NCBI GenBank assembly: GCA_029219465.1
Contig: JAQXTL010000004.1
Coordinates: 186,001-250,000, forward strand
Direction: 5' to 3'
Source: Methanobacteriaceae archaeon
Lineage (GTDB): Archaea > Methanobacteriota > Methanobacteria > Methanobacteriales > Methanobacteriaceae
Length of the DNA: 64,000 nt
In this document: piece by piece, positions 1 to 64,000 of the stretch
Numbering within the stretch: the first letter of the stretch is position 1
Layout of the letters: every line of letters begins with the position of its first letter
Position numbers and translations under genes: made by a program
The notes under the pieces: model-generated
Databases searched by the model: none
Told to the model about the DNA's origin: nothing
What the model saw: only the letters and a program-made list of their open reading frames with translations

Positions 1-378
1 ATTAAGATGACAAATATCAGATTTAAGCATAACTGGTAATTCACCAATGTATACTTCTTCTAACGGATTATCTTCTCCTTCTTCATTTAATGCCATTTCA
101 AGATACATATCTGCAGAATAATTTAAATTCCTAAGTCTTGCTTCAGTAGGGTCAATAATGCTTCTAGAACCATCAGCTTCTTTGTTAGATGGTTTTTCAA
201 TGCGTATTTTCCCAGTCTTTAAAGTGTATTTACCATCATCTAAGGAAATAGGGTCAGTAATATCAATAATATTTTGAATCCTATTATTTACAAAATCATT
301 GTAGGATTTTATATGATGGTCGACTAAATCATATTTATCGAAAAATGCATCAACTAATTTCCAATTATTCACTGTCAT
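1..378 (-). CDS. rpoB2: DNA-directed RNA polymerase subunit B'' (N-terminal part, runs off window)
   Basis: This is the N-terminal 126 codons of the split archaeal beta-like subunit, part of the catalytic core of RNA polymerase. The frame is open from an ATG at 376-378 to base 1. An AGGAGG-like ribosome site lies just upstream. The visible protein starts MTVNNWKLVDAFFDKY and ends in the family signature VYIGELPVMLKSDICHL, which matches the conserved lobe of RpoB proteins. It lies downstream of rpoH on the same strand, as in methanogen rpoH-B''-B'-A'-A'' operons. A 229-bp AT-rich spacer separates the two. The rest of the gene is outside the window. Confidence 0.93.
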   Translation of the reverse strand, partial: MTVNNWKLVDAFFDKYDLVDHHIKSYNDFVNNRIQNIIDITDPISLDDGKYTLKTGKIRIEKPSNKEADGSRSIIDPTEARLRNLNYSADMYLEMALNEEGEDNPLEEVYIGELPVMLKSDICHLN

Positions 379-607
379 GAACATCCTCCAATTATATAAA
401 CGCAATAAAAATAATAAACTAAATAAAAATAAATAAAAAGGAAAACCTAATAACTAAATCATTTAATCATTATTCTTAATTTACTCCTAACTATCTCTTT
501 TAAGATAATTCCTCTCAAACTAAGTTCAAATTTATTATAAATGAATTTCTAAAAAACAAAAAAAATACAGAAATTAAATATATAAACTTCACTAATTCTA
601 ATCTATA

Positions 608-844
608 TTATTGTTCAACAATCCTATAAGTGACAAAAACACCCGCAGTTTGACTTTCACGAGTTATTCTTAAAACATCACCAGGTCTTGCACCAATTGA
701 ATCTGCAACAGGATCATCAACTTTAATTTTAGGAAGATTCTTAAAATTATAATCAACATCACCAAATTCAGTTAAAATCTCATCTTCAGTCATGATTTCA
801 TGCTTTGGTACAAGCATATGTTTTTGAATATCAAATTCACTCAA
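608..844 (-). CDS. rpoH: DNA-directed RNA polymerase subunit H (RpoH/Rpb5-like)
   Basis: This 78-residue protein is the archaeal equivalent of the C-terminal assembly domain of eukaryotic Rpb5. It sits at the jaw of RNA polymerase near downstream DNA. Its length is normal for the family. Recognisable parts are HMLVPKHEIMT near the N-terminus and the DPVADSIGARPGDVLRITR stretch, followed by a TAGVFVTYRIV end. A ribosome site (GGAGG within the bases just upstream of the start) supports this ATG. It heads the RNA polymerase operon, with rpoB'' next on the same strand. The tRNA-Lys gene lies 44 bp upstream of the start. Confidence 0.95.
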   Translation of the reverse strand: MSEFDIQKHMLVPKHEIMTEDEILTEFGDVDYNFKNLPKIKVDDPVADSIGARPGDVLRITRESQTAGVFVTYRIVEQ

Positions 845-888
845 AATAATTTCCTCCAGATAGAAAAGTTAAAATATAAAATTAGAAA

Positions 889-962
<74 letters not shown>

Positions 963-996
963 ATGAGATAAGTTAACACCATTTAAGTTTCAGGAG

Positions 997-1068
997 CGCC
1001 CTGGCCGGGATTTGAACCCGAGTCGCGGGCTCGACAGGCCCACATGATAGCCCCTACACCACCAGGGC
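997..1068 (-). tRNA. tRNA-Asp (anticodon GTC)
   Basis: The minus strand gives acceptor GCCCTGG/CCAGGGC with discriminator G. The anticodon stem GGGC/GCCC encloses loop CTGTCGA, and the T-loop is TTCAAAT. No CCA is encoded. A strong archaeal promoter sits about 55 bp upstream (1121-1136). Confidence 0.96.
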
Positions 1069-1120
1069 ATAGAATCTCAAACAGTATAACAGTACACTAT
1101 TCAATTATTATGTTTCTCAT

Positions 1121-1138
1121 CATATATAAAGGTTTCGG
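1121..1138 (-). promoter_or_regulatory. BRE/TATA promoter for tRNA-Asp and tRNA-Lys
   Basis: On the minus strand the sequence reads CCGAAACCTTTATATATG, a purine-rich BRE directly followed by an archaeal TATA box. A start about 25 bp downstream would fall near 1100, leaving a short 5' leader before tRNA-Asp. The same CC(G/A)AAACCTTTATATA sequence occurs upstream of tRNA-Pro. Confidence 0.75.
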
Positions 1139-1193
1139 AAAAACATATTTTTTTCCAAAATTTTAATATGATTTCAAATTAATAACTGAAAAA

Positions 1194-1267
<74 letters not shown>

Positions 1268-1271
1268 TAAA

Positions 1272-1346
<75 letters not shown>

Positions 1347-1399
1347 ACACACATAATAATGTATGCAGATAACATACTAATTATAAGTATATACGAAGT

Positions 1400-1417
1400 A
1401 GTATATAAAGGTTTTGG
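1400..1417 (-). promoter_or_regulatory. BRE/TATA promoter for tRNA-Pro and tRNA-Tyr
   Basis: The minus strand reads CCAAAACCTTTATATAC. The spacing to tRNA-Pro is nearly the same as that of the matching promoter upstream of tRNA-Asp. Both are near-consensus strong archaeal stable-RNA promoters. Confidence 0.75.
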
Positions 1418-1464
1418 TTTTTCACCATATAGATGAAAAAATTTTGTCAACAATATAAAATTGA

Positions 1465-1538
<74 letters not shown>

Positions 1539-1655
1539 AATAATCCTACATTATAGAACAAAATTAAATATGTTAAAAGTCACTTAAATAGTTTACTATA
1601 AAACAAATAAATTCTCAATAAAATTTAAATAACAAAAATTTTATAATTAATAATC

Positions 1656-2522
1656 ATGACAAATAACGAAACTGAATTATTAAATAATATTGAAAAAAAT
1701 TTAACAAAAATCAAACAAAAAAATGCATTAACTCATTGTATCACTAATTCAGTTACAATTAATGATTGTGCTAATGCTATTCTTGCAATTGGAGGTTCAC
1801 CATTCATGGCAGAAGATGCAGAAGAACTAGAAGAAGTTGTAAGTATAAGTGACACATTAGTAATTAATATTGGAAAATTAAGCAAAACCCAAATTGAAGC
1901 TATGGAAATAAGCTGTGAAACTGCAAATAAAACCAACACTCCAATTATTTTAGATCCTGTAGGAGTAGGAGTAACACAGCTAAGAAATAAAGTAACAATG
2001 GATTTAATTGAAAAATATAATATTTCTGCAATTAGAGGAAACATCAGCGAAATCAAAGCAATTGCAAAATTAGCAAATGTTTTAGATGAAAGTAATGCTG
2101 CTAAAGGTGTTGATGTAAACGAAGCAGATATCATTACACCAGAAAATTTAAAAGCAAATGGAGAAATAATTTGCGCATTAGCTTCAAAATTAAATACCAC
2201 AATACTAGCTAGTGGACCAATTGACATTTTAAGCGATGGAAAACTAACAATAGCTATTGACAATGGAGATGAAATGATGCCATTAATAACAGGTAGTGGA
2301 TGTATGTTATCCTCAATTGTTGGTACCTGTATTGGAAGTACAACACCTCTTGAAGGTTGTTTAGTTGCAATTTTAGCAATGAATATTGCTGGTGAAAAAG
2401 CAAGAGCAAAAGTAGACGAAAAAGATGAAGGTACAGGATCATTTAGAGCATACTTAATTGATTACTTATACCAAACAAATAGCACTAGCTTAATTAATAA
2501 AGCAAATATCAAGATATTATGA
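1656..2522 (+). CDS. thiM: hydroxyethylthiazole kinase
   Basis: ThiM phosphorylates 4-methyl-5-(2-hydroxyethyl)thiazole, a salvage step feeding thiamin phosphate synthesis in the cytoplasm. The 288-residue product has the ribokinase-like ThiM layout. It has ALTHCITNSVTINDCAN near residue 25, DPVGVG near residue 103, NISEIKAIA near 129, and the anion-hole/catalytic GSGCMLSS near 213. Length is normal. The stop overlaps the thiE start (ATGA), so the two are translationally coupled. I saw no thiamin riboswitch upstream. The start is close behind an AT-rich promoter, so the message may be nearly leaderless. Confidence 0.95.
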   Translation: MTNNETELLNNIEKNLTKIKQKNALTHCITNSVTINDCANAILAIGGSPFMAEDAEELEEVVSISDTLVINIGKLSKTQIEAMEISCETANKTNTPIILDPVGVGVTQLRNKVTMDLIEKYNISAIRGNISEIKAIAKLANVLDESNAAKGVDVNEADIITPENLKANGEIICALASKLNTTILASGPIDILSDGKLTIAIDNGDEMMPLITGSGCMLSSIVGTCIGSTTPLEGCLVAILAMNIAGEKARAKVDEKDEGTGSFRAYLIDYLYQTNSTSLINKANIKIL

Positions 2523-3139
2523 ATTCTATAGATTTATCCCTTTACCTTGTAACAGACAACAGTGATGATGTTGAAAAATTCCTAAAAACAATAGAAGATG
2601 GTATAAAAGGTGGAGTTAGTGTAGTTCAACTTAGAGAAAAAACTGCAAACACACTTGACTTTTATAATTTAGCTTTGAGAGTTAAGGAAATTACATCAAA
2701 ATATAATGTACCTCTAATTATTAACGACAGAATTGATATAGCACTAGCTATTGATGCAGATGGCGTGCACGTTGGTCAAAGTGACATGCCATGTGATGTT
2801 GCAAGAAAATTAATTGGTAAAGATAAAATTTTAGGAATATCTGCATCAACAATTCCAGAAGCACAAAAAGCACAAAAAGATGGTGCAGATTATATTGGAA
2901 CCGGCGCTGTATTTCCAACTACCACCAAAGATGATGCTCCATCAGTTACAAAACAGGAATTAAAAGAAATTGTTGATTCAATTGACATACCAGTTGTTGC
3001 AATTGGTGGAATAACAATTGAAAATGCGTCAGAATTAATTGATACTGGAATTTCAGGATTATCTGTCGTAAGTGCAATAATGAGTGCTAAAAATCCAAAA
3101 AAAGCATCACAAGATCTATTAAATATTTTTAATAACTGA
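2519..3139 (+). CDS. thiE: thiamin phosphate synthase
   Basis: ThiE joins hydroxymethylpyrimidine diphosphate and thiazole phosphate to give thiamin phosphate. The 206-residue TIM-barrel protein shows the family motifs in order. These are VVQLREK near residue 37, PLIINDRIDIALAIDADGVHVGQ near 65-87, the GISAS loop near 105, YIGTGAVFPTTTK near 124, and VAIGGI near 158. It overlaps thiM by 4 bp. An oligo-T stretch right after the stop ends the unit. Confidence 0.96.
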   Translation: MNSIDLSLYLVTDNSDDVEKFLKTIEDGIKGGVSVVQLREKTANTLDFYNLALRVKEITSKYNVPLIINDRIDIALAIDADGVHVGQSDMPCDVARKLIGKDKILGISASTIPEAQKAQKDGADYIGTGAVFPTTTKDDAPSVTKQELKEIVDSIDIPVVAIGGITIENASELIDTGISGLSVVSAIMSAKNPKKASQDLLNIFNN

Positions 3140-3174
3140 TTTTATTTTTTTAAAAAAAAGAAAAAGTAAAAAAG
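3140..3174. terminator. bidirectional oligo-T/oligo-A terminator between thiE and pgk
   Basis: The 35 bp between the convergent stops of thiE and pgk hold an 11-base T-rich run on the plus strand and A-runs that give U-tracts on the minus strand transcript. Archaeal RNA polymerase stops at such U-tracts. No stable hairpin is needed or seen. Confidence 0.6.
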
Positions 3175-4389
3175 TTATTTTTTACTGTTTTTAAGTGCTT
3201 CTACAGCAGCTAACTTTTTACCAGCTAACATACTGATACAAGCTCCACCACCACTACTTACATGACTCATTTGGTCTTCACAACCAAGTCCAGCGGTAGC
3301 AGCCGCAATATGTCCACCACCAATAATTGAAAAACCATCAGATTTTGCAATTGCATTAATTAAGTCTTCAGTTCCCATTGCAAATTGAGGATCTTCAAAT
3401 ACACCAGCAGGACCGTTAGCAAAGATTGTTTTTGCATCTCTGATTTCTTTTGCGTAATATGAGATTGTTTTTACACCAATATCGAAAATAGCTTCATTTG
3501 GGATTTCATCAGAGGCAATATCTACTCTTTTACCATCAATTTCACAAGCAACATCAATAGGATATTTGACTTTGTCTCCAAATCTTTCAATTAAATCTTT
3601 GGATTTTTCAACCATATCTTCATATCCTCTGCTTATAATGAAATCTCTGTTAACCTGACCAATATCCGCACCAGATGCCCATAAAACAATATTACCAACA
3701 ATACCTGTTGTTAAAATAGAATCTGCAGTTCCATTGCTTAATACATTTTCCATTACATCAATAGAATCATCAGGTTTCATTCCACCAAGTAAGAATACAC
3801 ATGGGTGTTCCACATTATCTAAAGCATCTTGAATTACAGTTAATTCTTTTTCCATTACACGACCTGCTGCAGATGGAGTGTTAACAGTAAAACCAACTAA
3901 GGATGCCTGAGATCTGTGAGCTGCAGCAAATGCATCATTTACAAAGTAGTCAATTAATGGAGACAAATGTCTTACAAGCAATGTTTTTGACTGTTCTTCA
4001 GGAGTTCTTGAAAGTGATTCTTCTGAAAAGAAACGTGCATTTTCAAGTAAAAGAATTTCATGAGGTTTTAAATCACGAATAGCTTCTTTTGCAGCACTTG
4101 AGAATAATGAATCAATGTATTTGACTCTTAAGTTTAAAATGTCTGATAAAGCATCCGCATGTTGAGATAATGTTGTGAAATCCTTTTTACCCGGACGGCT
4201 TTGGTGTGCAAGAAGCACAACTTTAGCACCTCTTTTGGATAATTCCTTAATTGTTTGTGCGTGTAATTTTAATCTAGTATCATCTAAAATAATTCCAGTA
4301 CTTGGGTCAACAGGAGAGTTAATATCAACTCTTACAAGAACTGTTTTTTCTTCAATATCAAAATCATCAATTGTTTTAAATTCAGCCAT
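3175..4389 (-). CDS. pgk: phosphoglycerate kinase
   Basis: Pgk interconverts 3-phosphoglycerate plus ATP and 1,3-bisphosphoglycerate, used here mainly for gluconeogenesis. The 404-residue length fits archaeal enzymes. Motifs include VLVRVDINSP at residue 17, DDTR near 36, LLAHQSRPG near 60, NDAFAAAHR near 152, a LLGGMKPDD segment near 202, and the C-terminal nucleotide site with SIIGGGHIAAA and SSGGGA. The DINSP and GGMKPDD forms differ from the bacterial DFNVP and GGAKVSDK. It follows tpiA by 9 bp on the same strand, a glycolytic pair. Confidence 0.95.
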   Translation of the reverse strand: MAEFKTIDDFDIEEKTVLVRVDINSPVDPSTGIILDDTRLKLHAQTIKELSKRGAKVVLLAHQSRPGKKDFTTLSQHADALSDILNLRVKYIDSLFSSAAKEAIRDLKPHEILLLENARFFSEESLSRTPEEQSKTLLVRHLSPLIDYFVNDAFAAAHRSQASLVGFTVNTPSAAGRVMEKELTVIQDALDNVEHPCVFLLGGMKPDDSIDVMENVLSNGTADSILTTGIVGNIVLWASGADIGQVNRDFIISRGYEDMVEKSKDLIERFGDKVKYPIDVACEIDGKRVDIASDEIPNEAIFDIGVKTISYYAKEIRDAKTIFANGPAGVFEDPQFAMGTEDLINAIAKSDGFSIIGGGHIAAATAGLGCEDQMSHVSSGGGACISMLAGKKLAAVEALKNSKK

Positions 4390-4398
4390 TTTCTCACT

Positions 4399-5067
4399 CT
4401 ATAATTTACTTACCAAATCAAGTAAAGCATCTTTTGGACTTTCTGCTTTAATAATACCTGAAGCAAGTAATACTCCATCAGCGCCTAAATCCATAGCTGC
4501 TTTCATATCATCACCAGTAGTGATTCCCGCACCACATAAAACTTTAATGTCTTTGTTTATTGCTTTAACTTCGTTAACAGTGTCTTCAACAACTTCAGGT
4601 TGAGCCTGAGATACTGGAATTCCAGTTCCAATAAGTTCAGGAGGTTCAACTGCTACAGCAACAGGGTTAAGAGCAGCAACTGCTTTGGAAGTTTCAATAT
4701 TGTTGGTACATACACAGGATTCAATATTATGTTCCACACACATTTTTACAACTTCAGCAATATCTGCTAATTTCATTCTATTTTCAGAATGGTTAATTAA
4801 AGTTCCACTGATACCTGCTTCAACTAATGTTTCAATCAAATTGGAACCAGTGTGTCCACCAGGTAAGATAGAATCAATATGTTGAGCAAAAATAGGAAGT
4901 GAAGTTTCTTGTTTTATTCTGTAAATATCAGCTGCTTGTGGAGATGCAACCATAGTAATTCCAGTTTCACTAGCAACACTTTCCAAGTCCTTTGCAAGGT
5001 CTAAAGCTTTCTTACCGCTTGATTCTAAATAAGTTTTATAGTTTAATATCACAATTGGTGTATCCAT
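4399..5067 (-). CDS. tpiA: triosephosphate isomerase (archaeal type)
   Basis: TpiA interconverts dihydroxyacetone phosphate and glyceraldehyde 3-phosphate. The 222-residue chain is the compact archaeal form. The substrate Asn-Lys pair is N9/K11 in ILNYKTY. The electrophilic His is in LINHSENR near residue 92, the catalytic Glu in VAVEPPELIGTG near 139, and the phosphate loop is VLCGAGITTGDD near 176. It is the first gene of a tpiA-pgk operon. Confidence 0.96.
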   Translation of the reverse strand: MDTPIVILNYKTYLESSGKKALDLAKDLESVASETGITMVASPQAADIYRIKQETSLPIFAQHIDSILPGGHTGSNLIETLVEAGISGTLINHSENRMKLADIAEVVKMCVEHNIESCVCTNNIETSKAVAALNPVAVAVEPPELIGTGIPVSQAQPEVVEDTVNEVKAINKDIKVLCGAGITTGDDMKAAMDLGADGVLLASGIIKAESPKDALLDLVSKL

Positions 5068-5233
5068 AATAATCCCATATAATTAATTAGTTATTATTAA
5101 TATTTGATTAACACCATTAATAAATTTTGATTAAAAATTCTAGATAAACACAAAAATTTTAATGAATATCCAAATAATTAAATAGAAAATATTTCAAAGT
5201 AAAAATTGTTTTAAATTAAAGTGGAGAACAAAA

Positions 5234-6099
5234 ATGAATACAACATTAACAAAAAATTTAGATATAAAAATAATGAATAGAAATCATTTAAAATATTTAG
5301 TTATTGTATTAATGTTTTTAGACCATTTTTCGTATTTTTCCCACCTACTAACCCACTGGTGTTTCCAATTGCGTTTTTTCCAGATTAACCGCACCAGTTA
5401 TGGCATTTTTTATTGCAGAAGGATACTATTACACCAGAGATGTTAAAAAATATATGAAAAGATTACTGATTTTTGCCGTGATTTCATATATCCCATACAT
5501 ATATTATCGTTGCGGACATATTTTCCCCATTGAACTCATAAAATCCACTATTATCCCAGCCGTATTCCAACGTCCAAATTTAGCACTATATACTGAACCG
5601 AGCATATATTTACATTCATTAAACTCAGTTTTAGTTATTCACGAAACAAGTATTATTTTTACATTGTTTTTAGGTTTAATAAGCATATACCTCTGGGACA
5701 AAGTCAACATATCCAAATGGATAAAAGCATTAATAACACTTGGAATTCTATACTTAGCAGCATTTGCAAACTACCACTTCATTATTGTATTATTATGTTT
5801 AATACTACTTCCTAAAAGAAAAACCATTATATAAATGGTTATGCTTCTCAATTGTAGGATTATTATACGCATTTGATGTTAGATTACTTGCAAATCCGTT
5901 CTATTTAAGTTTTACATGGAATTTCATCATGTTTAGATTAGGAATCTTCTTAGTACCATTTTCATTACTATTCTACAATGGAAAACCTGGAAGTAAAGCT
6001 AGCATACATAAATGGTTCTTTTACATATTCTACCCAACACATTTAATATTCATTGGAATTTTAGGTTTTGTATTCCACATAGGAATGTATTTTACCTAA
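5234..6099 (+). pseudogene. TraX-like membrane protein, broken by three homopolymer frameshifts
   Basis: TraX-family proteins are multi-pass membrane proteins; F-pilin acetylation is the described role, and many chromosomal copies are uncharacterised. Three frames must be joined to read the protein. Frame one gives YLVIVLMFLDHFSYF, frame two FPPTNPLVFPIAFF, frame three RLTAPVMAFFIAEGYYYTRD through to a stop at 5834. A last frame starting PLYKWLCFSIVGLL ends in KWFFYIFYPTHLIFIG and a stop at 6097-6099. The breaks map to T5 at 5335-5339 (one T short), T6 at 5374-5379 (one T short) and A5 at 5819-5823 (one A extra). The SD-like GTGGAG before 5234 is intact. It is either a pseudogene or a sequencing problem. 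Confidence 0.8.
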
Positions 6100-6202
6100 A
6101 AATCCAATTTTTTATTTTTTAAATCATCACACAATACAATTATTAAAAAAAGTTTTGAAATAAAATGTATATATAATCAAAACTAAAAATAAAACTGATT
6201 TT

Positions 6203-7120
6203 ATGTCTTTTAATGAAAACCAAATTGCGAAATTAGAAAAAAGTGGATATAGATTTGTAGGTAAACACGGACATGCTGCAGTTAAAACTTGCCACTGGAC
6301 TCGTCAAAGTATTGTTGATAAAGGAGTCTGTTATAAGGAAAAATTCTATGGAATCAAATCACATAGATGTCTTCAGATGTCTCCTGCAGTTCCAAATTGC
6401 CAACAGGAATGTGAATTTTGTTGGAGGGATTTAACATACACCCAGACAGAATGGGAAGATGAAATGTATGATGATCCAAAAACAATCATTGATGAAGCTA
6501 TTGAAGCTCAAAATAATTTATTATGTGGTTATTATGGAAATGACAAAGCAAACAAAAAGAAATTGGAAGAACTCAAAAAACCAACCAATGCTGCAATATC
6601 TCTTGCTGGAGAACCAACACTTTACCCAAAAATTGATGAATTGATTGGTGAGTTTAACCGTAGAAATTTCACAACATTTATTGTAAGTAACGGTCAGTGT
6701 ACAGACAGATTGGCAAATCTTGAAAACGATCCTTACCAATTATATCTTTCCTTGGATGCACCTAACGAGAAAATATTCAATGAGGTTTGCAGACCTAGAA
6801 TAAGTGATGCTTGGAGCAATTTAAATGAGTCTCTTGAGATATTATCTAGTTTTAAGTCAAGGACATGTATAAGAAATACCTGTGTTAAAGGAAGAAACAT
6901 GCAATACGTGGAAGAATATGCTAAATTAATCGAAAAAGCAAATCCTGATTATGTAGAAATAAAAGCATATATGTGCGTTGGCTCATCACGTGACCGCTTA
7001 ACTTTAGATAATATGCCAACATTTGATGAAGTTAAATCATTTGCTAAAAAAATAGGAGATGAATGCGGTAAAGAATTAGTAAATGAATCTGAAATTAGTC
7101 GAGTAGTTTTACTTGAATAA
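6203..7120 (+). CDS. taw1: 4-demethylwyosine synthase (TYW1/Taw1 radical SAM enzyme)
   Basis: Taw1 builds the tricyclic wyosine ring on guanosine 37 of tRNA-Phe from N1-methylguanosine and pyruvate. The 305-residue protein has the radical-SAM triad C66/C70/C73 in CQQECEFC. Three more cysteines (C30, C43, C56) match the second cluster of M. jannaschii TYW1. SLAGEPTLYP near residue 132 and the LSLDAP segment near 184 are also typical. A TATA-like stretch lies just upstream and the gene is monocistronic. Confidence 0.95.
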   Translation: MSFNENQIAKLEKSGYRFVGKHGHAAVKTCHWTRQSIVDKGVCYKEKFYGIKSHRCLQMSPAVPNCQQECEFCWRDLTYTQTEWEDEMYDDPKTIIDEAIEAQNNLLCGYYGNDKANKKKLEELKKPTNAAISLAGEPTLYPKIDELIGEFNRRNFTTFIVSNGQCTDRLANLENDPYQLYLSLDAPNEKIFNEVCRPRISDAWSNLNESLEILSSFKSRTCIRNTCVKGRNMQYVEEYAKLIEKANPDYVEIKAYMCVGSSRDRLTLDNMPTFDEVKSFAKKIGDECGKELVNESEISRVVLLE

Positions 7121-7159
7121 TTTCAAATCATCAATTCTTTTTTTTACATTCAAATAAAT

Positions 7160-8266
7160 TTATTTTAATTCGTTACAAAGCTCAACAGCTTTTTTAGCAG
7201 CTTTTTCCATTGAAGTTTCATATGGAATGCCTGCTTCTTCTAAAAGCTTGTGACCTTCTTCTTCATTAGTACCAGTTAATCTGATAACGATAGGAACTTC
7301 ACGTTCTACTTCGTTTAATACATTAATTACTCCGCGAGCAACATCATCTGCTTTAGTAATACCACCTAAAACATTTAAGAATACTACTTTAACTGGATCA
7401 TAGTTTAATACTATGTTTAAAGCTTTATTGATTATTTGCTCTGAAGCACCTCCACCAATATCTAAGAAAGTTGCAGGTTCTCCACCATTGAGTTTAATCA
7501 TATCCATTGCAGTTAAAGTTAAACCTGCACCGTTACCAATAACAGCGATATCACCATCTAACTTAACAAAGTCAACAGTTTTTTGTTTGTAACGTAATCT
7601 TTCGACTAAATCTTGGTGTCTGAATAATGAATCGTTTTCAACAACTAATTTAGCATCAGCAGCGATTAAACCATTAGGAGTGAGAACTAATGGGTTTATT
7701 TCTGCAGTATCACAGTCATATGTAGTAAATACATTGTATAATTTCCAGATTATGTCTCCAAGTGGAGAAATTAAATCGGAAGGTACATCCATTTTACGTG
7801 CAATTTCACGTGCTTCATATGGTAAGAATTCAATTAAAGGATTTGGGTAGTATTTAATGAGTTTTTCAGGGTTAGTTTTAGCTAAGTTTTCAATTTCAAC
7901 CCCACCCTCTTTACTTACAATAATAACAGGTCTTCTAGCACCTCTGTCTACAGAAACAGTGACGAAGAATTCATGGAGAATATCTGCTTTTTCTTCAATT
8001 AATAAATGTTTTACAGTTTCGCCTTTAATTTCCATTCCTAAAATTTCATTAGCTATTTTAAAAGCTTCTCCAGGGTTTTTAGCAAATTTAACACCACCAG
8101 CTTTACCTCTACCACCAGTTAAAACTTGTGCTTTAATAACAACTGGGAATCCCATATCTGATGAAATAGACATAGCTTCTTCTGGAGAGTAAGCAACATG
8201 TCCTTCTAAAATTGGTATTCCACCATCACGGAAAATTTGTTTTGCTATATTTTCAAAAAATCTCAT
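7160..8266 (-). CDS. sucC: succinyl-CoA synthetase, beta (ADP-forming) subunit
   Basis: SucC with SucD (not in this window) forms succinyl-CoA from succinate, CoA and ATP. In Methanobacteriales this runs toward 2-oxoglutarate. The 368-residue protein has the ATP-grasp domain first (VIKAQVLTGGRGKAGGVK near residue 43, LLIEEKADI near 103). The flavodoxin-like ligase domain follows (GNGAGLTLTAMD, FLDIGGGA, NVLGGIT). An SD GGTG precedes the ATG. It is the last gene of korDABC-sucC, 8 bp after korC, and its product makes the substrate of that complex. Confidence 0.94.
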   Translation of the reverse strand: MRFFENIAKQIFRDGGIPILEGHVAYSPEEAMSISSDMGFPVVIKAQVLTGGRGKAGGVKFAKNPGEAFKIANEILGMEIKGETVKHLLIEEKADILHEFFVTVSVDRGARRPVIIVSKEGGVEIENLAKTNPEKLIKYYPNPLIEFLPYEAREIARKMDVPSDLISPLGDIIWKLYNVFTTYDCDTAEINPLVLTPNGLIAADAKLVVENDSLFRHQDLVERLRYKQKTVDFVKLDGDIAVIGNGAGLTLTAMDMIKLNGGEPATFLDIGGGASEQIINKALNIVLNYDPVKVVFLNVLGGITKADDVARGVINVLNEVEREVPIVIRLTGTNEEEGHKLLEEAGIPYETSMEKAAKKAVELCNELK

Positions 8267-8274
8267 TATAACAC

Positions 8275-8823
8275 CTATTCCACTAGAGCATATCCTGCTT
8301 CAAAAGCACTTACATTCTTCTTTTCAGTTCCCTTAGGAACACTATCTTCAATTGCATCAATAGCTGCTTGTTTAGATATTACTCCAGTAATTTTTGTAAT
8401 AGCTCCAACCATAACAATATTTGCTACAATTTTAAGTCCAATTTCGTCAGTAGCGGTTTTAGTAGCAGGAGCTTCGTAAACATTAATATTATGTTCTTCA
8501 ATATAATCTTTAACATCCTCAACATCAGTTGTGTCAGGATCAACAATTAAAGTCCCATTATCTTTTAAATCAACAATGTACTTGATTAAAGCTTCATTAG
8601 ACATTGCAACTAAAATATCTGGGCTTTCAACTTTAGGATAATCAACTGTATCATCACTAATAACAACTTCACATTTAGAAGCTCCTCCACGAGCTTCAGG
8701 ACCATAAGATTGAGTTTGAACAGCTTCTTTGTTATCAAAAAGACTTGCAGACTTACCTAAGATAATACCTGCAAGAATAACTCCCTGACCTCCGAAACCA
8801 CAAATTCTAATTTCAGTTCTCAT
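8275..8823 (-). CDS. korC: 2-oxoglutarate:ferredoxin oxidoreductase, gamma subunit
   Basis: KorC is one of four subunits of the ferredoxin-dependent enzyme that carboxylates succinyl-CoA to 2-oxoglutarate in methanogens. It has the family start EIRICGFGGQGVILAG, the SYGPEARGGASKCEV loop near residue 39, and DILVAMSNEA near 66. I set the start at ATG 8823 because GGTG lies 6 bases before it. A GTG codon nine bases further upstream is inside that ribosome site. It sits 9 bp after korB. Confidence 0.93.
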   Translation of the reverse strand: MRTEIRICGFGGQGVILAGIILGKSASLFDNKEAVQTQSYGPEARGGASKCEVVISDDTVDYPKVESPDILVAMSNEALIKYIVDLKDNGTLIVDPDTTDVEDVKDYIEEHNINVYEAPATKTATDEIGLKIVANIVMVGAITKITGVISKQAAIDAIEDSVPKGTEKKNVSAFEAGYALVE

Positions 8824-8832
8824 ATTATCCAC

Positions 8833-9696
8833 CTATAACTCTGTTTCATATGCAGAATTGATAATAGTTTTATTACCAGATTTTTCTACACTTAATTTTT
8901 CAATATTTTCAGTAAATTCACTTCTGGAAGTGTTTGCAAATTCTCCAACAACAATTTTTCCTTCCAATTCTTTTGGTCTCATCCTATCTGCAGCAGATTT
9001 AAATATGGTATTTGCTTTCATAACAGCAGCCATTGCAGTAGGAGTTCTAAGTTTGTTTTTACGTCCATAATAAGTTGGACATTGAGTTACAACCTCAATA
9101 AATGAAAAACCAGGATTTTTCAATCCGTCTTTAATGGAAGTTACTAAGTTTTCCATTTGTACAGTAGTCCATCTTGCAGAGTAAGTTGCACCAGCAGCTG
9201 CAACGAGTTCTGCTAAGTTAAATGGAGTATCTTGATTACCGTAAGGAGCAGTAGTTCCAAAACTACCTTTAGGAGATGTAGGACTGATTTGACCTCCAGT
9301 CATACCGTAAATATTGTTGTTGATACAAATTACGGTTAAATTAATATTTCTTCTAGCTGCATGGATTAAATGATTACCACCAATTGAAGCAGCATCTCCG
9401 TCACCAGTAAATACAACAACATCTAAACCTTTGTTTGCTGTTTTTAAACCGGTAGCGAAACTTAATGCTCTTCCATGAGTAGTGTGTAAAGAATCACATT
9501 TTAAGTATCCTGGAATTCTTGAAGAACATCCAATTCCAGAAACCATTGCAACATTATCAAAGTCAACATCTGCTTTTTCCATAGCTGCAAGAAATGCGTT
9601 AATAATAGCTCCATTTCCACAACCTGGGCAGAAAATGTGAGGTAATCTGTCTTCTCTTAAGTATGGGAGAAATCTATTTTGTTTTTCTTGAGACAT
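8833..9696 (-). CDS. korB: 2-oxoglutarate:ferredoxin oxidoreductase, beta subunit (TPP-binding)
   Basis: KorB binds thiamin diphosphate and an iron-sulfur cluster. The 287-residue chain shows FCPGCGNGAI near residue 22, SGIGCSSR near 53, and the TPP/Mg motif beginning GDGDAASIGGNH near 97 and closing with NNNIYGMTGGQ near 126. It also has QCPTYYGRKN near 201. It is 1 bp from korA and 9 bp from korC in one operon. Confidence 0.95.
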   Translation of the reverse strand: MSQEKQNRFLPYLREDRLPHIFCPGCGNGAIINAFLAAMEKADVDFDNVAMVSGIGCSSRIPGYLKCDSLHTTHGRALSFATGLKTANKGLDVVVFTGDGDAASIGGNHLIHAARRNINLTVICINNNIYGMTGGQISPTSPKGSFGTTAPYGNQDTPFNLAELVAAAGATYSARWTTVQMENLVTSIKDGLKNPGFSFIEVVTQCPTYYGRKNKLRTPTAMAAVMKANTIFKSAADRMRPKELEGKIVVGEFANTSRSEFTENIEKLSVEKSGNKTIINSAYETEL

Positions 9697-9697
9697 T

Positions 9698-10816
9698 TTA
9701 GTTTCCTCCTATTTTATCAATTTCATCTAATATTTCATCAGGAGTAGGTAATAATCCACCGATTTTTCCTAATAAATGAACATTTTTATCGTTAATTACA
9801 CGGTCAACTTCATAATACATTTGACCTAAATTCATCTCAACAACTAACACATCACTTGCATTAGCAGTTAATTCTTGGATTTGTTCAACAGGGAACGGCC
9901 ATGGAGTATCAATTTTGATGTAACCTACTTTTTTGTCTGTTTTACCGACTGCTTCAACAACAGATCTAACAGGTGCACCGTATGAAATAATTACAACATC
10001 TGCATCTTCACAGTTTTTACTTTGTACAGAGCAGATTTTATCCCTATTCATTAAAACTTTATTACAAATTCTTTTTATAAGAGTTTCATGAGTTTCAGGA
10101 GTATTTGTATCTGGATATCCTCTCTCATCGTGAGTAAGACCAGTTATGTGAACATCAAATCCATCACCAAATGCTGGCATTGGAGTTGTTCCATTTTCAA
10201 CATGTTTGAATGGTAAATAATCATCAGTTTTCTCAGGTCTGGTTCTTGCAACAATTTCAATTTCATCTGGAATTGTTATTTTTTCTCTCATATGTCCAAT
10301 AACTTCATCAGCCATTACGAAAACTGGAACTCTATATTCTTCAGCCAAATTAAATGCTTTGATTGTGAAATCAAAGAACTCTTGAACGCTTGAAGGAGAT
10401 AATGCGATAGGTTCATAATCACCATGTGAACCCCAACGAGCTTGCATCATATCAGCCTGTGCAGCCATTGTTGGTTGAGCAGTAGATGGAGAACCTCTTT
10501 GAACATTAACAATAACCATAGGTGTTTCAGTCATGAAAGCATAACCGATATTTTCCTGCATTAATGAAATACCAGGACCAGAAGTAGCAGTCATTGATTT
10601 TGCTCCACCCCAGGAAGCACCAATAATTGCACCTGCTGAAGCAATTTCATCTTCCATTTGAACAAATGATCCACCGACTTTTGGCAATTCAATAGATAAA
10701 TTTTCAGCAATTTCAGTAGATGGAGTAATAGGATAACCTGCAAAGAATCTGCAACCTGCAGCTATTGCTCCTTTAGCACATGCTTCATTTCCTTGAACAA
10801 AAAATTCTTCAGCCAT
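9698..10816 (-). CDS. korA: 2-oxoglutarate:ferredoxin oxidoreductase, alpha subunit
   Basis: KorA is the large subunit (372 residues) with the pyrimidine-binding half of the active site. Clear motifs are GCRFFAGYPITPSTEIAE, QMEDEIASAGAIIGAS, TATSGPGISLMQENIGYA, and RGSPSTAQPTMAAQADMMQA. GGGTG lies 6 bases before ATG 10816. The upstream GTG at 10825 is part of that site and overlaps the korD stop. The gene begins 2 bp after korD. Confidence 0.95.
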   Translation of the reverse strand: MAEEFFVQGNEACAKGAIAAGCRFFAGYPITPSTEIAENLSIELPKVGGSFVQMEDEIASAGAIIGASWGGAKSMTATSGPGISLMQENIGYAFMTETPMVIVNVQRGSPSTAQPTMAAQADMMQARWGSHGDYEPIALSPSSVQEFFDFTIKAFNLAEEYRVPVFVMADEVIGHMREKITIPDEIEIVARTRPEKTDDYLPFKHVENGTTPMPAFGDGFDVHITGLTHDERGYPDTNTPETHETLIKRICNKVLMNRDKICSVQSKNCEDADVVIISYGAPVRSVVEAVGKTDKKVGYIKIDTPWPFPVEQIQELTANASDVLVVEMNLGQMYYEVDRVINDKNVHLLGKIGGLLPTPDEILDEIDKIGGN

Positions 10817-10818
10817 TT

Positions 10819-11091
10819 CTAACACCCACTTTTTCCTTTTGTGAATTTAGGATTAAAATTATGATTATTGTCATCATTCATCCACCAGTTTTCAGGCAAA
10901 TCTACAGTAATAGCCTGATCAGGACATGCAACTTCACAAGTACCGCACTTGTTACATCTTTCTTCAAATTTAACGAAAGGTAATTGCACTCCTTTTTTAT
11001 TAATTTCTGAGGATATTGCATATACATTTGCATGACACATGAATAAGCAAAGATGACATCCTTTACACAAATTTTCATCTATAATAATCAA
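10819..11091 (-). CDS. korD: 2-oxoglutarate:ferredoxin oxidoreductase, delta (2[4Fe-4S] ferredoxin) subunit
   Basis: KorD is the ferredoxin-like electron-transfer subunit. Two cluster motifs are visible, CKGCHLCLFMCHANV near residue 9 and CNKCGTCEVACPDQA near 46. The first has CMCH in place of the usual CP. The start codon is TTG at 11091, supported by GGAG eight bases upstream. It is the first gene of korDABC-sucC. A 165-bp AT-rich region with TATA-like sequence separates it from ugd. Confidence 0.93.
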   Translation of the reverse strand: MIIIDENLCKGCHLCLFMCHANVYAISSEINKKGVQLPFVKFEERCNKCGTCEVACPDQAITVDLPENWWMNDDNNHNFNPKFTKGKSGC

Positions 11092-11256
11092 TCTTGAATC
11101 TCCTAATAAATTATATAAATAAATTTATAATGTAATATATGTTTGTAAATAAACATTTAAATATATTATGTAAAATTATGATAAATTAATGAAAAAAATT
11201 AAAATATACTCTTTTTATGAAGAGAAATGACAATATTAACTTCACCATGGATTTTT

Positions 11257-12579
11257 TTAACATCCAATTTGATACAATTCAAACCCATTTTGAATTATCT
11301 TTTTATTGTAAATGTTTCTACCATCAAAAATAATTTTTTGATTTAAATCATTACCTAAATCTTCAAAATTAGGATTTCTGAATTCTTCCCATTCAGTAAT
11401 TAATATTAATGCATCACAACCACTTGCACAATCATGTCTGTTATCACAAAACTCAATTGAATCCAAATATTTATCATCAATTGTCTTTTTAAATTCATCA
11501 GATGCTTTTGGATCATATGCTTTAATTTTTCCGCCTTTTTCAATAATATCCCTAACTACAACAAGTGATGTAGCTTCACGCACATCATCAGTACCAGGTT
11601 TGAATGAAAGACCCCAAATACTGAAAGTAAGGCCGGATAAATCCGCACCAAATCTATCAATTACCTTGTTTACAATGATGCTTTTTTGAGCATTATTAAC
11701 CTCTTCAACACTAGGTAATATCCTTGGATTATATCCATTCAATTTGGATGTTTGGATTAAAGCACGTACATCTTTTGGAAAGCAAGACCCTCCATAGCCA
11801 CAGCCAGCATAGATAAAATCAAAACCGATTCTGCTGTCACTGCCAATACCCAAACGCACATCCTTAACATTAGCATCAACACGTTCACAGATATTAGCTA
11901 TTTCATTCATAAATGATATTTTAGTAGCAAGCATTGCATTTGCAACATATTTAGTCATTTCAGAACTTCTAATATCCATTGTTACAAAACGGTCATGGTT
12001 TAAAACAAATGGAGAATACAATTCTTTTAAAATAGCAATGCTTTCATCATTATCTGCACCAATAACAACCCTATCAGGATGTAAACAGTCTTCAATAGCT
12101 TTTCCCTCTTTTAAAAATTCAGGATTAGATGCAATAGCTATTTTAATATTTGAGTTATTTTCTCTTAAAATACTCATAATATGTTTCCTAACTGCTTCAC
12201 ATGTACCAACAGGAACAGTAGACTTTATTACAACAAGTGAATCTCCTGACAGATTATTTGCAATATCTGATGCTGCAGAGAATATGTAATCTAAATTAGC
12301 ACTGCCATCTTCAGCCATAGGAGTACCAACAGCGATAAAAATAATATTAGAATCATTTAATGCTTCACGAATATCAGTTGTAAAAATTAAATCGTTTTTC
12401 TCTTGGGATTCTCTTACGATAGTCTCCAGATGAGGTTCAAATATTGGCAAAACATTATTTTTAAGCCCATTAATCTTTTGCTCATCAATATCTACACAAT
12501 AAACCTTATTACCCATTTTAGAAAAACATGCTCCAGTTACAAGGCCAACATATCCAGTTCCAATTACAGTAATATTCAT
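11257..12579 (-). CDS. UDP-glucose/UDP-sugar 6-dehydrogenase
   Basis: Enzymes of this family oxidise a UDP-sugar at C6 to a uronic acid with NAD, supplying precursors for surface polysaccharide. The 440-residue protein has GTGYVGLVTGACFSKMG at the N-terminus. It also has VGTPM near residue 90, KSTVPVGTC near 121, and the catalytic Cys in GCGYGGSCFPKDVRAL near 258. The C-terminal domain has WGLSFKPGTDDVREA. Start is ATG 12579 (MNITVIG); the upstream GTGGAT looks like its ribosome site. It is 20 bp after a glycosyltransferase gene. Substrate (UDP-glucose or UDP-ManNAc) cannot be fixed from sequence. Confidence 0.92.
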   Translation of the reverse strand: MNITVIGTGYVGLVTGACFSKMGNKVYCVDIDEQKINGLKNNVLPIFEPHLETIVRESQEKNDLIFTTDIREALNDSNIIFIAVGTPMAEDGSANLDYIFSAASDIANNLSGDSLVVIKSTVPVGTCEAVRKHIMSILRENNSNIKIAIASNPEFLKEGKAIEDCLHPDRVVIGADNDESIAILKELYSPFVLNHDRFVTMDIRSSEMTKYVANAMLATKISFMNEIANICERVDANVKDVRLGIGSDSRIGFDFIYAGCGYGGSCFPKDVRALIQTSKLNGYNPRILPSVEEVNNAQKSIIVNKVIDRFGADLSGLTFSIWGLSFKPGTDDVREATSLVVVRDIIEKGGKIKAYDPKASDEFKKTIDDKYLDSIEFCDNRHDCASGCDALILITEWEEFRNPNFEDLGNDLNQKIIFDGRNIYNKKIIQNGFELYQIGC

Positions 12580-12599
12580 ATTATCCACATTTTAATTGA

Positions 12600-14840
12600 T
12601 TAATCACGAAACTTCTTTAACACAGTTTTAGGTTTTCTAAATACTCCAGTTAACTTCCAGCTTGTTGAATTTAAAATTTCTTTATTTAGTTTTTGAGCTT
12701 TTTTAAGATCTTTTTTAAGTTTTTTATTCTTTTTAGTTAACTTCTTAATCTTTTTAGTTAACTTCTTATTCTTTTTAGATAATTTTTTGTTCTTTTCAGA
12801 CAATTTAATATTCCTTTCAGCAAAATCTTTAATCATATCTGATGATTTTTTATTAAAACTTCTCAAATCATCAACAGTACTTTTTAAATCATCAATTTGA
12901 AGTTTATAATCCTCAAATTCATATTCTTTAACTGAATTAGCTTTTAATACTAAATTATATCTGTTTAATTTAATACCACTGACAAGTTCGTTATCCTCTA
13001 AATTCAAATTAGAGAATACTTCTTTTGCTCTAGTGAGATATTCCTCTGAATTAGTGGAAACCATATATGCAATAATATGTGAAATGGTAAACAATTCAAA
13101 TTCATTTTTAAAATCTGAAGTGCAGTTTTCTTTTTTTAATATGTTTTCTACAATATCTATAATTCTAAAAATATCCTTACCATTAGATGCAGTGTTATTT
13201 ACTGAGTTTGGATTATATTTATACTCGTATAAATGTTCTGGAACATAAGATATTTTATTTGCCCTTAACATGGATTTAATATGGAAAGGAACATCATCAA
13301 ATGCAATTCCTAAATCAAACAAGAAATCATCATATGAATCTAAAAACTCTTTTTTATAAAGTTTGTTCCAAGGTGCAAAATAACTGTTTAATACATCTTT
13401 TTTAACGTCCATGCAATTAAAAACAAATCTATTGAAATTAACATCATCAAACATTGTTTCAAAATAAAAACTGCAATCAATGTTATAATTTGAGTCTCCA
13501 GTATCTGATACCTTCTTAAAATTACATATTACCAAATCAGAACCGTTAGTTATAATGTTTCTATAAAGCATTTCAAGAGCATTAGGTAAAATATAATCAT
13601 CAGGATCAAAGAAGTAAATATAATCTCCTTTAGCTTCTGTTATTGCACGGTTTCTTGCAGATCCACAACCACCATTTTCTTTATTGATTATTTTAACACG
13701 AGAGTCCTTAGAAGCAAAATCTTCTAAAATAGCTAAAGAATTATCTGGTGATCCGTCATTAACACAAATAAGCTCAATATCATCAAAGGTTTGATTTAAA
13801 ACACTTGGAATAGATTCATCAAGGAATTTTTCCGCATTATAAACTGGAATAAGAACAGAAATTCTAGGTTTATCTGGGATTTTATTAAGTTTCATAGAGC
13901 CATTATCAAAATCAAGATAATCATCACTTTCAAAATCAAATGAATCTATTAAATCCTGATTATCTTTATATTTAAAGTAGAAATATTCTTCAGCAGCTCT
14001 TAAATTATCAGGATCATCTGCAAAAACTTCCCTATATGCAGTTAACATGTCACTTGCACTATCAATACCCATCATATCAATAAAACCAAGCATTGCATAT
14101 CTGAATTCATGGCGAATATCATCAAATTTAGAATCATTTAGATAATTAAAAACCATCTTATAATGCATTACTGTGTCTCTGCGTTTTCTGTAGGTATTGC
14201 ACTGTTTAGCCCCATTAATATAAAAATATGCGTAAACATCAGCAGGTGCCGTATAAACCCTATTAACCTTGGATAACACTTCAGCTAAAAATACAGGGTC
14301 TTGACCTCTTAATAAATCCGGGAAAATAATATTATTGTCTTTTAAGAAGCTTTTTTTGAAAATATTTTTATAAAAAGACCATGGAATACCGTATTCTTCA
14401 GGTAAAATAGATCCGAATTCTTCAAAGTAATCGAATTTTTCAAATGGTGATAGTTCATCATTTTCATTGACTAGTTTAATATTTCCTGAAACCATATCTG
14501 CATTATTTTCACTAGCTGCAAAATATAATTTTTCTAGTGCATCATCATCAATGAAAAAGTCATCAGCATCAAGAAAACCTATGTATTCTCCTTCAGCACA
14601 CTCAATACCATAATTTCTTGCCTTACCAGAACCCTGATTTGTTTGAGAATAAACTTTAATAAACTCATATTTTTCACAATAACTTTCTAAAATCTCCAAA
14701 CTATTATCTGTGGAACCATCATTAACACAAACAAGCTCAATATCATCTAAAGTCTGGCTTAAAACACTATTAATAGATTTATCCAAACGATCAGCATCAT
14801 TATAAACCGGCATAATAACTGAAATTTTAACCATATGCAT
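12600..14840 (-). CDS. tandem family-2 glycosyltransferase with basic C-terminal coiled coil
   Basis: This 746-residue protein carries two GT2 (GT-A fold) domains. The first has VSVIMPVYNDADR-type start at residues 5-16, CVNDGSTDNS and a FLDADDFF DXD motif. The second starts near residue 327 with ISVLIPVYN and has CVNDGSPDNS and FFDPDDYI. Residues 681-715 are a Lys-rich heptad repeat. The tail STSWKLTGVFRKP resembles ends of other polysaccharide glycosyltransferases. It likely adds two sugars in surface glycan assembly and sits upstream of the UDP-sugar dehydrogenase. The sugars are unknown. The start could also be the Met two codons downstream. Confidence 0.88.
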   Translation of the reverse strand: MHMVKISVIMPVYNDADRLDKSINSVLSQTLDDIELVCVNDGSTDNSLEILESYCEKYEFIKVYSQTNQGSGKARNYGIECAEGEYIGFLDADDFFIDDDALEKLYFAASENNADMVSGNIKLVNENDELSPFEKFDYFEEFGSILPEEYGIPWSFYKNIFKKSFLKDNNIIFPDLLRGQDPVFLAEVLSKVNRVYTAPADVYAYFYINGAKQCNTYRKRRDTVMHYKMVFNYLNDSKFDDIRHEFRYAMLGFIDMMGIDSASDMLTAYREVFADDPDNLRAAEEYFYFKYKDNQDLIDSFDFESDDYLDFDNGSMKLNKIPDKPRISVLIPVYNAEKFLDESIPSVLNQTFDDIELICVNDGSPDNSLAILEDFASKDSRVKIINKENGGCGSARNRAITEAKGDYIYFFDPDDYILPNALEMLYRNIITNGSDLVICNFKKVSDTGDSNYNIDCSFYFETMFDDVNFNRFVFNCMDVKKDVLNSYFAPWNKLYKKEFLDSYDDFLFDLGIAFDDVPFHIKSMLRANKISYVPEHLYEYKYNPNSVNNTASNGKDIFRIIDIVENILKKENCTSDFKNEFELFTISHIIAYMVSTNSEEYLTRAKEVFSNLNLEDNELVSGIKLNRYNLVLKANSVKEYEFEDYKLQIDDLKSTVDDLRSFNKKSSDMIKDFAERNIKLSEKNKKLSKKNKKLTKKIKKLTKKNKKLKKDLKKAQKLNKEILNSTSWKLTGVFRKPKTVLKKFRD
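12696..12800 (-). repeat. in-frame 21-bp tandem repeat encoding Lys-rich heptads
   Basis: Five heptads of the form (S/T)KKxKKL are encoded, clearest in SKKNKKLTKKIKKLTKKNKK. Each has Leu at the same position and five or more positive charges over two heptads. It would form a strongly basic coiled coil at the C-terminus of the glycosyltransferase and may bind anionic polymer or membrane. Confidence 0.75.
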
Positions 14841-14949
14841 CCCAATAAAAAATAACTTCTTAATGAATAATTATGATTTCACAAATATTTAAATATTGAT
14901 AAATAATTATAAGATATTTTTGAATTTTATTCAATAATTCAATTTAACG

Positions 14950-15960
14950 TTAAGGCAATATTTTCTTCATTAAAGGAATTTTACGCAATAAATGAATTAT
15001 TAAAACACAAACTCCAAATATTAAAAATGGAGCAGAAATCCTGTAAATAATTGACTTTGTATTTAATGAAAAAACTTTAACAATAATTCTTAAGACATAC
15101 CAGTGAATCAAGTAAATACCAAATGTATAATTTCTTAAGAAATTAACCAGATTATTTACTTTTAAATTACCCATAATTTTATTTAAATCATATTTTATAA
15201 ATGTAAAAATACCAACAGAGTATAAAACAGCAGGTAAATTTGCATATCCTTTATATAAATAGCTTATTTCACCAGCAGCCATTGATGCATAGTATGTTCC
15301 AGCAAAATGCATAATTAATCCAATTACTGCAAATAAATATAGGAAATATCTTTTTTGTTTGGAGATTTCATAATTATGCAATAAATATCCTACTAATGTA
15401 TAAAACAATAAATTAGAAACAACACCTAGAGATATAGAATAAGAAAGACCAATATTAAATACATTATTTAAAAAAGGAACTGCTACATTAATAATAAATC
15501 CCAATACAACAATATAAGTGAAAATATCTTTTCTTTTTTCAGTTGGAATTAATGCAAATAAAGGTATTGTCAGATATGCGCAAAATAAAGGAATGAAAAA
15601 CCAATAAACATTAACCAGATTACCATTTAATAATCCATTAAGAATATATGTGATATTGACATTAGATGGTAAAACAGATTGTAAATACCATATTTGAAAT
15701 GCTAAACCTAAAAAACTCCATACAATATAAGGAATAAGTGTCTTATTAATTCTTTTGGTAAAATATTCTCTTAGCGAATATTTTTTATTAAAATCAATTA
15801 GCATTGCTCCAGAAATCATGAAAAATACTGGAACAGCAAAATAAAAAACACATTCAATCATATTAGCTGTAATCCAATATCTTCCAGTTGAACTAAATTG
15901 CCAAAAACAATCGTTCACATGAAGAAAAACAACTGCCAGTGCAGATATCACACTTGCCAA
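14950..15960 (-). CDS. acyltransferase 3 family membrane protein
   Basis: These integral membrane enzymes O-acylate surface sugars. The chain is about 336 residues with roughly ten hydrophobic segments, including VFFMISGAMLID near residue 44, a family signature. It also has LIPYIVWSFLG, and a C-terminal GIYLIHWYVLRIIVK. The reading frame extends upstream of the TTG at 15960 with the conserved-looking NKTIDYISLASV, but there is no ATG or GTG before a stop. A GGTGAT ribosome-like site is followed by ATT codons in frame near 15998-16008. The true start may therefore be ATT upstream, or TTG 15960. It probably belongs with the polysaccharide genes downstream. Confidence 0.85.
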   Translation of the reverse strand: MASVISALAVVFLHVNDCFWQFSSTGRYWITANMIECVFYFAVPVFFMISGAMLIDFNKKYSLREYFTKRINKTLIPYIVWSFLGLAFQIWYLQSVLPSNVNITYILNGLLNGNLVNVYWFFIPLFCAYLTIPLFALIPTEKRKDIFTYIVVLGFIINVAVPFLNNVFNIGLSYSISLGVVSNLLFYTLVGYLLHNYEISKQKRYFLYLFAVIGLIMHFAGTYYASMAAGEISYLYKGYANLPAVLYSVGIFTFIKYDLNKIMGNLKVNNLVNFLRNYTFGIYLIHWYVLRIIVKVFSLNTKSIIYRISAPFLIFGVCVLIIHLLRKIPLMKKILP

Positions 15961-16114
15961 ACTAATATAATCAATTGTTTTATTTGAATTAATAATATCA
16001 CCATTAGAGTTTAAAATGTAACTTTAGTTAATAAATATGTAATAATGAAATATAAATAAAATCCTATTTTCATACTAAAAAATTTATTAAAAAAATAATA
16101 CAATAAAATTAATT

Positions 16115-16606
16115 ATGAAACATTTAACAACACCAATTAGCGAAGAAGACATTTCATCACTTAATGTAGGTGATAAAGTCACTATTTCTGGAACAATTTA
16201 TACAGGACGTGACGCTGCACTTCCACAGTTAGTTAATCTAATTAAAGAAGATAAAGTACCATTTGATTTGAATGGAAGTGTTATAATGCATACTGCTTTT
16301 AGTGATGCTGGAATTGCTCCAACAACAAGTAGTAAAGTAGAAATTGAATCCACAATACCTTTTTTAAGTGAAAACGGCGTTAAAATACATATTGGAAAAG
16401 GAATGTTAAATGATAATACAATAAAAGAGCTTGATAAAAACAATTCTATTTTTGTAATTACTCCACCAGTTGCTGCACTTCTTACAAGCAAGGTTTTAGA
16501 AAAAAAATGTGTTCTTTTTGAAAACGAAGGAATGGAAGCTATGTTTGAGTTAAAAGTAGAAAAAATTCCTGGAATTGTAGCTATTAATAATGGTTTAAAG
16601 ATTTAA
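16115..16606 (+). CDS. fumarate hydratase class I, beta (C-terminal domain) subunit
   Basis: This 163-residue protein is the beta part of the two-subunit archaeal class I fumarase, which hydrates fumarate/malate in the reductive branch. Key stretches are LNVGDKVTISGTIYTGRDAA, GIAPTTSSKVE and an IHIGKGML turn. The alpha (4Fe-4S) subunit is not in the window. It may be single-gene, ending at an A-run. Confidence 0.9.
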   Translation: MKHLTTPISEEDISSLNVGDKVTISGTIYTGRDAALPQLVNLIKEDKVPFDLNGSVIMHTAFSDAGIAPTTSSKVEIESTIPFLSENGVKIHIGKGMLNDNTIKELDKNNSIFVITPPVAALLTSKVLEKKCVLFENEGMEAMFELKVEKIPGIVAINNGLKI

Positions 16607-16633
16607 AAAAAAAGTGAATTGAGAAGAATAGAA

Positions 16634-17368
16634 TTATTCTTCTTCAGCTTCTTCGTCAGCTTCTTCTTTTTTCTCGAATTCGTCAACGAAGTTAACTTTA
16701 GTAATTTCATCAATGTTATCCCAGATGTCTTTAGCAATTCTGAATCTTGCAAATGTAACATCCATGTAGGATTTTTGATCGAATTTAGCCATTTCATCTA
16801 ATTTGATGTTTGCTACACCATCAACGATGTCAATTTCGGTTTTTTCGATGTCCATGTTAGGGTTGGAGTAGTGTAATTCAATCATACTTTTGATTTTTTC
16901 TTCTTCATCAGCAATGATTTCAGTTACTTCAACATCGTAAACTAAGTCTTTTCCTGCTAATTCGTGGTTGAAATCAACTTTTACTCTTCCACCATTTACG
17001 GTTAAGATTTTTCCAGTGGTTCCTTCGGATTGGATTTTCATACCTGGGAAAGGAGTCATACCTTGTTTTTTGAATTCTTTCATAGGTACTAATTGAACCA
17101 TTTTAGGATCTCTAGGACCAAATGCGTTGTCAGCATCTACTTCAACGTGTTTGGTTTCTCCTTCTTCTAATCCGATGATTGCTTCTTCGATAGCAGGTAA
17201 TAAGTGGTTTCCACCTACAACAATTGGGATTGGTTTATAAGTTTTGTTTTCATCAAAAAGTCCAACTTCTTGTGCAACTTCATCATAAGTAGTGTCGAAT
17301 ACTTCTTCAGTGTCTTTAACTTTACCGGTAAAATTTACTCTTACAAAATCTCCGTTATCTACAGCCAT
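16634..17368 (-). CDS. long-type archaeal FKBP peptidyl-prolyl isomerase/chaperone
   Basis: This 244-residue FKBP catalyses prolyl cis-trans isomerisation and has chaperone activity in the cytosol. The FKBP core begins [22 protein letters not shown], followed by [21 protein letters not shown]. An insert-in-flap (IF) domain holds [15 protein letters not shown] and a [17 protein letters not shown] segment. A C-terminal domain after residue 160 ends in an acidic Glu-rich tail. Length matches SlyD-like archaeal long FKBPs. Confidence 0.92.
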
Positions 17369-17540
17369 AGTAAATACGCTCCTTAATAATTTTGATTAAA
17401 TAATCTTATTAATAAATATAACATAGCATCAAGTGAAATATTAAATAACTTTTCCCTTCACACTAGAATATACAACAAATAATTATATTTTTTTTACTTT
17501 ATATATTATACTGTTGAAAATTAAAAATTGGACAATTAAT

Positions 17541-17969
17541 TCATAAATTAATTAAAATTAATCCAATCATACAAGTAACAATACCTAATATCTCTCGAAG
17601 AGAAACATTTTCTTTGTATAAAAAGTATCCAACAACAATCAATACACATGCAAGTCCAATATTAGCTACAACAGTTGCATTACTTACCTGCCAACCAGCA
17701 CGATATACAAAAACATAACCTACTTCCAAACCAACAAGAGCAAATGCCAAAATAATAGATGTCCAGTTTACTTTGGATAATTCAGAAGCGACATTCTCAG
17801 GCCTTGCCATGAATACAAAAATAATAGCTGAAACAATTGCAGAAATAATATATGTTACCATCAATGCAGCAAATGGATTAACATCAGCAGGTGTTGATTT
17901 CATACAAATATTATAAAAAGTATTAGATGCAATAACAACTAAAATTGGCCAAATCAAATTCCACTCCAT
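17541..17969 (-). CDS. half-size EamA/DMT-superfamily transporter
   Basis: This 142-residue protein has about five hydrophobic segments, for example LIWPILVVIASNTFYNICMK, ALMVTYIISAIVSAIIFVF and a VANIGLACVLIVVGYFLYKEN ending. The last motif (Y..KE..S..) is typical of one EamA repeat. Most family members have two repeats, so this would act as a dimer. The substrate is unknown. It has a single-gene context. Confidence 0.75.
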   Translation of the reverse strand: MEWNLIWPILVVIASNTFYNICMKSTPADVNPFAALMVTYIISAIVSAIIFVFMARPENVASELSKVNWTSIILAFALVGLEVGYVFVYRAGWQVSNATVVANIGLACVLIVVGYFLYKENVSLREILGIVTCMIGLILINL

Positions 17970-18097
17970 ATTTTCCCCCCATATTAAATCAATACACGAT
18001 TTTTAAAACTACAAATTCAAAATAATGCAGTATTGAGCAATATAATAATTTTCTTTTAACTAGTATATTAATATAATTTTTAAATAATTTAGGCATA

Positions 18098-18133
18098 CCA
18101 AAATATTATATATGTTGGATTACAATATATTGG
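18098..18133. promoter_or_regulatory. promoter with an inverted repeat around its TATA box
   Basis: Left arm CCAAAATATT (18098-18107) and right arm AATATATTGG (18124-18133) are inverted copies with one mismatch. TATATATG lies between them. It sits directly upstream of the broken adhesin-like gene (start 18147). A dimeric repressor site is possible but unproven. Confidence 0.4.
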
Positions 18134-18146
18134 TAGAGGCAAATTG

Positions 18147-20222
18147 ATGAATTATAAGAACTTAAAATTTTTATTATTAATCGGAATTGTATCACTTATA
18201 CTAGGAGCAACCTGTGTAAGTGCCACAGAAATAACAAACAGTAGCGACATTCCAAGTGCTGAACCAATAAAAGTGCCTGGAAGTTTTGATGAATTAAATA
18301 AAGATATTTCCAACCTCAAAACTGGTGATACTTACAAAATAACAAAGATTATGTTTTTAATCAAACCAAAGAACCCTCAGTAAATCCTGCAATAAAAATT
18401 ACCGCAGATAATGTAACCATTGATGGTAATTATCATTCCATAACTCTTAAAGGAAAAACAAAGGAATTTAGGATTTTTGAAGTAAGTGGAAACAATGTTA
18501 CAATAAAAAACTTTTGTTTCATTAATGATCCATCAAACAATAAAAAATACAATGACCACGATAATCCAGATATTGCAAGAATCATTAAAAACAATAAGCA
18601 AAGTCCAATCACATGGACTGGAAATAATGGACATCTTTCAGATTGTACATTCGATTCAACAAAAGCATATATCGGAGGTGCAATAAACTGGAGCGGTTCA
18701 AATGGGACACTAGAATACAATAAGTTCTCAAACGTCCAGGCTTTAGGAGTTGGAGGTTCAATATATTTAAGAAGTGCAAATACAACATTAAACAACTGTT
18801 ATTTTGTTAACTCAACATCAAAATTAAGTAACGAAGAAATATACGTTGACAGAAACCACAAAAATATCTTAATTAAAGATTGCGGGTTTATATCACCAAC
18901 AAATACCCATATTATTAATGGAAATGTTACCAACATCGATATAAATAATATACTCGACGCAGCATTTTCAAAAATGGGCAATAAAACCATTGATTTAGTT
19001 CCAATGATTTATAAAAGTATAACAGTAGGTGGAAAAAACACCCTTGAAAATAATATTTCATACTATGCAACAGTAAATGGCAATGAATTTATATTATGCA
19101 CATCAAAAAAACCTTAAAAATGATGTTACCTACATGAAAGATTATCATTTTAAAAATATAACTAGCTGTGATGATATTTACTCAAAACTATTCAATGACA
19201 AATATTCAAATGACTATCAATTAATAGCAAATGTTTACGTCAACAATACTAGCGATTATGAAACCATTGCCAATACTAACTACGGAAGTAGAATTAAATC
19301 AAATGAAGACATTTTAAAAGCAGATATTGGCAGTTTAAACAAAATAAAATATACAACAGCATTAAATGTTGAGTTTTTAAGACAAATGAAAATAAAATCC
19401 ATAAAAACAATTACAAAAAGTAATATGAATTTTGATATAATCAACATTAGAGGTCATAACTCAACAATAGAAGGTTCATATGATACCAGTAACACTGATA
19501 TATGGGCAAAAATAGACCAAAAAATATTCTTGGCATCAAATCTAAATATTTTAGGATTTAATAATGCTGTTGAAAACAATGGTGGAAATTGTATATTCAA
19601 TAACATAACCTTTAAAGACAATAAAATGAATTACCTCATTAAAAGAGACTGGGGAGCAGCAATTTTAAACACTGGATGTGTTGCATGTAATAACTGTTCA
19701 TTTATAGGAAACTATGCTAAAAATAAAGGAGCAATATTCAGCCAGGGACTATTAATAAACAACAACTGTACATTCGTACATAATGTTGCATACGGACAAG
19801 GAGACGACATCTGTATTGGAGATGGAGGAAAACTCATAATCAATGGTGAAAACATTACTGAAATGAACAGGCCAAGTGCTGTTCGCTTTGCAGAAAGTAT
19901 AAGTAATGCAGGATATGAAGCAATAAAATGGGTATCATTTGGTTCAAGTTTCATTGTAGGATGTATTGTAGGTGCTGTAACAGTAAATCCATTAATTGGA
20001 ACTGTTGCAGGAATGGGTACCGGAGCACTAATTGGAAGTATTGCTTCATCATATGTTATTTCAAAAACATATGATGCAAACTTTAACAGAGCAAGAGTAT
20101 GTGCAATTTTAATTGGAGGATCAACTGCAGCAGGAGCTATTGGAGGAGCAACTGGTGGTATAATTTCACACTTACTCCATTGTACACGTATCGACAGTAA
20201 TGGTTTATGGTATTTACACTAA
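18147..20222 (+). pseudogene. adhesin-like beta-helix surface protein, broken by two A-run frameshifts
   Basis: The gene starts with a signal peptide (MNYKNLKFLLLIGIVSLILGA) after a GAGG ribosome site. The first frame stops at 18383. Restoring one A in the A-run at 18344-18346 continues the protein as TKDYVFNQTKEPSVNP. The repeats then follow, including NVTIDGNYHSITL and NTTLNNCYFVNSTS, typical of pectate-lyase-like adhesin repeats of Methanobrevibacter. Restoring one A in the A7 run at 19105-19111 joins the last frame, read from 19112 to 20222. That part ends in two glycine-rich hydrophobic hairpins (GTVAGMGTGALIGSIASS and AGAIGGATGGIISHLL). A pseudogene or phase-variable state is likely. 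Confidence 0.8.
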
Positions 20223-20265
20223 ATTCATAGTTAAGTCTGTAAAAATTTTTACAGACTTTTAAAAA

Positions 20266-20682
20266 CTATTCTTCTTCAGAAATATCACATGGTTTTACCC
20301 AATCTTCACCGTCGACAAGTGTTTCAATTGCATCAACAATACAGTGAGGATTCCAACCAACTACAGCATCAGATATTTCTTCTAATTCTTTTAAAACATA
20401 TTCCATACCAAAGAAACGAATCAAAAGTAATGGAACATTGTACTGTTTTGATTTAGCTATTAACTCTTTAAATAACTCTTTATTGTCATTGAAAAGACCA
20501 AATAATAATACAACAACATCAACCTTTTCAAACAACTCTTCAGTCAATTCATTTTCTATTGTATTGTATTCATTGTATAAAAAATCTCTTTGACTGTCTA
20601 TTCTTTCTTTATAAAATTCATATTGATTGTCTGGGTCAATCCCACGAGTAATCAAAAGATTATAAACTTTACCTTCACTCAT
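20266..20682 (-). CDS. TIR-like (MTH538/DUF1863-type) domain protein
   Basis: This 138-residue single-domain protein resembles the MTH538-like TIR/flavodoxin-fold family. It has a start YNLLITRGID, a central VVVLLFGLFNDNKELFKELIAKS strand-helix, and NVPLLLIRFFGME. The end SDAVVGWNPHCIVDAIETL matches the family's closing WN..(S/C)IV.AI motif. The usual SxSxxD loop at the N-terminus is replaced by TRGID, so NADase activity is doubtful. It lies 11 bp downstream of thiI on the same strand. A function in the thiolation cluster or in signalling is not established. Confidence 0.6.
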   Translation of the reverse strand: MSEGKVYNLLITRGIDPDNQYEFYKERIDSQRDFLYNEYNTIENELTEELFEKVDVVVLLFGLFNDNKELFKELIAKSKQYNVPLLLIRFFGMEYVLKELEEISDAVVGWNPHCIVDAIETLVDGEDWVKPCDISEEE

Positions 20683-20693
20683 TTAACTCACCA

Positions 20694-21845
20694 TTATAAT
20701 TTTCTAATATTATCAAATGCTTTTTGAATCTCGCTTTCCTGATCCATATCCTTACAAGCTTGTTTTACATCTTCCAACACAGCATGAGTCATAGGATATC
20801 TTGGAACTGCACTACAACCACCGTCATCAAGTTTTGAGATTTCAAACGTACCTATTTTAATTGCAATTTCAGTTATTTCTTCTTTATCTAGACCAATTAA
20901 AGGTGAGAGAATTGGAATATCAACACCATAACGAGTAGCCAAGATATTTGGTAATGTTTGTGATGCAACCTGACCTATACTGCTTCCGTCAACTATTGCA
21001 TCAGCACCTAATTTTTGAGCTAATTTCTCAGCAATTCTATACATTCCAGATTTACATAAAACACAGGTCATTTTTTCAGGAGCTTTTTGTTTTGCAACAG
21101 TTAAATACTCACCATAATCAATGACTCTTCTTTTAATTGCAGAACCGTTTGCATATTCATCGAGTCTGTCAATTAATAGATTGAAGTTTTCTGTAACTTT
21201 AGGTCCTGAAAATGGGTCATTATTACAGTGAAGGGCAATAACTTCACATCCTCTTTTCATCATCAAGTATGCTGCAACAGGAGAATCAATTCCACTTGAA
21301 ATCAAACATACAACTTTTCCCTGTGTTCCTAATGGAAGTCCACCAGGTCCTTTGATTTTTTCATGGAAAATATATGCATCATCATCTCTTACTTCAACAA
21401 ATATTGTTAAATCTGGATTTGATAAATCAACAGGTGCATCTACAACATTTTTAACAACAGATCCACAATATGCTGCAATTTCCTGTGAAGATACATCATG
21501 GGTCCCTACACGGCGACATTTAATAGCAAATTTGGTGTTTATATCCAAAACATTTTCAGATATTAACTGTTCAACATAAGATGTTAATGTTTCATTGAGT
21601 TTATCAAAAGTAAATTGTGTTGAAACAGCAGGAGAATAAGATACAACACCAAATACCATATTTAATTTTTCAATACCTTCATCGAACTGTTTTGGATAAA
21701 TGTATATTCTTCCCTGATTTCTATCAACACTACAATCAAAAGTAGCTTTAATATTTTTTACTAATCTTTTTTCAAATTGTGATCTTACACCAGAACTTTT
21801 TACTCCAATTTCTCCGTATCTTGCAATAATTAAATCATAATTCAT
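20694..21845 (-). CDS. thiI: tRNA 4-thiouridine synthase (archaeal ThiI)
   Basis: ThiI adenylates U8 of tRNA and replaces oxygen with sulfur. The 383-residue protein has an N-terminal ferredoxin-like/THUMP region, including FAIKCRRVGTHDVSS near residue 107. The PP-loop is SSGIDSPVAAY at residue 183. The C261-V-L-C264 motif corresponds to the essential CXXC of the Methanococcus maripaludis enzyme, which lacks the rhodanese domain of bacterial ThiI. A ubiquitin-like carrier gene is 24 bp upstream and a TIR-like gene 11 bp downstream, so the three form an operon. Confidence 0.94.
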   Translation of the reverse strand: MNYDLIIARYGEIGVKSSGVRSQFEKRLVKNIKATFDCSVDRNQGRIYIYPKQFDEGIEKLNMVFGVVSYSPAVSTQFTFDKLNETLTSYVEQLISENVLDINTKFAIKCRRVGTHDVSSQEIAAYCGSVVKNVVDAPVDLSNPDLTIFVEVRDDDAYIFHEKIKGPGGLPLGTQGKVVCLISSGIDSPVAAYLMMKRGCEVIALHCNNDPFSGPKVTENFNLLIDRLDEYANGSAIKRRVIDYGEYLTVAKQKAPEKMTCVLCKSGMYRIAEKLAQKLGADAIVDGSSIGQVASQTLPNILATRYGVDIPILSPLIGLDKEEITEIAIKIGTFEISKLDDGGCSAVPRYPMTHAVLEDVKQACKDMDQESEIQKAFDNIRKL

Positions 21846-21869
21846 TTTTTCACATCCTTAACCTTCTAA

Positions 21870-22070
21870 TCATCCACCATAAATAATCTGAACTAATTGA
21901 ATTTCATCACCATCATTAATTACACTATCCTCTATTGTAAGCTCACCATTTTTCTTTGAAATAATATTTTGAGAGGATAATTTCAATTCATCTAATAAAT
22001 TTTTTATAGTAAAATCTTCTTTTAATTGTCTTATTTCATTAATATCGTTAAATTTTAATTTATATTCCAT
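21870..22070 (-). CDS. ThiS/MoaD-like ubiquitin-fold sulfur carrier
   Basis: This 66-residue protein has the beta-grasp pattern (EYKLKFNDIN, TIKNLLDELKL-like helix, NGELTIEDSVINDGDEIQLV). It ends in Tyr-Gly-Gly, the C-terminal tail thiocarboxylated in ThiS, MoaD and SAMP proteins. Start is ATG 22070, six bases after GTGAT; an upstream in-frame GTG overlaps that site. Its place directly before thiI suggests that it delivers sulfur for tRNA thiolation, but other acceptors are possible. Confidence 0.85.
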   Translation of the reverse strand: MEYKLKFNDINEIRQLKEDFTIKNLLDELKLSSQNIISKKNGELTIEDSVINDGDEIQLVQIIYGG

Positions 22071-22431
22071 AAATATCACTTCTATTTAAGCAGTGAATTT
22101 TGTAACTTTAAAAATCGGCATTAATGTAGAAAAACATGTATTCAATTTTATTTTACATATCCCACAATATCTGCTAAAAAATAGCTATTAAAATTTATTT
22201 TAGAAAGTTTTACGCCATTATAATTTTTATCATGTTATCAAGTTTTCCCTGCATATTATTCGCCCGAGCATGAGAAAAACCTAAATTGTTAAAAATATAA
22301 CAATCGTTATTTATCCATATGGAAAATTAGAATATTCTAATATATAAATATTTAGTAAAAATCATCAGACAAATACTTTCCAAATGCTCTATCTAAAAAA
22401 GCAATATTATATAATTACATATTTATAATCA
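22071..22431. promoter_or_regulatory. 361-bp gene-free stretch with a 16-bp palindrome before DUF763 gene
   Basis: No plausible gene is seen. ATTAGAATATTCTAAT (22326-22341) is a perfect 16-bp palindrome. It directly abuts a TATA-like TATATAAATA (22341-22350) on the plus strand, and TCCATATGGA (22314-22323) is another palindrome just upstream. The layout fits a regulated promoter for the DUF763 gene, whose start is about 80 bp downstream. The left part of the stretch would hold the minus-strand promoter of the thiI operon. Confidence 0.45.
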
Positions 22432-23526
22432 ATGCAAAGAAAAGGAACTGTTAATTTACCTCTCCACGGAGGACATCCGCCAAAATGGCTATTTCAAAGA
22501 ATGGTAGACTTATCAGGTGCACTAGCTTCAGTTATTATTGAAGAATATAGTCCATCTGAGTTTTTAAACAGAATATCCAATCCTTACTGGTTTCAGGCAT
22601 TTTCATGTGTTTTAGGATTTGACTGGCACTCTTCAGGAACAACAACAACCACATTAGGTGCTCTAAAAGCATCACTTAGCCCAGAAGAACATGGAATTTA
22701 TTTAAGTGGAGGGAAAGGCGCAAAATCAAGAAAAACTCCACAGGGAATTGAACATGCTGGAGAAATATTCAATTTAAAAACAAAAACGGTTGAAAAATTA
22801 GTTGATACAAGTAGATTATCTGCTAAAATTGACAACTCATGCATTCAGGATGGATACACATTATACCAGCATAATTTCTTTGTTACAGAAAAAGGAGACT
22901 GGGCAGTAGTTCAACAGGGCTTAAATACAGCAGACAAATATGCAAGACGTTATCACTGGTTAGGTTCAGAAGTTGAAGAACTGTTAAATGAACCACATAG
23001 TGGAATTTCATGTGATAAACCAACACCAGAAACTCTAAATATGTCTTCAAAAGACAGCAAAAATGCTCAAAAAATAAGTGTTGATTTAATAAATGACAAT
23101 CCAAGTCATTTAAGACAATATTTTAAAAGAAAAGACAATCAGATGTTACTTGAAGATTTTACAATGCCAAGACATCACCCCGTACTTGATATGGATATTT
23201 CCGATAGAGAATTTGAGATTTTAACAAGAGCTTATGAAATTCAGCCTGAAAACTATGAAGAATTAATTTTATTACAGGGAATTGGTCCTAAAAAAATAAG
23301 AGCACTAGCTTTAATCTCTGATTTAATTTATGGAGAACCTGCAAGCTGGAAAGACCCAGTAAAATACAGTTTCACCCACGGAGGAAAAGACGGTTTCCCA
23401 TATCCAGTAGACAGAGAAGTTTATGATAATTCAATTCAAACAATAAGAGATGCCATTGATCAGGCAAGAATAAAAAAAGATGAAAAATTAAAAGCCATTA
23501 AAAGATTGGATGATTATATCTCTTAA
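22432..23526 (+). CDS. DUF763 domain protein
   Basis: This 364-residue protein is the DUF763 family, conserved in archaea and some bacteria and without established function. Signature stretches are GTVNLPLHGGHPPKWLF at the N-terminus, FDWHSSGTTTTTLGALK near residue 64, and SGGKGAKSRKTP near 91. A helix-hairpin-helix-like LLQGIGPKKIRALALISDL lies near 282, which suggests nucleic-acid binding. The stop overlaps the convergent trm56 stop by 4 bp. Confidence 0.9.
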   Translation: MQRKGTVNLPLHGGHPPKWLFQRMVDLSGALASVIIEEYSPSEFLNRISNPYWFQAFSCVLGFDWHSSGTTTTTLGALKASLSPEEHGIYLSGGKGAKSRKTPQGIEHAGEIFNLKTKTVEKLVDTSRLSAKIDNSCIQDGYTLYQHNFFVTEKGDWAVVQQGLNTADKYARRYHWLGSEVEELLNEPHSGISCDKPTPETLNMSSKDSKNAQKISVDLINDNPSHLRQYFKRKDNQMLLEDFTMPRHHPVLDMDISDREFEILTRAYEIQPENYEELILLQGIGPKKIRALALISDLIYGEPASWKDPVKYSFTHGGKDGFPYPVDREVYDNSIQTIRDAIDQARIKKDEKLKAIKRLDDYIS

Positions 23527-24062
23527 CGGTTTTCATTGTGAATATTAACATTTTTTCCATGAGCTGTTGGAATAACTTCCAATACAGGATTTTCAAATTC
23601 CAAATCAAACTCTTTACCATCCATTAACAAGTGTTGGAACACTGCAAGAGATGATACTTCAGAGTGAGGTTGAGTTGTAACAGATACATTCCAGTCAGCT
23701 GCTTTATAAACACTTCCCGGAACTTTAGAACCACCAACAACGATTAAAATGTCAGAACCATCTTCTCTTACTTCAGGTGCAACTTCATGAGCCTGTGAAC
23801 CGTACATAGTAAGATGGACTACTTTACCACCATCTGCTTTCCATTTTTTAATTATGCTCATGTATCCTTCAGCATATTCTATTTCAAAGTTTCCTCCGAA
23901 TCTTGATGCAGTATCTCTTACATTTTCCATGAGTTTAGTGTCTTTTTCACCTGCAAGATAGATTTTACTTGCTCCAAATGCACGAGCAGTTAAACAAACA
24001 TGAGTAGTAATACGAGTATCCCTTTTTAATCTGTGGTCTAATCTTAAAACATTAACATTCAT
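23523..24062 (-). CDS. tRNA (cytidine(56)-2'-O)-methyltransferase
   Basis: aTrm56 methylates the 2'-OH of C56 in the T-loop of tRNA, using S-adenosylmethionine. The 179-residue SPOUT-family protein starts VLRLDHRLKRDTRITTHV, as in the family. It also has LTMYGSQAHEV near residue 84 and VVGGSKVPGSVYKAADWNVSV near 111-131, the knot region. Its 5' side holds the candidate structured RNA at 24146-24286. The cobS gene lies beyond on the same strand. Confidence 0.94.
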   Translation of the reverse strand: MNVNVLRLDHRLKRDTRITTHVCLTARAFGASKIYLAGEKDTKLMENVRDTASRFGGNFEIEYAEGYMSIIKKWKADGGKVVHLTMYGSQAHEVAPEVREDGSDILIVVGGSKVPGSVYKAADWNVSVTTQPHSEVSSLAVFQHLLMDGKEFDLEFENPVLEVIPTAHGKNVNIHNENR

Positions 24063-24145
24063 AATTATCAGCTAGTCAAATAAATTGTAAAAATAATATT
24101 TAATATTTTATTTTAAAAATATATAATAATTTGCTTGGTAAATTT

Positions 24146-24286
24146 GATGAAGTTATCACTTAGATGCAATTGCGAGAAACATGTGCTGAAAAGATATTAT
24201 TGGAAACGGAGGTGAACCATATAAGCGATAACTCATCAAAAAGTATTATAGGAATTTAAATTTATAAATTAATCGCTTATTTCACC
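24146..24286. ncRNA. candidate structured RNA or leader with two alternative long stems
   Basis: Arm A (24146-24161, GATGAAGTTATCACTT) pairs with arm B (24223-24237, AAGCGATAACTCATC) through 14 base pairs, one bulge and one mismatch. The mismatch becomes a G-U pair if the minus strand is transcribed. Arm B with its 5' flank (GGTGAA at 24211-24216, ATAAGCGAT at 24221-24229) can pair instead with arm C (ATCGCTTATTTCACC, 24272-24286). That makes 15 pairs with one 4-nt bulge. A TATA-like run at 24112-24130 could drive the plus strand. The minus strand would make it the leader of trm56. Strand and identity are unresolved; it matches no RNA family I recognise. Confidence 0.45.
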
Positions 24287-24297
24287 TAACTATTGAT

Positions 24298-25080
24298 TTA
24301 AACAAAAAATAATGCAATTACCATGAATAATAAAGCAAATAGACGTCCAACTTCATTACTCATTCCGAGAACATCCCCATTTGCATAAACAAAATTACGT
24401 TTTGCAATTTTTGCAATGATACTTCCACCTACAATAGCTCCTAAAACACCAATAATACCAACAAATCCGCACAATAAAAATGCAATAGCTCCAACTAAAA
24501 CAGTTGAAATCAAATACTTGGTAGTATTAGTTTCTTTAATAAAATAGCTTCCAATTCCAGGAGTTAAAGGCTTGGATAAAAGTGCAGTAGTTATTAAAGA
24601 GGTTTTTGCAGCCATTTCACAAACTACAATTCCCAATATTAAATTATAATCTAAAAGATTGTTTAAACCTGCAATTGTAAGGCTTGCTACTAAAAATAAT
24701 GATGCAACACCACCTGCACCAACAGAAGAGTCTTTCATTACACTTATTTTGCGCTCAGCATCCCCATGAACCATGACTCCATCAGACATGTCCATTACAC
24801 CATCCAAATGATTATAACCAGTAATTAGCATTAGGAATGCATAAACAATTACAGCTGTGAAAAATACATTTAGATGTAAAAATTCCAGTGAAACATATCC
24901 GCAAATTGCTGCTAAAATTCCAACGAAAATATGTAAAAACGGCCAGCACCAGGTTAATTTTGTCATATACTCAATTGAAGTATAAACATTAATCGGCAAG
25001 ATTGTTGAAAATGTTAAAAGGCCCAAAAGAGACCTCATTATTGAGAATTCCTCATCTTCAAAATAGCTATCGTCTTCCAT
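24298..25080 (-). CDS. cobS: adenosylcobinamide-GDP ribazoletransferase (cobalamin synthase)
   Basis: CobS is the membrane enzyme joining adenosylcobinamide-GDP and alpha-ribazole to close cobamide synthesis. The 260-residue protein has five or six hydrophobic segments. The family motif is NHLDGVMDMSDGVMVHGD near residue 90-107, with KDSSVGAGGVAS following. FVYANGDVLGMSNEVGR is near the C-terminus. It starts 2 bp after the PgpA/CobZ-like gene, which would remove the phosphate of the product, so the pair forms an operon. Confidence 0.93.
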   Translation of the reverse strand: MEDDSYFEDEEFSIMRSLLGLLTFSTILPINVYTSIEYMTKLTWCWPFLHIFVGILAAICGYVSLEFLHLNVFFTAVIVYAFLMLITGYNHLDGVMDMSDGVMVHGDAERKISVMKDSSVGAGGVASLFLVASLTIAGLNNLLDYNLILGIVVCEMAAKTSLITTALLSKPLTPGIGSYFIKETNTTKYLISTVLVGAIAFLLCGFVGIIGVLGAIVGGSIIAKIAKRNFVYANGDVLGMSNEVGRLFALLFMVIALFFV

Positions 25081-25082
25081 GA

Positions 25083-26159
25083 CTATTCCTCAAATATTTT
25101 TGACATACAACCTGCAATCAAACCTGCGAAAATATCATCAAGCATTGGAGGTAATCCACCAATAATACCAGGTTTTGCTTCATCATATCTTTTAAAGTTA
25201 AAAGTAGCTTTTGTACCTGCAATCTGGTTTGAAATAGCAAGACCCAATACTTCATCTGTGTATAGATAAGCTGGATCATCACTTACATCAATTTCTCTTA
25301 TACGATTGCCTGTTAAGTCCTGTTCTGTTCTCATTGCTGCAACTAAAAGAGCAATAACATTGATATCACATAAAGATTTTAGAATTTGTGCTTCCATTTT
25401 GTCTCTAAGATCTTGAGTAACTTCAACACCGGCTAAAAGTTCCATACCAGCATCAATTAAATCCCCAATGAGAATTCCTTCAGATACAAGATAATCAAGA
25501 ATACCAAAAGTTAAATCAAGACGTTCAAATGCATCTTCAAGACTAATTTGAACTGCATCTTCAATTCTTATTTTTAACTCATCCCAATTGATTTCATCAT
25601 ATTGTGCATTATTAATATCCAAATCCTCATTTTCAGATACATTAACATTTGCCAATACAGCTAAAAAATCATCAGTGTTAAGTATATTTTGTATATGAAC
25701 AGGTAAACACATATTTGCCAAGACTTTTGCTTTAATATTGGTCACTATTTTAAATATTTTAAGCAAATCTTTTGGAGAAATAATTTTGTCAATGTAAATC
25801 ACATGACTTAAATTGATTCTTGCATCAACAAAGCCTTTTGGTGAGTTTGCTACTTTCAAATACTCAGTGAAATCTTCAATGACTACATCATTTGACATGA
25901 ATGTTAAAACACTTAAATCACCGTAAGTATTTTGAAAATAGTCAAGAGAATCTACAGCCTGTGCAATATATGCTCCCTGAGACTGATTAAATGTCTCTGC
26001 TTTTTTTGCAGTAGCCTTAAATTCATTTTTAGCTTTTACAATATTGACATTTTCAATAATGTCAATTCCATCACTTACAGTAAAATCACTGAATGCTAAA
26101 AAGCAATTTGGATTATTAATACAAATCCCATAATCTTTTTTGATGATATTCAATTCCAT
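25083..26159 (-). CDS. PgpA/CobZ-like phosphatase with an extra N-terminal domain
   Basis: The C-terminal third (from about residue 195) is the phosphatidylglycerophosphatase-A/CobZ fold. It has [28 protein letters not shown] and [17 protein letters not shown]. CobZ of Methanosarcina is the alpha-ribazole phosphatase of cobamide synthesis. The cobS gene 2 bp downstream favours that role over lipid synthesis. Residues 1-190 form a separate domain ([39 protein letters not shown]) that I do not recognise. In some archaea CobZ is fused to the amidohydrolase CbiZ. I could not confirm that here. Confidence 0.75.
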
Positions 26160-26223
26160 GTAGATAATATATATTAATTATTTAATTTAAATTTATATAA
26201 TAACATAAAAAGGACTTAGGATT

Positions 26224-27393
26224 ATGACAATTATTATCGACCCACAAGGAAGTGGAATTGCTGGAAATATGTTAATAGGAGCATTTGTGGACCTTGGAGC
26301 AGATGCAAGTAAAATAAAAGAGATCATGGAAGAATCCGCAAAAGAATTCGGAAAAGTGGAAGTGACTTTTGACAAGATAAATAAAAAAGGCATTTCATCA
26401 ACTTACTGTGATGTTAAAATGCTTGAAAACAATCCTCCTATTAACTATCCTGATTTTATTGAAAAAATAAAGCAATTAGATTTAGATAACAATGTCAAAC
26501 AAACATCCATAAACATATTTGAAAGAATAGCCATTGGTGAGAGTGAAGTTCATGGAAAATCATTAGATGAAATCCATTTTCATGAAGTTGGTGCAAGTGA
26601 TGCTGTAGCAGACGTAATTGGAAGTGTTTATGCTTATTATAATTTAAATTATGGCAATGAAAAAATAATTGGTCTTCCAATAGCTGTTGGTGGTGGCAGA
26701 GTTAAAACTGCTCATGGAATTCTTCCTGTTCCTGCCCCTGCAGTTGTTGAAATCCTAAAAGATGCCCAAATGATTGGAGGGCCTGTTGAAAGCGAACTTG
26801 CAACACCAACAGGCGCTGCAATCTATATGGAATTATGTGATGAAATACATGATTTCATTCCTCAAACAAAAGCAAATAAAGTCGGATATGGTGCTGGTAA
26901 AAAAGATTTCGACCATCCAAATGTTTTAAGAATCATTGAAAGTTCAAATGAAACCAAAAGTGATGAAATAGATGTTATTGAAACAAATATGGATCATTTG
27001 ACTGGTGAAGAAATTGGATACTTATTTAACAAGCTTTTGGATAGTGGAGCAAGAGATGTTTCAATTACACCAATAATAATGAAAAAGAACCGTCCTGGAA
27101 GTTTACTTAAAGTAATTTCCAAAAAGAAAAATAGAGATGTAATTATTGACACTATTTTTAAGGAAACAGGAAGTTTGGGAATTAGAATTGCACCAAACAT
27201 TCACAGAGGAATAGCTAAAAGAGAGTTTGTTAAGAAAACATTTAATATTGATGAAAAAGAATATGAAGTAACATTTAAAATAGGTTATGTAAATGGTGAA
27301 ATAATATCCGAGCGTCCAGAATATGATGATTTGGAAAAAATAGCTAAAGATACTGGATTAGCACTTAGAAAAGTAAAGGAGATGATTAGATGA
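26224..27393 (+). CDS. larC: nickel-pincer cofactor biosynthesis protein LarC
   Basis: LarC inserts nickel into the pyridinium dithiocarboxylate cofactor of lactate racemase and related enzymes, using CTP. The 389-residue chain is uninterrupted, unlike Lactobacillus larC with its programmed frameshift. It has IIDPQGSGIAGNMLIGA at the N-terminus. HFHEVGASDAVADVIGS is near 120 and GILPVPAPAVVEIL near 166, followed by PTGAAI. The larB and larE partners are not in the window. It overlaps queC by 4 bp. Confidence 0.9.
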   Translation: MTIIIDPQGSGIAGNMLIGAFVDLGADASKIKEIMEESAKEFGKVEVTFDKINKKGISSTYCDVKMLENNPPINYPDFIEKIKQLDLDNNVKQTSINIFERIAIGESEVHGKSLDEIHFHEVGASDAVADVIGSVYAYYNLNYGNEKIIGLPIAVGGGRVKTAHGILPVPAPAVVEILKDAQMIGGPVESELATPTGAAIYMELCDEIHDFIPQTKANKVGYGAGKKDFDHPNVLRIIESSNETKSDEIDVIETNMDHLTGEEIGYLFNKLLDSGARDVSITPIIMKKNRPGSLLKVISKKKNRDVIIDTIFKETGSLGIRIAPNIHRGIAKREFVKKTFNIDEKEYEVTFKIGYVNGEIISERPEYDDLEKIAKDTGLALRKVKEMIR

Positions 27394-28067
27394 AAAAAGC
27401 AATTTCTGTTTTATCAGGAGGTCTTGACTGTACTGTTGCAACAAGCATGTTTGCCAAAGACTACGAAATTTTAGCAATTACTTTTAATTATGGTCAAAAA
27501 GCTTTTAAAAGAGAACTTCAAGCATCCAAAGAGATTTGTGAAAAAATGAATTGGACTCATGAAGTAATTGACCTTCCATGGTTATCCAAAATCAGTAATT
27601 CAACCTTAAATACTGATGATGATGTTCCTGAACTTAAAGATGAAGATTTGGATGATTTTGAAAAAAGTAGTGAAAGTGCAAGTAGTGTCTGGGTTCCTGC
27701 AAGAAACACCGTATTTACTTCAATAGCTCTTTCATATGCTGAAAGTATGGGTGCTAGTGCAATTATTGTTGGATGGAATGGTGAGGAAGGTGCAACATTC
27801 CCAGATAACTCAAAAGGATATTTGGAAAAATTCAATCAGTTAATTGAAGAAGGCTCACCAGATGAAATTAAAATTGAAGCACCATTAATTGATTTAAACA
27901 AAGAAGAAATTGTTGAAATGGGAATTAAATATGATGCTCCAATGGAACTAAGTTATTCATGTTACAAAGGCAGAAAAAAACAGTGCGGCGTTTGTGAAAG
28001 CTGTATGAGAAGAAAACGTGCATTTGAAAACTTAGGTCTAGAAGATAAAAGCGAATATGAGAATTAA
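27390..28067 (+). CDS. queC: 7-cyano-7-deazaguanine synthase
   Basis: QueC converts 7-carboxy-7-deazaguanine to preQ0, the precursor of archaeosine in archaeal tRNA. The 225-residue protein has the PP-loop VLSGGLDCTVAT at residue 6, where most members have SGGLDST. VPARNTVFTSIALSYAE is near residue 102 and WNGEEGATFPD near 124. The zinc site at the C-terminus is CYKGRKKQCGVCESC. It is translationally coupled to larC. Confidence 0.93.
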   Translation: MKKAISVLSGGLDCTVATSMFAKDYEILAITFNYGQKAFKRELQASKEICEKMNWTHEVIDLPWLSKISNSTLNTDDDVPELKDEDLDDFEKSSESASSVWVPARNTVFTSIALSYAESMGASAIIVGWNGEEGATFPDNSKGYLEKFNQLIEEGSPDEIKIEAPLIDLNKEEIVEMGIKYDAPMELSYSCYKGRKKQCGVCESCMRRKRAFENLGLEDKSEYEN

Positions 28068-28085
28068 ACACGACCTAACCATCAT

Positions 28086-29054
28086 CTAAAGTTTATTTCC
28101 ACAGTTCATACAAAACTTATCACCATCTCCAATAGCATGTCCACAATTAGAACATTTTAATTGTGTTTCAAGTTTAAAACCACAATTTGTACAGAAATTA
28201 TCATTTACACCAACAGGAGATCCACAATTAGAACAAAAACTGTCTGGTGAATTATTATTAGCAGATGTTAAATGAAGCCCTTCACGATTTTCAATTTCTC
28301 CAATTAATTGCCTCATTACAGCTATTCTTTTTGAATCTGCAGGATGTGTTGAGAAAAAATCATGATTATTGGCATTTTGTCTAGACATATCCTGCCAGAA
28401 TGCTGGAATTTGAGATATATCATAACCTGCCCAGTGAATTATCATCATACCCAAACGGTCGGCTTCAAGTTCCTGGTCTCTTCCCCAGGGATTTAAAAGG
28501 AAATATTGAGAACCAACACTTGCAACATTTGTAGCAGCTCTTGTTACACTGCCAAGTTCACCTAATCCAACCAAATCCATTGCAATACTGCCAATCCATG
28601 CAGCAGAAGCTAAAGTATTATGGGCATTTTGAGCACTGATTCTGGTTCTAGTATGATCAAGAAGTGCATGTGCCATTTCATGACCTAAAATAAAAGCAAC
28701 TTTTTCTTCAGTATTTGCAACTGAAAGAATTCCCGAAAACATTACAATCTTACCACCAGGCATGCAAAATGCATTTACAGTATTATCTGCAACCAAATGA
28801 ATATCCCAGTCATAATAATCCTCAACATAATCCAACCTGCCAATTTCAGCAAGGTAATTGTTAACAGCATTAATCAGTTTTACACCAACATCCCTGACAA
28901 TCTGACCATTATGAGTATTGTCTAAAAGTTGAGACTGGTTAATGACTTTATAATATTCATTATAGGACTCCTGTAGAAATTTATCATCATTAACCAAATC
29001 AAGATGCTTTTTTCCAGTAAATGGATTTAGAGCACTTCTATCATTTTTTGCCAT
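28086..29054 (-). CDS. M48-family zinc metalloprotease with C-terminal zinc ribbons
   Basis: This 322-residue protein (from ATG 29054) has the zinc-protease motif H125-E-M-A-H129. The third ligand is in the ELEADRLGM segment near residue 203. A HPADSKRIAVMRQL stretch is typical of M48. Two or three double-cysteine zinc ribbons follow (FCSNCGSPVG, FCTNCGFKL, KCSNCGHAIG, FCMNCGNKL). I see no transmembrane segment, so it differs from HtpX. The frame extends to 29129, but those residues are upstream of a better start right after the TATA region. Substrates are unknown. Confidence 0.88.
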   Translation of the reverse strand: MAKNDRSALNPFTGKKHLDLVNDDKFLQESYNEYYKVINQSQLLDNTHNGQIVRDVGVKLINAVNNYLAEIGRLDYVEDYYDWDIHLVADNTVNAFCMPGGKIVMFSGILSVANTEEKVAFILGHEMAHALLDHTRTRISAQNAHNTLASAAWIGSIAMDLVGLGELGSVTRAATNVASVGSQYFLLNPWGRDQELEADRLGMMIIHWAGYDISQIPAFWQDMSRQNANNHDFFSTHPADSKRIAVMRQLIGEIENREGLHLTSANNNSPDSFCSNCGSPVGVNDNFCTNCGFKLETQLKCSNCGHAIGDGDKFCMNCGNKL

Positions 29055-29332
29055 ATTAAATATTATATTACAACAATTATATAAAAGTTGTATATAAGAT
29101 GTTTTCCAAACATTTGCGATTGCCGGCAATTAAAATTTTTTTAAAACAAAAAAATTATTCTTTTTATTAATCCTTAAACAATCAAACAACATTCCACAAT
29201 ACCTCACCATAGAAAAAATTAAAAAATATTTTCAAAATCGAATAATATTCAAAAATACATCACACAATTAGAAAAATAGTGAAGAATATTCATTTAATTT
29301 TCCACCATAACTTTTTTGGTTTATCCAAAATG
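29055..29332. promoter_or_regulatory. AT-rich divergent promoter region with a GC-centred palindrome
   Basis: No gene is seen. ATTGCCGGCAAT (29119-29130) is a perfect 12-bp palindrome with an unusually GC-rich core for this DNA. It lies 65-76 bp upstream of the M48 protease start, behind two TATA-like boxes (about 29077-29096) on the minus strand. It could be a binding site for a regulator of that gene. The remaining bases before the glnA promoter are plain AT-rich sequence. Confidence 0.4.
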
Positions 29333-29382
29333 TTTATATACTAATACAATCTAAGTAATTAGTAGGAAGGAAGTTTCCTTCC
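29333..29382 (+). promoter_or_regulatory. glnA promoter with overlapping NrpR-type operators
   Basis: TTTATATA (29333-29340) is a TATA box. About 25 bp downstream, GGAAGGAAGTTTCCTTCC (29365-29382) is a perfect palindrome apart from its centre. It contains two overlapping matches to GGAA-N6-TTCC, the operator of the 2-oxoglutarate-sensing repressor NrpR known from Methanococcus maripaludis nif and glnA. It would cover the transcription start, so binding should block transcription under nitrogen excess. Confidence 0.8.
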
Positions 29383-29468
29383 GACGATGTATTTAATTAA
29401 ATATCATTAAGTTAACGATTACAATATTATTCAACCCGAATAGTAAATTCAAAAAAAGATGTGAAAAT

Positions 29469-30806
29469 ATGTCAGAAAGAGATAAAAAAATAGACCAAAT
29501 TATTAATACAATCGAAAAAAACGATGTAAAATTCTTAAAACTAGAATTATCAGACATCCACGGACTTCCAAAAAGTATGGCAGTACCTCTTAAAAGAGCA
29601 AGTGATGTTGAAGATATCGTAAATGACGGATTATTATTTGACGGATCCTCAATTGCAGGATTAGCTTCAATTAATGACAGTGATTTACTTGCAAAACCAG
29701 ATATCGACACTTTCTCTACTATCCCATGGAGACCTGAATCCAAAGGTACTGGAAGATTCATTTGTGACATCTTCACAACCGAAGGAAACCCATACGAAGG
29801 AGATCCAAGAGGATTACTCAAAAGAACTTTAAAAGCAGCCGAAAAAAGAGGATACCAATTCAACATGGGTCCTGAACCAGAGTTCTTCATTATCAAAAAA
29901 GATGAAAACGGAAATTACATCCCTGCTGATGAAGCTGAATACTTTGATGTTGAACCATTAGACCAAGGTACTGACATTAGAAGAGAAATTGTATTTGGTC
30001 TTGAAAAATTAGACTTTGATGTTGAAGTAAGTCACCACGAAGTAGCAGCAGGACAACATGAAGTTGACTTCAAATACGCAGATGCACTTAAAACCGCAGA
30101 CGCAGTAATTACCTTCAAAGAAGCAGTAAAAGCAGTAGTTAACAACTTAGGATACAAAGCAACATTCATGCCAAAACCATTCTTAGGAATTAACGGTAGT
30201 GGAATGCACTGTAACCAAAGTTTATTCAAAGATGGTAAAAACATCTTCTATGACCCAGATACTGAAACTCAAATATCTCAAGAAGCATTATACTTCATTG
30301 GAGGATTATTAAAACATGCACCTGCATTATCTTCAATCTTATCTCCAACAGTCAATTCATACAAACGTTTAGTACCAGGTTACGAAGCTCCATGTTACAT
30401 TGCATACGGTTTCAAAAACAGATCAACATTATTAAGAATTCCTGCATCCCGTGGATTAGGAACCCGAGTTGAATGTAGATCTGCTGACCCTTCATGTAAC
30501 CCATACTTAGCATTTGCAGTATTACTTGAAGCTGGATTAGACGGTATGGACAATAAAATTGACCCTGGTGAACCAACTGAAGAAAACTTATTCGCATTAA
30601 CTGAAGATGAAATTAATGCAAGAGGAATCAACAGCTTACCAACAAGCTTATGGGAAGCATATCACTCTTTAGAACAAGACGATGTTGTTAAAAACACTCT
30701 TGGACCACAAATATTCAATCAATTCTACAATATTAAAAGAGCTGAATGGGATTCCTACAGAATTCAAGTATTTGACTACGAAAGAGATGAATACTTAAAT
30801 GTATAA
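29469..30806 (+). CDS. glnA: glutamine synthetase type I
   Basis: GlnA forms glutamine from glutamate, ammonia and ATP. The 445-residue chain has [15 protein letters not shown] near residue 58, GPEPEFFI near 139, and [13 protein letters not shown] near 190. [11 protein letters not shown] is near 243 and [13 protein letters not shown] near 318. The adenylylation site Tyr of GSI-beta enzymes is absent here ([10 protein letters not shown]), so this is a GSI-alpha type not controlled by adenylylation. Control is likely through NrpR at 29365-29382. A hairpin follows the stop. Confidence 0.96.
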
Positions 30807-31118
30807 GCATAATTAGACGGTAGTTAATCTATTTAACTACCAAAATCACCTTTTTTGGAGGTTTAAAAAATTAAAATTAACTTAAAAAAATGAATATATG
30901 TATGAAGTTTGTTTTTTGAAATTTTAGAATTAAATTAAAGGCATATGAAGTAATTTTAAAATTATTTATACAAATCAATTATGATCATTATTTTATCAGG
31001 TAAATTTAGTACAGGCATATAACGAATTAAAAGCTAAAAATACCTACTTAAAATAAAATAAACTCAAGTTAAAACTTAAAATACGTGTATTCGCCGATTA
31101 TTTTATGGAGGAATAAAA
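30807..31118 (+). promoter_or_regulatory. 312-bp spacer: glnA 3' hairpin and promoter region of the glutamate synthase operon
   Basis: GGTAGTTAA (30819-30827) and TTAACTACC (30833-30841) form a 9-bp stem with a 5-nt loop, just after the glnA stop. A T6 run follows at 30851-30856, so this is a likely terminator or processing element. The rest is AT-rich with no gene seen. GGAGG at 31109-31113 serves the next gene. I found no second GGAA-N6-TTCC operator here. Confidence 0.55.
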
Positions 31119-32036
31119 ATGTGTGGAATAGCAGGTGTAATATACAAAGATAAAAAAACTCATCCCGTAGGAGAAGCATTAACTTCAATGTTAGAATCAT
31201 TACAACACAGAGGCCCAGATTCTGCAGGTTATTCAATCTACGGTAGCTTAAACTATCCTGAAAATAATTACCAATTAAATATTGAAGTACAAAGAAAAAA
31301 AGGCGTACTTGACAACTTAAAATCATTATTAACTCAAATCAGCCCAATCTTTGAAGAAGAATTAGTAAAATCCGTCGGAGACTCAGACGTATACAAATGT
31401 AAAATTGCTCTAGACGAATATTCACTTTTAAAACCATGTATTAACGAAATCGATGAATTAGAAAACGTTAGAGTCATCAACGGTTCACACTCATTTGAAA
31501 TGATAAAAGATGTTGGAGAAGTAAAAGACATCGCAAAAAGATTTGATGTTGCAAACAGAATGGGAACTCACGGAATTGGACATACCCGTTTTGCAACTGA
31601 AAGTAGTGTTGATCGTTATCACGCACATCCATATCAAAGCTACATTATACCAGATATTACAGTAGTCCACAATGGACAAATTACCAACTACTGGAAAATT
31701 AGAGACTCCTTAGAACGTAAAGGACATAAATTCGAATCTTTTAACGATACCGAATGTATTGTTCATTACATGGCAGACAAACTTGACCAAGGATACAAAT
31801 TAGAAGAAGCACTCGATCAAGCAGTAATCGATTTAGATGGTCCTTTTTCAATTTTAGTAGGAACACCTAATGGTATCGGTATTGCAAAAGACAAACTTGG
31901 TTTAAGACCAGGAGTAATGGTTGAAACTGATGAAATCTTTGCAGTTGCATCAGAAGAAATGGCATTACACAGTGTAATTGAATCTAATCAAATAGAACAA
32001 ATTGCACCTGGAGAAACAAGAGCTTACACTATCTAA
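31119..32036 (+). CDS. archaeal glutamate synthase, glutamine amidotransferase subunit
   Basis: This 305-residue class II amidotransferase would release ammonia from glutamine. After Met removal Cys2 (MCGIAGV) is the nucleophile. LQHRGPDSAGYSIYG is near residue 28, GIGHTRFATESS near 152, HNGQITNYW near 184, and FNDTECIVHYM near 208. It corresponds to the N-terminal domain of bacterial GltB, split off as in many archaea. It begins a tightly packed operon with the GXGXG, FrhB-like and FMN subunits. Confidence 0.93.
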   Translation: MCGIAGVIYKDKKTHPVGEALTSMLESLQHRGPDSAGYSIYGSLNYPENNYQLNIEVQRKKGVLDNLKSLLTQISPIFEEELVKSVGDSDVYKCKIALDEYSLLKPCINEIDELENVRVINGSHSFEMIKDVGEVKDIAKRFDVANRMGTHGIGHTRFATESSVDRYHAHPYQSYIIPDITVVHNGQITNYWKIRDSLERKGHKFESFNDTECIVHYMADKLDQGYKLEEALDQAVIDLDGPFSILVGTPNGIGIAKDKLGLRPGVMVETDEIFAVASEEMALHSVIESNQIEQIAPGETRAYTI

Positions 32037-32049
32037 AGGGGTTTTATCA

Positions 32050-32703
32050 ATGAAAGAATATGTAATTGATGCAAAAAATATGGAAGAAAAAGAATTAAAT
32101 CGTACTATCAAAGAACAGGCTGTATATCACGATAAAATCATTATTAACAATCCAGAATCAAAACACGACATCTGTGCAGGATTAATTGAAGATGTAGACG
32201 TAGAAATAAACGGTTCTGCAGGTTATTTTGTTGGAACAATGATAAACAAACCAAAAATCCACATCAACGGAAATGCAGGTTGGTTTGCTGGAGACAACAT
32301 GACCAAAGGTGAATTGATTATTGAAGGTACTGCAGGAGATGGTGCAGGACAAGGAATCTATGGTGGAACAGTAATTGTAAAAGGAAATGCTGGATCAAGA
32401 ACTGGAGAAATCATGAAAGGTGGAACAGTCATCATTGGTGGAAACAGCGGATACATGACAGGGTTACTTATGATGGGTGGAAAACTCATTATCCTCGGTG
32501 ATGTAACTGATGACGTTGGTGAATCCATTATGAGAGGAACAATCTATGTTCTTGGAGACGTCAAAAGCTTAGGAAAAAATGCTGTTATGAAAAAAACAAC
32601 TCTTGAAGATCAAAAAGAGTTAAAAGAAATTTTAACAAAATACGGATTTGAACTAACTGATATTGATTATACAAACTTTAAAAAAATCGTTAATGAACAA
32701 TAG
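32050..32703 (+). CDS. archaeal glutamate synthase, GXGXG (beta-helix) subunit
   Basis: This 217-residue protein corresponds to the C-terminal GXGXG structural domain of GltB. Repeating turns such as GSAGYFVGTMI, GNAGWFAGDNM, GTAGDGAGQGIYGG, GNAGSRTGEIMKGG and a GNSGYMTGLLMMGG run give the right-handed beta-helix. Start is ATG 32050, ten bases after AAGGGG. It follows the amidotransferase gene by 13 bp. Confidence 0.93.
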   Translation: MKEYVIDAKNMEEKELNRTIKEQAVYHDKIIINNPESKHDICAGLIEDVDVEINGSAGYFVGTMINKPKIHINGNAGWFAGDNMTKGELIIEGTAGDGAGQGIYGGTVIVKGNAGSRTGEIMKGGTVIIGGNSGYMTGLLMMGGKLIILGDVTDDVGESIMRGTIYVLGDVKSLGKNAVMKKTTLEDQKELKEILTKYGFELTDIDYTNFKKIVNEQ

Positions 32704-32714
32704 GAGCTAATAAA

Positions 32715-33788
32715 ATGAGTGAACACAAAATAGCTATGGTTGGAACACCATGTGAAATAATGGCTGCATCAAAATTAGAGGAATATGCAGATAGCCCTAT
32801 TGCTGTTAAACTGGGCTTATTTTGTATGGAAAACTTTTCATACAAATACTTTGGAAATCTCTTAAAAGAATATGACTTAACAATGAACGATATTGAAAAA
32901 TTCCAAATTGAAAAAGGATTTGTTTCATTATTACTTAAAACAAAAGAAACCGTTAAAATACCTCTTTACAAAGCTAAAAGCATAATCAGAAAAAATTGTA
33001 ACATATGTGTCGAATTAACCTCTGAAACTTCTGACATTTCAATTGGGTCTATCGGTTCAGATAACGGATGGTCAACCTTAATAATCAGAACCAAAAAAGG
33101 AGAAGAGATTGTTAATAACGCAATTAAAGAAAAATACATCAAAGCTAAAGATCTTACCGAATCTCAATTTAAATTATTAAACAGGATTGCAGAAAATAAA
33201 ATAAACAAAAACCTCGAGTATATTGAAGAAAGAGAATTCTTTGCAAGACCTGTATTATACCAAAGAGAAAGATTAGACAACGAAATAGCTAAAGAAATCT
33301 CTGAATCCCAATTCATAGATTTAAAATCTAACGTTATTGATGTTGGAGCATGCGTACTTTGTGGAGCATGTGAATACATTTGTCCTGATAATTTAATCAC
33401 AATTGATGATACAAAACCAAGAATGAACAGCGAATGTGTAGAAGACTGTCATGCATGTTTTGCAGTATGTCCAAGGACTTTTATTCCTGAAAACTTAAGA
33501 AATGACAACACAAAAGCACTTGGTGAGTACATTAAAATATTATCAGTCAAATCAGTAAAACACAGACATGGTCAAGACGGATCAATTGTTACTACATTAC
33601 TTGACTACTTATTAACCAACGATATCATAACAGAAGCACTTATCGTAGATAAAGAAGACCATTTAGCTTGGAAACCTTATGCAAAAATAACAGATGACAT
33701 TGATGAAGTTGTTAAAGCTGGAGGAACAAAATACTCTGTTTGTCCTGTATTTAAACCGTTAAGAGATATAAAAGAGGAGGTGAACTAA
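32715..33788 (+). CDS. FrhB/FdhB-like F420-type oxidoreductase subunit with permuted domain order
   Basis: FrhB-family proteins pass electrons between F420 and iron-sulfur partners through FAD. In this 357-residue protein the half normally C-terminal comes first. It has KIAMVGTPCEIMAASKL at 5-21, VKLGLFCMENFSYKYFGNLL, and RKNCNIC near 92. Two 4Fe-4S motifs follow (C213-V-L-C-G-A-C-E-Y-I-C and C241...CHACFAVC). The half normally N-terminal is last (HGQDGSIVTTLLDYLL at 285, AGGTKYSVCP at 335). It sits in the glutamate synthase operon and probably feeds electrons to the FMN subunit. Confidence 0.82.
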   Translation: MSEHKIAMVGTPCEIMAASKLEEYADSPIAVKLGLFCMENFSYKYFGNLLKEYDLTMNDIEKFQIEKGFVSLLLKTKETVKIPLYKAKSIIRKNCNICVELTSETSDISIGSIGSDNGWSTLIIRTKKGEEIVNNAIKEKYIKAKDLTESQFKLLNRIAENKINKNLEYIEEREFFARPVLYQRERLDNEIAKEISESQFIDLKSNVIDVGACVLCGACEYICPDNLITIDDTKPRMNSECVEDCHACFAVCPRTFIPENLRNDNTKALGEYIKILSVKSVKHRHGQDGSIVTTLLDYLLTNDIITEALIVDKEDHLAWKPYAKITDDIDEVVKAGGTKYSVCPVFKPLRDIKEEVN

Positions 33789-35276
33789 ATGCCATTTACT
33801 GTTGAGAGAAAACAAGAAATTTGTAAACAGAATAACGGCAGACCAGGTTGTTGCTGGTACTTATGTGACAATCCTAAAAGATCATCATGTAAAAACTGTT
33901 ACAGCTGCTATTCAAATTGTCCTCACAACGTATATGAAGTAATTAATGACGAACCACAGCCTATACATCAGGAAAATTGTGTAGGATGTAAAATCTGTGA
34001 AGAAATGTGTCCAACACATGCAATATACGTCAAACCACTCCCAGACGAAGGTAGAGGAATCTGGTCCAATTCAACAATGGTTGAAATCAAACGTAAAAGT
34101 CAAACCGGATCATACAAAATGCGTGGTTGTGGATTAACAAGAAAAGTACCAACATTTGATGATTTAAGCATATTACCTGCACAGGTTTCAAGACCTCCTA
34201 TTGATTCTTACAGAGAAAACTGTGACACCTCAGTAGTATTAGGAGACAGATTTGCAGAAAATCCAATTAAAATTGATACCCCAATTATGATTGGAGCAAT
34301 GTCCTTTGGTGCATTAAGTAAAGAAGCTAAAATTGCACTTGCTATTGGAAGTAGTAAAGCAGGAACCATAGCAAACACCGGTGAAGGAGGAATGCTTCCT
34401 GAAGAAAGACATTATGCAGATAAATTAATTGCACAATATGCATCAGGACGTTTCGGAGTTTCAGCTAGCTATTTAAACAATGCAGAAGCTGTTGAGATAA
34501 AAATTGGTCAAGGAGCAAAATCAGGAATGGGTGGACACTTATTAGGACATAAAGTAACTGCAGAAGTTGCTAAAGTAAGAAACATTCCTGAAGGAACTGC
34601 TGCTTTAAGTCCCGCAAGACACATGGATATTGTCGGACCTGAAGACTTAAGTATGAAAATCAATCAGTTAAGAGAAATTACTGACTGGAAAATACCAATT
34701 ATCGTAAAATTCGCAGCAGGTAGAGTAGAACAAGATGTAAAAATTGCTGCAAAAGCTGGTGCTGATATAATTGTAGTTGACGGTATGCAAGGAGGAACTG
34801 GTGCTGCACCAGAAGTAATCACAGAACACGCAGGTATTCCCACCATTGAAGCAATTGTAAAAGCTGACGATGCTCTTAAAGAAGTTAATTTAAGAAATGA
34901 AGTAAGCCTTGTTGCTGCTGGTGGAATTAGATCTGGAGCAGATGTAGCAAAAGCAATAGCTTTAGGTGCTGATGCAGTATACATCGCAACCTCTGCATTA
35001 ATCTCAATTGGATGTAAAGTCTGTCAAACCTGTTCTAAAGGAACCTGTGCAAAAGGAATTGCAACACAAGAAAGAGTCCTTAGAAGAAGATTAGATCCAA
35101 TTAGAAAAGGTCAGCAAGTTGCAAACTACATAGAAGCAATGACTCAAGAGGTAAAATCATTAACACAACAAGCAGGTAACACTGATGTTAAAAAACTTGA
35201 ACGTCAAGACCTTGTTTCCTTAACTATGGAAGCAGAACAATTAACTGGAGTACCAATGGTTAGTAAAAAATACTAA
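33789..35276 (+). CDS. archaeal glutamate synthase, FMN/iron-sulfur subunit
   Basis: This 495-residue protein condenses ammonia with 2-oxoglutarate to make glutamate. It has an N-terminal two-cluster ferredoxin region (CKNCYSCYSNCP near 35, CVGCKICEEMCP near 70). The FMN barrel has IGAMSFGALSKEAKIALA, NTGEGGMLPEE, and GAKSGMGGHLLGHKV. Next come VDGMQGGTGAAPEV and AAGGIRSGADVAKA. A cysteine cluster CKVCQTCSKGTC near 418 would hold the third Fe-S centre. It starts directly at the end of the FrhB-like gene (GAGGTG ribosome site inside that gene). Confidence 0.94.
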   Translation: MPFTVERKQEICKQNNGRPGCCWYLCDNPKRSSCKNCYSCYSNCPHNVYEVINDEPQPIHQENCVGCKICEEMCPTHAIYVKPLPDEGRGIWSNSTMVEIKRKSQTGSYKMRGCGLTRKVPTFDDLSILPAQVSRPPIDSYRENCDTSVVLGDRFAENPIKIDTPIMIGAMSFGALSKEAKIALAIGSSKAGTIANTGEGGMLPEERHYADKLIAQYASGRFGVSASYLNNAEAVEIKIGQGAKSGMGGHLLGHKVTAEVAKVRNIPEGTAALSPARHMDIVGPEDLSMKINQLREITDWKIPIIVKFAAGRVEQDVKIAAKAGADIIVVDGMQGGTGAAPEVITEHAGIPTIEAIVKADDALKEVNLRNEVSLVAAGGIRSGADVAKAIALGADAVYIATSALISIGCKVCQTCSKGTCAKGIATQERVLRRRLDPIRKGQQVANYIEAMTQEVKSLTQQAGNTDVKKLERQDLVSLTMEAEQLTGVPMVSKKY

Positions 35277-35300
35277 ATAGCTTAATAGGAGAATGTGATT

Positions 35301-37946
35301 ATGGCTGCATTTGATAGGGTTAAATCTGGAATCCATGGGCTTGATAAAGCTTTAGACAATATCCGTTTAGGAGATAATGTCGTATGGAATGTTACAAATT
35401 TAAATGAATTTTCATACTTTGTAAATCCATATGTAAAGCAAGCTAAAGAGGATAATAGAAACTTAATCTATATCAGATTTGCTAAACATCCTCCATTAAT
35501 TGAAATGAGCAAAAAAGACTTTGAATTGCTTGAAGCTGAACAGAACAATCCTGATACAGAATTCTGCATGATAGAACGTGACGGGATTAAAATATATCAG
35601 GTAAATCCATATAATCAGTTTGAAACATTTACTTTAGAAGTTCATAGAATTATTGAAAAAGAAGGCTTTGATGCTTTTTATGTTTTTGACTGTTTAAGTG
35701 ATCTTCAGGCAGTCTGGTCAACAGATTTAATGATGAGTAACTTCTTTAAAGTTACCTGTCCATTTTTATTTGAGCTTGATACTGTAGCATTTTTCCCAAT
35801 TATTCGTGGAAGACATTCATATGATGCAATAGCTAAAATTCGTGAAACTACACAGTTATTCCTAAATGTGTACTCAAATTCACCAGAAGAAGTTTATGTA
35901 TCCCCTCTAAAAGTTTGGAACAGATATTCTCAGACAATGTTTTTAGGACATAAATACAACTCAAAAACTGGAATTCTTAAAGTTTTACAGGAAGGTCAGG
36001 AAGTTAGTAAGTATTATAAAACTATCAACGATTCTGACAAACATCAAAACGGACAAACCTTAGATAGCTGGGAGAGATACATGCTTCAGGTTAGAATGAA
36101 GTATGAAAAAGGAGAAAACGTTGATGACGAATGTGATAAATTATGTGAACTCATGATGACAAAAGATGAGCAAATGCTTTCAAAAATTAAGGAATACTTT
36201 ACTTTTGAAGATTACACAACAATTTATGACCGTAGAGTTGGAAGCGGATTAGTAGGTGGTAAAGCCTGCGGAATGTTACTTGCAAGAAAAATTATTGAAA
36301 AAAACTGTCCAGAGATATATGAAAATAATCTTGAACCTGATGATTCCTTTTATATCGGTTCTGATTTGTTTTACACCTACATTGTCTCAAATGACTTATG
36401 GGATCTTAGAGTAAAACAGAGAACCGAAGAAGGATACTACAAATATGGAAAAGAGTTAGAAGAAGGTCTTAAAAATGGTACTTTCTCAGATGAAATTAAA
36501 AAAGCATTCATAAACATCCTTGATTATTTTGGTCAAAGCCCAATTATTGTCCGTTCAAGTAGTTTTCTTGAGGATGGTTATGGAAATGCATTTGCTGGAA
36601 AATATGAGTCAGTATTTTGTGCGAATCAGGGAAGTCTTGAAGACCGTCTAGCAGCTTTTGAAGATGCAGTAAAAGTTGTATATTCAAGTACAATGAACAT
36701 TTCCGCTTTAGAATACAGGAAATTAAACAACTTAGATGATACTGATGAACAAATGGGTCTTTTAGTTCAAAGAGTTTCCGGATCATATCATGGAAACTAC
36801 CTATTCCCAACTGCTGCAGGAGTAGGATTTTCCTACAGTCCATATTCACCTCTTCCAGATATGGACAACAGCAAAGGGATGCTAAGACTTGTAATGGGTC
36901 TTGGTACAAAAGCAGTAGACAGAACCAAAAAGGACTATCCTAGAATCATTAACCTCGATAAGCCTGAAGTAACTCTAATGAAAGATGTAAAAGAAAAGCA
37001 CAAATATTCCCAGCATTATTTGGATGTTATTGATTTAAAAAACGTCAGTTTACATGACATTCCAATTAGTGAAGGTTTAGATATAATTCCAAGATATGCA
37101 AAAAAAGTGTTAGTTGAACATGACAAAGAAGCAGAAAGAATGTTTCGTGACCGTGGCCAAAAAAGAGAAATCGTATTTGCCAACTGTGAAGGAATTGTGA
37201 AAAACAGTGATTTCATAGACAAAATGAAAACTATCTTGAAAACCTTGGAAACTGCATATGACTATCCTGTTGATATTGAATATACTTTAAACATTGGAGA
37301 GGATAATTCGTTTAATATAAACCTATTACAATGCCGACCTCTTCAAGTTTCAACAAGTACGGAAGATATTGAAATGCCTGAAAATAAAAATGTGTTCTTC
37401 CACATTAAACAATCTTCAATGGGAATGTCTAGGAAAAATACAATAGATACAATCTGTTATGTTGATCCACACAAATATTACGAATACCCATACGCACAAA
37501 AAGGTTCAATCTCCAGAGTTATTAGTAATGTAAATAGCTATTGTAAGCAAAATGAAAAAAGAGCTATTTTAATTGTTCCTGGAAGAATTGGAACCTCCTC
37601 TCCAGAATTAGGTATTCCAGTAGTATTTGCAGACATTAGTCATTTCTCAGCAATCCTTGAAGAATCATACAGTAAAGTTGGTTATATGCCCGAGTTATCT
37701 TTTGGAAGCCACATGTTCCAAGATTTGGTAGAAGCAGAAATATATTACGGAGCATTGTTTGAAAATGAAAAGAAAATCGAATTCAATAAAGAAATGATAT
37801 TTAAACATCAAAATATCTTAAAAGACATAAATCCAAACTTAAATGAAGACATATACAATATGGTGCAAGTAATAGACTTTGATAAAAATAAAGCAGAATT
37901 ATATCATGACATGAATAAAGACGAAACATTGTGCATTTTTAAATAA
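35301..37946 (+). CDS. PEP/pyruvate-binding domain protein with KaiC-like N-terminal domain
   Basis: This 881-residue protein has an N-terminal region like degenerate KaiC/RecA proteins (SGIHGLDKALDNIRLGDNVVW) but no Walker A lysine loop. The middle (from about residue 305) is a PPDK/PEP-synthase nucleotide-binding domain. It has GSGLVGGKACGMLLARK, PIIVRSSSFLEDGYG and FAGKYESVF. The C-terminus has VPGRIGTSSPELGIPV and SFGSHMFQDLVEAE in place of the phospho-His and PEP domains. It therefore cannot be a complete PEP synthase. Function is unknown. Start is ATG 35301 with GGAG ten bases upstream. It follows the glutamate synthase operon by 24 bp. Confidence 0.85.
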   Translation: MAAFDRVKSGIHGLDKALDNIRLGDNVVWNVTNLNEFSYFVNPYVKQAKEDNRNLIYIRFAKHPPLIEMSKKDFELLEAEQNNPDTEFCMIERDGIKIYQVNPYNQFETFTLEVHRIIEKEGFDAFYVFDCLSDLQAVWSTDLMMSNFFKVTCPFLFELDTVAFFPIIRGRHSYDAIAKIRETTQLFLNVYSNSPEEVYVSPLKVWNRYSQTMFLGHKYNSKTGILKVLQEGQEVSKYYKTINDSDKHQNGQTLDSWERYMLQVRMKYEKGENVDDECDKLCELMMTKDEQMLSKIKEYFTFEDYTTIYDRRVGSGLVGGKACGMLLARKIIEKNCPEIYENNLEPDDSFYIGSDLFYTYIVSNDLWDLRVKQRTEEGYYKYGKELEEGLKNGTFSDEIKKAFINILDYFGQSPIIVRSSSFLEDGYGNAFAGKYESVFCANQGSLEDRLAAFEDAVKVVYSSTMNISALEYRKLNNLDDTDEQMGLLVQRVSGSYHGNYLFPTAAGVGFSYSPYSPLPDMDNSKGMLRLVMGLGTKAVDRTKKDYPRIINLDKPEVTLMKDVKEKHKYSQHYLDVIDLKNVSLHDIPISEGLDIIPRYAKKVLVEHDKEAERMFRDRGQKREIVFANCEGIVKNSDFIDKMKTILKTLETAYDYPVDIEYTLNIGEDNSFNINLLQCRPLQVSTSTEDIEMPENKNVFFHIKQSSMGMSRKNTIDTICYVDPHKYYEYPYAQKGSISRVISNVNSYCKQNEKRAILIVPGRIGTSSPELGIPVVFADISHFSAILEESYSKVGYMPELSFGSHMFQDLVEAEIYYGALFENEKKIEFNKEMIFKHQNILKDINPNLNEDIYNMVQVIDFDKNKAELYHDMNKDETLCIFK

Positions 37947-37971
37947 AATATAATGAAAAGAATTTTTCATT

Positions 37972-38307
37972 ATGGCAGGGTGGGCGGGACTATATGCCTT
38001 TTTATTTGCAACAATTTTTGAAAAAAAATTTCAAATAAAAGCAACGTATGACATAAAATTATGTGAAAATGACCCAATTGAGTTTTTTGAGTTTATTTTC
38101 CCAATAGGGTTTATTTTCACATTTTTTCAAATCACTTATTTTATAACAATTACATTAATTTTAATGATATTTAACAAAGACGCCTATCACATAATTACAT
38201 CAAAAATCATTGAAAATAAAGAATTATGCAAAAATGGTAATAATGAGTTAATTAGTGTAGATATGAAAATAAAAAAAGATAGTTTTAAAACTAGTCACAA
38301 TGACTAG
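37972..38307 (+). CDS. small hypothetical membrane protein
   Basis: This 111-residue reading frame has hydrophobic stretches GWAGLYAFLFATIF and IFPIGFIFTFFQITYFITIT. I do not recognise it. There is no clear ribosome site before the ATG, 25 bp after the preceding gene. Its stop falls inside the terminator palindrome shared with the convergent gene. It may be real or a decayed fragment. Confidence 0.4.
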   Translation: MAGWAGLYAFLFATIFEKKFQIKATYDIKLCENDPIEFFEFIFPIGFIFTFFQITYFITITLILMIFNKDAYHIITSKIIENKELCKNGNNELISVDMKIKKDSFKTSHND

Positions 38308-38317
38308 AATTTAAAAC
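38282..38317. terminator. bidirectional hairpin terminator at convergent gene ends
   Basis: GTTTTAAAACTAGTCA (38282-38297), loop CAA, then TGACTAGAATTTAAAAC (38301-38317) form about 15 base pairs with one small bulge. The stop codons of both convergent genes (38305-38307 plus strand, 38304-38306 minus strand) lie inside the stem. Confidence 0.6.
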
Positions 38318-39302
38318 AAGTACTGGTTTTTTTAGAATAGCAGTTATTACAGCTATGACAAATAGCTACTCCTTTTCCATTTTTCTTCCAATCAGCCAAC
38401 AAATCAGGTTGTGCAACAAATGGTTTTGACATTGAAACAAAATCAACAGTTGAGCTATTTAATATTTCATTAATTAAATCCATATCTCTAAATGATCCTC
38501 CTAAAACAACAGGAATATCAATAGCATCAATCAATTTTTCAACATAAACCAAAAATGGATGTTTTTCACCTTTATCATAAATTTGTGAAATTGTACGTGC
38601 TGTAAGTTGAATACTGTCAGCACCTGCTTTTTCAAGTTCTTTTGCAATTGCAATACTTTCATCAGCAGTCATTCCACCTTTTCTTGCATCCCAAGGATTT
38701 AATCTGCAGCTTACATGAATATCCATTGTCTTTTTAATGACTTTAATGATTTCAGTAGAAATTCTTGCACGATTTTCTGTGTTTCCACCATATTTATCAT
38801 CTCTTTGGTTGAAATATGGATTCATGAATCTCGCAAGGTAAAAATTATTCCCCATATTAATTTGAATTCCATCAAAACCTGCAAATGAAAACTTTTTAGC
38901 AGCCATTATCACTTCAGATTGTAATTTTCTTATACCTTCTTCAGTAATTTCATTAGCTTCCACTTTTTGATTTTCCCCGTCATCATAATAGAAAAATGCC
39001 AATTGACCTAAAATTGGAACATCATATTTGTGAACAATATCACTAACCATCTGATAGTCTTTAATAAAACCTCTGTAATTCATATTAGTTGAATAAGGGA
39101 AAAATCTGTCTTTAGGATCAAGTGCAAATATTTCAGAAACAATTAAACCGGTTCCACTACTTGCAATTTTTTCATATCTATCATAAACATCAGGAGTTAA
39201 AAAACCACCTTCAGCAGTTTCAGTTTCCCAAGTTCCAGTTCTAACAATACGACTGTTAAGTTTTAAATCAGCAAATTGAACTTCATCAAAAATGTTTTTC
39301 AT
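38304..39302 (-). CDS. old yellow enzyme family NADH:flavin oxidoreductase
   Basis: This 332-residue FMN TIM-barrel protein reduces activated double bonds in family members; its substrate is unknown. It has RIVRTGTWETETAEGGFLT near residue 18, PILGQLAFF near 95, GFDGIQINMGNNFYLARF near 143-160 and MNPYFNQRDDKYGGN. VSCRLNPWDARKGG is near 199. It ends CHSCNNCYSKKTSTCFKF, a cysteine set resembling the 4Fe-4S motif that follows the barrel in 2,4-dienoyl-CoA reductase-type enzymes. The protein stops right after it. Confidence 0.87.
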   Translation of the reverse strand: MKNIFDEVQFADLKLNSRIVRTGTWETETAEGGFLTPDVYDRYEKIASSGTGLIVSEIFALDPKDRFFPYSTNMNYRGFIKDYQMVSDIVHKYDVPILGQLAFFYYDDGENQKVEANEITEEGIRKLQSEVIMAAKKFSFAGFDGIQINMGNNFYLARFMNPYFNQRDDKYGGNTENRARISTEIIKVIKKTMDIHVSCRLNPWDARKGGMTADESIAIAKELEKAGADSIQLTARTISQIYDKGEKHPFLVYVEKLIDAIDIPVVLGGSFRDMDLINEILNSSTVDFVSMSKPFVAQPDLLADWKKNGKGVAICHSCNNCYSKKTSTCFKF

Positions 39303-39457
39303 AATATCACAACTAATTATTAATTTATGTTTAGTGATATTTAATAATTACAATATACAATAAACAGAATTATTCGTAATTTATTAAATAAAATCTAAAG
39401 TTTTATATGTATAAAAATAGAATTTATAATTAACTGATTTAAATGTAGGAAAATAAT

Positions 39458-39676
39458 ATGGCAAACGCAATTCTTGGAGCAGTATTATCCTTTTTAATCC
39501 CAGGATTAGGACAAGCATATGCTGGAGACATTAAAAAAGGTGTAATCTTTTTCGCAATCGCTATTGTTTTAGGTATTCTTGTAACCTACGTAATAAACTT
39601 AGGCAATATTGGTATGATAATAAGCCTTGCTTACGGAGTTTACGCTGCTTACGACGCATACAAAATGATTGAATAA
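39458..39676 (+). CDS. small TM2-like membrane protein
   Basis: This 72-residue protein has two or three hydrophobic stretches. It has the start LGAVLSFLIPGLGQAYAG, typical of TM2-like small proteins (GxGq.Y.G), then KKGVIFFAIAIVLGIL and GNIGMIISLAYGVYAAYDAYK. Function is unknown. It is a single gene with an oligo-T terminator. Confidence 0.75.
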   Translation: MANAILGAVLSFLIPGLGQAYAGDIKKGVIFFAIAIVLGILVTYVINLGNIGMIISLAYGVYAAYDAYKMIE

Positions 39677-39689
39677 ACATAAACATTAA

Positions 39690-39722
39690 CTTTTTTTATT
39701 TTTTTTATTTTTTTAAAAAAAA
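39690..39722. terminator. oligo-T/oligo-A terminator after the TM2-like gene
   Basis: The plus strand has TTTTTTTATTTTTTTTATTTTTTT-like runs at 39691-39714 followed by A-runs. This gives U-tracts in both directions between convergent genes. Confidence 0.65.
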
Positions 39723-39787
39723 TAGCTATTTTTCAATGTAAAATTTTAATTTTAAGAGTATTTAAAAAAAAGTAGAAAAAAGGTAAT

Positions 39788-41500
39788 CTATTTGATTACC
39801 ATTAAAGTGTCACCAGCACTAACTGCATCTCCAGGTTCTACGAAAATTTCTTCTACAACACCATCAACTTCAGATTGGATATCGTTTTCCATTTTCATAG
39901 CTTCGATAACACAGATAGTAGATCCTTTTGTGACTTTATCTCCAACATTAACGTTGAGTTTAATTACCATACCTTGCATTGAAGAGGTAACTCCTCCTTC
40001 AACAGGGTGGAAATTACCGTCGCCTGCTTCTTCAATTTCCATAAATCCAGTAGGCATGATTTTAACTTCAAACATGTCCCCATCAACTTCAACATTATAT
40101 TGAGTTGGAATTCCAATAGTTTCATCTTCACTAAGGGAGTGGGGTGGTTTGATTTCTTCTTCAACTGCTTCTCCTTTGAGGAATTTAGGAGCAATTGAAG
40201 GATATAATGCATAGGTTAATGCATCTTCATCAGTTTTAACGAATCCTTTTTCCATACCTTCAGATTTGAATTTATCGAATTCAGGTTCGAGTAAGTCTGC
40301 AGGTCTGCAGGTAATAACTTCTTCATCACCAATGATTTTTTTAGAGATTTCTTCATCAACAGGTGCAGGAGGTTTACCATACATTCCTTTCATGTAATCT
40401 TTAACTTCGTTAGATACTGTTTTGTATCTTTCTCCACCTAAAACATTCATTACAGATTGAATACCAACAATTTGGCTTGTTGGAGTTACAAGAGGTGGGT
40501 ATCCCATATCTTTTCTAACACGAGGCATTTCATCTAATACATCATTGTATCTGTCAAGTGCATTTTGTTCTTTAAGTTGGGAAATAAGATTTGAGAGCAT
40601 TCCTCCAGGAATTTGATATAATAATACATCAGCATCAATACTTGTGGAAATTGGATCTAAAATTCCTAAATATTTCTTTTTAATATCTTTGAAGTATTCT
40701 TTAATAGAAGTTAATAATTTTAAATCAAGACCAGTGTCAAATTCAGTTCCTTGAAGAGCAGCAACCATACTTTCTGTAGGTGGTTGACTTGTTCCCCATG
40801 CAAGAGGTGAAATGGAAGTATCTAATATATCAACTCCAGCTTGACAAGCAGCATAATAACTGATTGGAGTCATACCACTGGTACAATGACAGTGTAAATC
40901 TACAAGTAAATCAGTTTCTTCTTTTAATTTTGATACTAATTCATAAGCAGCTGCAGGAGTGATTAAACCAGCCATATCTTTAATTGCAACAGAATCACAA
41001 TCAAGAGCTTCTAATTCTTTAGCTAAATCAACAAAATCATCAATAGTGTGTACAGGACTTATAGTGTAACTTAATGTACCTTGTACATGAGCTCCTTGAT
41101 CTTTAGCAACTTTAATTGCTTTTTCCATATTTCTGATATCGTTTAAAGCATCAAATACTCTGAATATATCGACACCATTTTCATATGATTTTTCTACGAA
41201 TTTTGTTACAACATCATCTGGATAGTGTTTGTAACCAACTAAGTTTTGTCCTCTCAAAAGCATTTGAATAGGAGTTTTATTAAATTCGGATTTTAATTGT
41301 CTTAATCTTTCCCATGGGTCTTCATTTAAATATCTAATACAAGTATCAAAAGTAGCTCCACCCCAAGCTTCTACTGAAAAATAACCGACTTTATCCATTT
41401 CTTCAGCGATAGGAATCATGTCTCTGGTTCTCATCCTTGTTGCAAGTAGAGATTGGTGAGCGTCACGAAGTGCTGTTTCTGTAAATCTCAATTTCGCCAT
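39788..41500 (-). CDS. pycB: pyruvate carboxylase subunit B (carboxyltransferase plus biotin carrier)
   Basis: PycB transfers CO2 from biotin to pyruvate to make oxaloacetate. The 570-residue chain has the HMGL-like barrel first (TALRDAHQSLLATRMRTRDM, FSVEAWGGATFDTCIRYL, LLRGQNLVGYKHYPDD, VDLHCHCTSGMT). A conserved PYC/OADA domain follows. The C-terminal biotinyl domain has the EAMKMEND biotin site about 35 residues from the end. The PycA subunit is not in this window. It feeds the reductive branch together with the fumarase and KOR genes here. Confidence 0.94.
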   Translation of the reverse strand: MAKLRFTETALRDAHQSLLATRMRTRDMIPIAEEMDKVGYFSVEAWGGATFDTCIRYLNEDPWERLRQLKSEFNKTPIQMLLRGQNLVGYKHYPDDVVTKFVEKSYENGVDIFRVFDALNDIRNMEKAIKVAKDQGAHVQGTLSYTISPVHTIDDFVDLAKELEALDCDSVAIKDMAGLITPAAAYELVSKLKEETDLLVDLHCHCTSGMTPISYYAACQAGVDILDTSISPLAWGTSQPPTESMVAALQGTEFDTGLDLKLLTSIKEYFKDIKKKYLGILDPISTSIDADVLLYQIPGGMLSNLISQLKEQNALDRYNDVLDEMPRVRKDMGYPPLVTPTSQIVGIQSVMNVLGGERYKTVSNEVKDYMKGMYGKPPAPVDEEISKKIIGDEEVITCRPADLLEPEFDKFKSEGMEKGFVKTDEDALTYALYPSIAPKFLKGEAVEEEIKPPHSLSEDETIGIPTQYNVEVDGDMFEVKIMPTGFMEIEEAGDGNFHPVEGGVTSSMQGMVIKLNVNVGDKVTKGSTICVIEAMKMENDIQSEVDGVVEEIFVEPGDAVSAGDTLMVIK

Positions 41501-41654
41501 TATTTACACCTCTTTAAAATTATTTATAAATAACTATAAAATATACCATTATACATTTATATTATTTGTATTATATAAAAATATGCAAAATTAATGAATT
41601 TTTTAAAAAAAAATGACAGTTGTGAAAAAAATAAAAAAAGTAAAAATTGAAAAA

Positions 41655-42749
41655 TTATCTTTCCAAATCACCGGAAATGAATTTTTCAACATTTTCAAAT
41701 GCTTCATCATCAGTGTATTGAATTGGAGGGTGTTTCATAGTGTATGATGAAATAGAAGTTAACTGTCCACCAATACCTCTTTCTAAACCAATTTTACAAC
41801 ATCTGACTGCATCAATTACACAACCTGCAGAGTTTGGAGAGTCTTCTACACTTAATCTGAGTTCAATTTCCATTGGAACATCACCAAATGTACGTCCTTC
41901 CATTCTGAGGAAACATAATTTGTTATCTTTTTGCCATGGGACATAATCACTAGGACCAATGTGAATATCCCTGTCATCCATTCTTTCTTTTAAAACAGAC
42001 TGAACTGCTTCGGTTTTGGATTCTTTTTTAGAGTCTAATCTTTCACGGTTAAGCATGTTTAAAAAGTCAGTGTTTCCACCTGTATTGATTTGATAGGTTC
42101 TGTCTAATTTTACACCCCTATCCATGAATAAACTAGCTAGTGTTCTGTGAGTAATAGTAGCTCCGATTTGAGCTTTAATATCGTCACCTACAATAGGAAT
42201 TCCTTTAGCTTTGAATTTAGCATCCCATTCATCATCACTTACAATAAATACAGGCATACAGTTAACATATGCAACACCAGCATCAAGAGCACATTGAGCA
42301 TAATATCTTGCAGCTTCTTCTGAACCTACAGGCAAGTAGTTAACTAAAATTTCTGCACCACTTTCTTTTAAGACTTCAACAACATCAACAGGCTCTTCAT
42401 CACTTACAACAAAAGTGTATTCATCATCATAATTAGCCATATGAGGTGCAACACCATCTAAAATATGACCCATACATACTTTAGCATCATATTTAGGAAT
42501 ATCTTCTTGGAAAACAGTTGTACAGTTTGGCTTTGCAAAAATAGCTTCGTCGATAGTCTTTCCAACTTTTCTTGCATCAACATCAAAAGCAGCTACAACT
42601 TCAATGTCACTAGGTTCATATCCTCCAATATCCCAATGCATAAGACCTATTGCATCTTCGGGATTTTTGCCATCATAATAATGTATTCCTTGAATAAGAG
42701 AACTTGCACAATTCCCTAATCCAACAATTGCTATTTTAATTTTATTCAA
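41655..42749 (-). CDS. myo-inositol-1-phosphate synthase
   Basis: The enzyme cyclises glucose 6-phosphate to inositol 1-phosphate with NAD, for archaetidylinositol lipids. The 364-residue archaeal-type protein has KIAIVGLGNCASSLIQG at the N-terminus and VVAAFDVDARKVGK near 52. NYLPVGSEEAARYYAQCA is near 139, IVGDDIKAQIGATITHR near 184, and NTGGNTDFLNML near 216. It is divergent from the UbiA-type lipid synthase at 42874, so the intergenic region likely serves two membrane-lipid genes. Confidence 0.93.
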   Translation of the reverse strand: MNKIKIAIVGLGNCASSLIQGIHYYDGKNPEDAIGLMHWDIGGYEPSDIEVVAAFDVDARKVGKTIDEAIFAKPNCTTVFQEDIPKYDAKVCMGHILDGVAPHMANYDDEYTFVVSDEEPVDVVEVLKESGAEILVNYLPVGSEEAARYYAQCALDAGVAYVNCMPVFIVSDDEWDAKFKAKGIPIVGDDIKAQIGATITHRTLASLFMDRGVKLDRTYQINTGGNTDFLNMLNRERLDSKKESKTEAVQSVLKERMDDRDIHIGPSDYVPWQKDNKLCFLRMEGRTFGDVPMEIELRLSVEDSPNSAGCVIDAVRCCKIGLERGIGGQLTSISSYTMKHPPIQYTDDEAFENVEKFISGDLER

Positions 42750-42873
42750 TATAACACCAGCTTCATTAATTATAATTAAATAATACTTTAATAAATAAAA
42801 TACTAATATTATGTTAATTAATATACTTTATATAATTATCCAATTGAATTAACAAATTATAGGAAATTAAAAT

Positions 42874-43716
42874 ATGAATCCATATATAGAAATCTTAAGA
42901 CCTGGAAATGCATTAATGGGTGCAATATCCATCATTTTAGTTGCACTTATTGACAAAACAATCTCAATACCTGTAGTGCTTGCAATGCTTGCAGTATTTT
43001 TTGAAACTGCAGCTGGAAATGTGATTAACGACTATTTTGACTACAAAATTGACTTAATAAATAAACCTGATAGACCAATACCTTCTGGAAGAATATCTCT
43101 AAAAAACGGAAGAAACTATGGTTATTTTTTATTCTTTATGGGAACCGTGTGTGGGTTTTTTATAAGTTATCTTACAAACAATTGGATTCCATTTGCAATT
43201 GTATTATTTGCTGATGTAGTTCTTTATTTATACGCATACAAATTAAAATCAACTCCACTTCTTGGTAATTTAACAGTTGGATTTATGACAGGTTTTGGAT
43301 TCGTATTTGGAGGATTTTCCATAAATAATCCAACTATAATAATGACTTCAATATTCCTTGGATTTTTCGCATTGGTTATGACAACTGCACGTGAAATCAT
43401 AAAAGATATTGAAGATATTGAAGGAGACAAAGCAGATGGGGCAAGGACATTGCCTATTTTAATTGGTGCAAAAAAACCTGCAATACTTGCTGCTATCTTA
43501 ATCGTGGTTGACAGCGCATTATGTCCATTATTATACTATTATCATGTATTTGGAATATTATACCTACCAGTAATAGCTATTGCAGTTGTATTATTCATTT
43601 ATTCTGCAATAATCATATTAAAATCACAAGAAAGAGAAGTTGCTGCAAAAGCTTCTAAAAACTTAAAAATAGGAATGTTAATAGCATTTGTTGCATTTGT
43701 ATTTGGATCATTATAA
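42874..43716 (+). CDS. digeranylgeranylglyceryl phosphate synthase (UbiA family)
   Basis: This integral membrane prenyltransferase adds the second geranylgeranyl chain in archaeal lipid synthesis. The 280-residue protein has two Asp-rich motifs, NDYFDYKIDLINKPDRPIPSG near residue 50 and a DIEDIEGDKADGARTLP segment near 176. About eight transmembrane stretches are seen. PRPGNALMGA-like ILRPGNALMG is near the start. Length fits DGGGPS. The divergent neighbour makes inositol phosphate for lipid head groups. Confidence 0.9.
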   Translation: MNPYIEILRPGNALMGAISIILVALIDKTISIPVVLAMLAVFFETAAGNVINDYFDYKIDLINKPDRPIPSGRISLKNGRNYGYFLFFMGTVCGFFISYLTNNWIPFAIVLFADVVLYLYAYKLKSTPLLGNLTVGFMTGFGFVFGGFSINNPTIIMTSIFLGFFALVMTTAREIIKDIEDIEGDKADGARTLPILIGAKKPAILAAILIVVDSALCPLLYYYHVFGILYLPVIAIAVVLFIYSAIIILKSQEREVAAKASKNLKIGMLIAFVAFVFGSL

Positions 43717-43754
43717 CTAAAAGTTATATATAACACAAAATAAATTAACTAACA

Positions 43755-45335
43755 ATGTTAAAAGAGTTCAATTTAAATAAAAAAGATAAAGCATATTTAA
43801 TAGCTATTTTATTATTTAGCACAATATTAGTTGGATATTATATCAACTTTAATAATTCAATTGGTATTGCATGTTCTGATGTGTATGTTTATCTTTTAAA
43901 TGCTCTTTTTTATACTGGAGAAAAAATAAGTACAACAAGTTTTGTTTATATCTCTCCAGTAATCTGTTTTTTAACTTCACTTCTTTTTAGAATAGGATTA
44001 GTGGATAAATTAGCAATATTTATCGTTACTGGACTATTTGCAATAATTGGAAATATCGGATTATACATTTTACTTAGAAAATTCTTTAAAGAAGAGTTAA
44101 GCCTTCTTGGTGTGATAATTTATTCTTCATCATCACTTTACCTAACCTGGCTTGCAAACGGAACATTAGACATTCCTGGTGTTTCAATGATTATATGGAT
44201 TGCAATTATTACTTTAATCGCAATTAAAGAAAATCCAAAATACTACCAGTACATAATTCCAGTAATGGCTCTTGGATTTTTCACAAGATACACCATTATT
44301 CTAACAATTCCAGCATTTTTCTTGTTTTATGTTCTTGAAAACGGATTTGCAATAAAACCAGAAGATTGGAACTATATGAAAAAAGGATTGCTCATAGGAG
44401 TGGCTATTGGAGTAATCTTACTTGCAATTGTACTAATTATGGGTAATGGTCAATTCGAATTAGGAAACCAGATGATGAGCGGAATTAAAGGAACAAGTGG
44501 TTCTGTAAAAGATCCAGCTTACACTCCTGATGTTGGATACTATTTGAAAAACTATCCTAACTTCATATCAAATTCACATACTGTATTTGAGGCAAACCCT
44601 GTATTAAACTCCCCTACAATCCTATCATATATTGTATTTGCATTATTATTTGTTGGAGCAGGATTCTGGCTATATGATAACAGATTTAATCTTAAAAAAC
44701 ATGATAAAATTGCAATTATAGTATTACTAATAGGAATATTAAGCTTTACAAGAGTTACTTCAATAATTACATCAATTTTAATTTATATTGGAATATATTT
44801 ACTTGCAAAAGATAGAAATTACAATGTAGGAATATTTATGTTAGGCTGGATTTTGGCAAATGCAATTTTCTTAAGCTTTAATATTGTTAAAGTAAACAGA
44901 TACATACTTCCAACATTTCCAGCATTCATATTCTTTGTTTTAGTAGCAATAGAAAATATCCACTCACACATCAAAATTAATAAAAATATAATTCCAATAG
45001 CTTTGATAGTGTTGTTTGTAATTCAGGCATTTGCATTTACTGCAACCTTTGAGCCAACAAACAAATATCTTGCTCCAGAAGAGATTTCAAACTACATTAT
45101 TGATAACAATCCTGATTACAAAAACATGACTATTGGTGTTTACAATGTAAGACCATATAGCTGGTGGATTGGAACAAATATCGAAGGAATACCTTCAAGT
45201 GTACACAGCAAAATAGATCAAAGTAATATCACATATTATATTTCAAACCATCCTATTAACCTGACAAATTTTACCATGGTTAAAAATATTGATACTTTGT
45301 ATTTATATAAAAATAATAAAACTCCTTTTAATTAA
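43755..45335 (+). CDS. GT-C type membrane glycosyltransferase (PMT/ArnT-like)
   Basis: This 526-residue protein has about eleven hydrophobic segments and a soluble C-terminal part. A short acidic motif after the first membrane segment (GIACSDVYVYLLNAL) fits the catalytic Asp of lipid-linked-sugar GT-C enzymes. GFFTRYTIILTIPAFFLF near residue 173 resembles the GT39/GT83 group. It would glycosylate an outer-face acceptor. It follows the lipid synthase by 38 bp on the same strand. Confidence 0.78.
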   Translation: MLKEFNLNKKDKAYLIAILLFSTILVGYYINFNNSIGIACSDVYVYLLNALFYTGEKISTTSFVYISPVICFLTSLLFRIGLVDKLAIFIVTGLFAIIGNIGLYILLRKFFKEELSLLGVIIYSSSSLYLTWLANGTLDIPGVSMIIWIAIITLIAIKENPKYYQYIIPVMALGFFTRYTIILTIPAFFLFYVLENGFAIKPEDWNYMKKGLLIGVAIGVILLAIVLIMGNGQFELGNQMMSGIKGTSGSVKDPAYTPDVGYYLKNYPNFISNSHTVFEANPVLNSPTILSYIVFALLFVGAGFWLYDNRFNLKKHDKIAIIVLLIGILSFTRVTSIITSILIYIGIYLLAKDRNYNVGIFMLGWILANAIFLSFNIVKVNRYILPTFPAFIFFVLVAIENIHSHIKINKNIIPIALIVLFVIQAFAFTATFEPTNKYLAPEEISNYIIDNNPDYKNMTIGVYNVRPYSWWIGTNIEGIPSSVHSKIDQSNITYYISNHPINLTNFTMVKNIDTLYLYKNNKTPFN

Positions 45336-45415
45336 ACATTTACCTGTTTTTTAGAAACATATATAATAAAAAAAATAGAAAAATAGTATCATAAAAATTA
45401 ATTTAAGAGGATAAT

Positions 45416-46960
45416 ATGAAAGTTGTATGCTGTAAGAACTGTGGTGCAAAATACCAACTCAATGATGACGATGACATATCCACATTTGAGTGTTCTTCAT
45501 GTGCAGGTGACTTAGAATACTTAGAAGACTATTCTAATGAAGAAAATGAATCCAATGACTCCGCTATTAGTCAAACAAGATACAATAATTCATATATTGT
45601 TCAGTGCCAAGATTGCGGATTAAAATACAAAATCAAAACTACTGACAGCATTCTTGATTATGAATGTGACAGTTGTGGTGGATCTTTAAGATATTTGGAT
45701 GAAAATTTAAACAAAGAATTAGATTCCTATATCGAAGAGAGAAAAGTAGAGATTCAAAACATTAGAAAAGAAACAATCCCTAATGAACCAACATCTGAAG
45801 AATTTACTACAGATTATGATAATACCTCAATAAAAACATTTACTGATAGACTTGAAAACTTCTTCTCAGAAGAGCATATGAGAAAAATAGCTGATGCTGA
45901 AAAAGAAGAAGAACAAAAAGAACCAGTAATGAAAAAAACAGCAAGAACAACCATACCACAATCCGTTTTATCAAAATTTGGAAGAGAATTCGATATTCCT
46001 CAAACTAATGACTATGACACTCTTAAAAATTTCCTTAAAGAAGAATTTTTCAAAGGAATTGAAGAAGATTATTATTCAGCAAATATTGTTGAATCAAAAC
46101 CTAAAAAGAGTTTTCTTGATAAAATTAGTTTAAGTGAACCTGAAATTGGAGGTATAACTGATGCTCCAGTTCCAGATATAGAAGAAGAACTTAAATTTGA
46201 AATTGAACCTTCAAAAATACCAAACTTTGATGGAAATAAAGTTCCTGTTATTATCGGAGCTGTGATTTTCATTTTGAGTATAATTGAAATTTTAACCATA
46301 AATGGTGGTATTGGAATTGCTGCATTGTTTATTGGAGTAATCATTTTATGTTATGGACTATATAGAAATAAAGACATAAAAGAGACTGAAGAAAGAACAA
46401 GAATTATCAGAGAACACTTACTTAGTCTTCCAGAAGAGTTTTATGTATTCTATAATGTTAGAACTCCAACATCATCTTCAGGTATTAATCACGTTGTAGT
46501 AGGACCAACTGGAATATATGCATTGCTTTCACAAAAGTATAATCCAAAACTTAGATTAGAATCAGAAAATGAAAATTTGAATCTAATAGGAAGCACTACT
46601 TCTGATGAAGAAAGATTTGAAGATATTGGCAGTTATGGTAAACAAAGATTTAAATATACTACCAAACAGGCTAAATTCCCACAAGACAATAAAGTTAAAC
46701 AAAAATCATTAAGTTTAGGAGAAGATTTGATTAACTTCCTTAATGATAATAACATTAAAAATTGTTTTGTTGAACCATTAGTTGGATTCATAAACCATGA
46801 AGTTGTAGTTATAAACATGCCTTTAACTGATGAAGACTTGTTTATTGAAGAATTACTTCATAAAATCCAAAATTCAACTGTAAAATTAGATTCTGAAACA
46901 ATCAACAAATGTGCTGTTTTAATTAACAAATATTCAGCTGATTGCTCATCAGAATTTTAA
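45416..46960 (+). CDS. double zinc-ribbon membrane protein with a NERD-like domain
   Basis: This 514-residue protein has two N-terminal zinc ribbons (CCKNCGAKYQ with FECSSC, and CQDCGLKYK with YECDSC). A long charged linker follows, then two adjacent membrane segments near residues 277-312 (VPVIIGAVIFILSIIEIL, GIGIAALFIGVIILCYG). A domain resembling NERD has SSSGINHVVVGPTGIYALLSQK near residue 348. NERD nucleases have Asp and Glu where this has Asn and Leu/Ser, so it is probably not a nuclease. Function is unknown. An SD GAGG precedes the ATG. Confidence 0.7.
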   Translation: MKVVCCKNCGAKYQLNDDDDISTFECSSCAGDLEYLEDYSNEENESNDSAISQTRYNNSYIVQCQDCGLKYKIKTTDSILDYECDSCGGSLRYLDENLNKELDSYIEERKVEIQNIRKETIPNEPTSEEFTTDYDNTSIKTFTDRLENFFSEEHMRKIADAEKEEEQKEPVMKKTARTTIPQSVLSKFGREFDIPQTNDYDTLKNFLKEEFFKGIEEDYYSANIVESKPKKSFLDKISLSEPEIGGITDAPVPDIEEELKFEIEPSKIPNFDGNKVPVIIGAVIFILSIIEILTINGGIGIAALFIGVIILCYGLYRNKDIKETEERTRIIREHLLSLPEEFYVFYNVRTPTSSSGINHVVVGPTGIYALLSQKYNPKLRLESENENLNLIGSTTSDEERFEDIGSYGKQRFKYTTKQAKFPQDNKVKQKSLSLGEDLINFLNDNNIKNCFVEPLVGFINHEVVVINMPLTDEDLFIEELLHKIQNSTVKLDSETINKCAVLINKYSADCSSEF

Positions 46961-46976
46961 TTCTTTTTTTATTTTT

Positions 46977-47975
46977 TTATGATAACATATCATAATCAAT
47001 TAATGAACCTTTAGAAATAGTTTTATTCGCTTTTTTACCAATCACATTATCTATCTCAGACGGTGAAATTCCACTTCCAGGTCTTTTAATTATAATATCA
47101 GATTCATTAATTAATTCGCCCATCTTAATATCTTTTTTAGCACAAATAGACTTTCTAACACAGTTTCTAGAATATGACTCGCAAATTAACGGTTGTTTAT
47201 TTTTAAAACCATTAATTTTAGATAATACATCCATATTCAAATTAAAAATTCTAACATCTTCTTCATCAATTGAAAATTTATGATTTTCTAATGATTTATC
47301 CAAAGTAAAGTATTTTTCCAAAACAACAGCACCATAGTTGTATGCAGTTGTTAATGTGAACATATAATTATCGGAGATAGTGTAATCACTGTAACCTACT
47401 TCATAGCCTTCAAATGACTCTGATAAGTCCTTAATCATTAAAAGATTTGCATCCCTGAGTTTTGTAGGATAAGATAAAACAGCATGCATAATTACAGTGT
47501 TAAAATTAGAATTATCTTCAATACAATCAATAGCTGCTTTGATTTCTTTTATATTGGATGCACCAGTTCCAAGCAATATTGGCTTTTGTTTTTTTGAAAT
47601 ATAATCAATAAATGGAATATTTGTCAAATCACCAGAAGCTATTTTATAAACATCCACAAATTCATCCAATTCATCAACAATATTCTCATTTGCAGGAGTT
47701 ATTATGAAAACTAAATCCAACTGTTTAGCATAGCGGGCCAATTGTTTATATTCATCTAAGGTTAATTGATCCTCAATTAACTCATTATCATGACCACAAT
47801 GCAAGAATTCAGAATCACCAACATGAAAATTAACTCCATTTACGCCAGACATCTTACATTTGTCAATCAGTAGTTTTGCAACATCAAAATATTGCAAATT
47901 TTCTCTATTAGCCAAATCATAATAATTAAAACTAATCTCACCAACTAGAAACGGACGTCTGCGAAATGTTTTCAT
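46977..47975 (-). CDS. NeuB-family nonulosonic acid synthase homologue lacking metal-ligand histidines
   Basis: NeuB condenses PEP with N-acetylmannosamine (or a dideoxy sugar) to make sialic or related acids. This 332-residue protein has the NeuB barrel (ILLGTGASNIKEI at 134, HAVLSYPTKLRDANL at 164, EVGYSDYT at 192). An SAF/antifreeze-like C-terminal domain has KRPGSGISP near 289. The family's SDHT and EKHF histidines, which hold Mn in the meningococcal enzyme, are Tyr198 and Tyr222 here. NHNG near the start is NYYD. It sits 4 bp downstream of a neuA-pseG fusion. It may be altered in chemistry or inactive. Confidence 0.8.
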   Translation of the reverse strand: MKTFRRRPFLVGEISFNYYDLANRENLQYFDVAKLLIDKCKMSGVNGVNFHVGDSEFLHCGHDNELIEDQLTLDEYKQLARYAKQLDLVFIITPANENIVDELDEFVDVYKIASGDLTNIPFIDYISKKQKPILLGTGASNIKEIKAAIDCIEDNSNFNTVIMHAVLSYPTKLRDANLLMIKDLSESFEGYEVGYSDYTISDNYMFTLTTAYNYGAVVLEKYFTLDKSLENHKFSIDEEDVRIFNLNMDVLSKINGFKNKQPLICESYSRNCVRKSICAKKDIKMGELINESDIIIKRPGSGISPSEIDNVIGKKANKTISKGSLIDYDMLS

Positions 47976-47979
47976 AAAA

Positions 47980-49656
47980 TCACTTCATTATAAATTTTCT
48001 ATACTGTTCACGAACAACAGAAGAAATATTTTCATAACCATGATACAAATCAATAGCCCTCATTTTATCATGCATATTCATTCTAAGTTCATGGTTGTTA
48101 ACAAGTTCTAAAAACTCATTTATGAAATCCTCTTTTGCAAGTGAATCAGCATCACCAAGATTTATAATACCATTTGCACTATTAGCAAATACATGAGTAC
48201 GTTCTATATCATTTTGATAAACACAGATTGTAGGAATACCTAATGAACAGGCATCATACATAATTTTACTAGCAGAAGCAATTAAGATATCTGCCTTAAA
48301 TACAAAATCACTTACATTAGAAACATTCTGATAAATTTGAACTAGAGGGTTTGCTTCAAATCTGGATACTAACTGTTCAATATTTTCATAACCTCTACCA
48401 ACAATAACATTTATTTTCTTTTCGTAAGTGGTTGACAAAATAGCCTCTAAAAACATTTCAGATAAATTTTTAGGATCACTACCTTCAATAAGAATTAAAA
48501 TATTACTTACATCCTGAGTAATTACCTTACGAGGCTGGAAATAAAACTCATCTTCAAGAACGTGGAACTTCTGACCATTATAAACATTAGAGTCACTTAA
48601 ATCATGTTCATATAATGAATCAAAAACAACATGTGCAAGTTTGGAACCTTCACCTAAATCATCAAAATTAACAGTGAAAAATCCTCTATTTTTTAATTCA
48701 TCCATATATTCAACAGAAGTATCTGATACATCATTAAGAACTATCTGAGGATTAAATTCATCTAAAATGTTAAAAATGTCATTCTGATTATTATAACATT
48801 TACAGTTAAAACCGAATTTTTCAATCAGTTTATGTCCATATTCATACTGTTTATCTAAAACAAATAAAATATCATGAGAAACAAGTTTTGATGCAAATGA
48901 TAAGCAACTACCTACTCTTCTGGTTCCACCATCATCATCACTAATTACAATTGCAACTTTTTTCCTTTGAATAATTGCATCAACAACTGCCCAGTCCATA
49001 TAATCATCAACAACAATAGCTTCTTCACGGGAGAGATTGATTATGTCAATATTATCCCCAATGTAAGAATCATCATTGATAAATCCTCTACGTGTTGCAA
49101 CAATTGCTCCTGTTTCTTTGAAGTTACTTGGCAATTCATGAGTATTTACCCTTTCAATGTAATTTGGGAAATATCTTTTGTTATCTTCATCATATCCCCA
49201 GAATAGTTGTTTATCTTCAACAACAGAAATTACACTTTCAAGCCCAAAATCATCAAATTTCTCAATAGCTGAGTTTAAAGTGCTTATTTTAACCAAAGGA
49301 GATGTTGGCAACATTGTAATTACTATATCATACTCATCAAATGTTGATTTTTCTTTTTGTACAATAGAATTGAAAATAACAGATTCTAAATTAACTTTCC
49401 CTTCAGATGATTCTTCAGAATACTTAATAACACTTGCTCCAAATTTTTCAGAAATAAAAGCAATTTCACTATCATCAGTAGTTACAACAACATCATCAAC
49501 ATATTGTGATGATTTAGCAGTTTGAATTGTATAAGAAATTAGAGGTTTATTATCTAATAACCTAACATATTTACGAGGAATACCATTTGAATTCCCCTTT
49601 GCCGGAATAACTACTAAAATCTTATTATTATTGAACATGTTAATCCTTATATCCAT
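47980..49656 (-). CDS. fused acylneuraminate cytidylyltransferase and PseG-like protein
   Basis: Residues 1-230 are a CMP-sialic acid synthetase domain. It has ILVVIPAKGNSNGIPRKYVRLL, VVVTTDDSEIA and ITMLPTSPLVK. This activates a nonulosonic acid with CTP. Residues 232-558 are a GT-B-like domain related to PseG nucleotide-sugar hydrolases (VISDDDGGTRRVGSCL, NFDDLGEGSKLAHVVFDSL, LILIEGSDPKNLSE and ASKIMYDACSLGIPTICVYQN). The product probably belongs to sialic, legionaminic or pseudaminic-type decoration of the surface. The start may be Met7 (49638), which has AAGGAT just upstream. It is transcribed with the NeuB-like gene. Confidence 0.85.
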   Translation of the reverse strand: MDIRINMFNNNKILVVIPAKGNSNGIPRKYVRLLDNKPLISYTIQTAKSSQYVDDVVVTTDDSEIAFISEKFGASVIKYSEESSEGKVNLESVIFNSIVQKEKSTFDEYDIVITMLPTSPLVKISTLNSAIEKFDDFGLESVISVVEDKQLFWGYDEDNKRYFPNYIERVNTHELPSNFKETGAIVATRRGFINDDSYIGDNIDIINLSREEAIVVDDYMDWAVVDAIIQRKKVAIVISDDDGGTRRVGSCLSFASKLVSHDILFVLDKQYEYGHKLIEKFGFNCKCYNNQNDIFNILDEFNPQIVLNDVSDTSVEYMDELKNRGFFTVNFDDLGEGSKLAHVVFDSLYEHDLSDSNVYNGQKFHVLEDEFYFQPRKVITQDVSNILILIEGSDPKNLSEMFLEAILSTTYEKKINVIVGRGYENIEQLVSRFEANPLVQIYQNVSNVSDFVFKADILIASASKIMYDACSLGIPTICVYQNDIERTHVFANSANGIINLGDADSLAKEDFINEFLELVNNHELRMNMHDKMRAIDLYHGYENISSVVREQYRKFIMK

Positions 49657-49717
49657 AAATTTAATTAATACAATTATAAATATACTAATTATATATTATT
49701 AAATCTTTGGTGTTATT

Positions 49718-50770
49718 ATGAATATGAAAGCTATGTCAGAGAAGTTATTAAAAAAAATAAACGAATTATCAACACCCGTGAAGATAATGCATGTTTGTGG
49801 TTCTCACGAACATACAATAATGGAAAATGGAATTAGAAGTCTACTTCCAGAAGAAGTGGAAATTATTGCAGGACCAGGATGTCCAGTTTGTGTTGTACCA
49901 TCTCGTGAAATTGACGAAGCATTAGAATTAATTGACAGAGGAGTTACAATTACCACCTTTGGAGATATGTTAAGAGTTCCAGGTTCTGAGAGATCTCTTG
50001 CAGATGCTAAAGCTGAAGGAGGAGATGTAAGAGTAGTATATGGAATCAACAGAGCAATTGAAATAGCTCAAAAAGAAGATAATGATGTTGCATTTATATC
50101 TGCAGGTTTTGAAACAACTGCACCAACTACAGCAGCAGAATTATTAGCAACACCTCCTGAAAATTTCTCAGTTTTATCCTGTCACAGATTAATCCCACCC
50201 GCTATTGATTTTTTAATTAATTCCGGAGAAACAACTTTAAATGCATTAATCCAACCAGGACACGTTTGTACAATCATTGGAACACAACCATTCGAATATT
50301 TCTCAAGCCAATTCGGAATTCCTCAAGCTGTTGCAGGATTTAATCCATTAGACATTTTAATGTCTGTGTATATGATTTTAAGACAAATTCATAATGAAAC
50401 ACCAAAAATAGAAAATGAATACACAAGAGCGGTTAGAGAAGAAGGAAATGTAATTGCACAAGAAAAAATGAACGAAGTATTTGAAGTTACTTCCAGAGAA
50501 TGGAGAGGATTTCCTAAAATACCAAATTCAATCTTAGAAATTAAAGATGAATTTAGTGAATTTAATGCTCGTGAAAAATACGATATTGAAGTAAAAGATG
50601 TTAACGAAGCTCCTAAAGGATGTATCTGCGGACCTATCTTAAGAGGACTTGCAAGACCTGAAGACTGTAAGTTATTCAGAAAAGCATGTACTCCATTACA
50701 CCCAATCGGTGCTTGTATGGTAAGTAAAGAAGGAACTTGTAACATTGCACACAGATATTCAAGAGGATAA
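49718..50770 (+). CDS. hypD: hydrogenase maturation protein HypD
   Basis: HypD carries the iron with its CO and CN ligands for NiFe-hydrogenase maturation. The 350-residue protein shows IMHVCGSHEHTIMENGIRSLLP near 23, GPGCPVCVVPSREID near 53, and FISAGFETTAPTTA near 127. LIQPGHVCTIIG is near 186 and the C-terminal Fe-S cysteines GCICGPILRG and CMVSKEGTC follow. Start ATG 49718 is six bases after GGTG. The phosphoglycolate phosphatase gene follows after one base. Confidence 0.95.
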   Translation: MNMKAMSEKLLKKINELSTPVKIMHVCGSHEHTIMENGIRSLLPEEVEIIAGPGCPVCVVPSREIDEALELIDRGVTITTFGDMLRVPGSERSLADAKAEGGDVRVVYGINRAIEIAQKEDNDVAFISAGFETTAPTTAAELLATPPENFSVLSCHRLIPPAIDFLINSGETTLNALIQPGHVCTIIGTQPFEYFSSQFGIPQAVAGFNPLDILMSVYMILRQIHNETPKIENEYTRAVREEGNVIAQEKMNEVFEVTSREWRGFPKIPNSILEIKDEFSEFNAREKYDIEVKDVNEAPKGCICGPILRGLARPEDCKLFRKACTPLHPIGACMVSKEGTCNIAHRYSRG

Positions 50771-50771
50771 T

Positions 50772-51476
50772 ATGACAATTGAAGCAATTGCAGTAGATAT
50801 TGATGGAACAATAACAGATGAAAAAAGACAAATCTGCATTTCAGCTATTGAAGCTTTAAGAAAAGCAGAAGCAAAAGGAATACCTACAATAATTGTAACT
50901 GGAAATGTTGTTAATTATGCTTATGCTACTGAAGTATTAATCGGTTGTAGTGGTGGTCTTGTAGCAGAAAACGGAGGAGTCGTATTTAAAGAAGGTGAAA
51001 ACGACAACGCTGTTGAAACATTAGTTGAAAGAGATTTTGTAACTTCTGCTGAAGAACACTTAAAAGATAAATTAGGAAGTGAATTTGACAAACACGCATC
51101 TCATGATAATATGTACCGTTTAACAGAAACAGTATTCTACAAAACAATTGACAGGAAACAATTGGAAGATGCACTTAAAGATTTCAAGTATTTAGACCAG
51201 CTTGAGATTTATGACAGCGGTTTTGCACTCCACATTACAGACAAACGTGTAAACAAAGGAACTTCATTAAAATATTTATGTGAAAGAAATGGAATAAATA
51301 TGGAAAATGTTATGGCTATTGGAGACAGTCAAAACGATGAAGACTTCCTAAAACAAGCAGGATATAAAATAGCTGTAGCAAATGCTGAAGATAAATTAAA
51401 AGAGATTAGTACTTACACCTGTGAAAATATGTTTGGTGATGGTGTAGCAGAAGCTATTGAGAAATTTGCATTATAA
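50772..51476 (+). CDS. archaeal-type phosphoglycolate phosphatase (HAD family)
   Basis: This HAD hydrolase removes phosphate from 2-phosphoglycolate; close relatives act on other sugar phosphates, so specificity is not certain. The 234-residue protein has AVDIDGTITDEKRQ at residue 6, IVTGN near 40, and MAIGDSQNDEDFLKQAG near 180. Start is ATG 50772, one base after hypD. PmbA follows after 8 bp, so the three form an operon. Confidence 0.88.
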   Translation: MTIEAIAVDIDGTITDEKRQICISAIEALRKAEAKGIPTIIVTGNVVNYAYATEVLIGCSGGLVAENGGVVFKEGENDNAVETLVERDFVTSAEEHLKDKLGSEFDKHASHDNMYRLTETVFYKTIDRKQLEDALKDFKYLDQLEIYDSGFALHITDKRVNKGTSLKYLCERNGINMENVMAIGDSQNDEDFLKQAGYKIAVANAEDKLKEISTYTCENMFGDGVAEAIEKFAL

Positions 51477-51484
51477 GTGATAAA

Positions 51485-52795
51485 ATGATATATGAAATAG
51501 CTGATAAAGCACAAAAAGCAGTAAAAAACAGTTGTGACGCTTACGAGATATACATTGAAGAATCCAAATCTATTGAACTTGACTCTAGAAAAGAGGAATT
51601 GAATTTTGCGAAAGAGGAAATTGATTGTGGAGTTGGAATTAGGGTAATTAAAGACAATAAAGTTGGTTTTGCTTTCACTTCCGATATGAACAAGATTGAA
51701 GAAGCAGCAATGCAATCAATTGAAAACACAAAATTAAACAAAGTTGATGAAAATTATGCTTTTGCAGAAGTTGAAAAAGTTCCTGAAATTAAAAAAGTAT
51801 ATGATAAAAAATTCAACGACTTAAGTCTTGACGAATCCATAGAATTTTTAAAAAATACAATTGACACAACCATTAATCAAGGATGTGACATAACAGGTTC
51901 TGGATTTTCAGCAAGTGAAGGCAGATCACTTATTATTAACTCAAACGGAGTTTCAATTGAAGATGAAGGTACTGGATTTGGTATTGGACTTTCAGTAACT
52001 ATACAAAAAGACGGACAAATTGCAACAGCATACAATTCACAATCTTCCAGATTTTTTGATTTAGATGGTGAAAAATTAGCTATTGAAGTATGTAATCTTG
52101 CAAAAAGTTCTCTTGATACAAAACCAATTGATACAAACGATTATGATGTAGTATTAGATTACTATGCTACAACAGGACTCCTTCAAACATTCATCAGTGC
52201 ATTTAATGGTGAAAATGTAATGAGAGGAAGATCTATTTTAAAAGACAAAATGGGAATGGAAATTGCAAACCCTAACTTGACAATAGTTGACAATCCACTT
52301 TTAGAAAACGGAATGTGCACTTCAAAATGTGATGGAGAAGGTAGTGTAAGTGAAAAAACCGAACTTGTAAAAGATGGAGTATTAAATTCATTTATTTATG
52401 ATATCTATACTGCAAACAAGCAAGGTGTTAAAACAACTTCAAACGGTCTTAGAGGATCTTATTTAACCACTCCAATGATTTCTCCTACAAATGTTGAGTT
52501 TAAATTTGATGAAATGAAAGACTTATCTGAAATTGACAAAGGTGTTTTAACAACAAGCGTTTTAGGAGCACATACTGCAAATCCAATTTCAGGAGACTTT
52601 TCTGTTGAAGCAAGTAATGCATTTAAAATTGAAAATGGAGAATTAACAGATCCTATCAATAAAGCTATGATTTCAGGAAATATCTTTGAAATTATGAAAA
52701 AAGTAGAAGGATTGAAATCCGAAATAAAACAGTATGGCCAATTTATTATTCCTAAATTGTTAGTACACGATTTAAGAGTAGTTGGTCAAAAATAA
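51485..52795 (+). CDS. TldD/PmbA family protein (PmbA-like)
   Basis: TldD/PmbA pairs are proteases that trim peptides such as microcin precursors. This 436-residue protein has the PmbA-type layout. It has EIYIEESKSIELDSRKEELN near residue 21, CGVGIRVIKDNKVGFAFTSD near 42, LLQTFISAFNGENV near 232 and HTANPISGDFSVEASNAF near 360. The HExxxH metal site found in TldD is absent, as usual for PmbA members. A TldD partner is not in the window. Confidence 0.87.
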   Translation: MIYEIADKAQKAVKNSCDAYEIYIEESKSIELDSRKEELNFAKEEIDCGVGIRVIKDNKVGFAFTSDMNKIEEAAMQSIENTKLNKVDENYAFAEVEKVPEIKKVYDKKFNDLSLDESIEFLKNTIDTTINQGCDITGSGFSASEGRSLIINSNGVSIEDEGTGFGIGLSVTIQKDGQIATAYNSQSSRFFDLDGEKLAIEVCNLAKSSLDTKPIDTNDYDVVLDYYATTGLLQTFISAFNGENVMRGRSILKDKMGMEIANPNLTIVDNPLLENGMCTSKCDGEGSVSEKTELVKDGVLNSFIYDIYTANKQGVKTTSNGLRGSYLTTPMISPTNVEFKFDEMKDLSEIDKGVLTTSVLGAHTANPISGDFSVEASNAFKIENGELTDPINKAMISGNIFEIMKKVEGLKSEIKQYGQFIIPKLLVHDLRVVGQK

Positions 52796-52811
52796 AAAAA
52801 AGTATGAAAAA

Positions 52812-53063
52812 TTAAATTCTTTTTAATTTTTCTCTAATTTTTTTAACAGTAGGGTCAGAATAATCAATAGATAAGTAATCTGATCTTAACTTTAAATCAA
52901 CATCAAATTGTCTTAACTTATTATTTATCACATTATCTATTTCAACATCTAATTTTTTTATTTGATTTTCAAAAGAACGTTGAGATTTAATAGCTGCAAC
53001 ATTAGTTTTGCGTGAAATCTTTTTAAGTTCTTCATCAACATCAAATTCTTCTTTTTTAGACAT
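52812..53063 (-). CDS. small coiled-coil hypothetical protein
   Basis: This 83-residue, highly charged protein is probably all helical. It has ISRKTNVAAIKSQRSFENQ, IKKLDVEIDNVINNKLRQFD and the C-terminal YSDPTVKKIREKLKRI. Start is ATG 53063 with GGTG eight bases upstream. It begins 9 bp after the GyrI-like gene, so the two are co-transcribed. I do not recognise a family. Confidence 0.6.
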   Translation of the reverse strand: MSKKEEFDVDEELKKISRKTNVAAIKSQRSFENQIKKLDVEIDNVINNKLRQFDVDLKLRSDYLSIDYSDPTVKKIREKLKRI

Positions 53064-53072
53064 TAAAAACAC

Positions 53073-53534
53073 CTACATTTCAATAATAGGTAATTGGATT
53101 TCTGTTACGTAATCTTTTTCATTCTCACAATTGTGAACGTTTTTAATTAAAACTTCTTTAGGTGAGCCGATAATGTCGTAATGGTTTTCCTGAGCAATTT
53201 CTACTAATTTTTCATAAGTGGACATAATATCATCAGCAGGGCCATAATGAATACCAGATAAAACTTTGTTTTCAATCATGTCAACAACACGAACTCTGTC
53301 AGTTTCATTAGCATCCTTTTTAATAGGAATACTTACATCAAATACTGCATCACCATCATTAACTTCATGTCTTGGTGAGAAATAAACGATAAATGGATCA
53401 CCATCAGTTTCAATACCTTCAGCATCAACCCAACCCATTAACATTGAAAGGAAAATTCCCAAATCAGAAATTGGGGTTTTACAATTAATAACAGCTAATT
53501 TTTGTTCTGGAATTAGTTTAACTTCACTTTCCAT
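53073..53534 (-). CDS. GyrI-like small-molecule-binding domain protein
   Basis: This 153-residue protein resembles the effector-binding (GyrI/BmrR-type) domain without any DNA-binding part. It has EVKLIPEQKLAVINCKTPISD at the start, PFIVYFSPRHEVNDGDAVFDVSIPI near 47-73, VLSGIHYGPADDIMSTYEKL near 91-110, and EIQLPIIEM at the end. Ligand is unknown. It lies between moeA and a small coiled-coil gene on the same strand. Confidence 0.78.
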   Translation of the reverse strand: MESEVKLIPEQKLAVINCKTPISDLGIFLSMLMGWVDAEGIETDGDPFIVYFSPRHEVNDGDAVFDVSIPIKKDANETDRVRVVDMIENKVLSGIHYGPADDIMSTYEKLVEIAQENHYDIIGSPKEVLIKNVHNCENEKDYVTEIQLPIIEM

Positions 53535-53560
53535 TTTTACACCTTATTATTCTATAACAT

Positions 53561-54784
53561 TTAATTAAATAAATAAACTTCTACTTCTTCGCCTTCGTCT
53601 AAAAGTTCAACAGATTTTGGAACTTTCACATACCCATCTGCAGAGGAAAGTGAAAATATTGCTCCGGAATCCTTAAATATTGGATGTACTTCTTCACCAT
53701 CAACTTTAACAAGCTGATATTGCATTCTTCCAACAGGAGAATGAATTCTTCTAGTCATTTTACCCTTAACAGTTTCAAGTTCGAAGTTTTTATTAATACC
53801 TGCCAATTTAGTTAAAGGTTCCGCAATAAATGCATTGAATATCATTAAAGCTGAAACAGGGTTTCCTGGAAGGCCAATAACTAATTTATCATTGATTACA
53901 CCAACAATAGTTGGTTTACCAGGTTGGACTGAAATACCATGAATGTGAACTTCACCTAATTCTTCTAAAACACTGTTTAAAACATCTCCAAGACCTGCAG
54001 AAGTTCCACCAGAACAGATTAAAATATCTACATCTTCAAGAGACTGGGTGATTTTTTGTTTGACTTCATCATAGTCATCTCTCATAACACCTAAGAAATG
54101 AGCATCAGCACCACAGGAAATAGCTGCGTTTTTAATCATTCCACCGTTTACGTCATAAATTTTACCGTAGGACAATTCTTCTCCTTGAAGAGTAATTTCA
54201 TTTCCAGAAGATATTACTCCTAAAGTAGGTTTTTTATACACTTCAATAGTTTCAAAACCTTGTGAGAGCAATACTCCTATTTTACCCGGGTTTAAAAAGT
54301 CTCCTTTTTTAAGGATTAATTTACCTTCTTCAATATCAGAACCTTTTCTTGCAACATCCTGAGTTGGAGTAGCAGATGTTAATAAATTAACTTCACCATC
54401 AAATTTCTCAGCATATTCAACCATTACAACTGATTCAGATCCTTCAGGCATTGCAGCACCGGTACTAATCTCAATACATTTTCCTTTTTCAACTTTTTTA
54501 TCAGTTGTAGCACCAGCTTCTAAAAAATCAATGACTTCTAATGTTTTAGGATTTTCTTCAGATGCTCCAAAACTGTCTTCAGCAAGAATTGCAAATCCAT
54601 CTTTTAGAGCTTTGTTAAATGGAGGAAAATCCATTCTGGAATAAACATCTTCAAATAAGATTCTACCATATGATTCACCAACAAGAACTTCTTCACTTTG
54701 TTGGGTTAATTTTTCCTGACATAACTTTTGAATAATGTCAATAGCTTCATCGCATTCTTTAATTTTTAAAAATTCAGTTCCCAT
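53561..54784 (-). CDS. moeA: molybdopterin molybdenumtransferase
   Basis: MoeA inserts molybdate or tungstate into adenylated molybdopterin, needed for formylmethanofuran and formate dehydrogenases. The 407-residue protein has RILFEDVYSRMDFPPFNKA near 45. Other parts are ISTGAAMPEGSESVVMVEYAE near 105, the LICSGGTSAGLGDV segment near 255, and IHGISVQPGKPTIVG near 280 with VIGLPGNPVSALMIF. Start is ATG 54784 (MGTEFLKIKE). Confidence 0.94.
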   Translation of the reverse strand: MGTEFLKIKECDEAIDIIQKLCQEKLTQQSEEVLVGESYGRILFEDVYSRMDFPPFNKALKDGFAILAEDSFGASEENPKTLEVIDFLEAGATTDKKVEKGKCIEISTGAAMPEGSESVVMVEYAEKFDGEVNLLTSATPTQDVARKGSDIEEGKLILKKGDFLNPGKIGVLLSQGFETIEVYKKPTLGVISSGNEITLQGEELSYGKIYDVNGGMIKNAAISCGADAHFLGVMRDDYDEVKQKITQSLEDVDILICSGGTSAGLGDVLNSVLEELGEVHIHGISVQPGKPTIVGVINDKLVIGLPGNPVSALMIFNAFIAEPLTKLAGINKNFELETVKGKMTRRIHSPVGRMQYQLVKVDGEEVHPIFKDSGAIFSLSSADGYVKVPKSVELLDEGEEVEVYLFN

Positions 54785-54895
54785 AATCACCACTTATATA
54801 ACAAACAATAAATTAATATATAATATATTAATAAATATATAAATAATTTAATCTTATTTATAAGAATATATTTAATAAAATTTGGAGGAGTTTAT

Positions 54896-55201
54896 TTGTC
54901 TAAACCTAATCAAAATCAACAACAAGAATACAGGAGAGTTAGAACACCCAAGAAAGGTGAAATTCCAGGAGTAGTCGAACAAATTATGGGACATGGAAAG
55001 TTAAAAGTTCGCTGTGCTGATGGAAATATGAGAATGACCAGAATTCCTGGAAAAATGAAAAAACGTATTTGGATTCGTGAAGGAGACGTAATCCTTGTAA
55101 AACCTTGGGATTTCCAAGCTGATGAAAAAGCAGATGTAATCTGGAGATACACAAAAACCGAGTCAAACTGGCTTGAAAGAAAAGGCTACTTAAAAATGTA
55201 G
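54896..55201 (+). CDS. translation initiation factor aIF1A
   Basis: aIF1A binds the A-site of the small ribosomal subunit during initiation. The 101-residue OB-fold protein has VEQIMGHGKLKVRCADGNMRM near 28 and RIPGKMKKRIWIREGDVILVK near 49-69, followed by KADVIWRYT. The start is TTG at 54896, supported by GGAGG nine bases upstream. No in-frame ATG fits. It is followed by rio1 after 27 bp, a pair common in archaea. Confidence 0.95.
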   Translation: MSKPNQNQQQEYRRVRTPKKGEIPGVVEQIMGHGKLKVRCADGNMRMTRIPGKMKKRIWIREGDVILVKPWDFQADEKADVIWRYTKTESNWLERKGYLKM

Positions 55202-55228
55202 TCATTACTACTTATTTTTTTGATTTTA

Positions 55229-55999
55229 ATGGATCCTAAAATAGCTAAAGCAGATGCAAAACATGAAAAAATTCATTCCCGAAAAAGAAATAAAGATAGT
55301 TCTGATAGAAAAGTGGGAAATGAAATTTTTGACAAGATTACTTTAGAAACATTATATAAATTAGCTAATCAGGGATACATTGACATTTTAAATGGTGCTA
55401 TAAGTACTGGTAAAGAAGCTAATGTGCTTACAGGCATCACTGATGATGAGAAATTCGTAGCAGTTAAAGTTTACAGAATTGCTACTTCTGATTTTAAAAA
55501 AATGGATTACTACCTTAAAGGAGATCCTAGATTCAACCTTAAAACCAAAAATAAAAGGAAAATCATCTATTCATGGGTTACAAAAGAATTTAAAAACTTA
55601 ACAAGATTAGAAACTGCAGGGGTTAATGTTCCCAAACCAATTACAAGTGCAAATAATGTATTGTTAATTGAATTTATTGGCGATGAAAATGGAAATCCTG
55701 CACAGCCTGTTAAAAATCAGCCACCACAAAATCCAGATGAATTTTTCAATAAATTACTTGTAAATCTAAAACTCTTTGTAAATGAAGCAAAACTTGTTCA
55801 TGGAGATTTATCCAATTACAATATCTTAAATAAAGATGAAGAACCGGTTATTATTGATGTTTCACAATCAGTTGTTTTAGATAACCCTATTTCAAAAGAA
55901 CTTCTTGAAAGAGATATTAACACCCTTGTTCGTGAATATTCCAAATTAGGTGTTAAAACTAGCTTTGAAGAAGTTTGGGAATATGTAAATCCTTGGTAA
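55229..55999 (+). CDS. Rio1-type serine kinase
   Basis: Rio1 is an atypical kinase/ATPase for small-subunit ribosome maturation. The 256-residue protein has the flexible nucleotide loop STGKEANVLTG near residue 60 and the KVYRIATSDFKKMDYYLKGDPRF stretch near 76-98. LVHGDLSNYNIL near 192 is the catalytic loop, and IIDVSQSVV near 209 the metal-binding site. Start ATG 55229 is preferred over an upstream TTG. Its 3' end is 16 bp from the integrase gene, the left border of the accessory region. Confidence 0.93.
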   Translation: MDPKIAKADAKHEKIHSRKRNKDSSDRKVGNEIFDKITLETLYKLANQGYIDILNGAISTGKEANVLTGITDDEKFVAVKVYRIATSDFKKMDYYLKGDPRFNLKTKNKRKIIYSWVTKEFKNLTRLETAGVNVPKPITSANNVLLIEFIGDENGNPAQPVKNQPPQNPDEFFNKLLVNLKLFVNEAKLVHGDLSNYNILNKDEEPVIIDVSQSVVLDNPISKELLERDINTLVREYSKLGVKTSFEEVWEYVNPW

Positions 56000-56015
56000 A
56001 AGATGTTTTACTTAG

Positions 56016-57221
56016 ATGAAAAATACTTCTCAAATGCTCTCTGTTAACATTTTTTATAGAAAAACTATAAAGGTGTTAACTATAAATAATAACGAACTGT
56101 TGAAACCCCTTGCCATAAGTTGTAACCACTCGGAAGAAACACAAAGAATATATAGACTAGCATTGAGCCAATATGCTTCTTATTTTAATCAAGACTTACA
56201 TGAACTATTAGCTGAAGCAGAAGAAGATGAAAACAACAATCTTAAATGGAAACGCCGCCGTGTAAAAGCAAAGCTAACAGAATACAGACACCACCTTCTG
56301 CAGAAATATGCTTTAAACACCGTCAAAAAACACATGATTGCAATAAATAAATTTTACAGATTCTATGATATTGAAATACTGAAATTGCCCATGATAAATG
56401 AAAAGTCAATGCAAAAAGCACAGCCTATTTATTTTAAGGATTTACCTGATAAGGAAATCATAAGGGAAGCCGTAAGCATTGCATCCCCATTTATGAAAGC
56501 AGTCATATTGTTTATCTGCTCCAGCGGTTGCGGAAGAGCTGAAACTTTGAATTTGACAATCCATGACTACATCGATGCACTGTCTGAATATGTGCCTAGA
56601 AGAAGCAGGGACATATATGAAATAATTGACATTACCAATGAAGACGACAATATCGTTCCTACTTTTAACATTAGAAGACTTAAAACAAATAAATACTATA
56701 CAACATATTGCAGTCCTGAAGCGGTAAAAGCTATTAACGGTTATCTTTTAACACGTACAGACCCATTAACCAATGAAAGTATATTGTTTAAGACACATCC
56801 GCAATACTTAATCAATAACTTTCAAAAAATCAATGATTATTTGGGTCTTGGAAAAGTAGGAAAATACAATCGTTTCAGAAGCCATATGCTTAGGAAATTC
56901 CATGCTTCAGCATTGTACAATGACGGCATGAGTTTGGATAAGGTTAATGACCTACAGGGCAAGGCTAAAAACAAAACAGATCAGACATATTTTCTAATCA
57001 ATCCTGAAGATTTGAAGTATGATTATATTCAACATCTGCCTGCTGTTACAATAAGTAAAGAGATTGAAAAGATATCAATCAAATCCCCAGAGTTTATGCA
57101 AATGGAAAAAGAAAACCAATCCTTAAAAACAGAAATGAATAAAATGAGGAATGAAATTAACGAGATAGATGATTTGAAGAAAACAGTCCGAGGCATAATG
57201 GAGATGATTGAAGAAATGTAA
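56016..57221 (+). CDS. tyrosine recombinase/integrase
   Basis: Tyrosine recombinases cut and rejoin DNA at attachment sites. The 401-residue protein has an N-terminal SAM-like DNA-binding region (EETQRIYRLALSQYASYF near 41). The catalytic set R174 (SSGCGRAETLNL), K223, H290-M-L-R293 and nucleophile Y325 (TDQTYF) is complete. The usual second His is replaced in LQGKAKNKT. A C-terminal coiled coil spans 350-400. A GTG at 56073 preceded by weak signals could be the true start. Codons such as CGC and CCG, rare nearby, hint at transfer. It abuts rio1 by 16 bp. Confidence 0.85.
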   Translation: MKNTSQMLSVNIFYRKTIKVLTINNNELLKPLAISCNHSEETQRIYRLALSQYASYFNQDLHELLAEAEEDENNNLKWKRRRVKAKLTEYRHHLLQKYALNTVKKHMIAINKFYRFYDIEILKLPMINEKSMQKAQPIYFKDLPDKEIIREAVSIASPFMKAVILFICSSGCGRAETLNLTIHDYIDALSEYVPRRSRDIYEIIDITNEDDNIVPTFNIRRLKTNKYYTTYCSPEAVKAINGYLLTRTDPLTNESILFKTHPQYLINNFQKINDYLGLGKVGKYNRFRSHMLRKFHASALYNDGMSLDKVNDLQGKAKNKTDQTYFLINPEDLKYDYIQHLPAVTISKEIEKISIKSPEFMQMEKENQSLKTEMNKMRNEINEIDDLKKTVRGIMEMIEEM

Positions 57222-58052
57222 TGATACCCTGGTTTAATTTTGATAGATTTGACTTTGGTAAAAAAAACATAAAAACTATGTAAACTTTAAAAAACTTTTG
57301 TAAAAGTTTTTTTAAAAAATCGTTTATAATTGTTTTTAGGTTAATTGAAGGATTTTACATCGGTTTTGGTGATGTGGTTTTTGTAAAAAAAACTGAAGTT
57401 TCAGGGATAAGGGCGAGGTAACTTTAACAATACCTCCCGCATACTCTGGGAAAATATGGTTTTTTAAAAAATCATAATCTAAAAAGTGATAATAACTATT
57501 CTTTTTTGATTTAAAGGATTCTGAAAGCTATTTAAAAAAACCATCCCAAAATTTCTCAATAGTTTTTATAGTTTTTATAAAATTAACATCACCCCATATT
57601 ATGAAATCATAAGACTGAAAATAATCAACATAAAGAATGATTAATTTAAAAGGCATTTCATCCCTTATTTAATTTAAACATAGTATTTTTTATGATATCT
57701 AATAATATGAACCGATTAATTTGAACATTGCATTTACTATTTTAAATGCCCATATTTTCGAGAACCCAGCCATATTTATTCCATATCTAAAATCCATTCA
57801 ACAACTACCTAAAAAAACTTGATTATTACACTTAAGATTATTTTCAAAGATGTTAATAATGGAATTTTTAAAAAGTAGCTATTAGAAATCAAATTAAAAT
57901 TTGTCTAATTCATCTACTGAATACAAATAACATGAGAGATTTTTCATGAAGATCTTATTTAATAAGAGCAATTATAAAATGGTTGAGTCTTATTAATCAT
58001 CTTCATTTACTTTGGATATTACTTTGAAGAGTGAAACACTTTATATCAATAA
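57222..58052. other. 831-bp gene-free stretch with inverted repeats
   Basis: No credible gene is seen on either strand. Three inverted repeats cluster at the integrase end. AAAAAACTTTT/AAAAGTTTTTT (57289-57299 and 57302-57312, 2-nt loop) is a probable terminator. CTGAA-GT-TTCAG lies at 57393-57404. GAGGTA/TACCTC (57415-57420 and 57431-57436) has partly matching GC flanks. The rest, to the restriction gene, is AT-rich and featureless to me. It could hold an attachment site, control DNA or decayed genes. Confidence 0.5.
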
Positions 58053-59129
58053 TTAAGGAATATTAAATTCTAATTTATAATATAATTCAATATCCGAAAT
58101 AATTTGATTAATTTCTTCATCATTTAGTAGATTTAAATATTTTTTTAATTCATTAATAGTTATTACCTCTTCAATTGCATCAATGTATCTTTTTTTAATT
58201 ATTTCATTACCCTCACTTTTAGTAACAGCATAATCAACTAAATCTTTTAGAATTATATTTTTACTTGTATCTGTTTTAACTACAAATGTAATGGGATACC
58301 TCAAAACTTTATCAATATCTAAAAAATATTTATCATAATCTCCAACTTCAGTAACCTGAAAAAACCTGCCCCCCGGTTTCATAACAAAATCAATTCCACC
58401 ATCGTTAGCATTAGTTCGTCCTGTTTTATAAAGTTGTAAATATTCTTCTTTTAAATCATCCTCAGAATTTCCAATGAATATTTTAGTTCGTTTATAATAA
58501 TTAGATAGAATAGAATATGAAAAAATTTCAAAAATTCTTGCTTCTGTATCTTCATTAATTAAATTTAATAGTGAATTTTTCTTTAATTGAGGATTTTGTA
58601 ATTTTTTTAAATCTTCTAATAAATAGAGCAACTCTTTATCTTTTTCAATTAACAGATTTATATATTCTTCAACAATTTCAATAAACATTTCAGTTAAATC
58701 TTCACCATCAATGTATAAATAATTCGGATTAAGACGATATTTTTTATCATCAATCAATATTAATCTACCCTGTTCAGAACCAAAATGATTTCTAAATTCT
58801 CCATTGACACGATTATTTAAAGCATGATTCTGTAATTTATCACCACCATATAATGTTCGGGTGAAATTAAATAATTCAGTAAACTTAAATCCTTTGAATT
58901 GATTATATTCTGGATTATTGATGAATCCTTTTTCTTTATAAAAATGTAATAAACTATAAACAGCATACCAATTTGCATAAGACCGTCTAGTTTTAGTATT
59001 TCCATGAATAGCATTAGATTTTAAATTAAAATATTGAATTAAATTACTTTTATTATAAATTTCTAATGATTTTCCAGGAAAATATTTTTCAATTATGTCT
59101 AAAATGTATTTTTCAGGTTGTTTGCCCAT
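58053..59129 (-). CDS. type II restriction endonuclease (PD-(D/E)XK-like)
   Basis: This 358-residue protein lies directly after, and overlaps by 17 bp, a DNA methyltransferase gene. That pairing is the main evidence for a restriction enzyme. A nuclease core is visible: E196/E201 in TEARIFEIFSYSILSNYYK, then NANDGGIDFVMKPGGRFFQVTE with D247 and E261. The last element has Q-x-T-E in place of the usual E-x-K. The N-terminal half (NWYAVYSLLHFYKEKGF) is probably a DNA-binding domain. The recognition sequence cannot be told. Confidence 0.75.
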   Translation of the reverse strand: MGKQPEKYILDIIEKYFPGKSLEIYNKSNLIQYFNLKSNAIHGNTKTRRSYANWYAVYSLLHFYKEKGFINNPEYNQFKGFKFTELFNFTRTLYGGDKLQNHALNNRVNGEFRNHFGSEQGRLILIDDKKYRLNPNYLYIDGEDLTEMFIEIVEEYINLLIEKDKELLYLLEDLKKLQNPQLKKNSLLNLINEDTEARIFEIFSYSILSNYYKRTKIFIGNSEDDLKEEYLQLYKTGRTNANDGGIDFVMKPGGRFFQVTEVGDYDKYFLDIDKVLRYPITFVVKTDTSKNIILKDLVDYAVTKSEGNEIIKKRYIDAIEEVITINELKKYLNLLNDEEINQIISDIELYYKLEFNIP

Positions 59130-60033
59130 TTATATTCCCCATTTCTAGTGTTGTTTGTGAATTAATATGATCTTTTTTAGATTTATTTTTAGTTTTTCTT
59201 TTTTTCTCTTTTACTAGTTTTTCACCATTATACTCATTTGCAATCTCTAATCTGCGAATACCAATTTTAAAAAATTCAGGATTATAATCAATAGAAATTG
59301 ATTTGCGATTTAATTTTTTAGCAACTGCAGAGGTTGTAAAACTACCCCCAAATGGATCAAAAACTATATCTCCCTCATTAGAACTAGCTAAAATAATCCT
59401 TTCAAGTAATTTTTCAGGTTTTTGTGTGGGGTGATTTTCATATTCATCCATTCTAAAACGCACTCTATTAAAATTCCAAACATTACCTGGAACTTTTTTT
59501 GTATTATAAGGCCTTGGAGGTGTTGCCCTATAGTCTATTAACTTTCTTTTTGATCCTGTTTTTGCTTCAACCATTATATCTTCATGGTTAAAAGTATATT
59601 TTGCTTTTTTATTTTTAGTGCACATTAAAATAGGTTCATATAATGATCCAAAATATTTTTTAGATTGGACTCCTGATGAATCATAATGCCAAACAATACG
59701 TGAAATAACATGATAATTTTCTTGCATAAAAACATCAATATAGGGCATATATTGTGTAGCCGTCATAATATAAAACGTCCCATCATCTTTTAAAATACGC
59801 ATAGCTTCAGAAATCCATTGTTTATTCCATTCAACATAGTCCTCAGTTGATTCCCAACTATCTTTATTATTACCAAAATTCTTTCCAATATTATATGGTT
59901 CATCTGCAAAAATTAAATCAACAGAGCTACTTTCCATATTTTTCATTATTTCTAAAGAATCACCCAAAATAATTAAATGATTATCTTTCTCCATATGCTC
60001 ATATTTTTCATTGACTATCTTAGAAAACAACAT
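59113..60033 (-). CDS. beta-class DNA methyltransferase (N6-adenine or N4-cytosine)
   Basis: The enzyme methylates an amino group in DNA using S-adenosylmethionine and protects host sites from the adjacent nuclease. The 306-residue chain has catalytic motif IV first (DLIFADEPYNIGKNFG at 39-54). Later come HPTQKPEKLLERII and motif I with DPFGGSFTTSAVA, the beta-class order. Motif IV reads D-E-P-Y where most have D-P-P-Y. The C-terminus is basic (KKRKTKNKSKKDH). Start 60033 has an AGGT site six bases upstream. Confidence 0.88.
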   Translation of the reverse strand: MLFSKIVNEKYEHMEKDNHLIILGDSLEIMKNMESSSVDLIFADEPYNIGKNFGNNKDSWESTEDYVEWNKQWISEAMRILKDDGTFYIMTATQYMPYIDVFMQENYHVISRIVWHYDSSGVQSKKYFGSLYEPILMCTKNKKAKYTFNHEDIMVEAKTGSKRKLIDYRATPPRPYNTKKVPGNVWNFNRVRFRMDEYENHPTQKPEKLLERIILASSNEGDIVFDPFGGSFTTSAVAKKLNRKSISIDYNPEFFKIGIRRLEIANEYNGEKLVKEKKRKTKNKSKKDHINSQTTLEMGNINGQTT

Positions 60034-60247
60034 TTAAATACCTATAATTAAATTAATAATCTGTAAAGTAAATATAACTGTTATTAATTTATGTTAAAAG
60101 TTATTAAAAAATTTATCCAATATCCATGAATATATTATTACAGAGATTAAATAATTTCGTCAAATTAATAAAAAATTTATTTAATTGACTGTTATATTTC
60201 GAGAATATTAATTATAGATAAATTAAGTTTTCAAGGTATTAATTTTA

Positions 60248-61273
60248 TTAATCAAAATCAATATCATAAACTCGAGAATTTAAATCATAAAACCATTCAT
60301 CATTTTCTTTTCGAAATATGTAACTTTCACTTTGATTAACAGTTTTAGTACTATAATCATCAAATATGCTACTGAACCTATGAGAATATTCTTTAGGACA
60401 ATAAAACCAAATATCTAAGAAAAATTCGACTTCAAATTCATTATTATCATATTGATGAATATCCGTATCATCTTCAAGTATCTCAAACGAATCAATTTCA
60501 TAACTATTGAAATCTATACTGATTACACAAGCATCTTCATACTTCTTTTCCAATATTTTGAAAAAATTATTGGCAATATACTCTTTTAAGTCTGTGAAAA
60601 GTTTAAATTCTGTGTTAATATATGAATTAATATTTTTATTTTTTATAATCACTAAATCATTATAAATATCATGTTTACGGAAACTTGTAATGTAATTTTT
60701 AAATTCATCTTGTAATTCTTTTATATTGTTTGAAAACCCATTATCATTTGAAAATAGCGCGTATTTATCATATTTATTATCTTCAGCAAATTTTAATAAA
60801 GATAAAAATAAAATTGCATCTTTAAAACCTTTATCTGAACTGCCTTCAATAAATGGTGGTTTTTTATTAATAGACATGTCTAAGACTTTATTAAAAAGAA
60901 GATTACCCTCACTAGGAATTGGAATAATATTTAATTCTTCAAAATAATAATTTTTTAAGTTTTCACAGACCTTCTTAATATCTAAATCATTATTTATAAT
61001 AGTAATTTCTTCAAAATTCTTAAACTCCCGTTTAAAGTTTTCTAAATCTCTACATTTTTTATTTAATTTTAATTCTAAATGATGTAACAATTCTAATAAT
61101 ACAATTTCTGGGAAGAAAATACTTACTTCATAAGTTAAATCATTTAATTCTAACGTTTTTAGAATCTTATAATATTCATCCAAGGGTAATTTTGATAAAT
61201 CATTAATTCTTTTCTTGCTATAGGTAAAAACATTTGTGTCTGGAATTATTGCAATTTTTAAATCTGATTGCAT
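60248..61273 (-). CDS. PIN-like nuclease domain protein with extra C-terminal domain
   Basis: The first 215 residues look like a DUF4935/PIN-type ribonuclease. It has IIPDTNVFTYS with D12, PEIVLLELLHHL with E56/E61, SSDKGFKDAILFLSLL with D152, and ALFSNDNGFS with D177. These acidic residues form the usual metal site. Residues 220-341 are a separate domain (SIDFNSYEIDSFEILEDD, YSHRFSSIFDDYS) I do not recognise. There is no toxin-antitoxin partner in the usual overlapping arrangement. It is downstream of the helical and PLD-like genes on the same strand, 49 bp after the former. Confidence 0.75.
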   Translation of the reverse strand: MQSDLKIAIIPDTNVFTYSKKRINDLSKLPLDEYYKILKTLELNDLTYEVSIFFPEIVLLELLHHLELKLNKKCRDLENFKREFKNFEEITIINNDLDIKKVCENLKNYYFEELNIIPIPSEGNLLFNKVLDMSINKKPPFIEGSSDKGFKDAILFLSLLKFAEDNKYDKYALFSNDNGFSNNIKELQDEFKNYITSFRKHDIYNDLVIIKNKNINSYINTEFKLFTDLKEYIANNFFKILEKKYEDACVISIDFNSYEIDSFEILEDDTDIHQYDNNEFEVEFFLDIWFYCPKEYSHRFSSIFDDYSTKTVNQSESYIFRKENDEWFYDLNSRVYDIDFD

Positions 61274-61322
61274 GTTTAATTATTATGTTTTATTAATATT
61301 TAAATTTAAAACTGTTTAAAAC

Positions 61323-62768
61323 CTATAATTTACCCAACAAATTCTCTTCAAATCTATCTAAAAAGTTTTCTTTTTTATTATCTAAAAATTTTTTAAACAA
61401 AACATATTCCTCATAAAATTCATTATAGTGCACTTTAATTTCATCATCATTCAACTTATTAAATTCATAAATGACACTGAAAATAAATAATTTAGAGTAA
61501 TATACAAAAAATTTATTCCTATGATGTAAAATATTATATGACCATTCATTATCCAAGTTTTTAAGCTTAACGAATAACTTTTTCATGGAATCCAATAACT
61601 TATCATCATCATATTTATGGAAATAATAATCAATGATAAAATTACAGAAATCAGTGCAAAGAATATTCAAACCCTTATTTTTCTCATTAAACGAATTTAA
61701 AAGGTGATTATTCCATTTAATATGAATTAATTCAAAAACATATTCAGAATTCTCACATTCACTGCATTCCTTTAACATTTTTGTCCTAACCTCAATCAAC
61801 TTAACATTGTCATTCAATGGAATTGACTCAATTAAAATGTTAAGATCTTCTTTAGATAGTTTGCAAAACATTGCTCCCATTACTTCATTGAAAAATTCAT
61901 TATACATAAAAATATTCATTAATCCATTGAAGAGAGTTTTATTCAATTGATATAACTGGATGCACATTTCTACAACAAGATCATGATAATCCTCAATATC
62001 CCCAGATGCTCTTAAAAATTTCATTAAAAAACAAAGCAATGTTTTTTCCTTAATTTCATCATGATTTATGAAAAAGGAATTTATTTGATTAAAAGACATG
62101 CATTTTATAATTAGAAGCAAAGAAAATACATTATCTAAAGTTAATAACTGTTCAAATAATTCCAAATTATATTTTTGCAATACATAAATCATTTGATAAA
62201 AATGATTCGGCAATATAAATTTATTATTTTTTATTAATGGATTATATTTTTCAAAATCTATTTGCCTTAAATAAGTAATTAAAGTTTCTTCCTCATTAAT
62301 GTCATTTAATTTATCAAAATACATGGATAATGCTTCATCAGCAACATGAATTTTAATATTGTTCAAAATTTCAAATATTTTAATAAGAATTTCATTGAAT
62401 TCATCATTTAAATCATATTTATTAACTAAATCCCCAATAGGCAAATCTATTCGGCTATTTGCATACAAAAATATGAAAAAATAACTTAAATTAATCTCAT
62501 TAAGTCCTTTTTGAAATATTTGAACTAATGATTTAATAATAGCTACTTTTTTCTCGATTGAATTTTTCTTAAAAACAACATCTATTTTATTAATTAATTT
62601 TCTCAATAACTCACGTACATCTAAACTTTGACTATTTCCAACATACTCAATGTAAATAAAATCTTCAAAAGAAAATTTAGACAAATCTTCAATTATCAAA
62701 TCTAAATTATTATCTGATGAAATCTGATTGAAATCTTCCAAATTACTTATTATTCTGGATATTTCCAT
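61323..62768 (-). CDS. unrecognised helical protein of a putative defence cluster
   Basis: This 481-residue protein appears almost entirely alpha-helical and Leu/Ile/Asn/Lys-rich (for example EISRIISNLEDFNQ, IKSLVQIFQKGLNEINLSYFF, LLCFLMKFLRASGDIEDYHD). It suggests HEAT- or TPR-like helical repeats. No catalytic motif is seen. Start ATG 62768 has GGAG nine bases upstream and overlaps the preceding PLD-like gene by 19 bp, so the two are translationally coupled. The frame also extends to 62801, but without a ribosome site. I do not recognise a family. Confidence 0.65.
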   Translation of the reverse strand: MEISRIISNLEDFNQISSDNNLDLIIEDLSKFSFEDFIYIEYVGNSQSLDVRELLRKLINKIDVVFKKNSIEKKVAIIKSLVQIFQKGLNEINLSYFFIFLYANSRIDLPIGDLVNKYDLNDEFNEILIKIFEILNNIKIHVADEALSMYFDKLNDINEEETLITYLRQIDFEKYNPLIKNNKFILPNHFYQMIYVLQKYNLELFEQLLTLDNVFSLLLIIKCMSFNQINSFFINHDEIKEKTLLCFLMKFLRASGDIEDYHDLVVEMCIQLYQLNKTLFNGLMNIFMYNEFFNEVMGAMFCKLSKEDLNILIESIPLNDNVKLIEVRTKMLKECSECENSEYVFELIHIKWNNHLLNSFNEKNKGLNILCTDFCNFIIDYYFHKYDDDKLLDSMKKLFVKLKNLDNEWSYNILHHRNKFFVYYSKLFIFSVIYEFNKLNDDEIKVHYNEFYEEYVLFKKFLDNKKENFLDRFEENLLGKL

Positions 62769-64000
62769 ATTAAATTCTCCGGTTTTTTTGATTCTTCCCA
62801 AATTTTATTAAACTCTCGAATAACTGCTTGTGGATGTGAAACTTTTTGTAGAATATGATAATTTCGTCCGAATGAATTTACTGATGTCCCAAGTGAATAG
62901 ACTTTTGGTGTTTCATGTCTTTTTGAATTTCCGGGGAATATTAAAAAACGGTCATGTGCCCCTTTACCTATTTGAACCCTAAATTGCAAATTTATACCTT
63001 CAAAATTACTATTTAAATTTGCAAAACGATTTTTTTGTTCAAGAATCCATTCGGCATCCTCGTCACGCTGAAAATATTCATTAATATTATCAATATTTTC
63101 TTTTAAACCATTTATAAAATTTGAAAACTCATTTTCACTTAAACAAACATCTTGAACCGAATTGATTTCGTTTGAAAGGTTTTTAAAATTATCTTGAATA
63201 TACTCATTGAAATAAATTCTTCTAACATCTCTTTTCACGGAACCTAAAGCTTTTAATTCAACACCCATAAAAGGACAATAAAATAATGTATTAATTATTT
63301 CATCAAAACTTAAAAAAGGATCCCATAAATATACTCCATTCTTACCATTTTCTCGAATTAATCTTCTTAAATCAGATAATCCTTCAAGTTTTCCATGTTC
63401 TGGAGTGTACTGTTTAAACGATAATGTTTTTTCAAGTAATTCTTTTTCTTTAATGCCCATTGAATTTTCAATATACTGATAATACTCTAGATTTTTAACT
63501 GATGACTCAAAATCTTTTGAATTTAAACTAATGAATTCCATTTCACCATCATTCATAAAATATCTTTTATTTTGAGTACCAATTGACATTGACAATCCAA
63601 TTGATTTTATATAATGACCTGAATCAGAATATAATAATAATCTTGGATTTTTTCTCCAGATTTTTATATTTACTAATGAATCAACATTACCTGCATTCAC
63701 TTCTTGAATGTCATTCCCATCATATTCTTCAAAATTGGTGCCAATATGATTATTATCCAATGTTGAATCAACTTCTAAAATGCACTCAGGAGATTTATCC
63801 TTAATCAAAGGATGCCAATCTAAATTAAAATTTAGAGAATCCCATGAATCTGATGCAACTTTTGTTTTAACATTTAATATATTAACTGGAAATTGAAAAA
63901 TAAAGTTTCCTAACCGGTCTCTTACTTTAAATAGATTTATAGGAATCCATTTGTGAATTTTTTTAGATATTTTTTCAAAATGTTCTTCATCTTCTATAAG
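62750..64000 (-). CDS. PLD-like domain protein, N-terminus outside window
   Basis: The frame is open from the stop at 62750 to the window edge (416 residues visible), so an apparent TTG start at 63808 is internal. The visible N-terminal part has KWIPINLFKVRDRLGNFIFQF. A phospholipase-D-like fold then begins with GVYLWDPFLSFDEII and MGVELKALGSVKRD. Near the end is GKGAHDRFLIFPG followed by VYSLGTSVNSFGRNYHIL. That is one H-x-R...(N/S) active-site half, in a form where HKD is usual. It resembles the VPA1262-type proteins of bacterial defence islands, as I recall that family. The gene overlaps the helical protein gene. Confidence 0.65.
   Translation of the reverse strand, partial: LIEDEEHFEKISKKIHKWIPINLFKVRDRLGNFIFQFPVNILNVKTKVASDSWDSLNFNLDWHPLIKDKSPECILEVDSTLDNNHIGTNFEEYDGNDIQEVNAGNVDSLVNIKIWRKNPRLLLYSDSGHYIKSIGLSMSIGTQNKRYFMNDGEMEFISLNSKDFESSVKNLEYYQYIENSMGIKEKELLEKTLSFKQYTPEHGKLEGLSDLRRLIRENGKNGVYLWDPFLSFDEIINTLFYCPFMGVELKALGSVKRDVRRIYFNEYIQDNFKNLSNEINSVQDVCLSENEFSNFINGLKENIDNINEYFQRDEDAEWILEQKNRFANLNSNFEGINLQFRVQIGKGAHDRFLIFPGNSKRHETPKVYSLGTSVNSFGRNYHILQKVSHPQAVIREFNKIWEESKKPENLIWKYPE

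Follow-up and report, generated by a model that had tools for sequence, protein, structure and literature searches.

The window, by which we mean the whole stretch of 64,000 nucleotides analyzed here, carries on its minus strand the gene for a NeuB-fold protein of 332 aa with a replaced active site (F0, 46977..47975). Four nucleotides upstream of F0 lies F1 (47980..49656, minus strand), which presumably belongs to the same operon. F1 encodes a protein of 558 aa in which a NeuA/PseF-like CMP-sugar transferase is fused to a PseG-like domain. On the other side, a junction of 16 nt (46961..46976) separates F0 from the convergent gene F5 (45416..46960, plus strand), and in canonical relatives the genes F15, F14, and F18 are found at this position. 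F5 encodes a zinc-ribbon/NERD-like membrane protein and is a conserved neighbor, which we treat as such and not as a demonstrated part of the system. The adjacent F4 (43755..45335, plus strand) codes for a PMT_2-family glycosyltransferase-like membrane protein, and the former neighbor F17, a GT4 gene, is gone. F4 itself is variable, with two copies at locus L073 and a protein of only 28% identity at L113. Elsewhere in the window, a Phage-integrase-family recombinase gene (56016-57221, plus strand) adjoins a Rio-kinase-like gene.

Domain search and modeling place F0 in the NeuB family. Both Pfam domains score above cut-off (PF03102, E 3.5e-45; SAF, PF08666, E 4.7e-11), and an AlphaFold model built with 24 orthologues (pLDDT 89.4) has the N. 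meningitidis NeuB structure 1xuu as its top PDB match, with a TM score of 0.85 over barrel and SAF domain. The pseudaminic acid synthase PseI (8h2c) and Bacillus SpsE (1vli) share superfamily and fold with F0. Both retain the canonical metal site. This site is replaced in F0. As the initial annotation had read from the sequence, the metal-binding SDHT and ERHF segments of the meningococcal enzyme pair with SDYT (residues 196-199, 47379..47390) and EKYF (residues 220-223, 47307..47318) in a HMMER alignment, so that Tyr198 stands for His215 and Tyr222 for His236 (N. meningitidis numbering). In the model, Y198 directly follows barrel strand 7 and Y222 forms the end of strand 8. Because alignment, strand placement and the match to 1xuu agree, both metal positions of F0 are tyrosines.

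The replacement extends beyond the metal site. The segment KFQSYKAExIxS of canonical proteins has become NFHVGDSEFLHC (residues 49-60, 47796..47831), a new clade motif that begins with NFH instead of KFQ, and about 16 aa are missing from the active-site loop that follows, compared with canonical orthologues, a loss that the initial annotation had not noted. The SAF domain motif KRPGSGISP (47061..47087) is kept, including Arg298, which corresponds to Arg314 of N. meningitidis; the initial annotation was right on both segments. It had also listed a change from NHNG to NYYD. This reading is correct, but N[YF]YD also occurs in canonical His-His relatives, archaeal as well as bacterial and including Lachnospiraceae, and we therefore excluded it from the change as a family-wide trait. 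The active site of the N. meningitidis enzyme includes Glu25, Gln55, Thr110, Lys129, Tyr186, Ser213, His215, and Arg314 (PMC6795526). F0 keeps the equivalents of E25, K129 (K111), S213, and R314 (R298), but has lost both metal histidines, the first and last residues of KFQ (Lys and Gln), and its substrate loop. Its scores against the NCBIfam models are likewise low, at 196.9 bits for the equivalog TIGR03569 (cut-off 399.65) and 162 for the PseI model TIGR03586 (cut-off 340), although the canonical orthologue at L081 reaches 318.8 bits with TIGR03569, so that canonical relatives also fall under that cut-off.

We then compared F0 with its relatives. Direct NeuB orthologues occur in about 75-80 of the 151 genomes surveyed in the order; residues were compared in 73 full or near-full sequences. 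The source genome (1.66 Mb, 99.57% complete), that of a gut methanogen, lacks a second NeuB, canonical or otherwise, as well as F15 and LegB, and neither PseB nor PseC reaches its cut-off there. The Tyr-Tyr pair is a clade feature: it is found in five species (the window genome G000, G040, G065, G071, and G080), and a sixth, G070, has Tyr-Phe. The other replacements of the clade are common to all six, which excludes sequencing or assembly error and chance as the source of the pair. A seventh member, G096, has the same new motif in a gene interrupted by a contig end. A NeuB identical to that of the Methanobrevibacter genome G040 over the 330 residues compared is also encoded on L124, a contig labeled "Clostridia bacterium isolate Horse_feces368", indicating a contaminated bin. 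Outside this clade, the pairs YH, HY, YQ, HN, NL, and NP occur. Over all lineages, the metal histidines have undergone at least seven independent changes, with Tyr, Phe, Asn, Pro, Gln, or Leu as replacements. This diversity speaks against a special metal site made of two tyrosines, and we excluded a conserved Tyr-Tyr metal site as a general explanation. The suggestion that the protein uses its metal differently is thus not borne out, given the Phe in G070, the mixed pairs of the other lineages and the loss of the KFQ lysine and loop.

Erosion, again not noted in the initial annotation, is also seen in the fusion partner. F1 matches the PseF and PseG profiles with 88.1 and 87.7 bits, both under the cut-offs. 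Its nucleotide-binding (CTP) motif reads IPAKGNSNGIPRKY (49567..49608, minus strand) in place of the canonical IPARGGSKGIPRKN. In the PseG part, the GTGHxYRCL motif has become DDDGGTRRVGSCL (48901..48939, minus strand), with its His, the catalytic one in C. jejuni PseG, changed to Arg. In IVVDDYMDW (48991..49017, minus strand; canonical VDIDNYEDW), the first Asp of the DxD metal pair is Val, leaving VxD. A competent CMP-transferase would carry both R..GGSKG..KN and DxD, and F1 has neither. The DxD position aligns with D209/D211 of the N. meningitidis CMP-Neu5Ac synthetase 1eyr, in which metal-Asp mutants lose most activity and one measured mutant had a 15,000-fold lower kcat (PMC2901514).

In canonical relatives the gene order is F1, F0, F15, F14, with F18 and F17 nearby. 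Pfam identifies F14 as a Wzx-type flippase; F18 is a hexapeptide acyltransferase and F17 a GT4 protein. F15, for which Pfam gives no match, was modeled (pLDDT 90) with a GT-B-like fold, and the nearest structures are UDP-GlcNAc 2-epimerases, TagF/TarL and a bacterial polysialyltransferase, which points to a putative nonulosonate transferase. F15 occurs in 46 of the 151 genomes. A complete pathway would require both F15 and F14, and the window genome has no F15 in a genome-wide search and no F14 at the locus. Canonical F1 and F0 proteins of Methanobrevibacter and Lachnospiraceae are direct orthologues of the window pair, and the archaeal loci have the same gene order. They differ from it in that their catalytic residues are canonical and, in the archaea, in the presence of transferase and flippase. 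Lachnospiraceae L178-L184 and L191 encode a canonical NeuB that is 36-38% identical to F0 and, on contigs that extend far enough, also the fusion; L182 has in addition a neighboring LegB that scores above its cut-off. KFQ, YK, SDHT, EKH[FY], and KRPG are kept by these relatives and by other genera of the Methanobrevibacter group. Since the Lachnospiraceae proteins carry them, the canonical residues are most likely ancestral, and the shared fusion and NeuB suggest gene transfer between gut Clostridia and Methanobrevibacter, in either direction. We considered PseB/PseC and LegB as sources of the precursor for the canonical operon and rejected them. PseB and PseC are above cut-off in a minority of genomes, mostly those with a separate pse-type locus, and LegB is found in no genome of the genus.

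One alternative is that F0 is a metal-independent nonulosonate synthase, in which Tyr has taken over substrate positioning. There is precedent in the superfamily, since non-metallo KDO8P synthases have Asn for the metal Cys and have kept catalysis (PMC3052366), and Arg298 and Lys111 are retained in F0. However, F0 has lost the KFQ lysine and the substrate loop, G070 has Phe instead of Tyr, and with the CMP activation motifs and the transferase gone as well, the product would be left without use. We regard this reading as very improbable.

The state of NeuB follows that of F15. We scored NeuB as canonical by seven positions (E13, K49, Q51, K111, H198, H222, and R298). All seven are canonical in 29 of 30 F15-positive genomes; NeuB is changed in 35 of 39 F15-negative genomes and still canonical in the other four. 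The fusion behaves alike, with DxD kept in 32/32 F15-positive vs. 3/49 F15-negative genomes. Among phylogenetically independent pairs, an average of 5.5 pointed in the same direction and 0 in the opposite one (median p 0.031), a sign test that rests on seven supported pairs. A HypD tree tried as independent species tree for this test was too weakly resolved. C-terminal fragments of the GT4 gene remain at the locus in four F15-negative genomes, G045, G088, G076, and G095. NeuB is fully canonical in the first two, and has the single changes K49M in G076 and Q51K in G095. Fragments beside a canonical or barely changed NeuB indicate that in these lineages the deletion came first and the catalytic loss later. 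The association is not absolute, because G050 (L044 / L109) has lost both histidines to Asn and Pro (SDNT, EKPF) although F15 and F14 are intact; either the loss happened very recently or G050 is a genuine exception. The change noticed in NeuB is not limited to this protein and is part of a dismantling of the whole locus after loss of transferase and flippase.

Despite these losses, F0 is under continuing purifying selection. In the Tyr clade (15 pairs, NG86), NeuB has a dN/dS of 0.175 and the fusion one of 0.188; F15-positive species give 0.040 and 0.065, respectively, and the neighboring HypD gives 0.04. These values are approximate because dS is near saturation. The 15 individual NeuB pairs range from 0.117 to 0.245. 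Had NeuB drifted neutrally by 0.5 changes per site, about 27 stop codons should have arisen in it, and the six species have none. Together with the intact modeled fold, these data uphold the view of the initial annotation that the change is not random decay. A slower decay, in which selection on NeuB merely lags while the gene is being lost, would fit the roughly fourfold higher dN/dS relative to the canonical clade. It would also fit the absence, frameshifting or truncation of NeuB elsewhere in the genus (G041, G046, G052, G099, G064, G069, and G066, a frameshift in G084 and a stop in G103). We nevertheless consider slow decay improbable, since the frames are intact in six species at about 0.5 differences per fourfold site, dN/dS is well under 1 and a new invariant motif has arisen.

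This motif stands out among the replacements. At 23 positions the Tyr clade is fixed for a residue absent from F15-positive species. Seven of them fall within residues 49-60 (NFHVGDSExLHC), and a shuffling test for such a cluster in any stretch of this kind gave p 0.00025. E13, T93, K111, Y169, S196, D197, and R298 are invariant in the clade, so that the site for PEP and sugar is retained in part and some chemistry could survive. Judged by its residues, the pocket is partly kept and partly rebuilt. The initial annotation had offered a different reaction beside different metal use, and this part is possible for the Tyr clade because of the fixed new motif. In such a neofunctionalised enzyme, the rebuilt pocket would catalyze another reaction, perhaps with a metal site relocated to H51, D54, H59, and C60. 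The clustering and the retention of E13, K111, S196, D197, and R298 in a clade whose F15-negative counterparts lost E13 or K111 speak for it. On the other hand, the model has pLDDT <50 in loop 56-66, so that no metal geometry can be claimed, the motifs of the fusion partner erode simultaneously, and no new gene partner came to light. We therefore judge a new reaction unlikely. Equally doubtful, to our mind, is the broader notion that the Tyr-clade NeuB is a new enzyme or metal-binding sensor (H51, D54, H59, C60) working with a fusion that gained a genus-wide function.

F0 thus combines the loss of catalytic residues with conservation by selection, as expected of a pseudoenzyme. The old activities have probably been lost in both F0 and F1. 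Selection has kept both proteins, which indicates a new, non-synthetic role. The distribution of the two genes suggests what this role might involve. Of 67 genomes in the genus, 66 encode the fusion, among them all 37 of high quality. Nine genomes keep it without this NeuB, among them G046, which we take to be M. smithii; the reverse case, a NeuB orthologue without the fusion, does not occur in the genus. The gene is near-universal even where NeuB and the glycan genes have been lost. One TAA codon each is present in the fusion-gene matches of L035 and L041 (G063, G104), with open reading frames near full length. This asymmetry, with NeuB never found apart from the fusion but the fusion persisting alone, is the principal argument for NeuB as a putative accessory to the fusion. 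A NeuB relative is also encoded, with PseB and PseC, in the M. smithii-type pseudaminic acid cluster (G046, G041). This cluster differs from the present system in its separate locus and in a NeuB of only ~31% identity, and the window genome has none. Pseudaminic acid has been reported from M. smithii (PMC6137143). A literature search on NeuB pseudoenzymes returned nothing relevant.

We favor, as the probable explanation, that F0 and F1 are a pair of pseudoenzymes left by a dismantled nonulosonate pathway and retained for another role. The ancestral operon would have been complete: besides NeuB and the PseG-like hydrolase/CMP-transferase fusion, it would have encoded a GT-B transferase and a Wzx-type flippase. 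Transferase and flippase, and with them apparently sugar attachment and export, would have been deleted in the ancestor of the Tyr clade. Afterwards the metal ligands, the KFQ lysine and the substrate loop would have disappeared from NeuB, and the CTP-binding, metal and hydrolase residues from the fusion. F0 would then be a former synthase of a nonulosonate, a sialic-acid-like sugar that is no longer made. Its most likely present function is that of a putative non-catalytic partner or ligand-binding subunit of the fusion, with the new motif around H51-D54-H59-C60 possibly serving this partnership. The fusion itself may have a second function needed by the genus.

Dozens of related species can be arranged in a series that starts with an intact operon and leads through a fresh transferase deletion with remaining fragments and the first catalytic losses to a rebuilt pocket and, finally, loss of NeuB with the fusion kept. 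This graded series makes the transition from pathway enzyme to retained pseudoenzyme directly testable. Where "sialic acid synthesis" is annotated in rumen and gut methanogens on the basis of neuA/neuB homologues, the label may in many cases be mistaken (compare PMC5467289). The finding also indicates a hidden function of a fusion gene that is near-universal in Methanobrevibacter.
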